Below are positions 1 to 29,565 of a stretch of 29,565 bases of DNA, one piece after another; position 1 is the first letter of the stretch; each line of letters opens with the position of its first letter. The translations under genes and the position numbers were made by a program. The stretch is from IMG/VR virus record IMGVR_UViG_3300044470_000131, positions 1 through 29,565 of that record. One strand, given 5' to 3'. Origin of the DNA: a virus. The notes under the pieces were generated by a model. That model was not told where the DNA came from, made no database searches, and worked only from the letters and a program-made list of their open reading frames with translations.

Positions 1-267
1 AAACCTGCCTCCCAAGCCCGTGTAATCCGGATCGCTCGAGCCCTGCGTATCGTAGAAGATCAGGTCGCCGTCAAAACCAAGGTAGAGCGAACGCACGATG
101 CGGTTCACATTCTCAGCCAGCACGCCCTGAATGATTACATCATCGTTGACCAGTAAATCGACGAATAGGCCAAAGTTGGTCTCGTAGACGTTGACCGTGC
201 AGAGCTGACCATCAAGCGTCACCTGGAGCGTCTGCGAGGGAACGGGTTGAAGCGGGATGCTCAGCAT
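1..267 (-). CDS. Baseplate plug-like protein (partial, 3' end outside window)
   Basis: The ATG at 267 lies one base after the stop of the Dit-like gene, and the frame stays open to the window edge (89 residues visible). The protein begins MLSIPLQPVPSQTLQVTLDG and continues with FVDLLVND, NRIVRSLYLGFDGDLIFYDTQG and DPDYTGLGGR. This pattern of an N-terminal beta hairpin, a 'NRIV' stretch, 'DTQG' and 'YTGLG' is what I know from small myovirus baseplate plug proteins (the Pam3 gp18 type). It is the expected neighbour of a tape measure and Dit-like protein and would sit in the central baseplate hub. The family assignment comes from remembered sequence pattern, and the C-terminus is missing. Confidence 0.75.
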   Translation of the reverse strand, partial: MLSIPLQPVPSQTLQVTLDGQLCTVNVYETNFGLFVDLLVNDDVIIQGVLAENVNRIVRSLYLGFDGDLIFYDTQGSSDPDYTGLGGRF

Positions 268-268
268 G

Positions 269-946
269 TCACTGCCAGCTTCCCTGTGCGCCAGGAGTGC
301 TCCAACTACCTTGAGCACCAGAAGGTGCCCAACTTCCTTGTGCACCAGGTGTCCAACTGCCTGTGGCACCGCCTGGCGCAGGGGTGTTTGGCTGCACGTT
401 ACCGTCGTTCTTTGTCGCCGCCGCGCTCGGTTGCTTAGTGCTCGAGAACGACTGCTCCGCAGTTATGCGAACTTGGGTGCACCAAACGTCCACTTGGATC
501 AGCCCCACGCCATTAGTTGCGCGACGCTCATAGCTGTAGTGCACCACGTTGACGCTGGTGTAGGTCTCCTCCGGCGTGGTCGCGTCGTACAGGTTCAAGT
601 CGCCTGCAATCGCCGCGATAGAATCTAGCAATGCCTGGCGGTTATCCTCCGTTCCCCCGGACGAGAAGCGCAGCCGGACGTCGTAGGGCTCAATGACCTT
701 GTCATAGGTTTCGAACGCGCCACCTTCAATCGGGTAATTGGACAACGCCCAGTCCTGCTTGTACTCGAACGATACGACGTTGTCTGCTGTGACCACCGGG
801 CTGCCATTCAGATAAAGTCCCCACTGCGCGGTCGCTGGTGCCTGAGAGATCGAGGGATCGTCGGACGTTATGAACGGCGGCGTCTCGTCTGCTGAAAAGC
901 CGTCCAGCAACGCCGGAACGCCGGGGAGGTTGGGAATGTTCGCCAT
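269..946 (-). CDS. Dit-like tail/baseplate protein with GAQGSW-rich C-terminal tail
   Basis: 225 residues; the ATG overlaps the tape-measure stop as TGATG, so translation is probably coupled. The central part (about residues 55-165) contains FEYKQDWALSNYPIEGG, then a 'VIEPYDVRLRF' strand and 'NRQALLDSI'. This resembles the N-terminal domain of Dit-like phage tail proteins that form the ring joining tail tube and baseplate hub. The last 34 residues are low-complexity with four GxxGSW units rich in Trp, Gly, Ser and Pro, unlike the rest. Position directly after the tape measure and before the plug-like gene fits a baseplate role. The exact family is inferred; the structural role is fairly secure. 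Confidence 0.7.
   Translation of the reverse strand: MANIPNLPGVPALLDGFSADETPPFITSDDPSISQAPATAQWGLYLNGSPVVTADNVVSFEYKQDWALSNYPIEGGAFETYDKVIEPYDVRLRFSSGGTEDNRQALLDSIAAIAGDLNLYDATTPEETYTSVNVVHYSYERRATNGVGLIQVDVWCTQVRITAEQSFSSTKQPSAAATKNDGNVQPNTPAPGGATGSWTPGAQGSWAPSGAQGSWSTPGAQGSWQ
272..373 (-). repeat. Degenerate tandem repeat encoding GAQGSW units
   Basis: The 3' end of the Dit-like gene consists of four imperfect units of about 24-27 bases that encode GATGSW/GAQGSW separated by Pro/Ser-rich linkers. On the plus strand each unit carries a 'caccaggtg'-like core. This looks like slippage or recombination expansion at a gene end. Confidence 0.75.
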
Positions 947-3090
947 CAGGAAGCCCCGTTGGGCGCTGACACGCCGAAGCTGTAGCGCTCGATGGCCGGG
1001 CGTATAGACTTGGCGATGTCATCCGCATCAGTTGCCTGTGTGTTCACCACCACCGTTCCAACGGTCGTGGAATGGGAGGCTGTGCTGTTGCTGATGCGCT
1101 GATTGTTGTGGATTGTGCTGGCGACTGCCGCACCGGGCGCGCCAACAGGGGAAGGAATTTTAATTGCCGCACCGGGCGCGCCAACAGGGGAAGGAATTTT
1201 AATTGCCGCACCGGGCGCGCCAACAGGGGGATGAACTTTAGTGGATGGCACGTTTGTGAGTGCGCTCAAAACAACGCTTGGTGGCGTTTGATTTTTGGCG
1301 CCCTTCTCATGCTTTGAGAAGGCAGAGATCACCTTGGCCAGCACAACGTTGTCGTTTAGATCTAGCGGCTGGTTCGGCCCATAACCGGTCGTGCGTGAAA
1401 CGTCCGCAGCATAGGCTTGCGGGTTGTCCCCTGGCCCAGAAGCGTACCGGGCAACAAGCTCATTGATGGTATTCAGGCCATGAACCCTTTGCTTGTAGCG
1501 AAGGTCTGCCGCCAAGGCCCGGATGCCTTCATCCATCGATGAGAAAGTTCGGTAACCAGTTGAAGCCCCAACCGCGCGCAGGTTCCCGAGATTGTTGTCA
1601 CTCGGGTGCGCGGAAACACCGCCAGCAACAGGTGCGAGTGGTGAGGCCACTTCACCCGCATCGCCTTCTTTCCCCCAAGATGCGCCACCGGGAGTGAACG
1701 TGGGGGTTATCACAAACAGGTCGTGGCCGAAGACCGCGTTCCACACACTATTAACGCGGTTCTCGAAGAAATCCACGGTAGCCTTAAAAGCTGCCTTGAT
1801 GCCATCCCAAAGCATCTGCAAGGTGTTGAGCGTTGCTGTGACGAAGTGTGGCAGAAGATCGCCGCAACTTTTCCACAGCACAGCCCATGCCTGCTTGATC
1901 ATCGGGCCATTCAATGTAATGACACCGAGAATCAATGACATTGTGGCCGCAACAATCTGGCCAAGGTCTTTGATCACCTGAAAAGCACTACTGAACCACT
2001 TGCCGAAGTCGCTGCCGAACTTGCCGAAGGTGCTTGTGATGTACTGGTAGAAGCCCCCGAACATAGACTTGCCACCTTCGGTCCAGGTCTTCCAATCGTC
2101 GTACATCAAATAACCGATAGCGATAACCGCGCCGATGGCTGCAACGATCAACAAGATGGGTAGTGTCACGCCCAAAGCCGCAAGCCCGGCAGCAATCAGC
2201 CAACCTGTCAAAACAGCCACTGCTGCCGCCAATCCAAGAAAGATCGCCTTGGCAAGTGCGGGGTGCGCTTGAAGGTATGATACGAATTGTGTCAACGCGC
2301 CCAGCACAGCTAGGATCGCGGGCGCAGCGACTGTCAGCATCTGCATGCCGAGCGCTGAAGATTGCAGCTTGAGGTTGTTCCACGCCATCTGGAGCGGGAG
2401 CGTAGCCTTGGCGCTGGCGGCAGATGCATCGGCATAAGCCTTGAGCTGGGCGATCAGCGCTTGGGTGGCGGCCCTGCCCTGGATCTGGACGTTGATGGTT
2501 CCCGGATCATTCCCCAACATCCCCAGCAGAGTGGCGGCGCGAGCCTTGTCCATACCCTGAACGGCGTCGGACTCCCTCAATAAGATGTCCCCCATCGGTT
2601 TCATCTTGCCGGAGGTGTCTACCAGGTCCAGCATCCCCATGTTGAGCGCACGGAGCACTGGGTAGAGACTGGTCTCCCCGGTAAGTGCCATCATCTCGAC
2701 CTGCCGGGTGAAGCCCTGCCACGAGGCTGTGGCCGCATCGCCCGAGCCACCGAGCATCTCCACCGCGCCGCGCCAGGCGCTCAGCGTTTGTACTGTCTGA
2801 TCAAGCGTCAGCGACAGCCGCGCCAGGCCAGCGTTGGTGGCGACGGTGTCCTGGATGAACTCCTTGATGCCCTTGCCGGCGGTGAACGCGGCAAACAGCA
2901 TGATGACTTCGCCGCGCAGCTTCGAGATGAACGAAGACGAATTCTTGGAAACCGCCTCGGTCTCTTTGCCGTACTTGGTGGTGCTTTCCTTGGTCTTGTC
3001 GAGGGTCTCGTCAACCTCGGCGGCACCCTTCTTGAAGTCGGCCGGGTCTAAATTTAGCGCGAGGATAAGGCTGTCAATGACGGTGGCCAC
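946..3090 (-). CDS. Tail tape measure protein with embedded lysozyme-like domain
   Basis: 714 residues; the GTG start at 3090 is preceded by GAGGAG at good spacing. The N-terminal 60 residues are charged and helical, then comes a tape-measure-like region. Two or three hydrophobic segments follow at about 250-330 (ALGVTLPILLIVAAIGAVIA is typical), as expected for a protein that inserts into the host inner membrane. At about 498-597 a compact domain starts NNLGNLR and contains FSSMDEGIRALAADL and TINELVARYASGPGDNPQAY. This matches the 'NNPGNIR' family of virion-associated peptidoglycan hydrolases. Residues 622-655 are a 13-residue repeat. The gene follows the tail chaperone and precedes Dit. 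It sets tail length and probably opens peptidoglycan during DNA injection. Confidence 0.9.
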   Translation of the reverse strand: MATVIDSLILALNLDPADFKKGAAEVDETLDKTKESTTKYGKETEAVSKNSSSFISKLRGEVIMLFAAFTAGKGIKEFIQDTVATNAGLARLSLTLDQTVQTLSAWRGAVEMLGGSGDAATASWQGFTRQVEMMALTGETSLYPVLRALNMGMLDLVDTSGKMKPMGDILLRESDAVQGMDKARAATLLGMLGNDPGTINVQIQGRAATQALIAQLKAYADASAASAKATLPLQMAWNNLKLQSSALGMQMLTVAAPAILAVLGALTQFVSYLQAHPALAKAIFLGLAAAVAVLTGWLIAAGLAALGVTLPILLIVAAIGAVIAIGYLMYDDWKTWTEGGKSMFGGFYQYITSTFGKFGSDFGKWFSSAFQVIKDLGQIVAATMSLILGVITLNGPMIKQAWAVLWKSCGDLLPHFVTATLNTLQMLWDGIKAAFKATVDFFENRVNSVWNAVFGHDLFVITPTFTPGGASWGKEGDAGEVASPLAPVAGGVSAHPSDNNLGNLRAVGASTGYRTFSSMDEGIRALAADLRYKQRVHGLNTINELVARYASGPGDNPQAYAADVSRTTGYGPNQPLDLNDNVVLAKVISAFSKHEKGAKNQTPPSVVLSALTNVPSTKVHPPVGAPGAAIKIPSPVGAPGAAIKIPSPVGAPGAAVASTIHNNQRISNSTASHSTTVGTVVVNTQATDADDIAKSIRPAIERYSFGVSAPNGAS
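1126..1229 (-). repeat. 39-bp tandem repeat (2.7 copies) inside tape measure gene
   Basis: Units at 1126-1164, 1165-1203 and a partial third at 1204-1229 are identical over their shared length. They encode the 13-residue peptide PVGAPGAAIKIPS, a flexible Pro/Gly/Ala linker downstream of the lysozyme-like domain. Perfect identity implies recent expansion. The unit length is a multiple of three, so the frame is kept. Confidence 0.95.
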
Positions 3091-3094
3091 GGTG

Positions 3095-3690
3095 TCAGCT
3101 CCTCTTCGCTAAGATCTTCTGGTTGCGTGTGTCGATCTGAATTATTTCAAGGAGGTCGTAGACGTCCTCAAGGCTGTAGAACTCGTCGCACTCTTTCAGG
3201 GTTGCTTTGCCTGAGGAGACGACGGCTCCGATGCTGGCTGCGACGTTTGGATATTCGACCAGGCCGCTGACAGATTCGCCGCCATCAACTGCATCTGGGA
3301 TCGGATAGCGGCGGGCAAAAAACCCACATGGAGTTGAAGCGTCTCCCAACGCAACTTGAGCAGCGTGGGAACCTCTTCGATGTCGTCCTCGATCAGCGTC
3401 GAGGTCGTCTCGGTGTGCGCCGGGTCGCGGGCGATGCTGATGCAGCTCATCATCTCATCCAGCAGCGGTTCGAAGTCCGCAAACTGGAGCCTGCCGAGCC
3501 CCCCGAAGTTGGTCTGCGCGAGACCGGCCATCCCGTTGTTCACCGGGATGTCCACTCCCGCGTTCTGCAACGCAAAAGCCAAACGAGCGCCCCAACGCTC
3601 CACAGCGCGGGCGCTCATCTCGCGAATCACAAAGACCTTGTCCTTATCGCGACCTTCCGCCGTGATGTGGACGGTTGTTTCCTTCCTCAT
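3095..3690 (-). CDS. Tail assembly chaperone, -1 frameshift product (G-T type)
   Basis: This is the predicted longer product made when ribosomes slip at 3322-3316. It has 125 residues from the upstream frame, then 73 from the -1 frame, 198 in total, instead of 164 for the normal product. After the slip the protein reads ARRYPIPDAVDGGESVSG and ends with FYSLEDVYDLLEIIQIDTRN. I know that last block as the conserved C-terminal part of tail chaperone extensions. The -1 frame has no plausible start or ribosome site of its own in the right place. This is equivalent to lambda gpG/gpGT, used to chaperone the tape measure during tail assembly. The shift is inferred from sequence only. Confidence 0.8.
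3196..3690 (-). CDS. Tail assembly chaperone, unshifted product
   Basis: 164 residues; the ATG at 3690 follows GAGGAGGGAAC, a very strong ribosome site. The protein begins MRKETTVHITAEGRDKDKVF and is a mixed alpha/beta protein without membrane segments. Its place between tail tube and tape measure is the conserved position of the tail assembly chaperone in long-tailed phages. The C-terminal 39 residues after the slippery site become Gln/Ser/Pro-rich (NIQTSQPASEPSSPQ), typical of the short form. The family is assigned from position plus the frameshift architecture, as the protein itself is poorly conserved. Confidence 0.85.
   Translation of the reverse strand: MRKETTVHITAEGRDKDKVFVIREMSARAVERWGARLAFALQNAGVDIPVNNGMAGLAQTNFGGLGRLQFADFEPLLDEMMSCISIARDPAHTETTSTLIEDDIEEVPTLLKLRWETLQLHVGFLPAAIRSQMQLMAANLSAAWSNIQTSQPASEPSSPQAKQP
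3316..3322 (-). promoter_or_regulatory. Programmed -1 frameshift slippery heptamer T TTT TTG
   Basis: On the minus strand the chaperone frame reads GGT TTT TTG (codons 123-125), which is an X XXY YYZ heptamer in exactly the required phase. Slippage leads into the open -1 frame that ends at 3095. A few bases downstream, CGCCGC can pair with GCGGCG about 20 bases later to form a possible stimulatory stem. Confidence 0.85.
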
Positions 3691-3707
3691 GTTCCCTCCT
3701 CAATGTG

Positions 3708-4145
3708 TTACGCAGGCTGTGGCACCACCGACTCCCAGGTGATGATATGTGTACGGGCCTGGATCAGCTTCTTGACCGAAGATAGCGGCTGGTAGGAAGT
3801 CAGGAAGCCGTTGGTCATCACGAACTTCATGCGGATACCAGGCAACCTGATCGTACCGTTGGCGGTATAGGCGTCCAGGTTAGCGATCTGGTTCGCGTAC
3901 CACTGGTCGAACATCGTGTTCGACGAGGAGTTGCCTTGAAGCTTGATGGACCACTTCAATTCCTTGAAGATCATCCCGCCGGACAAGTTGCCGTCCACGC
4001 CCATGATGACTTCTGACGCGTCGATGGCTTCCGAGTCGAAAACGTCGTCGGCCGTGAATTCCTGAATCTGCTGGGGCGTCGGAAACAGCGTCGTCACGCC
4101 AAGCATGATGATGCTGTTCGCCGCAGTGAGTGTACCGAGTGCCAT
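3708..4145 (-). CDS. Tail tube protein (DUF3277-like)
   Basis: 145 residues; the ATG at 4145 is preceded by GAGGATC. The protein begins MALGTLTAANSIIMLGVTTL and has FKELKWSIKLQGNSSSN in the middle and ITWESVVPQPA at the end. Size, beta-rich composition and position immediately downstream of the DUF3383 sheath gene match the inner tail tube of contractile tails of this type. It would polymerise into the tube through which DNA passes. The role is strongly supported by context; the family name is from memory. Confidence 0.8.
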   Translation of the reverse strand: MALGTLTAANSIIMLGVTTLFPTPQQIQEFTADDVFDSEAIDASEVIMGVDGNLSGGMIFKELKWSIKLQGNSSSNTMFDQWYANQIANLDAYTANGTIRLPGIRMKFVMTNGFLTSYQPLSSVKKLIQARTHIITWESVVPQPA

Positions 4146-4157
4146 GGTTTTGATCCT

Positions 4158-6311
4158 CTATTGAATGGCGATGGACGCGAGCGAAATTGACTGAATGGAT
4201 TGACCATCGACATAATACAGCGTGCAGGGGGGCGATCCGCGGTTGGCTCGCACGGTTGCATTGGCCGGCTTGATAAGCAGGTACCATCCCTGCGCCATGA
4301 GGATCGTATCGATGTTGAACCCCGCATCCGCATTGACGATGGCGATCTCGCTCGACGAAAGCGGGACACCTGAGCTGTACATGCCGAAGTTCAGGCCTTG
4401 CTGAATGACGTCCGTCACCGACTGCTCCAGCATTGCGTAACCACGCATGTTGTAGGGGAAGGACTTCACCTGCGTCATGAAGTCGAGGATCGCGAGCTGG
4501 AGAGCGTTGTTGAGCCAGATCTGATTGATGTAGCTGTCCGCCCACTTAAACGGCCCACTGATGGTGCCGCGCTGGTAGTCCACAAAGCGTTGGTTGGCCG
4601 TCGAGTAGGCGCCATAGAAGTTGTAGCCATTGCCGAAGCTGCCCTCAACCTGCGGATTGCCCGCGAGGTTGTGGGCGACGGCGGACGTAGTGACAGCGGG
4701 CGTCAGCCCAGACTGCCCTTTGAACGCGAGGGTCGCCCGCCCGTTGGTCTCGTTAAAGTCGATGCTTGCCACCGCGCCGCAGAAGAACCAAGCGTGGTAG
4801 AGATCGCTCGGCTCATAGATCAGCACCGTACCGGAGCTGTCGTTCTGCTGGAGCAAGTAACCCATGGATGTGGTCGCCGGCAGAGTGGTGGTCGGGCTGG
4901 CGTCGGTGTCCCAGCAAACATAAGCATAACGGTCGGTCTGATCATTCACCCAAGCGGCAAAAAGCTGCTTGTTGGCATTACCCGAACTGTCCGGGTTGAA
5001 CATGGTCATGAACGTGGCCCAGTCCTGCGTGACCCCGACGATGCCATCCATGAAGGCGTAAGGCGATGCCGCACCCGCTCCCTGACTCGTCACCGCGCCC
5101 GTTGCCTGCGAAAGGAACAGGGGGGCAGCCGCGGTGCCGGACGCATACCCGATCGTTGAATTCGCTCCTGTGGTTCCGGACTGGAGGAGGAAAGCCCCAG
5201 AGACGCTGTCATAACTGACCGCCACATCAGCGCCAACAACTGCGATGGTGGGTGTGCTGACCGCCGTATCGCCAATGCTGCAGAGGTACGTTCCGGTGTT
5301 TCCGGTTCCCGTCAGGAACGCGGTGATCGTGTTGTTGGCGGAGACGCCCGTTCCGGTGAACACGTCGCCGATGCCGAAGGACCCTGCTGCAACCACCGTC
5401 ACGTTGAGCGTGCCGCCGTTCGCGGTAATCGGAGTAGCTGGAGCAACGGTCTGGCTGATGCTGACGGCATACTTGCCAGTGCCGCCCGTTCCGGTGATGG
5501 CCGCCGTGATCTCGGTTCCCGACGCGGCGCCACCAGTCAAGGTCTGGCCAACCACGAGCGTGCCTGTGGTGACCGCGCTGACGTTCAAGCAGCCACCGCT
5601 GCCGGTGATCGTGGTGCTGCCAACGATCTGACTGACGGACACCTGATAGGTTCCGTTCCCGCCCAACGGGCTTCCGGTCAATTGACTAACGATAGTCGTG
5701 CCGGGGACAACGCCGATGCCGCTGACCGACTGGCCTGCGGCGAAGGCACCAGTGGTGATGCCCGAGATCGTCAGGGTCGTGTCGTTGATCGAACCTGTTC
5801 CGACGTTTGGGTCGATCCGACCGACTACGACGTTTGCGGCGACCGATCCGGTGGCCGAGGTCGCTGTGTTCAATGCGGCCTCGATCAGGGAGGCAGCAGC
5901 AGATGGGCTGGGCACTGCGCCAAGGTTCACAGGACCGCTCTGCTCCGAACCATCCACCGTGACGGATAACGTGCCGTTGATGGCCTGCAGTTCGGCCAGC
6001 GTGAGGCCAGCAGCACTCCCACCGCGTAGCCACGCGGCAACGGCAGTCGCCGGGTACTGGGCAAACAAGATGAGGCCAGGCTTGACGTTCGAGTTGTCAA
6101 AGCCGTTGAAGTAGATCGCCGCCCCGGCAGCTTCCGCTGAGGACGGTCCAAAGTAGTTCGCAACATCGCTCTTCCCTAGCGAAACGACGGAGCCGATGGG
6201 GACCCGCGCATTCTTGGTTAGGATGAGGCCGACGAGGTCGAGGGCGCCAGGGGCAGTTCCCAAGACACCCGGAATAACTTGAACGAGATCACTTGCCGGA
6301 ATGGTCGTCAT
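4158..6311 (-). CDS. Contractile tail sheath protein (DUF3383-like) with three inserted beta modules
   Basis: 717 residues; ATG at 6311 after AGGAGAAAAAGC. The N-terminus (IPASDLVQVIPGVLGTAPGA), the 'VGLILTKN' strand and the C-terminal half (TQDWATFMTMF, QLFAAWVNDQTDRYAYVCWD, NQIWLNNALQLAILDFM) are typical of DUF3383 sheath proteins. Between residues about 176 and 358 lie three tandem copies of a roughly 60-residue Gly/Thr-rich module with the pattern LTVxxVxxGTxxVGQxLTG...GTxI...LTGTGGTGTYxVSxSQ. They interrupt the DUF3383 strand that resumes at ADVAVSYDSVSGAFLLQSG. The same module is found in the cement and tail-terminator proteins. The sheath encloses the tube and contracts at infection; the modules are probably exposed on the tail surface. 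Confidence 0.88.
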   Translation of the reverse strand: MTTIPASDLVQVIPGVLGTAPGALDLVGLILTKNARVPIGSVVSLGKSDVANYFGPSSAEAAGAAIYFNGFDNSNVKPGLILFAQYPATAVAAWLRGGSAAGLTLAELQAINGTLSVTVDGSEQSGPVNLGAVPSPSAAASLIEAALNTATSATGSVAANVVVGRIDPNVGTGSINDTTLTISGITTGAFAAGQSVSGIGVVPGTTIVSQLTGSPLGGNGTYQVSVSQIVGSTTITGSGGCLNVSAVTTGTLVVGQTLTGGAASGTEITAAITGTGGTGKYAVSISQTVAPATPITANGGTLNVTVVAAGSFGIGDVFTGTGVSANNTITAFLTGTGNTGTYLCSIGDTAVSTPTIAVVGADVAVSYDSVSGAFLLQSGTTGANSTIGYASGTAAAPLFLSQATGAVTSQGAGAASPYAFMDGIVGVTQDWATFMTMFNPDSSGNANKQLFAAWVNDQTDRYAYVCWDTDASPTTTLPATTSMGYLLQQNDSSGTVLIYEPSDLYHAWFFCGAVASIDFNETNGRATLAFKGQSGLTPAVTTSAVAHNLAGNPQVEGSFGNGYNFYGAYSTANQRFVDYQRGTISGPFKWADSYINQIWLNNALQLAILDFMTQVKSFPYNMRGYAMLEQSVTDVIQQGLNFGMYSSGVPLSSSEIAIVNADAGFNIDTILMAQGWYLLIKPANATVRANRGSPPCTLYYVDGQSIQSISLASIAIQ

Positions 6312-6321
6312 GCTTTTTCTC

Positions 6322-7014
6322 CTAGAGGGCCTTGGGCGTGATGATCAGCACGTCGGCAGCCTGCTGCGGAACGTTGCTGATGGTTTGGTTGACTTCGACA
6401 TGGGCTTCAACGATCCACCTATTCTCGAAAGCTTGCTCTGCGTTCAGGAACGGCAATTGTCGAGGATCGTCGGCGTACAAGGGAGATACGTTGGTACCGT
6501 AGAACAGGCGCGTCGCATCGTAGTCGCGGAACGCCATTTGGATTATTTGCGCGTTGACCCAGCTCCCCGGACCGTGAACGTCGAGCTGCAGCGTGAACTC
6601 GGCGGGCATGACCTCCCGCTCAACGCCGCAGGCGAGCGTCTGGCTCGCGAGTGATTGCTTGCCGCTCACCTTGTAGGTGGGGCCGGAGCCGCTCAGGACG
6701 GTTGTTCCGTCCGCGACGCCCACGCCGAACACGGTCGCGCCGACGTTGACGGTCCCGAAGAATAACTGGTTGACCGTCATGGTGCCATTGAAGAGTGCAC
6801 CGGTCAGCTTGCAGTCGAAGAAATCGTTTGTATTCGTCGCCAACCGCTCGGCGCGCATCGGGGTCATGGTGACGAAGTCGGGCATGCTCGGCTCGGGAAC
6901 GCGGTTATCCTGCGCCTGAAGAATCTCTATGCCAGTGGGCAACACGCTGACCAAGAACGTGCGTAGCGCCTTGAGTACATCCTGATCGGTGGGAGTTAAA
7001 AGGAGTTGCGTCAC
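6322..7014 (-). CDS. Tail terminator-like (LIC_12616-type) protein with one inserted beta module
   Basis: 230 residues; the ATG at 7014 overlaps the stop of the preceding gene as ATGA. Residues 1-65 (ALRTFLVSVLPTGIEILQAQ, NRVPEPSMPDFVTMTPM) and 137-230 (FTLQLDVHGPGSW, SPLYADDPRQLPFLNAEQ, RWIVEAHVEVNQ) match what I know of the neck/tail terminator family often labelled LIC_12616 or gp12-like. Residues about 74-130 hold a degenerate copy of the Gly/Thr-rich module, with TVNVGATVFGVGVADGTT, at a point where relatives have only a short loop. It lies just upstream of the sheath gene, as expected for the protein that caps the tail. Confidence 0.75.
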   Translation of the reverse strand: MTQLLLTPTDQDVLKALRTFLVSVLPTGIEILQAQDNRVPEPSMPDFVTMTPMRAERLATNTNDFFDCKLTGALFNGTMTVNQLFFGTVNVGATVFGVGVADGTTVLSGSGPTYKVSGKQSLASQTLACGVEREVMPAEFTLQLDVHGPGSWVNAQIIQMAFRDYDATRLFYGTNVSPLYADDPRQLPFLNAEQAFENRWIVEAHVEVNQTISNVPQQAADVLIITPKAL

Positions 7015-7259
7015 CGACGATGCTTTCCGTTGTCCGGAATGATGACCGGCGGCGGCAACGGCTCAGCTTTCACCTGGCTTCGGTCGAGGAAGCATGCCGC
7101 CCCCTGATCCAGGGGGAGGACGGCCCGCGCGTCGTCAACCTTGCCGGGGCAGAATATGCGCGTCCCATCAGCGAGCGAACCAACGAGGACGAACTGGCGC
7201 GCGTCATCGGCCGATGCGGCGACGGATGCGAGCAAAAACGCCACAAGAATTGCTTTCAT
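7011..7259 (-). CDS. Small protein with Sec-type signal peptide
   Basis: 82 residues, ATG at 7259. It begins MKAILVAFLLASVAASADDA, a clear signal peptide with an AxA-type cleavage site near residues 14-17, followed by about 65 mature residues with two cysteines (CPGKV and CFLDR). It overlaps the tail terminator gene by four bases and so is part of the late operon. No lipobox is seen. Function unknown. A secreted or periplasmic small protein among neck genes is unusual; the two cysteines could form a disulfide in the periplasm. Confidence 0.65.
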   Translation of the reverse strand: MKAILVAFLLASVAASADDARQFVLVGSLADGTRIFCPGKVDDARAVLPLDQGAACFLDRSQVKAEPLPPPVIIPDNGKHRR

Positions 7260-7266
7260 CGAATGG

Positions 7267-7581
7267 TCACCTCAGGACCGCGTTGACTGGTAATCCGGCT
7301 TGCCCCTCGATCCCTTCTCTCTCGTTGCTGTTGACCTGATACGACACGAGGTACTGAACGCCGTCGATGCCGCCAATCAAACTCTGCATGACGATCTTCC
7401 CCGTACTGTCGATGGAAGCGCCACCCAAGATCATCGCCGACGGATCCGGGTCCGTACCACTGAGGACCGAGACCGAAACGGCTGTGACACCGGTTATAGT
7501 CTCATCGGCAGCGAGCAGTTGCGAGAAGTCCATCTCGTAGTTCCGCGTCTCCCACGGCGTCTTGGTCCCGAACTGTTGCAT
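7267..7581 (-). CDS. Small beta-rich structural protein, fibre/tail adaptor-like
   Basis: 104 residues, ATG at 7581. The sequence MQQFGTKTPWETRNYEMDFS, then a 'DETITGVTAVSVSV' strand and YLVSYQVNSNEREGIEGQAG near the end resembles small Ig-fold-like phage proteins that begin with a 'DYxxDWSxxLxxGDTI' pattern. These are often annotated as fibre-tail adaptors or head-tail connectors. Its place between head completion genes and the tail terminator suits a connector or adaptor. Family level only; the exact contact partner cannot be told from sequence. Confidence 0.6.
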   Translation of the reverse strand: MQQFGTKTPWETRNYEMDFSQLLAADETITGVTAVSVSVLSGTDPDPSAMILGGASIDSTGKIVMQSLIGGIDGVQYLVSYQVNSNEREGIEGQAGLPVNAVLR

Positions 7582-7590
7582 GGTTATTCC

Positions 7591-7929
7591 TCATTGCCTT
7601 GGGTTCAACAGGAGGGACGTTGGACGAGGGTTCAGCAAGACCTCGCTGGGGCGAGGGTTCAGCATTATGATGGAAGTGGATAAGCGGAACGGCGACGTTA
7701 TGTAGGCCGTAAAAGCCCCAACTGCGGCAAGAACCTCGACGGAAGAAAATGACCATCTCAGGTCCGGCGCGAGGTCGCCCGCAGCAGCCCCGCTCGAAGT
7801 CGAACTTAAAGCGAAGGCCCTGGCTGGGCTAACGCTTCCAGCGCCGCCTTGTGCTGTTGCTGACTGGAGCGCAAACGTCTCGCTGACCGTCAGATAACCG
7901 ATGGTTGCTGGCGAGAATGCTGAACTCAA
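7591..7929 (-). CDS. Downstream part of a probably frameshifted neck-region gene, LNPRP-repeat C-terminus
   Basis: The frame has only a TTG at 7929 as a start, without a convincing ribosome site, and is in fact open back to a TGA at 7977-7975. Read upstream of the TTG it encodes ATAFAEAISLAL, which continues naturally from the helix-forming end of the upstream ORF (7829-8101). I therefore think the two are one protein joined by a +1 shift. The visible part (112 residues from the TTG) has an Ala/Ser-rich middle and ends with three LNPRP/LNPRQ units. Function unknown. Confidence 0.5.
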   Translation of the reverse strand: MSSAFSPATIGYLTVSETFALQSATAQGGAGSVSPARAFALSSTSSGAAAGDLAPDLRWSFSSVEVLAAVGAFTAYITSPFRLSTSIIMLNPRPSEVLLNPRPTSLLLNPRQ

Positions 7930-8101
7930 CGCGAGCGAGATTGCTTCCGCAAACGCAGTAGCGCCGCTCGCCCGTCATCTTTTCGTCGATGGGGCAAATC
8001 TGTTCGGCGGTTACCTGTGCCCAGAAATCTGCCGGGTGCGGACCACCGTCCGTCTTCATGATGCGTCCGCCTCCGGTGGCGGCTGTAACTGTGCTGGTCA
8101 T
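7829..8101 (-). CDS. Upstream part of a probably frameshifted neck-region gene (KTDGGPHPADFW protein)
   Basis: 90 residues as one frame, ATG at 8101. The first 47 residues (MTSTVTAATGGGRIMKTDGG, HPADFWAQVTAEQICPID, EKMTGER) look like a genuine phage protein; a 'GPHPADxWAxxTAxxI' start is a pattern I know from tailed-phage neck regions. After residue 47 the frame becomes Cys/Arg-rich nonsense (YCVCGSNLARVEF, SNSTRRRWKR). The +1 frame gives ERATAFAEAISLAL and continues to 7591. Either a programmed +1 shift near 7963, a real mutation, or a sequence error explains this. Confidence 0.6.
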   Translation of the reverse strand: MTSTVTAATGGGRIMKTDGGPHPADFWAQVTAEQICPIDEKMTGERRYCVCGSNLARVEFSILASNHRLSDGQRDVCAPVSNSTRRRWKR

Positions 8102-8111
8102 GCTGTTGTCC

Positions 8112-8924
8112 TCATCTTGAAAGAATCGTCACGTTCGCGGCGGCGGCCCCAGCCGTCGTCACGCAAACCCCCAAGGGGGCGGTTTCGTTGAGGTTGGTCA
8201 ACGCGACCTGGGCCGTCGTGGAAAAGGTGTTGAGCAATGCGCCGCCCGCGCAGGGGGTCGCCGCCTTGTTGTAGACCGCCGCCGTCGAAGTCGTGCCGCC
8301 CGTGTTCACGGAGATGCCGACGAACTGGGTGGCTGTGATCTCGGTGTCCGTGTTCGTCGAAATGTTGGTGGCGGTATTCGCTGACGGCGTAACCGTCGCC
8401 CCGCTGGCACCGCTGAAGATGGAATAAAGGCTGCTCAGAAAGCCCAGCGCCGTTCCGGCTGTGTGCGTGTCGCCAGTCGCGCCCAGCGCCACGTTGGCCC
8501 CGTTGGCCATCGTGACCGCGCCACCCGCTCCGCCGTCCCCTCCAGCCCCAAAACTCAGGGGACCGCTGGATTGGTAAATGTAGATGGTTGTGGTGCTACT
8601 TGCGGTGATTGCGGCGACGTACGTTCCTGACACCCATACAGTCATCTGGGTGCCCGCCGGAAGGCGGACGTTGGCAGTCGTCGCGGCGACGGTGTTATCG
8701 CCTTGGGCGAAATAAGCATCGTGAGCGCCCACATTGTAGAGCGTGAGCGCGTTATAGGCGAGGTTGGCGGAGGGGAGCGCGACGCTGCCTGTTTGATTGG
8801 TAACCGCGAGCAAAGTCTGGCACGTCGCGCAGAGCACTGAAGCAGGAAGCGGTTGTGGCGGCGCCGACTGAGCCAACGCGGGGATCGCCAGGGCGAGGAA
8901 CAGGGGGGCAAAGAGCTTCTTCAT
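8112..8924 (-). CDS. Secreted-type, Ala/Thr-rich beta protein of the neck region
   Basis: I start this gene at the ATG at 8924 (270 residues), because it opens with MKKLFAPLFLALAIPALAQS, a textbook signal peptide ending in ALA, and lies next to the preceding stop at 8926. The mature part is Ala/Thr/Gly-rich and probably beta-structured, with two recognisable halves. Residues about 35-120 (TLYNVGAHDAYFAQGDNTV, LPAGTQMTVWVSGTYVAAI) resemble a small beta-sandwich with an 'xxLPAGxxxxxxV' edge. The later half includes CVTTAGAAAANVTIL at the end. Two cysteines form CATC near residue 31. Function unknown; possibly a virion decoration or a periplasmic protein. Confidence 0.65.
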   Translation of the reverse strand: MKKLFAPLFLALAIPALAQSAPPQPLPASVLCATCQTLLAVTNQTGSVALPSANLAYNALTLYNVGAHDAYFAQGDNTVAATTANVRLPAGTQMTVWVSGTYVAAITASSTTTIYIYQSSGPLSFGAGGDGGAGGAVTMANGANVALGATGDTHTAGTALGFLSSLYSIFSGASGATVTPSANTATNISTNTDTEITATQFVGISVNTGGTTSTAAVYNKAATPCAGGALLNTFSTTAQVALTNLNETAPLGVCVTTAGAAAANVTILSR

Positions 8925-8925
8925 G

Positions 8926-9309
8926 TCATGATCCATCCTGCATAGTTGCATACACGCTGCACCAATCGGGCCACTGCTCCGCGACTTGTGCGACCAGGTA
9001 CGTGCCCGCGTCGACGCCACCCGAGATGACGATCAGGTCGCCGCCCTTGCGCGAAACACGCACGATCGCCTCGGCCTCGCCCTTGAGGTAGATCTTCCGG
9101 CGAGTCCCATTGAGGTTCAAGCCGTCGATCTGCGCCAGATCGCGCCACTGAAGCGGCTGAACCTGCGCGCTCATCCCGTCGTAGGTTGAGTAGGTCTCAG
9201 TGCGCTTGCCGGCATCGTCCGTTACGTAGCCAGTGCTGACCTTGAGTGTCGCCGGGATGAAAGGGTTTACGCTTCCTATGGCCCCTGAAACTAGGCCGTG
9301 GAGGTCCAT
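8926..9309 (-). CDS. Neck/collar-associated conserved phage protein
   Basis: 127 residues, ATG at 9309. It contains MDLHGLVSGAIGSVNPFIPA, TETYSTYDGMSAQVQPLQWR, LAQIDGLNLNGTRRKIYL, RVSRKGGDLIVISGG and EQWPDWCSVYATMQDGS. I recognise this arrangement as a widely spread small protein of proteobacterial myovirus and Mu-like neck regions, usually left without function or called collar/head-tail protein. Its position between the HK97 gp10-like protein and the tail terminator agrees with a head-tail completion role, but the reaction or contact is not known. Confidence 0.6.
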   Translation of the reverse strand: MDLHGLVSGAIGSVNPFIPATLKVSTGYVTDDAGKRTETYSTYDGMSAQVQPLQWRDLAQIDGLNLNGTRRKIYLKGEAEAIVRVSRKGGDLIVISGGVDAGTYLVAQVAEQWPDWCSVYATMQDGS

Positions 9310-9312
9310 CGC

Positions 9313-9951
9313 TTATGCGCTGACAACGATGGCGCCGGTCGTGAGGACCGTTCCGTTCGGCAGAATCAGGGATGCGTAATAGGAACTCGCCGCAGCGGTC
9401 ACTGTGAAGCCTAGCAACCCGGCGGCATCAGTGATGAACAAGTCGACGTAACCGGCAACCAGTTCGCTAATCGCGCCGTGCGTCAGCGTTGCGTTGCTCG
9501 TAACGTGCGCAATGGAGACGCCTGTGCTATTCGAGAAGTACAGCAGGCCCGCAACCTTGTGCGTTATCGCAACGCCCGCGCTGTCCTTGAACGTGAGCTG
9601 AACGGCGCATGAACCAGATGCTGGCGTGCTGGCCATCGTGACCGAAGCAGGCTCGCCCGTCAGCGTGTTGATTTCGGCGGTAACCGGGGTCGCATTGTGC
9701 AGCTTATTCAACTCGGCGGCGGAAGCGGTCAGGCCCCCGATGGCCCCCTGCAACGTCCAAACGGCAGCAGCAGCGGTCGCGGTCGTGCAGAAATAAATAG
9801 CGGTTCCGTAAACCCAGACCGAACCAGTTTCATAACCGGCGGACGTATCGTCGGTGGCAGCCGGAACACGGGTGGCGGCAAGGTTGTTGAGCACCGCCAA
9901 ATTGATCGGCAGGTCGCCCTTGTCGGTTGTCCACATTGTTGCGCGAGTCAT
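9313..9951 (-). CDS. Virion decoration/fibre-like protein
   Basis: 212 residues, ATG at 9951. The N-terminal half has a 'YETGSVWVYGTAIYFCTTATA' type hairpin (seen as GSVWVYGTAIYFC) and GGLTASAAELNKLH followed by TAEIN. This is a short trimerising-type segment common in phage fibres and head-decoration proteins. The C-terminal half (VQLTFKDSAGVAI, LLYFSNSTG, LFITDAAGLLGFTV, YASLILPNGTV) resembles beta-sandwich decoration domains with 'KDxxGxxI' and 'YxSxxxTG' strands. No catalytic residues are evident. It is probably a surface protein of the head or neck; the precise family is not assigned. Confidence 0.6.
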   Translation of the reverse strand: MTRATMWTTDKGDLPINLAVLNNLAATRVPAATDDTSAGYETGSVWVYGTAIYFCTTATAAAAVWTLQGAIGGLTASAAELNKLHNATPVTAEINTLTGEPASVTMASTPASGSCAVQLTFKDSAGVAITHKVAGLLYFSNSTGVSIAHVTSNATLTHGAISELVAGYVDLFITDAAGLLGFTVTAAASSYYASLILPNGTVLTTGAIVVSA

Positions 9952-9952
9952 C

Positions 9953-10543
9953 TTACGTAGTCTCCTGTCCTGTTGTTACCTTGTGGTCGACGGACCGCCG
10001 AAGTCTACCGCTCGAAATCAGCGGCGTCGAAAAGCCCTTGGCAGCGATGGTACTTGGGGCATTCGGCGCGAATGGACCCTCAGTGATGGAGGCAACGAGC
10101 TGCCCCGCGATCAGTTCGCCCGTCCTGTCCAGCGTCTTGACGACGTCGAACTTGGTATCCTTGAGGTTGGCTGCCACAACGGCGGGCCAGCCCTTCTTCT
10201 CCTTGGCGATCATGTTGCGGAAGAAGGGGCGCGAAGGGATTTTGATGGTATGCGCGGGCACGCTCACTTCCTGAGCGAAGTTGGATATCTCCTCCCGCAC
10301 GAAGCGCCCCTGGCGCAGTAGGTCAGTCCCCGCAGCGTTCAGCTTTTTGTAGATGTCTTGCTTGTGCGCCGGAACGTTGATCGTGGCACCGAACTCGTTG
10401 GCGGCTGCAACCGCAGCCACGAACGTTCCATCTGGATAGGTCTCGCTTTCGAAAAAACCCACCTGGACCGTGGCGCTCTTCACCTTGGCGGCAAGCTGCT
10501 CTATGTACGCCTTGAGTTTATCGCCGCCCTTGAGCGTGGCCAC
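9953..10543 (-). CDS. Head-tail joining / tail completion protein (HK97 gp10-like)
   Basis: 196 residues, ATG at 10543, directly abutting the DUF4054 gene. It has VQVGFFESETYPDG near the start, NEFGATINVPAH, then IPSRPFFRNMIAKEKKGW, and ends with NAPSTIAAKGFSTPLISSG and LRRSVDHKV. The combination 'RPFFR', 'PNAPSTIxxKG' and 'PLIxSGxLRRSV' is characteristic of the HK97 gp10-like / virion morphogenesis group that completes the head-tail interface. The neighbours (DUF4054 upstream, collar-like protein downstream) agree with this. Confidence 0.8.
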   Translation of the reverse strand: MATLKGGDKLKAYIEQLAAKVKSATVQVGFFESETYPDGTFVAAVAAANEFGATINVPAHKQDIYKKLNAAGTDLLRQGRFVREEISNFAQEVSVPAHTIKIPSRPFFRNMIAKEKKGWPAVVAANLKDTKFDVVKTLDRTGELIAGQLVASITEGPFAPNAPSTIAAKGFSTPLISSGRLRRSVDHKVTTGQETT

Positions 10544-10981
10544 TCAAGACCCCAACCATGGCAACTGATCTCGGTTTGAACGCTGCGCCTTGTACTTGAA
10601 CAATCGGTAAGGCAATGACGCCGCCCAATACGCCGCGCCATATTTTGTCGATTGCCACCATTGGGGTGTGCCAGGGGGGTAGTCGTTCGTGAACGTTGCA
10701 TTGACCGAGCCCTCGGTGGCCTGAGAGATGCGCCCTGTTGGCGTTCCCGAGTTGGCCCCTGCCACCGTCACAGGCGAATTGAGCTGCGCGATATGAGCCG
10801 TCACCATCCACAAAAGCATCGTCAGCGCTTCTATGGTACGAACAGGGTTCAGCTTGTTCGCGCAGTAGAGCGTGGCCTCATTGAAGTAGAGTTGCGCCGA
10901 CGCGGAACTCACTGCGGCGAATTCTGGATAACGAGCCGCCCACGCCGTCGGACTGAAAGTGACTGCCGGCGCGCAGCTCAT
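10544..10981 (-). CDS. Head completion adaptor (DUF4054-like)
   Basis: 145 residues, ATG at 10981, overlapping the upstream gene by four bases. The N-terminus FSPTAWAARYPEFAAVS, the helical EATLYCANKLNPVRTIEALT, HIAQLNSPVT, then ISQATEGSVNATF and GAAYWAASLPYRLFKYKA follow the DUF4054 pattern: a helical head-tail adaptor that binds the portal side. This family almost always lies between major capsid and gp10-like genes in this phage type, as here. Confidence 0.85.
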   Translation of the reverse strand: MSCAPAVTFSPTAWAARYPEFAAVSSASAQLYFNEATLYCANKLNPVRTIEALTMLLWMVTAHIAQLNSPVTVAGANSGTPTGRISQATEGSVNATFTNDYPPGTPQWWQSTKYGAAYWAASLPYRLFKYKAQRSNRDQLPWLGS

Positions 10982-11472
10982 GCAGGTGATGGCTGCTCGT
11001 CGGCCCGCTCGACTGCCTCGACGAACTTACCTTCACGGTTGAGACGCTTGGGCGAACGCGGATCGTTCTTCTGAGCGAGCGGCTCTAGGCCGCTCACTGT
11101 CTTCGCATTGTTCTTGGCCTCGGCCTTGACGCTTGCCGTGGACTCGTGCGCGAAGATCAGGCCATTGCGAACCAGCGGATGATCCGAGTTGATCCTGCGC
11201 CAGTTTTCCCAAAGATCCTTTGGCACCCCAGGCGTCAACGCGAAACCGCTGGCCATCTCGAAGTTTGGCGCTTCTCCGAACGGCACGCGGTTTCCGTTGA
11301 TCGTGAACTTCACACCGGTCGGGTGGTAGACATCGATCTTCCGCTGCCCACCACCAAGAACCGGCTCATACTCCTCCGACTTCTCGTAGGCTTCAATAAC
11401 CACCCCAGTCTCGTGCTTGAGGGCGACCGTGACCGTTGCGGTCCCGGTTGCCGGCGTATCTGCTTTTGCCAT
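10978..11472 (-). CDS. Conserved head-region protein of unknown function
   Basis: 164 residues, ATG at 11472 after an AGGAG-like site. A beta-type N-terminal half (TVTVALKHETGVVIEAYEK, VYHPTGVKFTINGNRVPFG) is followed by FALTPGVPKDLWENWRRINS, LVRNGLIFAHE and SGLEPLAQKNDPRSPK. The 'VPxDLWExWxxxNxDHPxVRNGLIFAHE' stretch recurs in my memory in myoviruses between the capsid and DUF4054 genes, always without a known role. It is probably a minor head or head-tail component. Confidence 0.6.
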   Translation of the reverse strand: MAKADTPATGTATVTVALKHETGVVIEAYEKSEEYEPVLGGGQRKIDVYHPTGVKFTINGNRVPFGEAPNFEMASGFALTPGVPKDLWENWRRINSDHPLVRNGLIFAHESTASVKAEAKNNAKTVSGLEPLAQKNDPRSPKRLNREGKFVEAVERADEQPSPA

Positions 11473-11508
11473 GCTTTGACTTTCCTCCTGTTGATTTCTT
11501 ACGCTAGA

Positions 11509-12621
11509 TCACAGCCCGATCATCGAAGGGATACCGAACGGCTGCTTGATGATCGTTCCCCAAACGCCACCCGTTAATTTCTGGCGATACGAGGAAGCAC
11601 CGAGGATGATCTTGTGCGCGCGCATCTTCTCGCTGAACGCACACCGCGCGGTCTTTTGACCCTCGATCGCGTCGAATACGATCTGCATCAAATTGCCCGC
11701 GGCCAAACCCTGATTGTTGGACGATGAAGACGCGCCATATTGCACGGCGGTCTCGACCGTCATTCCGGGGAAGTTCTTCTCGATCAACGTGTTGACGTTG
11801 ACGTTGAAGGCGTTGGTGGTCGTCAGCGCCATTGCCACGGCCGGGTGCAGGCAGAGCTTGCATTTGGACTTCGCATCGAGCAGCCCCTGCGATAGAGATA
11901 CTCCGTAGGCGAACGTCGACTGAATGTCGGTGAAGATTTCGTTCGCCGTTGCCTTGACCGCTGTACCAACAATCCACGCCGTTCCGCCATAAGCCTTGGC
12001 TGCTGGAGTCAAGGATGCCGGCAGGTTCGGATCGTTGAGGGCGCCGTAGTTCTGGAGCCCAGTGATGCCGAAAGCATAGTCCAGGTTCTCGTACTTGTTC
12101 ATGGTGAGCGCAGCGGCGCGATCCTGCTCGCTAATCCAAGAGAGCTTCGCCAGGCCCATCATGTCGAGTTCGAGTTCGCCATACTCCTTGAACGTTTGGT
12201 AGAGGTACATCTGGCGTTGGGGCCAGTTGACGTTCGCGCCCGAGCTTCCGCTCTCGGCGTAATCGCCATACGACGTAACCTCGCCAGTGTGCTCGACCAC
12301 TGGGAAGAAGGCCGTCCGGGTCGTCCAGTCGCCCTTCTTTTCCTCGCCGAAGATCTTCGACATCTGGTTCGGTGCGAACAGGATCTCGACGACCTCAGGG
12401 TCGACCCAGTTGGTCAGGAATGCCGGAACGCCCGAACTGGGCGCGGTTGAAAGCGCCGGTTGAGCATCCATCGCCATGCGCACGGCGTTAAAGTCACCCC
12501 GGAATTTTTCCGGGAGGTAGCCGTGGACGCCAGGGAGGATCAAGCCCCTCTGTGCAAAAGCCGCCACGTCCTCGCGCCATGCGGTCGCTCCCTCCTGGAG
12601 GCTGTTGAAACGTACTGTCAT
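11509..12621 (-). CDS. Major capsid protein (DUF2184 family)
   Basis: 370 residues; ATG at 12621 preceded by AGGAGAATACGAAA. It contains PAFLTNWVDPEVVEILFAP, TRTAFFPVVEHTGEVTSYGD, LYQTFKEYGELELDMMGL, ENLDYAFGITGLQNYGALND and a C-terminal stretch ending KQPFGIPSMIGL. These are characteristic of the DUF2184 major capsid proteins with an HK97-like fold. The cement protein, scaffold and protease genes are immediately upstream. It forms the icosahedral shell. No delta-domain cleavage site can be named from sequence. Confidence 0.92.
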   Translation of the reverse strand: MTVRFNSLQEGATAWREDVAAFAQRGLILPGVHGYLPEKFRGDFNAVRMAMDAQPALSTAPSSGVPAFLTNWVDPEVVEILFAPNQMSKIFGEEKKGDWTTRTAFFPVVEHTGEVTSYGDYAESGSSGANVNWPQRQMYLYQTFKEYGELELDMMGLAKLSWISEQDRAAALTMNKYENLDYAFGITGLQNYGALNDPNLPASLTPAAKAYGGTAWIVGTAVKATANEIFTDIQSTFAYGVSLSQGLLDAKSKCKLCLHPAVAMALTTTNAFNVNVNTLIEKNFPGMTVETAVQYGASSSSNNQGLAAGNLMQIVFDAIEGQKTARCAFSEKMRAHKIILGASSYRQKLTGGVWGTIIKQPFGIPSMIGL

Positions 12622-12648
12622 TTTCGTATTCTCCTAATGAGGTTGCGA

Positions 12649-13623
12649 TTAACCGAGCGTCTTCTCGGAGATCTTCACCAGCTCGCCGACAAGGCCGGTC
12701 GAGCGCGCGTACCACTTGGTCTCGGTGTTGGTCCCCGAGGTCAAAGCGCCCTGAGTTCCGTTTGCGGACGTCTGAGTGTAGTTGACGACGGCAGTGGCGC
12801 CGTTGACGTTCCCCACGCCGGTCAGGAACTGATTGATCGTCGTTCCGGCGGTCACGCCCGCCGATGCGCCGGTCAGCGTCTGACCGACCGCAAAGGTTCC
12901 AGAACCGATCGTTGTCAGCGTCAGCAGACCATAGGTTCCGGAGATCGTCGTCGAGGCGACAGTCTGCTCGCCGATGCTCACCAGGTAAGTACCCGTACCA
13001 CCTGGTATTGCTCCAGTCAGCTGCTTGACGATGGTCGTGTTTGCCGCCACGCCCGAACCGGTGATCGGAGTGCCAGCATAGATCGTCCCAGAGCCGATGA
13101 CTGTAACTGTTAGGACGTCATCGGCGATGGAGCCAGTGACGCTGTAGGTCTGAGCCGAGATGGTCCACGCCGAGGCAACGCCCCCGGCTGTCGTCGCACC
13201 CGTTAGGGCGAAGCTGACAGAGCCGTCGGCGTTATTGGCATAAGCCTTCATGCCTGGCTCAGCTTCCGTCGTGCCCGCATTGATGACCCAAAGGTCGCCG
13301 CCGATGCACAATGTGATGCCGAAACCCGGCTGAACTGTCATGCCGTACGAAGCAAGCCAGGTCGTGATGAGGCCCTGCTGCTCGCGGTGGACGAAGCCAG
13401 TAGGTACGCCAGCGCCGTAGCTGTAGACGGTCGCCGGAGCGCCGTCCGCGTCGAGCGGCGCTACCGCCCAGGCGAAGCGCCCAATGGTAACCCCAGCAGG
13501 TCCGGAGACCAGCCCTCCAGGACCGGCGTCGTAGAAGTAGCGTGGATTTTTTGAAGCGAAGTCGCCAGCAACAGCCGGTGCCTGGCTCACGTTCACCTGA
13601 GATTGGAATTCACCTTGTGTCAT
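12649..13623 (-). CDS. Capsid cement/decoration protein (Gp24-type) with two inserted beta modules
   Basis: 324 residues, ATG at 13623. The N-terminal 120 residues (APAVAGDFASKNPR, AGVTIGRFAWAV, GFVHREQQGLITTW, ITLCIGGDLWVINAG) and the last 25 (ETKWYARSTGLVGELVKISE) form a typical Gp24-like structural cement protein that stabilises capsomer contacts. Between residues about 163 and 290 two copies of the Gly/Thr-rich module are inserted (VTVIGSGTIYAGTPITGSGV and LTTIGSGTFAVGQTLTGASA), with GTGTYLVSIGEQTVASTTIS between them. These are the same modules as in the sheath. Directly upstream of the capsid gene in the operon. Confidence 0.85.
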   Translation of the reverse strand: MTQGEFQSQVNVSQAPAVAGDFASKNPRYFYDAGPGGLVSGPAGVTIGRFAWAVAPLDADGAPATVYSYGAGVPTGFVHREQQGLITTWLASYGMTVQPGFGITLCIGGDLWVINAGTTEAEPGMKAYANNADGSVSFALTGATTAGGVASAWTISAQTYSVTGSIADDVLTVTVIGSGTIYAGTPITGSGVAANTTIVKQLTGAIPGGTGTYLVSIGEQTVASTTISGTYGLLTLTTIGSGTFAVGQTLTGASAGVTAGTTINQFLTGVGNVNGATAVVNYTQTSANGTQGALTSGTNTETKWYARSTGLVGELVKISEKTLG

Positions 13624-13651
13624 AGTCGAGGTTCCTTATGTGAGTGTTTGA

Positions 13652-14626
13652 TCAGCCCGCCAGGCTGATGCGGTCGAGGAGGTCCGGGAACCTCTTGGCA
13701 ACGCCAGTGACGTCGGGCGCGGAATCTTCAGCCAAACGGGCGCGGACAGCGTCGGGCTTGGGCTGTGTGTCGAAGATCACCTTGAACGCCGAAGCATCGA
13801 CGCCCACGATCTCCTTGCCCAGGCCCATGGATTCCAGCGCGGTCCTGTAGACATCGGACGCGCAGGTTGCATCCATGGCCAATTTTCCAACAACTGGGAA
13901 AACATGCTCGCGGGCCGCGGAGATCTCGTTGGCGGTCTTGAGGGCGGCAGATGTTGCGTCCTTGGAGGCTTTGGCAATCGCGGCGTCCATTGCTTTTTTC
14001 GTGATCACGGGTTCCGCGTCCTTCGCTTTTTCTTCCTCTTTCTTCTCCGACTCGGCGTCCTTGGCTTCTTCCTTCTCCTCGGGCGTCTCTTCTTCGTCGC
14101 CGCACATTTTGTCCCACGCGGCCTTGTCCTCGGCGGAAAGTTTCTCCTTCAAGAAGTTGCTCTTCGCTTCATCGCGGGCCTTCTTGTCGCCGGCCTTCTT
14201 CTTTTCGAGTTCCTCGGCGGTCAGGGGGAGGCCGGAGTTGGGCTCGATGTCGGCGCCCTCTTCGATTTCGCTCGATTCTACGAGATCCAAAATCTTCCCA
14301 AGGTCCTTGACGTCTATCGAATCATCGGCTGCGAGGATCGCACCGACGATGCGCGGACGTTCGGCCTTAAAGTTCTTGGTGGTGACATTTTTGAGGGCCT
14401 CGTCTAGGGCAAGCGTCTTGCCCTTGGCAAGCTTCGGCGTCAAATACGCGGTCAGCGCGCCGCCGAGCATCGCCGCCTTACGGGTCAAGACAATCTTCGA
14501 CATTGTAACTTCCTTTCCATTTGTGGATACGTCGGCCAAAAGTGCTTCATCGAGCCCGAGCGCCTTGAGCGCTTGGCCAGGGGACCCGAATTTCTTGCGA
14601 AGGGCTTCGATCAAGGGGGAGGGCAT
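13652..14626 (-). CDS. Scaffold-like protein / C-terminal part of a DUF2213-type protein
   Basis: 324 residues from the ATG at 14626 (MPSPLIEALRKKFGSPGQAL). A second ATG at 14513 (MSKIVLTRKAAMLGGAL) has a better ribosome site, GAAAGGAAG, and may give an alternative 286-residue start. The middle is very acidic and Lys/Glu-rich coiled coil, ideal for internal scaffold. The end (REHVFPVVGKLAMDATCASD, VYRTALESMGL, FKVIFDTQPKPDAVRARL) matches the C-terminal part of long DUF2213 proteins, in which protease and scaffold are one chain. Here the protease part is a separate ORF 1.2 kb upstream, beyond a homing endonuclease gene on the other strand. It guides capsid assembly and is then cleaved. Confidence 0.8.
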   Translation of the reverse strand: MPSPLIEALRKKFGSPGQALKALGLDEALLADVSTNGKEVTMSKIVLTRKAAMLGGALTAYLTPKLAKGKTLALDEALKNVTTKNFKAERPRIVGAILAADDSIDVKDLGKILDLVESSEIEEGADIEPNSGLPLTAEELEKKKAGDKKARDEAKSNFLKEKLSAEDKAAWDKMCGDEEETPEEKEEAKDAESEKKEEEKAKDAEPVITKKAMDAAIAKASKDATSAALKTANEISAAREHVFPVVGKLAMDATCASDVYRTALESMGLGKEIVGVDASAFKVIFDTQPKPDAVRARLAEDSAPDVTGVAKRFPDLLDRISLAG

Positions 14627-14664
14627 CGTTTTGCCTTTTTGCGCTAGGTGGCGTAGAATTCGTT

Positions 14665-14722
14665 CGACGTGGCTAGGGCTGCAGCCCGAAATCTTCCCCT
14701 TACCAGGAGGTGCGCCACGTCG
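14665..14722. repeat. Nested inverted repeats between scaffold start and homing endonuclease
   Basis: CGACGTGGC (14665-14673) is an exact inverted copy of GCCACGTCG (14714-14722). Inside lies the 12-bp palindrome GGGCTGCAGCCC (14676-14687), and an imperfect pair taccaggag/ctcccggta overlaps the right arm. The block sits at one edge of the homing endonuclease insertion, in its 5' untranslated region and upstream of the scaffold gene. It could fold in either transcript. I could not recognise a group I intron core. Confidence 0.7.
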
Positions 14723-14752
14723 CTCCCGGTAACAGCACGGTAAGGTGCCTCG

Positions 14753-15994
14753 ATGTCTTCTGATCCCATGAACTGCGGCGTCTATACGATCACCGCACCC
14801 TCCGGAAACCAATATGTTGGCAGTTCGTGCAACATCGCTAGTCGGTGGCGGCGTCATCGAAAAGAAATGAAAGACGGGACGCACAACAACCCGATACTCT
14901 TGAATGCCTATCGAAAATACGGCAATGCGCTACGCTTCGACATCTTCATAGTATGCGGAAAAGCCGACTTGGTGACGTATGAACAAATCGCCATTGATGA
15001 TTTGAAGCCGCGTTACAACATCTCGCCAACTGCCGGCAGTGTTCTCGGCATTCGCTACCCAAAAGAAGTCTATGCAAGCCGAGCTGCGGCGGCAAAACTA
15101 CGTATAGTTTCCGCTGAAACACGCCGCCTAATTAGCTTGGCGACCACTGGGCTTAAACAAACGCAAGCTTCCTGCGACAAGAAAGGGGCATCCCTTCGAA
15201 AAACAATGGCAACGCCGGAAGTCAAAGCGCGGATGATCGCAGCGGCACACCGACGTGCAGAAAATATAGAAACCCGCGCTAAAATATCCAACGCGCTTAA
15301 AGGACGAAAGAAACCGCCAAGGACCGCCGAGCACATTGAAAAGATTGCCGCATCAAAACGCGGCACTAAAGCTTCCCCGGAGACTCTTGCTAAAATGCGT
15401 GCAGCGCATAAAGGGTGGAAGCCATCCGCAGAAACCTTGGAACGACATCGTATTGCAATGCAATCGCCCGAAGTGCGCGCCAAACTTAGGGCGGCAGCAA
15501 AAGGAAAAACAATTTCCGCAGAAACCCGTGCAAAGATATCTGCCGCGCAGCGCGGGCAAACGCGCGCACCTCTATCTAAGGAACATCGCGCCAAGATTAG
15601 TGCAGGAAATAAAGGAAAACGCGTGTCTGAAGAAACACGGGCGAAACTACGTGCGGCGCGCATAGCGCTTATGGCTAATCCAGAAGCGTCTAAAGCGCTT
15701 CGGAAGAAAATCAGCGCGGCAAACAGTGGAAAGCATCATTCTGCAGAAACGCGCGCAAAGCTTAGCGCCTTAAATAGGGGCAAACACCATACCGCCGAAG
15801 CCTGCGAGAAAATTCGCGCGGCTGGTATCGGACGACGCCACTCAGAAGAATCTATTGCAAAGATGTGCGTGGTTCAACGATTACGAAGGGCAAGAATGGC
15901 GTCCTCAACAGCATGCCAATCGGCGGCAAGCGGATCAGAGTCTGCAACAGAGACGCTCGGCCCGCATCTTCCTTCTGGAACAAGCGCCACGTGA
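14753..15994 (+). CDS. GIY-YIG homing endonuclease with many NUMOD3-type repeats
   Basis: 413 residues; ATG at 14753 with AAGGTG seven bases upstream. The nuclease domain is complete: GVYTI (Y11), QYVGSS (Y21), R31, catalytic Glu in TYEQ (E77) and [10 protein letters not shown] (N89). From about residue 115 on there are eight or more NUMOD3-like units of the type [15 protein letters not shown], the DNA-binding modules of homing enzymes; most such enzymes have far fewer. The gene is opposite to all neighbours and A-richer. Its last roughly 40 codons run antisense into the DUF2213 gene ([16 protein letters not shown] is out-of-frame phage sequence), so the natural end has probably been lost or extended on insertion. 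It would cleave a cognate site and promote its own spread. Confidence 0.92.
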
Positions 15995-16692
15995 TTCCCC
16001 ACTATATCTCGCATGCGCCCAGAGAATGGGTGCCCCTCCCAAGTACCCGGCGTCATATCCGCGCGATATTTATAGGCACAACTCAGCTCTTGAGCGTCAC
16101 CACTCTCAATTGCATCAATCGCTTCCTTCGTCCACACCACAATGGAGTTTAACAAAAAATGGCCGTCGAAGCGCGCATCTGTCCCCGTCGAACCAATCAC
16201 AAGACTTTTGTCATGCTCCGTTGCGCTGACAGGTTCATGCCGCAATAGTAACGGGATATTATTGAAAGTGCTTACTGCCGCAGCCAATTCGTCCGGATCA
16301 CGAAGAAGCGGGTACATTACGTCAGGTGATAATCCCAACTTTTCAAAATCCGGAATTTCTTTCCCGAAATACGGTGAGATCATCGCGGCCGAAATCGGTG
16401 TGATGGCCACATGCAATCTACCATCAGCATCCAATTTTCTAACCGACGCACGATCAAACGCCATCGCATCATGCGCCTGATGCTCCGATTCCTTGCGCTC
16501 TTCCTCGAGGAACTTTTCCCACCCCTTAGTCAGCGCGTCCCACTCCTCGGGCTTCATGTCGAGCGCGGCGGCGTCCTTGCCGGCAACACGATAGGCAATC
16601 GCCTCAGATTGCTTTTGCGGATGGCCGGCGCGCACAAGCTCGGCGATGTTTTCCGAAATTGTTTCCTGCGACGAACCCTTTTTCAGGGGCAT
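15874..16692 (-). CDS. Prohead protease-type DUF2213 protein (N-terminal part)
   Basis: 272 residues, ATG at 16692. It opens with [19 protein letters not shown] and [18 protein letters not shown], a conserved N-terminal extension. The DUF2213 domain follows: [86 protein letters not shown]. The family is a phage prohead protease. The protein ends soon after the [11 protein letters not shown] motif ([14 protein letters not shown], then stop), where long homologs continue into a scaffold part. That part is found past the homing endonuclease at 13652-14626, so the element probably split one gene or settled between two. Confidence 0.85.
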
Positions 16693-16776
16693 CTCATCTT
16701 CCTACCTTGCTATACCACCCGCGCGTCATCGGGCCATAGAATGCGACCCCCTGCAACAGGATCAAGCGAAGAAGTC

Positions 16777-17040
16777 TCATCGTCCAGCCATCAAACGCGC
16801 CTTGCATAGAGCGCTGTTGCCGAAGCCATTATCGCTTGCATATGACGCAGGTATCAAAACCTTTGCCGGTCCTTTTTTGCTCGCGCCGAGCAGTTCCGGC
16901 GCATGCTTCTCCAAAATGTAATGAACGGAACCGCTATCCAGACCCGTCTCCATATAAATGTTCAGGTAAGACAAGCCCTCGCGTCGCAGGCGAATGCATT
17001 CGTCAGTTCTTTCCTGGCCGAGACGTTGACACCACGTCAT
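16777..17040 (-). CDS. Small HTH-like protein in head operon
   Basis: 87 residues starting at the ATG at 17040, which overlaps the upstream stop as TGATG; longer readings of this frame lack coupling and look non-coding. Residues about 8-45 (RTDECIRLRREGLSYLNIYM, TGLDSGSVHYILEKH) have the shape of a helix-turn-helix: 'IRLRREGLSY..I...TGLDSGSV..IL'. The remainder is a basic tail. It lies between the MuF-like protein and the prohead protease. A DNA-binding or regulatory role is an inference; there is no known family I can name. Confidence 0.6.
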   Translation of the reverse strand: MTWCQRLGQERTDECIRLRREGLSYLNIYMETGLDSGSVHYILEKHAPELLGASKKGPAKVLIPASYASDNGFGNSALCKARLMAGR

Positions 17041-17228
17041 CAGCAGCGCCCCGCTGGCTCCGCCTCGATCAAGCTCGAAGCTGCCGAGCGCAGCCGCTCG
17101 ATCATGGGCTCGTAAGCCATGACGTTCTCGTGCGCCAAGATTAGCGCGATCTGTGCCTGGGCGTCGGTCAGGCCAAGCGATTTCGGGGTCGCCAGAAACA
17201 CACCGCAAGGGAGCAAGTCCAGAGACAT
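17040..17228 (-). CDS. Small coupled ORF of unknown function
   Basis: 62 residues from the ATG at 17228 (MSLDLLPCGVFLATPKSLGL); an ATG six bases earlier at 17234 is in frame too. I prefer 17228 because it forms a TAATG overlap with the preceding mini-ORF, and the end forms TGATG with the next, which suggests translational coupling. The protein has a predicted helix TDAQAQIALILAHENVMAYE and a second ERLRSAASSLIEAE. No membrane segment or motif. Confidence 0.6.
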   Translation of the reverse strand: MSLDLLPCGVFLATPKSLGLTDAQAQIALILAHENVMAYEPMIERLRSAASSLIEAEPAGRC

Positions 17229-17392
17229 TAGCATATCGTTATCGTTGCATAGCGCATGATGCGATCCACCGCCGCATCAGGATCGACTTTGATGCCGAGG
17301 GCAGATGCGAATTTGAGCAGCGCAAGGTAGGGCCGCGCCCAAGGGGGCAGCTTTAGGCCGACGTTCAAGTAGAGCGCGGTGATATCTGTCAT
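17228..17392 (-). CDS. 54-residue ORF coupled to MuF-like gene
   Basis: The ATG at 17392 overlaps the stop of the head morphogenesis gene as ATGA, and the TAA at 17230-17228 overlaps the next start. The product begins MTDITALYLNVGLKLPPWAR, continues YLALLKFASALGIKVDP and ends DRIMRYATITIC. It is one or two helices without a known motif. Tight coupling on both sides is the main support. Confidence 0.6.
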   Translation of the reverse strand: MTDITALYLNVGLKLPPWARPYLALLKFASALGIKVDPDAAVDRIMRYATITIC

Positions 17393-18219
17393 CCGGCGAA
17401 CCCCCTAATGATGGAACGCGGCACGCATCGACAGTTTACCTCGAATCCAGGCCACGTCATCTGCCCTTTGTCACCAATCGGCGCACCCTCCGAAATCTTG
17501 TAGCGCTTACCAGAAAAGGCCAAATGTTTAGGCCGAGGCGTTTTGCCACCATGGCTGTGCAACCACACGGCTTCAGTGACACCGAGATCCGCCTGGCGAG
17601 CCCTGGTGCATGCGGCCACCGCTTTCGCGTTCTGATCTCGTGCGATGAACGCCGCCCTGCGCCGCGTCACGTTGTAGTGCGTCTCCAGGTCGTCGGTCAG
17701 AGTCTTAAGATCGCCACCCGAAGCGACCGAGCGCATCACACTTCCCTCGATCGCCGTAAAATACCGCTGCGGGATAGACCGGATCAGCGAGACCTGCTCG
17801 GCGACCGACGCCTTCATTGCGTCGCGCGCAACCCGCGTCAGCTTGAACTCCATCGCGATACCGCCTTCGCGCAGGATGCGTTGAAGCTGACCGGAGACGC
17901 GCTTATCGGCCGAGGTCGCATAATACTGCGCCAACTTCGGCCCCATCTCATCGAAGCGCTTCTGCCATCTGCGCGAAAGCCTGCGGATCATTCGGCGCAG
18001 AACGGAGGCGGGCAGCTCATCTTGCGCGAGCAAGGCGCCGGTAGACAGGGCGTCCTGAGCGATCTCAGGGGGGTTGCCGCGGTATGCTGCAACGATCCAG
18101 TACTGCACGGAACGATGCATCTCATCGATCAGCTTTATCAGCCGATGTTTATAATCGGCTGATACCCCTGCGTTGGGGTGGATGGGAGGGAGAATACTCT
18201 GCTTACTTTTTAGCAGCAC
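17389..18219 (-). CDS. Head morphogenesis protein (SPP1 gp7 / Mu gpF type)
   Basis: 276 residues with a GTG start at 18219, overlapping the portal stop by 17 bases. The C-terminal 100 residues hold the diagnostic minor head domain: RRRAAFIARDQNAKAVA, AVWLHSHGGKTPRPKHLAFS, MTWPGFEVNCRCVPRSII, with the conserved His and the Cys-x-Cys pair in 'NCRC'. The N-terminal part is helical and basic. The protein enters the capsid with the portal and is needed early in head assembly and for DNA ejection in relatives. It is in the usual position downstream of portal. Confidence 0.9.
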   Translation of the reverse strand: MLLKSKQSILPPIHPNAGVSADYKHRLIKLIDEMHRSVQYWIVAAYRGNPPEIAQDALSTGALLAQDELPASVLRRMIRRLSRRWQKRFDEMGPKLAQYYATSADKRVSGQLQRILREGGIAMEFKLTRVARDAMKASVAEQVSLIRSIPQRYFTAIEGSVMRSVASGGDLKTLTDDLETHYNVTRRRAAFIARDQNAKAVAACTRARQADLGVTEAVWLHSHGGKTPRPKHLAFSGKRYKISEGAPIGDKGQMTWPGFEVNCRCVPRSIIRGFAG

Positions 18220-19798
18220 CTAATGCCCCCTGCTCCGGGGCTTCACCCCCTGGCTCATCAACCTTCTCGGTTTCCGTTTCCCGCATGTGTTCCGGTTCGG
18301 GTGCTTCTGGTTCGGGCACATCTTCCACATCGATGGACCGATATGGCGCATCCGGATCATCGGCCAACCGGCGGCGCGATTCAATTGGTGCGAGAACACC
18401 ATGATCGATCAAAATGCCGTCCGTTTCAGCTTCAACTTTCTTCAGGTTGCCCTTCTGAATGTCATCAAGTTCACTCAGCGACTTGAAGGCATACGTCAAA
18501 TCCGGATCGACCTTGCCCCACAAATTAATCTGCGCCAGCTTAAAAACGGTCGTCAAATGCGGCCCGAAAAAATACTCCTGATAAGCATGTTCCCTTGCCT
18601 CCCAAACTTTCAGCTCCCCCTCCGACGAAGCATTGAGCCCCTTTGGCTGAATGCCGAACAGCTTGACCAGCGGGGTCTGCGCCGGGGTCGCCATGTGCTC
18701 CTGCGCCTGCGCTTGAAGCTCGTCGAGGGTCGAAAGCGAAACCGAGACGTTGGCAAAGTCCTCATCGTTCTTCGAGATCGCCATGACGCCGCGGTTGTTG
18801 CGCGTGTTGTTGAAGTACTCGAGGCGCTCGTCCAGCTTGACCCCATCGCCCATCATCAGCGCAGCCATGTCGGTCTTGAGCACCATGGTCGAGAACGCCT
18901 GGACCAGGTCGTTGACCGACTGGCGAGTGCGCAGCCAATTCTCGATGTAGGGCTTAGCCATCTGCGACAGCGACAGACCACCGAACGAAAATGCCGGCTT
19001 GAAAAGGTCGCTCACTGGGCGCCCAACAAACGTCAACAAGCGCGTGCGATGGATCTCCTTCCCCATCACGAACCAAGTGTCGGGGCGGTACCAGTTGTCC
19101 TTCAACGGATCAGCTGCGTCATAGTGTGCCGGGTAGCACCACACCGGCTCGATTGATCGCAGCGCCTCGATCTTACCTTTGCCCAGCTTATTGATGCTGA
19201 ACTCGTCGCCCTCGCCAATGGGCTTCTTAAGCTCATTCGGATCGTCGGTATCACCGGTGTCGATGTAAACGTGCGAGCGCCCGAAGTAACCGTCCTGCTC
19301 GCTCGCCAACTTGAAGATGGCGCGGGCATCGAGGCGATCAAGTTCCTCTTCCAGTTCCTTGATCTTGTCCGACTTGGCGTTGCCCGAACCGCCTGCCTTC
19401 TTGTCGGCTTCGTCGTCGGTCGATTGAATCTCGATCCAGTTCCGCGTTGCCTCTTCCGCAATAGTGGCGCTCAGCAACCTGTATTCTGAAATCAACGATA
19501 GCTGCGCCAGGTACGGATAACCAAGGAACGTCCAGCCCTCGATGTAGACCAGATTGAAGAAGCTCTCCGCAACCCAGCCGCTGAACGAAGCAGGCATCTC
19601 GTCCATCGCGAGGCGCGTGCCCTTGGGCACCACGCCCGGAGGTGGCTTCGCAGGCTTCAAATGCTCGGGCCAATCGTCAATCCGTGGCCCCGTCAATTTC
19701 TCGCGCGGCGGCCCACCAGTCAAAGCGCCATTCCAGCTAAACCGTTTATTCACGGCCTTTTTGACGCGCTTCTTTTGTGGCACAGCCTTGCGCTTCAA
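18203..19798 (-). CDS. Portal protein (DUF1073-like)
   Basis: I place the start at the TTG at 19798, where GGGAGG lies five bases upstream and TTGA overlaps the terminase stop. This gives 531 residues (LKRKAVPQKKRVKKAVNKRF onward, the first residue being Met in vivo); the further upstream reading is terminase sequence out of frame. DUF1073 features: SFFNLVYIEGWTFLGYPYLA, the 'EYRLLSATIAEEATRNW' region, GKEIHRTRLLTFVGRPVSD, NNTRNNRGVMAISKNDEDF, PLVKLFGIQPKGLNASSEGE, and an acidic tail with GILIDHGVLAPIESRRRLAD. It forms the dodecameric ring at the packaging vertex. Confidence 0.9.
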   Translation of the reverse strand: MKRKAVPQKKRVKKAVNKRFSWNGALTGGPPREKLTGPRIDDWPEHLKPAKPPPGVVPKGTRLAMDEMPASFSGWVAESFFNLVYIEGWTFLGYPYLAQLSLISEYRLLSATIAEEATRNWIEIQSTDDEADKKAGGSGNAKSDKIKELEEELDRLDARAIFKLASEQDGYFGRSHVYIDTGDTDDPNELKKPIGEGDEFSINKLGKGKIEALRSIEPVWCYPAHYDAADPLKDNWYRPDTWFVMGKEIHRTRLLTFVGRPVSDLFKPAFSFGGLSLSQMAKPYIENWLRTRQSVNDLVQAFSTMVLKTDMAALMMGDGVKLDERLEYFNNTRNNRGVMAISKNDEDFANVSVSLSTLDELQAQAQEHMATPAQTPLVKLFGIQPKGLNASSEGELKVWEAREHAYQEYFFGPHLTTVFKLAQINLWGKVDPDLTYAFKSLSELDDIQKGNLKKVEAETDGILIDHGVLAPIESRRRLADDPDAPYRSIDVEDVPEPEAPEPEHMRETETEKVDEPGGEAPEQGALGAAKK

Positions 19799-21045
19799 CG
19801 ACGCCTCCCAAGGACGCGCGAGCGCGCCAGCGCTTCGGGGCTGATGGTCAGGGGGGCACGGCGAGCACCCTCCACGGAATAACGAAGCGCGTCGATGACG
19901 TGGTTCTCCTTGTCCTCGAGAATCGGCAGAATCTCTTCGGTCTTCTTGTCCTGCTTCCAACTGTAAAACGACAGCTCGTCAATCGTGTGCGTGCAACGGG
20001 GATGAACCACGATGTCGTACGACTTCAAAAATTCGATACCGTCCTCGACGGAACCTGGCCCCTTGAGCGCCGGTATGACGTTCGGATAGCCGTTGCGCTG
20101 CATGAACGAAATGGTCTCCGGACGCGCGCTGTCCGCGCGTATCTTCCATTTCTTCGACTGCGGTATTTTGTCGAACAGCTTCGGCGTATGATCGATCTCG
20201 CAGCCAACCTGATACACTTCTTGATCGACGTAAAGCGTTCGTCCATCGATAAAGCACCTGACCAAAACGGTGGGGTCAACGGAGAAGCCCCAATCGGCGC
20301 CGAAGTAAAACCGGACGTTTGCCGGTGTTTCGAATTCACGCTCTTCCCAGTTGTGAAACACGCGGGCCTCCGAACGCCGCTCGTATTTCCCACACCAGAT
20401 GTGCGCGTACTTGTCCGGATCGCGCTTGCGGTCGCGCTCCATGTCGCGGCGAAGATCTTCCGGGAACCATGGGTTGTCCGGGTAATTCACCTCGACGCAA
20501 AGAAAATCTGGGTCATCAGCGTTGTCGGAAAAGAGTTTGTCGACCGGATCCGTCGCCTTATTCGGATTCCAGGAAAACCAAAGCTCGGCACCAGGAACGC
20601 GAAACGTCGGAGTCAAAAGGTCCAAGGACCGAATGCTGATCGACTGGGCCTCTTCCACCCAAGCTATCCGATAACCTTCCAACGACTTGATCGATTCCGC
20701 GGTGTGGTTCTGCATGCCCTGAAACGAAATCAAACCGGCGCGCCGGCCGATCGTGTCTATGACCCATATCTCGGAATCCAGAACCTCGAAATGCGCGCCA
20801 ACCTCCATCGACCTTATTTTATCTTCGATGAGTTGCTTCGCCGATAGGTCGAGCGACTTCAAAGTTTCACGAATACAAACCGCGCGCGTATTCGGATCGG
20901 CCACGCATTCCTCAACCAACAGCTCGGCGAAGAAAAATGATTTCCCTCCGCCCCTTCCGCCATGCGCGCCCTTGTAGCGCGCGGACTTCAGCAACGGAAG
21001 AAATTTCCTAGCGGTCGGTATCCGAAGAGTTTGAAGCTGGGTCAA
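19795..21045 (-). CDS. Terminase large subunit
   Basis: 416 residues; the start is a TTG at 21045, inside the small-subunit gene (38-base overlap). ATPase: Walker A GGRGGGKS (29-36), Walker B YRIAWVEEAQ (E131/E132), coupling motif WFSWNPN. RuvC-like nuclease: FGADWGFS (D251), RADSARPET (D305), HVIDALRYS (D385). The length is at the short end but all motifs are present. It resembles the PBSX/Terminase_3 type. It translocates and cuts DNA into the prohead through the portal encoded next to it. Confidence 0.95.
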   Translation of the reverse strand: MTQLQTLRIPTARKFLPLLKSARYKGAHGGRGGGKSFFFAELLVEECVADPNTRAVCIRETLKSLDLSAKQLIEDKIRSMEVGAHFEVLDSEIWVIDTIGRRAGLISFQGMQNHTAESIKSLEGYRIAWVEEAQSISIRSLDLLTPTFRVPGAELWFSWNPNKATDPVDKLFSDNADDPDFLCVEVNYPDNPWFPEDLRRDMERDRKRDPDKYAHIWCGKYERRSEARVFHNWEEREFETPANVRFYFGADWGFSVDPTVLVRCFIDGRTLYVDQEVYQVGCEIDHTPKLFDKIPQSKKWKIRADSARPETISFMQRNGYPNVIPALKGPGSVEDGIEFLKSYDIVVHPRCTHTIDELSFYSWKQDKKTEEILPILEDKENHVIDALRYSVEGARRAPLTISPEALARSRVLGRRR

Positions 21046-21523
21046 CGACCACCCGCTCTATCCGTTGAATGGAGATGGGACCACCATCGGGTCCCGATAA
21101 TTCGCGCTTGTCAACCATCCCAAGATCACGCGCAATGATGCTTGCATTCAGCAGTTCAGCGGAAGCTCCTTCGAACTTTTGGGTGCGGATAGCCGCCTCA
21201 ACTTGAGTGGTGATTGCTAAAAAATCGGTCTGCTGTCGATAGTTCTGCCACGTTTGCCGCGCAACCCCCAAAAAGAGGCATAGCCCATCAAGTGACATCG
21301 CGCGCAGTTTAGGAAAGTTCTCTTTGGCAACCTTCCCTCGAAATGCAAAACCACGAACCTCTTGCAGCGGGTTTGCTTTCACCCACTCAAAATACTCAAC
21401 GCACGCACCCCACAGCTCCTGAGCATCCTTGAAGATCGGATTACGCCCGTGCGAACTTCTTGCCTGCCAAAATTGATTGCCAGGTTGAAACGTCGTATCT
21501 CTTTTTGGTACTTTCGACGCCAT
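21008..21523 (-). CDS. Terminase small subunit
   Basis: 171 residues from the ATG at 21523 (TGATG overlap with the NusG-like gene). Features: GNQFWQARSSHGRNPIFKDA at the N-terminus ('GNxFWxxRxxxGR' as in DNA-packaging gp3-like proteins), RAMSLDGLCLFLGVARQTWQ (helix-turn-helix), IRTQKFEGASAELLNASIIA, ARDLGMVDK and DGGPIS. This domain order and the neighbouring large subunit identify the DNA-recognition subunit that selects the pac/cos site. The C-terminus probably contacts the large subunit. Confidence 0.9.
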   Translation of the reverse strand: MASKVPKRDTTFQPGNQFWQARSSHGRNPIFKDAQELWGACVEYFEWVKANPLQEVRGFAFRGKVAKENFPKLRAMSLDGLCLFLGVARQTWQNYRQQTDFLAITTQVEAAIRTQKFEGASAELLNASIIARDLGMVDKRELSGPDGGPISIQRIERVVVDPASNSSDTDR

Positions 21524-22131
21524 CACAAAGCGCCCCGCGCATCGGAGTTTTCCTTCGCTCCGCGTCGACGCCCGAACTGTGGCGCCATGGTCGACGTTCT
21601 TGTTGTTATCCGGCCAGCATTGATCGCTCCCTCGCCGGGAACGACCTGATGCGCCGGGATAGGTACGCTTAATTCGCGGCCAAGTAAAGCCAGCAGCACA
21701 TAGAGGCACCCCTTCCGATAAAACTGAAACTTCCCCTCATGCTCGGCAAACGGACCACTCCGAACAAAAACCAACGCACCTGGCGCATAGCCCCGAACCA
21801 CATCCTCAACCGTCCACTCATCGTACTCACCACCCTCTACCCGCCCACGAAGCTCAGCGACAAAGCCTCGCGGCAAGGGGGAGGGCCGCTCAAGGTGCGA
21901 CGGCAAAAGCCGAACGACGCCTCGCGTTCCATTGACGGCCTGCCACCTATCAGGCCCAGAAAGATCAAGCGTTACAAAGAGATACCCTGGAAAAATGGGC
22001 TGCTTATCACGCCCGAAACGGCGTTTTATGGCGATGGCAGGAACATAACAATCAAACCCTTGGCGCCGCAAATTGAGGTCGGCGACCGCCTCCGCACCGG
22101 GGTGCGTCTGCGCCACGTACTCGCGATCCAT
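21523..22131 (-). CDS. NusG/RfaH-like transcription elongation factor, first gene of late operon
   Basis: 202 residues from the ATG at 22131; a TTG two codons earlier is less likely because AGGG fits the ATG. An NGN domain covers about 3-80: EYVAQTHPGAEAVADLNLRR, FDCYVPAIAIKRR, IFPGYLFVTLDL, VNGTRGVVRLL. A KOW-type domain follows at about 114-165 (YAPGALVFVRSGPFAEHEGK and VLLALLGRELSVPIPA). Family members bind RNA polymerase and suppress pausing or Rho/intrinsic termination. Directly upstream of its ribosome site is an intrinsic terminator and a structured leader, so autoregulation or control of the more than 20-kb late operon by antitermination is likely. The last about 25 residues are a basic tail. 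Confidence 0.9.
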   Translation of the reverse strand: MDREYVAQTHPGAEAVADLNLRRQGFDCYVPAIAIKRRFGRDKQPIFPGYLFVTLDLSGPDRWQAVNGTRGVVRLLPSHLERPSPLPRGFVAELRGRVEGGEYDEWTVEDVVRGYAPGALVFVRSGPFAEHEGKFQFYRKGCLYVLLALLGRELSVPIPAHQVVPGEGAINAGRITTRTSTMAPQFGRRRGAKENSDARGAL

Positions 22132-22142
22132 GCGCAAACCCT

Positions 22143-22178
22143 AAAAAAGCCCGGCCCCCTTATAAGCCGACGCCGGGC
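22143..22178 (-). terminator. Intrinsic terminator/attenuator in leader of NusG-like gene
   Basis: On the minus strand GCCCGGC (22178-22172) pairs exactly with GCCGGGC (22155-22149) and is followed at once by six T (22148-22143), then AGGG and the start codon at 22131. The T-run fixes the orientation as leftward. It lies upstream of, not after, the gene, so it can act as an attenuator. Confidence 0.85.
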
Positions 22179-22187
22179 AAATGCTAG

Positions 22188-22420
22188 GGGGTCGCGCCTG
22201 ACCCCGCCGCGAGCCACGACCACCGACCAAAAGCCCCACCGCGCCACAGCCCCTACGGCGGCCCGCTACGCCAGCCCACCGCCAGGCGGCTACGCCCGCC
22301 CGCCCGACACCCTAACCGCCCGCGTAGCCCCCGCCGCAAGCCCGCAAAGGCCGCGTTGGCAGGGGGGCGACCCCCTCCAACCCCCGCCGCAAGCCCCAAA
22401 CCACCAAAAACCCGCCTTTT
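22188..22420 (-). promoter_or_regulatory. G-rich, hairpin-rich untranslated leader of the late operon
   Basis: This 230-base stretch has no convincing ORF and is strongly C-rich on plus, hence G-rich in the leftward transcript. It holds GGGGTC/GACCCC arms (22188-22205), AGGGGG/CCCCCT arms with a four-base loop (22361-22376), and a 16-base direct repeat CCCCCGCCGCAAGCCC at 22328-22343 and 22381-22396. Several GGCGTAGC-like inverted units lie between. It could be an RNA structure acting in antitermination or a pac-like region. Confidence 0.55.
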
Positions 22421-22428
22421 CCGCCCTT

Positions 22429-22444
22429 ATTAGCAACTGCTAAT
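22429..22444. promoter_or_regulatory. Palindrome ATTAGCA-AC-TGCTAAT, candidate operator
   Basis: Perfect 7-base arms with a two-base spacer, at the border between the G-rich leader and the AT-rich promoter region. A half-site-like 'gattag' recurs about 15 bases to the right. The size suits a dimeric repressor or activator for late transcription. Confidence 0.5.
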
Positions 22445-22517
22445 ATCCCACGCAGCCGATTAGTATTTTAATGCCTATATCTTGCGGTCAGGAGGGTCTA
22501 CCCCCATATTTCACTAC

Positions 22518-22533
22518 CCCCTATATATAGGGG
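22518..22533. promoter_or_regulatory. Palindrome CCCCTATATATAGGGG with second imperfect copy at 22604-22617
   Basis: A perfect 16-bp palindrome. A near copy, CCCCTATATAAGGG, lies at 22604-22617, just downstream of the rightward promoter. Two similar sites flanking a promoter suggest a cooperative operator. Confidence 0.5.
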
Positions 22534-22567
22534 CGATATATTTGTTATGTATAGCTTTATTTTTCTT

Positions 22568-22596
22568 TTGCTTATTATTTTCCTATACCGTATAAA
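22568..22596 (+). promoter_or_regulatory. Sigma70-type promoter for the rightward gene at 22670
   Basis: TTGCTT (22568-22573), 17-base spacer, TATAAA (22591-22596) within an AT-rich stretch. Transcription would start near 22603, overlapping the second CCCCTATATA element, giving a leader of about 65 bases before the ATG at 22670 (AAAGGAACGCC ribosome site). Confidence 0.65.
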
Positions 22597-22669
22597 TATA
22601 TTCCCCCTATATAAGGGAGCCGAAGTTTACCCTACGTAAGGCTGCCACCTAGTACCCGAAAGGAACGCC

Positions 22670-23605
22670 ATGACCACCCGAAGCCACCACGCCAAAGAGC
22701 ACCCCCTGCGCACCGGCCGGCCGCCGGACCCCTTCCTGCCTGAGCGCATGCCCCGAGGCTGCCTGGTCTCGATCAAGGGCTCCATCCTCATTGACGCCGG
22801 AGATGATGAAAAGTTCCGGGCGCTGAACGCCTTGCGGCCACTTTGCCGCACCCTGGGCCTTGCCATCGTTGAGGCCGATGGGGCCACCCGCAGGCGCCGC
22901 TGGTCCACCTACCGGATCACCCGCCGGGCGGCCATGCAGCCTATCATCAAAAACCCAGGCATCGCATTTAACACATGGGCTCGGCTCTACCTCCTTGGCA
23001 TGCCTGAGAACGACGCGACCGTCCGCTACGCGCGTCAGCGGGCGCGGGTCATGTTGGCGCGGTTCCTTGATGACGGTTGGGTGACGAAGCGCTACGACCC
23101 GGTCACCGGCGAAGTCCTCCTTGACCCCCCTGACCCGCACTATGTAAGCAAATTTCCCGAACTTTTCTGCGAGCCGGAAGTCAAAAGGGACGTGGATGGA
23201 AACATTCTCGAATTCCCCCCCGACGACGAACCCTTCGACATGCGCGATGCTTGGAAGTACCCCGATGCCTTTGCGATGGGCGAGCCCTCGCCCGAAGATC
23301 GAGCGCTCCTCAGAAAACTGGGAACGACCAGCGTGCACGCGCTTTCGTCGGAACCGTTCAGGGACGCCAACGGCAACAAACCCATCCCCCCCATCGACGA
23401 AACTCTTTCTCTCGATGCCCTGGCGGCCAAATATCCAGACGTTTTCGACCCCGAGTCCCCCCTGGTCGCCGATCCGTTCGACTCGCACGACGCTTGCAGA
23501 TATCCGGACATCGTTGCGATGGAATACAGCAAGGAGCGGGAAGAATTCTTATTTCGCAAGCTGCGCGAGTGGCAGCAGCGGCATCCGCGTCGTGGTACAT
23601 ATTGA
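22670..23605 (+). CDS. Unknown early protein with duplicated KYPD...LRKL unit
   Basis: 311 residues; AAAGGA upstream of the ATG and a strong promoter in front. The N-terminal 140 residues are basic (RRRRWSTYRITRRAA, RYARQRARVMLARFLDDGW) and may bind nucleic acid. The C-terminal half is acidic and holds an internal duplication. Residues about 158-217 have SKFPELF, DMRDAWKYPDAFAM and SPEDRALLRKL; residues 250-300 have LAAKYPDVF, DSHDACRYPDIVAM and SKEREEFLFRKL. I know no family with this. Being the first gene rightward from the central control region, it may be an early regulator or host takeover protein; that is inference. Codon use matches the phage. Confidence 0.8.
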   Translation: MTTRSHHAKEHPLRTGRPPDPFLPERMPRGCLVSIKGSILIDAGDDEKFRALNALRPLCRTLGLAIVEADGATRRRRWSTYRITRRAAMQPIIKNPGIAFNTWARLYLLGMPENDATVRYARQRARVMLARFLDDGWVTKRYDPVTGEVLLDPPDPHYVSKFPELFCEPEVKRDVDGNILEFPPDDEPFDMRDAWKYPDAFAMGEPSPEDRALLRKLGTTSVHALSSEPFRDANGNKPIPPIDETLSLDALAAKYPDVFDPESPLVADPFDSHDACRYPDIVAMEYSKEREEFLFRKLREWQQRHPRRGTY

Positions 23606-23634
23606 CTTTCATAAAGCGACAGCGCATAAAGTTC

Positions 23635-23669
23635 GGGCGTCGAGCGGTGGTTGAAACACCGTGACGCCC
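23635..23669 (+). repeat. Left-end hairpin of TnpB element
   Basis: GGGCGTC (23635-23641) pairs with GACGCCC (23663-23669), and inside GGTG (23646-23649) pairs with CACC (23657-23660) around GTTGAAA. Such a 'GGTTGAAACACC' stem directly upstream is typical of the left end of IS1341-type elements. Confidence 0.7.
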
Positions 23670-23698
23670 TAACCAGGTGGCCGTATGGAACGGCACAG

Positions 23699-24868
23699 AT
23701 GGCTGACGAAGAATTACCCCAAGTCTTTCGCACGTACAAGTATCGTTTGTTTCCGACGAAACGGCAGCACGCGGCCTTGGCGGATATTCTGGAAAGCCAG
23801 CGCCAGCTTTACAATGCTGCTCTTGAAAGCCGTATAGACTATTACCGGAAAATCGGTAAGAGCTTATCATATATGACGCAGACTTCTCAGCTTGCGGAAT
23901 GCCGACGCGATATACCGGAAATGGCGGTGATTCCCTCCAATTTACAGCGCGCCACTCTTAAGCGTCTTGATCGCGCCTTTGATGGCTTTTTCCGGCGTGT
24001 AAAACATGGCGACAAGGCAGGTTTTCCCCGCTTTAAGGGCCGAGACTGGTTTACATCGTTTGGATTTGTGGAATTCAGCGGTATTCGGCTGGTTTCTAAG
24101 AGGCTAAAATTCAAAGGGCTTCCGGGCTTTTTGCGGGTGCATTTGCACCGGCAATTACCGAAGGATCGCAAGATATGTAGATGTACGTTCAAGAAAGATG
24201 CGCGCGGCTGGACAGTCTCGTTTCAGGTCAAGATGGCAGTGGAACTACTCCCCGCATCAAACATTTCCGTAGGGATAGACTGCGGCATTACTGATCTGGC
24301 GGTTTTGTCTAACGGCGAGCATGTGCCGAATCCGCGTATAGCGAAGCGTCATGAGCGTGAATTGCGCCGTCATCAACGTGCTCTATCACGTTGCAAGAAA
24401 GGCTCTGGCGGTCGCCGAAAGGCGCGTGCAAAGGTCGCTAGGCTGCACGTCCATATCTCCAATACTCGCAGCACCTATCTGCACCAAGTTTCTCGGAAGA
24501 TCGTCAATTCCTATGGCGCGATTGCCGTCGAAAAGCTCAATGTGAAGGGTTTAGCTAGCAGTGTGCTGGCGAAATCCGTTCATGATGTCGCTTGGGGTAA
24601 ATTCCTGTTTATGCTTTCGTACAAGGCTTTGAGTGCCGGTCGAGAGTTCAAGGAAGTTGATCCCCGTTACACTTCGCAGATTTGTTCTGGCTGTGGCGTT
24701 ATCGTCAAAAAGAAGTTATCTGAGCGTGTTCATAATTGCCCGGAATGTGGGCTTGTCATGGACCGCGACGAAAACGCTGCTCTAAACATTCTGCGCCGGG
24801 CTGTAGTGAGTCCGGGTGCGCTTCAACGCCGGGAGTCACTGGCGTGCGCACAGAAATTACAGGGTTAA
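23699..24868 (+). CDS. tnpB: TnpB RNA-guided nuclease
   Basis: 389 residues from the ATG at 23699 (MADEELPQVFRTYKYRLFPT); the in-frame TTG upstream lies within the left-end hairpin. RuvC motifs: I, SVGIDCGITDLAVLS (D194); II, AIAVEKLNVKGLA (E278); III, DRDENAALNI (D357). A zinc finger of two Cys pairs, CSGCG and CPECG (about 329-350), lies between II and III. The N-terminal wedge/REC part starts YKYRLFPTKRQ and contains FPRFKGR. All three catalytic acids are present, so it is probably an active nuclease. TnpB uses an omega-RNA from the element's right end as guide and favours retention of the element. It has no TnpA partner in this window. Confidence 0.95.
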   Translation: MADEELPQVFRTYKYRLFPTKRQHAALADILESQRQLYNAALESRIDYYRKIGKSLSYMTQTSQLAECRRDIPEMAVIPSNLQRATLKRLDRAFDGFFRRVKHGDKAGFPRFKGRDWFTSFGFVEFSGIRLVSKRLKFKGLPGFLRVHLHRQLPKDRKICRCTFKKDARGWTVSFQVKMAVELLPASNISVGIDCGITDLAVLSNGEHVPNPRIAKRHERELRRHQRALSRCKKGSGGRRKARAKVARLHVHISNTRSTYLHQVSRKIVNSYGAIAVEKLNVKGLASSVLAKSVHDVAWGKFLFMLSYKALSAGREFKEVDPRYTSQICSGCGVIVKKKLSERVHNCPECGLVMDRDENAALNILRRAVVSPGALQRRESLACAQKLQG

Positions 24869-24905
24869 AACTGTACCACTACCAAAGAAATTCCCCGGAA
24901 TAGAG
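24816..24905 (+). ncRNA. Candidate omega-RNA (reRNA) scaffold at right end of TnpB element
   Basis: A strong hairpin overlaps the end of tnpB: GTGCGC (24816-24821) with GCGCAC (24846-24851), and inner ACGCC (24826-24830) with GGCGT (24841-24845) around GGGAGTCACT. This 'GGGAGTCACTGGCG' element is typical of omega-RNAs. The scaffold would run to the right end near 24905, with guide sequence beyond it. The RNA probably begins further upstream within tnpB. Confidence 0.6.
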
Positions 24906-24909
24906 TAGT

Positions 24910-25068
24910 TCAGGTCGCGCACCTTGGCACGCATCGCTCGGGAACTATAAGTGCGGCACTCATCACGATGGCGACTACAACGTCACACCAAAACATGAAG
25001 CCATGATCGATGGTTGCGAAAAGAACCATCATAATCAGTGCTGCGACGTAGAATGCGTTCCACCACAT
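24910..25068 (-). CDS. 52-residue membrane protein
   Basis: The ATG at 25068 is preceded by GAGGAGGG, a strong ribosome site that touches the upstream stop. The product begins MWWNAFYVAALIMMVLFATI and continues with a second hydrophobic stretch VVVAIVMSAALIV, so it likely spans the membrane twice. The end (VPERCVPRCAT) lies at the right edge of the TnpB element, so the original C-terminus may have been replaced. Last gene of the methyltransferase operon. Function unknown. Confidence 0.6.
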   Translation of the reverse strand: MWWNAFYVAALIMMVLFATIDHGFMFWCDVVVAIVMSAALIVPERCVPRCAT

Positions 25069-25080
25069 CGGCTACCCTCC

Positions 25081-25251
25081 TCAAATGTATTTGTTTGGGT
25101 TAGTACACTGGATCATGGTTCCAAGATATTTCCCGCAATGCCACCAGTAGCCATCATGCCAAAACGTATCGAGATCGAGATCGCAGAAAACGCAGCCGCA
25201 GCTATTCTCAATCTTGGGGGTGAATAGCCATTCACGAATTTTCTTGAGCAT
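25081..25251 (-). CDS. 56-residue Cys-rich protein, possible zinc binder
   Basis: ATG at 25251, AGAGG six bases upstream. It begins MLKKIREWLFTPKIENSCGC, then VFCDLDLDTFWHDGYWWHCG and ends MIQCTNPNKYI. Cysteines at 18, 20, 23, 39 and 49 with His near 32 and 38 could bind a metal. It lies between an 87-residue ORF and the membrane ORF with short gaps. No family recognised. Confidence 0.6.
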   Translation of the reverse strand: MLKKIREWLFTPKIENSCGCVFCDLDLDTFWHDGYWWHCGKYLGTMIQCTNPNKYI

Positions 25252-25261
25252 GGTCGGCCTC

Positions 25262-25525
25262 TTATGAGTTTCCGGCTTCGGTTAAATCTATGCCGTTAAA
25301 GTGGCAGAACTTCTCAATCGCCAATACCGCCTCGTTGGCATATCTGAGGTCTTTATCTGGTAACGGGATGCTGTCGTCGCAAGCATCAACGCGCCGAAGT
25401 GCGGCGTGCGACAATTTTATGATCTTTCTTGCGGCGTGAACATTTCCCTTTTCTTGCTCAAGCCTTAGCTTCAGCACGTCAATCTCGTTCATCAGTTCTT
25501 CATACGTGTCCACGTTGGGCCTCAT
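25262..25525 (-). CDS. Small helical protein downstream of methyltransferase
   Basis: 87 residues; its ATG directly follows the methyltransferase stop (TAGATG). It begins MRPNVDTYEELMNEIDVLKL, a clear coiled coil continuing RLEQEKGNVHAARKIIK, then RYANEAVLAIEKFCHFNGID. Soluble, acidic, without motif. Its tight spacing puts it in the leftward operon. Confidence 0.65.
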   Translation of the reverse strand: MRPNVDTYEELMNEIDVLKLRLEQEKGNVHAARKIIKLSHAALRRVDACDDSIPLPDKDLRYANEAVLAIEKFCHFNGIDLTEAGNS

Positions 25526-26119
25526 CTATACGTTTAGCGCAACGGGGTTTTGCGCTTGATTTCCCCATGAGTCCCAACCCGGAGCCGCGCCACGAGAAAA
25601 CAGCTCCACCTTTGGGACTTCGCCAAAAATCGCCTCGATTCGGGAGCGGACTTCTTTGGGCTTCCGACTATGCTCGGTTCTCTCGGCAGTAACGAGTTGG
25701 CGAATGTCGCGCCGCATCCGAGTTGGCGATCCTCGTGTTCCGAGTAGACAGAGTTCGACATTGCCCATCGTCCACTGTCCGAGGTTCGCGACTTCTTTCC
25801 CCGTTGTTGTGATCTTCGACCAGCAAAAGGCAATCGTCTTGAACTTAAATCCCCACGCTTTGATGATCTGTAAGGCTTCCGGCAAAAGCGGGGACGTAGC
25901 CCACAACAGAAGTGCACAATCTGGCGCGGCGATCTCTGAAACGTGCATGGCGGCGATCTCTGAAACGTGCATGGCGGCGATCTCTGCAAGCGCCATAGTT
26001 GGGTAACGGCCAGCCTCGGGCGCGAACGATCCTTTGACGGTTCCGTCCTCTGGGCGCTTCCCAAAGCCTTTATCGCCATACGACCAAGGCGGGTCAGCAT
26101 AAATTACGCCGTATTTCAT
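25526..26119 (-). CDS. MT-A70-type N6-adenine DNA methyltransferase
   Basis: 197 residues from the ATG at 26119 (MKYGVIYADPPWSYGDKGFG), with AGAGG upstream; a GTG 18 codons earlier is possible but lies only a few bases from the -10 box. Catalytic DPPW at 9-12, LLLWATSPLLPEALQIIKAW (conserved 'LW' helix), GFKFKTIAFCWSKI, NVELCLLGTRG, RTEHSRKPKEV and KVELFSRGAAPGWDSWGN are the expected order for MT-A70 enzymes of phages. There is no restriction partner nearby, so it likely protects phage DNA or regulates genes. A 24-base tandem duplication (residues about 45-64, EIAAMHVS twice) is inserted before the ALLLW strand. Confidence 0.92.
   Translation of the reverse strand: MKYGVIYADPPWSYGDKGFGKRPEDGTVKGSFAPEAGRYPTMALAEIAAMHVSEIAAMHVSEIAAPDCALLLWATSPLLPEALQIIKAWGFKFKTIAFCWSKITTTGKEVANLGQWTMGNVELCLLGTRGSPTRMRRDIRQLVTAERTEHSRKPKEVRSRIEAIFGEVPKVELFSRGAAPGWDSWGNQAQNPVALNV
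25928..25986 (-). repeat. 24-bp tandem repeat in methyltransferase gene
   Basis: Identical units at 25928-25951 and 25952-25975, and the first 11 bases of a third at 25976-25986. They encode EIAAMHVS repeated. In frame, so the gene stays open; recent slippage is likely. Confidence 0.95.
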
Positions 26120-26174
26120 GGCTTGCGGCCTCTGTAGTTCGGCGCGGGCTGGCCGCGTCCTGATTTCGGGCACC

Positions 26175-26203
26175 CCTATACACCCGTCTTTTGCCTATTG
26201 CAA
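26175..26203 (-). promoter_or_regulatory. Promoter of leftward methyltransferase operon
   Basis: On the minus strand TTGCAA (26203-26198), 17-base spacer, TATAGG (26180-26175). The -35 box lies inside the palindrome at 26195-26206. Confidence 0.6.
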
Positions 26204-26206
26204 TAG
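26195..26206. promoter_or_regulatory. Palindrome CTATTGCAATAG, candidate operator for XRE regulator
   Basis: A perfect 12-bp palindrome between two divergent promoters. It covers the -35 of the leftward promoter and lies seven bases upstream of the -35 of the rightward one, an ideal site for a small Cro/CI-like dimer to repress one side and affect the other. Confidence 0.65.
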
Positions 26207-26212
26207 CGCCGC

Positions 26213-26241
26213 TTGACATAGTTTGCGACACGCGGTACAAG
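26213..26241 (+). promoter_or_regulatory. Promoter of rightward XRE operon
   Basis: Consensus TTGACA (26213-26218), 17-base spacer, TACAAG (26236-26241). The start of transcription falls at about the ATG at 26247, so the mRNA may be leaderless, as for lambda cI from PRM. Confidence 0.6.
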
Positions 26242-26246
26242 GGGCC

Positions 26247-26447
26247 ATGAAACTCGGCGAACTTATCAACCTCTCGCGGGAACTTAAGAAAATGTCCCTC
26301 CGTGATTTGGAGAAGAAGTCAGGCGTTTCCAATGCCCTGATTTGCCAAATCGAGACAGGACAGGTTCCCAATCCAGGGTTCCGCACAGTCTGCAAGCTGG
26401 CGTCAGCCTTGGGGGTTAGTCTCAAGCGGCTTGGAGAGACGGAATGA
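26247..26447 (+). CDS. Small XRE-family transcription regulator (Cro/CI-like HTH)
   Basis: 66 residues from the ATG at 26247 (MKLGELINLSRELKKMSLRD). The whole protein is one HTH_3 domain: SLRDLEKKSGVSNALICQIE followed by TGQVPNPGFRTVCKLASALG. The conserved 'SxxxIxxIExG' recognition helix is present. No C-terminal cleavage or dimer domain, so it is Cro-like in size. It probably controls the divergent promoters through the palindrome at 26195. First gene of a rightward operon, overlapping the next by ATGA. Confidence 0.9.
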   Translation: MKLGELINLSRELKKMSLRDLEKKSGVSNALICQIETGQVPNPGFRTVCKLASALGVSLKRLGETE

Positions 26448-26983
26448 CCGTCTATTTCATCCAGCCAGAAAATGAACCCTTTGTGAAAATAGGGTTTTCA
26501 AACGCGCCAGCCGCTCAACGCGCCTATGATCTCCAGATGGGGAACCATAGAAGGCTACGCATCATCGCCGAACTGCCGGGAACGAGAGAAGATGAATACG
26601 CCCTACACGCCCTATTCAAGACCGAACGGCTTCATAGGGAATGGTTCAAGTTTACCAAGAGGGTGAGAAAAATAGTTGAGGGGCTAGCGGCTGGTGAATA
26701 TCAAATTCCGCCAAAGCCGAAGTCGGGCAAGACGCCCGAGCAGATCGCTGCATCAAATAAGCGACGCGGCCCGCGCAAGCGAACGAAGAAAGATCGGCGG
26801 ATGCCGTGGGACCAGGTGTTAAAGCTGTATCTGGACCCCCGCCTGAGCAATGACGAACTGGAAGATGCCTGCGCCAAGGGATACAGCAGAATGTCCTATG
26901 ACACGATGCGTCGGCACTTCAAAAGACCGCGTGGTGCGCCGGTTGGAAGACCGAGCGCAAACCGTAAACCAGCAATTTTATGA
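26444..26983 (+). CDS. T5orf172/MUG113-domain protein (GIY-YIG-related) with HTH-like C-terminus
   Basis: 179 residues, ATG overlapping the regulator stop (ATGA). Residues 1-75 (VYFIQPENEPFVKIGFS, QRAYDLQMGNHRRLRIIAEL, EDEYALHALFKTERLHREWF) match the MUG113/T5orf172 group, relatives of GIY-YIG nucleases: 'VYFIQ' corresponds to GIY, 'VKIGFS' to YIG, then an Arg, 'E..LH..F' and 'EWF'. A very basic linker follows (NKRRGPRKRTKKDRR), then a HTH-like part (MPWDQVLKLYLDPRLSNDEL, YSRMSYDTMRRHFKRP). Function not known; some members are thought to act on DNA. Confidence 0.8.
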   Translation: MTVYFIQPENEPFVKIGFSNAPAAQRAYDLQMGNHRRLRIIAELPGTREDEYALHALFKTERLHREWFKFTKRVRKIVEGLAAGEYQIPPKPKSGKTPEQIAASNKRRGPRKRTKKDRRMPWDQVLKLYLDPRLSNDELEDACAKGYSRMSYDTMRRHFKRPRGAPVGRPSANRKPAIL

Positions 26984-26994
26984 GGAGCGGCCGT

Positions 26995-27438
26995 ATGGAT
27001 CGCGATATCATGTACCTGGGATGCGAGAACGGCCACGACTGGAAATCAGTCGGCGGCGCGAATGCCGGATGCGGCAAGAATTGCTCGTGCTCGGTTCCGG
27101 TTCACGAATGCACGCGGTGCGGGGATTCGGACTACGGCCAGAACGACGAGGCTGAGACGATCCGCGACGAATGCCTTGAGAAGATGCTGGACGATGACGA
27201 CTTCCGCTCGTGGTGTGACAAACTCCAGGTGGACGTGATCGAAGGCGAGTTCGGATACGAGCCCGGCGAATTCACGGTCTTTCGTGCCGACTGGCTGCCC
27301 ATGTACCGCGAGGGGCTCACTCCGGCGCAGGCATGGCAACGGGCGATGGACGCCCATGCCAAGGCTCGTGCGGAGGAAGATAAAGCCAAGGAAGAAAACT
27401 GGAAACGCATTCAAGCCGCCGATGCGGCTATCAGCTAG
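26995..27438 (+). CDS. Zinc-ribbon-like small phage protein
   Basis: 147 residues from the ATG at 26995, with GAGGAG at proper distance; the ATG at 26980 lacks this. The N-terminal part is Cys-rich: YLGCENGHDW, NAGCGKNCSCSVP, HECTRCGDSD (Cys 10, 26, 30, 32, 39, 42 and His 14, 37), enough for one or two zinc sites. The rest is acidic and helical (EKMLDDDDFRSWCDKLQVD, LTPAQAWQRAMDAH, KARAEEDKAKEENWKRI). Probably a nucleic-acid-related or scaffold protein; no family named. Confidence 0.7.
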   Translation: MDRDIMYLGCENGHDWKSVGGANAGCGKNCSCSVPVHECTRCGDSDYGQNDEAETIRDECLEKMLDDDDFRSWCDKLQVDVIEGEFGYEPGEFTVFRADWLPMYREGLTPAQAWQRAMDAHAKARAEEDKAKEENWKRIQAADAAIS

Positions 27439-27448
27439 GGAGAGCGCC

Positions 27449-27877
27449 TTGTCCGTTCCATCTGCAAAGCACGGCGAAGCGCTTTGCACCATCACAATGG
27501 CGAACCGCAACCGGCATGGGTATGGTTATGACCCACGGCTCGACAGCAAGGACGTGATCCAGCGCCAGCAAGCGGAGATCGAAGCGCTGCGCACTTGTTT
27601 GATTGCGTCGAACAGTGAGAGCAGCGGGGAGTATTCTAGGCTACGTCTTCAAGTCGAGGCGCTGGCCGACAGCTACGAAGGCCAGAAGAGAAACACATTC
27701 GCTTTTATGCGTGAGCGCGACGAAGCCAGAGAGGCATTGCGGACGGCGCGAGAGGTACTCTTGTTCCGTATGGAGTCGAACGGTTACGTTCCGACCGACG
27801 TACTGGCAGCAATCCACAAAGCAGATGCCGCCCTTGGCCAGGAACCAACGGCGCTGCTAACTACCGCAGAGATATGA
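27449..27877 (+). CDS. Coiled-coil phage protein
   Basis: 142 residues from the TTG at 27449, which has GGGAGAG upstream; an ATG at 27497 has no ribosome site. The core RQQAEIEALRTCL, SRLRLQVEALADSYEGQKRN and RDEAREALRTAREVL forms heptad-type coiled coil. It ends VPTDVLAAIHKADAALG. Such proteins are common in early phage regions without a known role. Confidence 0.65.
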   Translation: MSVPSAKHGEALCTITMANRNRHGYGYDPRLDSKDVIQRQQAEIEALRTCLIASNSESSGEYSRLRLQVEALADSYEGQKRNTFAFMRERDEAREALRTAREVLLFRMESNGYVPTDVLAAIHKADAALGQEPTALLTTAEI

Positions 27878-27887
27878 GGAGACCGAT

Positions 27888-28400
27888 ATGGCAGACACAA
27901 AAGCGGCACTAGACGAAGCGCAGCGAGAGCATGACGCCGCTGCGAAGGAATTTTCCCGCGCCAGCGAGGCGGCAAACTTCGCAGAGAGCCACTTGCAGAA
28001 GGTTCGGCATCGGCTGGAGATTGTTCGGCAACAGCACGTTGCCGCGACGGCGCCGCCGGTTGACCGCTCCAAGATCGTGCTGACTGACGGCTCCCCCGTC
28101 CCACCAGATCGCAGCCACACCGAATTGACGGACAGTGGAATGCAGAAGGGCTACATCGTCCTGTCCGATGCCGAGCGCGCCAAGGGCTTTGTGCGTCCGG
28201 TGCGCGAGTCCTATAGGCACACGACCTGCGGCAAGATCACTACCATGGGCCGCGCGCAGGCCGAGACCTATGCCCGCGATCCGCACTTCTACAACGGAAC
28301 ATTCTGCTCTACATGCCGCACTCACTTCCCGGTGGGCGAGGATGGCGAGTTCACATGGTACGAAAACGACGGCACGGAAGGGCCGAAGGTGGGAACATGA
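27888..28400 (+). CDS. Conserved small phage protein with split CxxC-type motif
   Basis: 170 residues, GAGGAGACCGAT before the ATG. An N-terminal coiled coil (AALDEAQREHDAAAKEFSRA, FAESHLQKVRHRLEIVRQQ), then a Pro-rich linker and a C-terminal domain with GYIVLSDAERAKGFVRPVR, SYRHTTCGKITTMG, AETYARDPHFYNGTFCSTC and HFPVGEDGEFTW. I remember this last domain as frequent in proteobacterial phages. The Cys in TTCG and CSTC, together with His, suggest a zinc-binding ribbon. Function unknown. Confidence 0.75.
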   Translation: MADTKAALDEAQREHDAAAKEFSRASEAANFAESHLQKVRHRLEIVRQQHVAATAPPVDRSKIVLTDGSPVPPDRSHTELTDSGMQKGYIVLSDAERAKGFVRPVRESYRHTTCGKITTMGRAQAETYARDPHFYNGTFCSTCRTHFPVGEDGEFTWYENDGTEGPKVGT

Positions 28401-28675
28401 CCACTTCACAATCACCCGTCGCTACGCTGAAGGCACAGGCCGACAAAATGGCCGTCATGCTCAAGGCGGCTTTGCGCGGCGGTAAGGTCGCGAACGATCC
28501 CGCCGGAAAGATAGCGGCGGCGCTGAAACGAGACAGCATCAAGTTCGGCATCGTCATGGACGACAAGATCATCACGGTCGATATGCCGTGGTCTACCGTG
28601 CGCGAAACGGACGAGGCCGGAATATCCGAATGGATCGTCGAGCACATGCGCGGCGGCCAGCACACTACTCAGTAG
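28397..28675 (+). CDS. Small phage protein of unknown function
   Basis: 92 residues; the ATG overlaps the stop before it (ATGA), which decides the start. It begins MTTSQSPVATLKAQADKMAV, followed by DSIKFGIVMDDKIITVDMPW and GISEWIVEHMRGG. A helix, then a small beta hairpin and a helix. Translationally coupled to the CxxC protein. Confidence 0.7.
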   Translation: MTTSQSPVATLKAQADKMAVMLKAALRGGKVANDPAGKIAAALKRDSIKFGIVMDDKIITVDMPWSTVRETDEAGISEWIVEHMRGGQHTTQ

Positions 28676-28724
28676 GGGAGTGAATCCGCGCGCGGCGGTT
28701 TCCGCGCAAATCTGGAGAAGCAAA

Positions 28725-29018
28725 ATGAGCTATTCGTTTTCTGTGAGGGCACCGACTAAGAAAGAGGCTGAGGAAAAGGTCTCTTCCGAACTGGTGAAGG
28801 TCATCGAGGCCCAGCCAATTCACAAGCGGGATGCTGACCAAGCCACCAATGCGGCTTTCAGCATGATCGCGCTTCTGCGCGAGGACGACACCAGGGATAT
28901 CAGCGTCTCAGTCAGTGGCTCGCTGGGCTGGGAAGGTGACAGCGCGTCGCCGGATTGCAAGATCACATCGGCGAACGTCAACGTGCAGGCTTACCTAGTG
29001 GCCAAACAGACATCCTGA
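28725..29018 (+). CDS. Small phage protein of unknown function
   Basis: 97 residues from the ATG at 28725, with GGAG upstream. MSYSFSVRAPTKKEAEEKVS, VIEAQPIHKRDADQATNAAF, SVSVSGSLGWEGD and ITSANVNVQAYLV give an alternating beta-alpha pattern. The 'SFSVRAxTKxEAxxxV' start and 'VSGSLGW' are common in tailed phages, without a known role. Confidence 0.7.
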   Translation: MSYSFSVRAPTKKEAEEKVSSELVKVIEAQPIHKRDADQATNAAFSMIALLREDDTRDISVSVSGSLGWEGDSASPDCKITSANVNVQAYLVAKQTS

Positions 29019-29023
29019 CGGCC

Positions 29024-29458
29024 ATGCGGAAAGAGGCACCAGACAGACTTGAACGGGGCCGCGTAGTGAACGGTCGCTTCGCCAGTAGCGCGAGCGATCG
29101 TTTCTACGGCTGCTTCTTCGTGCAGGGGCCGTGCGGCGAAGAATTGAAGATCATCGCCAGCGAAGGTGATGCGCCGGAGTCCCACGGCTGGGAGCATGTC
29201 AGTGTCTCGACGCGGCGGCGTATCCCGAATTGGCTGGAGATGTGCTTCGTCAAAGACCTGTTCTGGTCAGAGGACGAATGCGTTGTGCAGTTCCATCCGC
29301 CCCGCGCGGACTACATCAACAATCATCCGACATGCCTTCACCTCTGGAAGCACGTCTCGCAAGCGTTCCCAGCGCCGCCGACTGTTTTGGTTGGCGTGAA
29401 GGATTTCAGTAACATGACGCCGGAAGAAGCCACCGCAACGCGCGCGTGGACCGGGTAA
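29024..29458 (+). CDS. DUF7694-like phage protein
   Basis: 144 residues from the ATG at 29024. YGCFFVQGPCGEELKIIAS, GWEHVSVSTRRRIPNWLEM, CFVKDLFWSEDECVVQFHPP, DYINNHPTCLHLWKHV and PAPPTVLVGVK follow closely the small DUF7694 domain found in many phages: 'GWEHVSVS', 'WxEMCFVKDLFW', 'VxQFHPP', 'HPxCLHLW'. Biochemical role unknown. The ribosome site is weak. Confidence 0.8.
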   Translation: MRKEAPDRLERGRVVNGRFASSASDRFYGCFFVQGPCGEELKIIASEGDAPESHGWEHVSVSTRRRIPNWLEMCFVKDLFWSEDECVVQFHPPRADYINNHPTCLHLWKHVSQAFPAPPTVLVGVKDFSNMTPEEATATRAWTG

Positions 29459-29477
29459 TCAGCTAGGGAGCGAACAG

Positions 29478-29565
29478 ATGGGAATCATAGTTATCGACGC
29501 AGAGCCGGACGTGAGTGTGACGGCTGACGATTTGGCGCGATACAGGGATGACTATCAACGGGACT
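29478..29565 (+). CDS. Start of an unidentified gene (partial)
   Basis: ATG at 29478 with GGGAG upstream; 29 residues visible before the window ends, beginning MGIIVIDAEPDVSVTADDLA. Same strand and spacing as the upstream genes. Too short to classify. Confidence 0.6.
   Translation, partial: MGIIVIDAEPDVSVTADDLARYRDDYQRD

Follow-up and report, generated by a model that had tools for sequence, protein, structure and literature searches.

An RfaH-like gene behind an intrinsic terminator at the head of a phage late operon: a candidate late-gene antiterminator

The viral DNA analysed here (the window; 29,565 bases, a virus record of IMG/VR) carries a gene for an RfaH-like protein at the head of its late operon, overlapping the terminase genes and lying directly behind an intrinsic terminator (Table 1). 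We propose that this cis-encoded, specialised NusG paralogue of the RfaH type would drive the late operon of packaging and structural genes, in the role that Q has in lambda, and that the terminator would be a gate which the protein relieves, with feedback. We give this proposal as a whole a probability of about 0.4, and its parts differ in strength. The protein probably is an antiterminator of the late operon, because related phages usually carry the gene near terminase and often beside an RfaH-type loading site. Relief of the terminator by the product of the gene behind it is a more tentative suggestion, since the terminator is not conserved in the relatives.

Table 1. Features around the head of the late operon (window coordinates).
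Feature	Position	Strand	Basis
A/T-rich divergent region, expected late (leftward) and early (rightward) promoters	22446..22669	.	GC content, weak promoter matches
Palindrome TATTAGCAACTGCTAATA, possible late-promoter operator	22428..22445	.	sequence; role presumed
G/T-rich presumed untranslated late-operon leader	22179..22440	-	composition; transcription presumed
Leader repeat copy 1, GGCTTGCGGCGGGG	22382..22395	-	inside exact 16-nt direct repeat
Leader repeat copy 2, GGCTTGCGGCGGGG	22329..22342	-	inside exact 16-nt direct repeat
Second GCGTAGC, inside inverted repeat	22289..22295	-	sequence
Weak ops-like variant GCGTAGC, candidate loading/pause site	22265..22271	-	top matrix match in leader, 7.2
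Leader repeat copy 3, GGCTCGCGGCGGGG, 1 mismatch	22202..22215	-	sequence
GGGGTC...GACCCC hairpin	22186..22205	-	folding; 3' arm overlaps CCCCCT
Possible promoter overlapping hairpin, CTAGCA-17 nt-TATAAG, 8 of 12	22159..22187	-	weak match
Intrinsic terminator (7-bp all-GC stem, 16-nt loop, T6)	22143..22178	-	sequence, shuffles, folding
AGGG, Shine-Dalgarno-like, between T-tract and ATG	22139..22142	-	sequence; role presumed
RfaH/NusG-like antiterminator gene, 202 aa	21523..22131	-	Pfam, PHROG, NCBIfam, AlphaFold2, Foldseek
Terminase small subunit	21008..21523	-	Pfam GP3_package 3.7e-24, phrog_606
Terminase large subunit	19795..21045	-	Pfam Terminase_3 5.9e-30

The original prediction had placed a perfect 7-bp GC hairpin followed by six T only 11 bases before a start codon, with termination directed leftward into the operon, and both statements are exact. 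On the minus strand the arms are GCCCGGC (left, 22178-22172) and GCCGGGC (right, 22155-22149), the six T occupy 22148-22143, and the strand then reads AGGGTTTGCGC followed by the ATG at 22131, exactly 11 nt past the last T. The terminator is one-sided, the T run being present on the minus-strand side alone and the rightward direction having none. Its folding energy is about -16 to -19 kcal/mol, and -17.9 for the hairpin alone. When both strands of the whole window were scanned for perfect stems (7 bp or longer, loop at most 20) followed by at least 6 T, this hairpin was the sole match in 29.5 kb, and relaxing the scan to 6 bp and five T added no further site in the window. A GC-rich stem running directly into a U-tract is beyond chance here, the expectation from 300 dinucleotide shuffles being 0.03 per window and 0.0007 for the leader strand. 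As judged from these features the hairpin is expected, with good confidence, to terminate transcription, and a single strong terminator at such a short distance from the gene counts in favour of the proposal.

The product of the gene, which is read from an ATG with an alternative TTG possible at 22137, matches Pfam NusG at 3.9e-16, with the Pfam KOW model itself unmatched, and phrog_6386, described as a transcription antiterminator. The top NCBIfam model was RfaH (2.3e-19, 69.9 bits, under the cut-off of 144.5); the scores for the housekeeping-NusG model TIGR00922 (36 bits vs a cut-off of 135.7) and for the LoaP model (24.5 bits vs 125) also stayed below their cut-offs. An AlphaFold2 model based on 43 phage sequences (mean pLDDT 86) has the NGN domain followed by a KOW domain predicted as a beta-barrel, the arrangement of the NusG superfamily, and its Foldseek matches were NusG and RfaH structures. 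An autoinhibited alpha-helical C-terminal domain was not predicted, by a method that cannot exclude fold switching. Identity to RfaH is just 25%. Of the RfaH positions reported to contact ops (PMC5995543), R23, Q24, N70, T72 and R73 are kept in the alignment; K10 and H20, likewise among the contacts, are replaced by H and N, respectively, two positions that are variable in ops-bearing chromosomal homologues as well. The window protein falls, in a tree of 59 proteins, with the phage proteins L260, L261 and L004 (support 88/95, not starred) and five core NusG proteins separate on a 100/100 branch. By these sequence comparisons the protein is RfaH-like and stands outside core NusG. No close relative was found among annotated phages at E 1e-5, or among viral contigs by single-sequence patterns; distant relatives were reached by looser or alignment-based searches.

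That the NusG-like gene heads the structural genes, as had been predicted, is borne out by the Pfam match and by its surroundings, although the late block is broken by an ORF on the opposite strand. The NusG-like gene and the small terminase gene overlap, stop on start (TGATG), and terminase, portal, major head and tail sheath genes follow leftward. This coupling to terminase and the retained ops-contact positions count in favour of the proposal. The interrupting ORF, at 14753-15994 (+), has the look of a GIY-YIG/NUMOD-type homing endonuclease, judged by eye.

A position at the late operon near terminase, as for a Q-like factor, recurs among the phage relatives. In viral contigs an alignment-based scan yielded 142 relatives, of which 80 were kept, and many of these homologues lie near terminase (e.g. 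L260, L264, L265, L291, L302, L335 and L336). Sites resembling E. coli ops (GGCGGTAGCGTG; core GCGGYAGC) were counted from 150 nt before to 230 nt after the gene, with one locus for each 60%-identity cluster. The core occurs beside the gene on the sense strand in 14 of 53 clusters and on the antisense strand in none. With a weight matrix trained on chromosomal sites alone, 10/53 pass a score of 12 compared with 1.9% of random segments (p = 5e-8). In control loci lacking a NusG-like gene, GCGGYAGC was present upstream of terminase in 11 of 60, at about one-fifth of the density per base. The comparison, drawn from the sequences of dozens of contigs, supports the view that the recurrent device in phage late operons is an RfaH-type factor with a loading site, both at the terminase end, and it upholds the idea that such a factor may substitute for lambda Q or N in late-gene control.

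The conservation of the hairpin that might have been expected from comparing leaders of related phages is essentially absent. Among the 80 phage loci a comparable hairpin with a T-tract upstream of the gene was seen in one near-duplicate pair only, 281 nt away, and the pre-gene terminator therefore appears essentially private to the window. The nearest analogues of the window layout, by sequence, are L320, where a promoter-like sequence, a hairpin and ops precede the NusG-like gene, which itself overlaps the gene after it, and L228, with a hairpin and ops 14 nt before the gene; both carry ops where the window has a T-tract. The contig L004 has the same NusG-TerS-TerL order as the window, with GGCGGTAGC in the NusG-TerS gap, and a terminator scan found none upstream of its NusG-like gene. 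Upstream of that gene, at 4573-4785, a long inverted repeat with arms of about CACACGACCACGTTTTCTTT / AAAGAAAACGTGGTCGTGTG is present twice. Thus, of the attenuation circuit with positive feedback that had been predicted, the RfaH-type factor heading the late operon is retained, but the terminator is left without comparative support. The gene itself is absent from 49 of 50 related-terminase records and from 40 of 44 related-capsid records, many of them fragments in both sets, which suggests that the factor has no fixed link to a single structural module. In L225 and phi3LM21 it stands at the end of an early block.

Homologues are also found in bacterial chromosomes. A sample of 385 genomes, taken from the class to which a Beijerinckiaceae (alphaproteobacterial) genome belongs, contained 115 with a match at E <= 0.001, the weakest probably being core NusG. 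The top matches, with 35-45% identity, are chromosomal paralogues in alphaproteobacterial genomes, most often with polysaccharide-type genes as neighbours. Ten neighbouring genes of the top matches were sampled; six have sugar, polysaccharide or transport-type functions (DegT aminotransferase, asparagine synthase, GDP-mannose dehydratase, ABC transporter), and three are winged-helix genes directly before the NusG-like gene. In 16 of 34 chromosomal loci a hairpin-like sequence with its 3' arm running into the ops core lies just downstream of the gene (e.g. TTTCACCCGGACTGCGGTAGCGTGG). This conserved hairpin-like sequence and core (CACCCGGACTGCGGTAGC...) stand about 40-210 nt after RfaH-like genes beside polysaccharide-type genes, at L231, L236-L238, L240-L243, L246, L247, L250, L253, L254 and L257-L259. 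Ops-type sites, as recognised by sequence, are therefore present outside the gammaproteobacteria. A hairpin with TGCGGTAGC was also observed in the leader of an asparagine-synthase-like gene (MCGIAGF start) on the phage contig L226 (G059; 6732, minus strand), whose RfaH-like gene is located elsewhere on the contig.

The leader of the window operon had been described as G-rich and hairpin-rich. It is G-rich (48% G, with 19.5% T; GC 0.71-0.78 vs about 0.38-0.43 in the A/T-rich divergent region), but its hairpins are a property of composition, since the folding energy equals that of shuffles (MFE -152.1 vs -152.4 +/- 4.8, z 0.05). An Rfam scan gave no match. The leader contains neither GCGGYAGC nor the E. 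coli ops at up to 2 mismatches, and thus lacks the canonical site of RfaH; in the window as a whole E. coli ops has 4 matches at that tolerance, which is the chance level. The top match of the ops matrix in the leader, CTGGCGTAGCGGGCC, is weak. It is one of two occurrences of GCGTAGC, a motif picked after looking, for which two copies were seen in 0.13% of shuffles, and which stands in place of GCGGTAGC in one chromosomal locus, L237. The sequence GGCTYGCGGCGGGG occurs three times in the leader, twice within the exact 16-nt repeat, and a repeat that long was seen in 0.1% of shuffles. Either the GCGTAGC pair or the GGCTYGCGGCGGGG repeats could be a loading or pausing element. A three-way RNA switch also appears in folding, where CCCCCT can pair with AGGGGG at 22160-22155 in competition with the terminator; we do not take this competition as evidence of function, because 37% of shuffles show the like. 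In the promoter search no strong leftward promoter was found, and the matches were weak.

From this arrangement we infer that RNA polymerase would initiate in the A/T-rich region, transcribe the leader and pause there. The NusG-like protein would use its NGN domain to load on this paused complex and would remain bound, and the polymerase would then resist pausing, Rho and terminators over more than 20 kb. Late transcription would stay low until read-through of the terminator yields enough factor. There are precedents, in that specialised NusG paralogues serve long operons and some are encoded inside the operon they regulate (PMC7593976), and relief of an intrinsic leader terminator by a NusG paralogue has been proven for LoaP (PMC12691694). 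A feedback circuit of this kind has a start-up problem. Because the gene sits behind the terminator, the first protein would have to come from basal read-through, from elsewhere (a host RfaH-like paralogue, for instance) or from a promoter within the hairpin. Counting against the proposal are the unconserved terminator, the leader free of canonical ops, the changes at K10 and H20, the KOW domain predicted as beta and the weakness of the promoter matches. One may speculate, still more cautiously, that a widespread group of phages took over bacterial RfaH/ops as a late switch, in which the factor, encoded at the terminase end of the late operon, loads at a hairpin-ops element adjacent to the gene for it, and that in the window phage a diverged loading element and a terminator would give self-gated positive feedback.

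The main rival to relief of the terminator by its own product is a promoter inside the hairpin. The RfaH-like factor would drive the late operon here too, but the terminator would serve to stop leftward read-through from upstream; with the -10-like TATAAG in the loop, late transcripts would start within the stem and never form the hairpin. TATAAG agrees at 5 of 6 positions and has CTAGCA 17 nt upstream, leftward genes do lie upstream of the terminator (24910-26173), a promoter-like sequence is found very near the gene in some relatives (L335, L320), and the lack of a terminator conserved with the factor agrees with this reading. We nevertheless consider it unlikely, given that the -35 is poor (3 of 6), that other sites score equally well or better and that 260 nt of non-coding leader with its repeats would be left unexplained. 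It is improbable that the leader acts as a factor-independent attenuator, in which pairing of GGGGTC/GACCCC versus CCCCCT/AGGGGG decides the fate of the terminator under the control of ribosomes, pausing or another ligand. The probability that the terminator pairs does fall from about 1 to 0 and recover when the RNA is folded from successive 5' ends, and the outer helix is able to pair the Shine-Dalgarno-like AGGG, but shuffles behave alike in the proportion given above, the leader as a whole folds in an ordinary way without an Rfam match, and relatives with the same leader were not found.

The hairpin could also be the terminator of a former upstream unit, left by mosaic exchange as a weak barrier. 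Its restriction, together with the leader, to the window would fit such a history, as would the TnpB/IS605-type gene nearby and the place of the NusG-like gene at the close of an early block in L225 and phi3LM21; yet the hairpin is intact and precisely adjoins the Shine-Dalgarno-like sequence, and the gene is coupled to terminase, so that we find a relic quite improbable. Negative autoregulation, with the NusG-like protein strengthening pausing or termination at the hairpin and T-tract and so limiting its own operon, seems very improbable. In some bacteria NusG does enhance pausing at T-rich sites or aid weak terminators (PMC7819879), but the window protein groups with RfaH-like antiterminators and not with core NusG, and shutting off structural genes would have no obvious use.

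Compared with RfaH/ops of E. coli, the proposed system shares the NGN and KOW domains, the five conserved contact positions, a long operon and, in the relatives, GCGGYAGC beside the gene; it differs in that the factor is phage-borne, is encoded inside its own operon, has low identity and a KOW predicted as beta, and has a terminator in the leader instead of canonical ops. Its role would be that of lambda Q and N, in which a single phage factor lets transcription past an early terminator into a long operon. The lambda proteins are unrelated to the NusG-like factor, and Q is made from a different operon whereas the window factor sits inside the operon it presumably controls. The LoaP/dfn leader of Bacillus velezensis likewise combines a NusG paralogue with a leader ending in an intrinsic terminator before the first gene, but LoaP works through a UNCG-type RNA hairpin and is a NusA antagonist (PMC12691694), and its model is weak on the window protein. 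Phages of Rhizobium, Sinorhizobium and Bradyrhizobium (RHph_TM3_3_3, phi3LM21 and ppBjS10J-1) carry a NusG-like gene some distance before the terminase genes, with 23-28% identity to the window protein. In phi3LM21 it overlaps the preceding early gene, and in phi3LM21 and ppBjS10J-1 there is no sense-strand GCGGYAGC between it and terminase. No description of late control by RfaH/ops in phages was found in the open-access literature, outside which most subscription journals fall. To our knowledge, late-gene control is unknown in most phages beyond the lambda, T4 and T7 models, and for a broad set of them the comparison suggests a specific mechanism that can be tested, in which the late operon would be under RfaH-type antitermination through a DNA element recognisable by sequence. 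If true, RfaH/ops would be a module common to phages, extending beyond the regulation of bacterial capsule and virulence operons. The window offers a natural construct, with leader, terminator and factor gene within about 1 kb, open to in vitro testing.

Some further features of the upstream region may be recorded. Two copies of CCCCCTATATA(TA/A)GGG(G/A)GC, at 22517-22534 and 22603-22620, lie in the A/T-rich region within a larger imperfect inverted repeat and could be operators or part of an origin. The TnpB/OrfB IS605-type gene (23651-24868, +) separates the early genes from the late promoter region, and has at most 47% identity to TnpB-family genes on Bosea plasmids. An MT-A70 family methyltransferase gene at 25526-26173 (-) contains a short in-frame duplication (AAMHVSEIAAMHVSEIAA).
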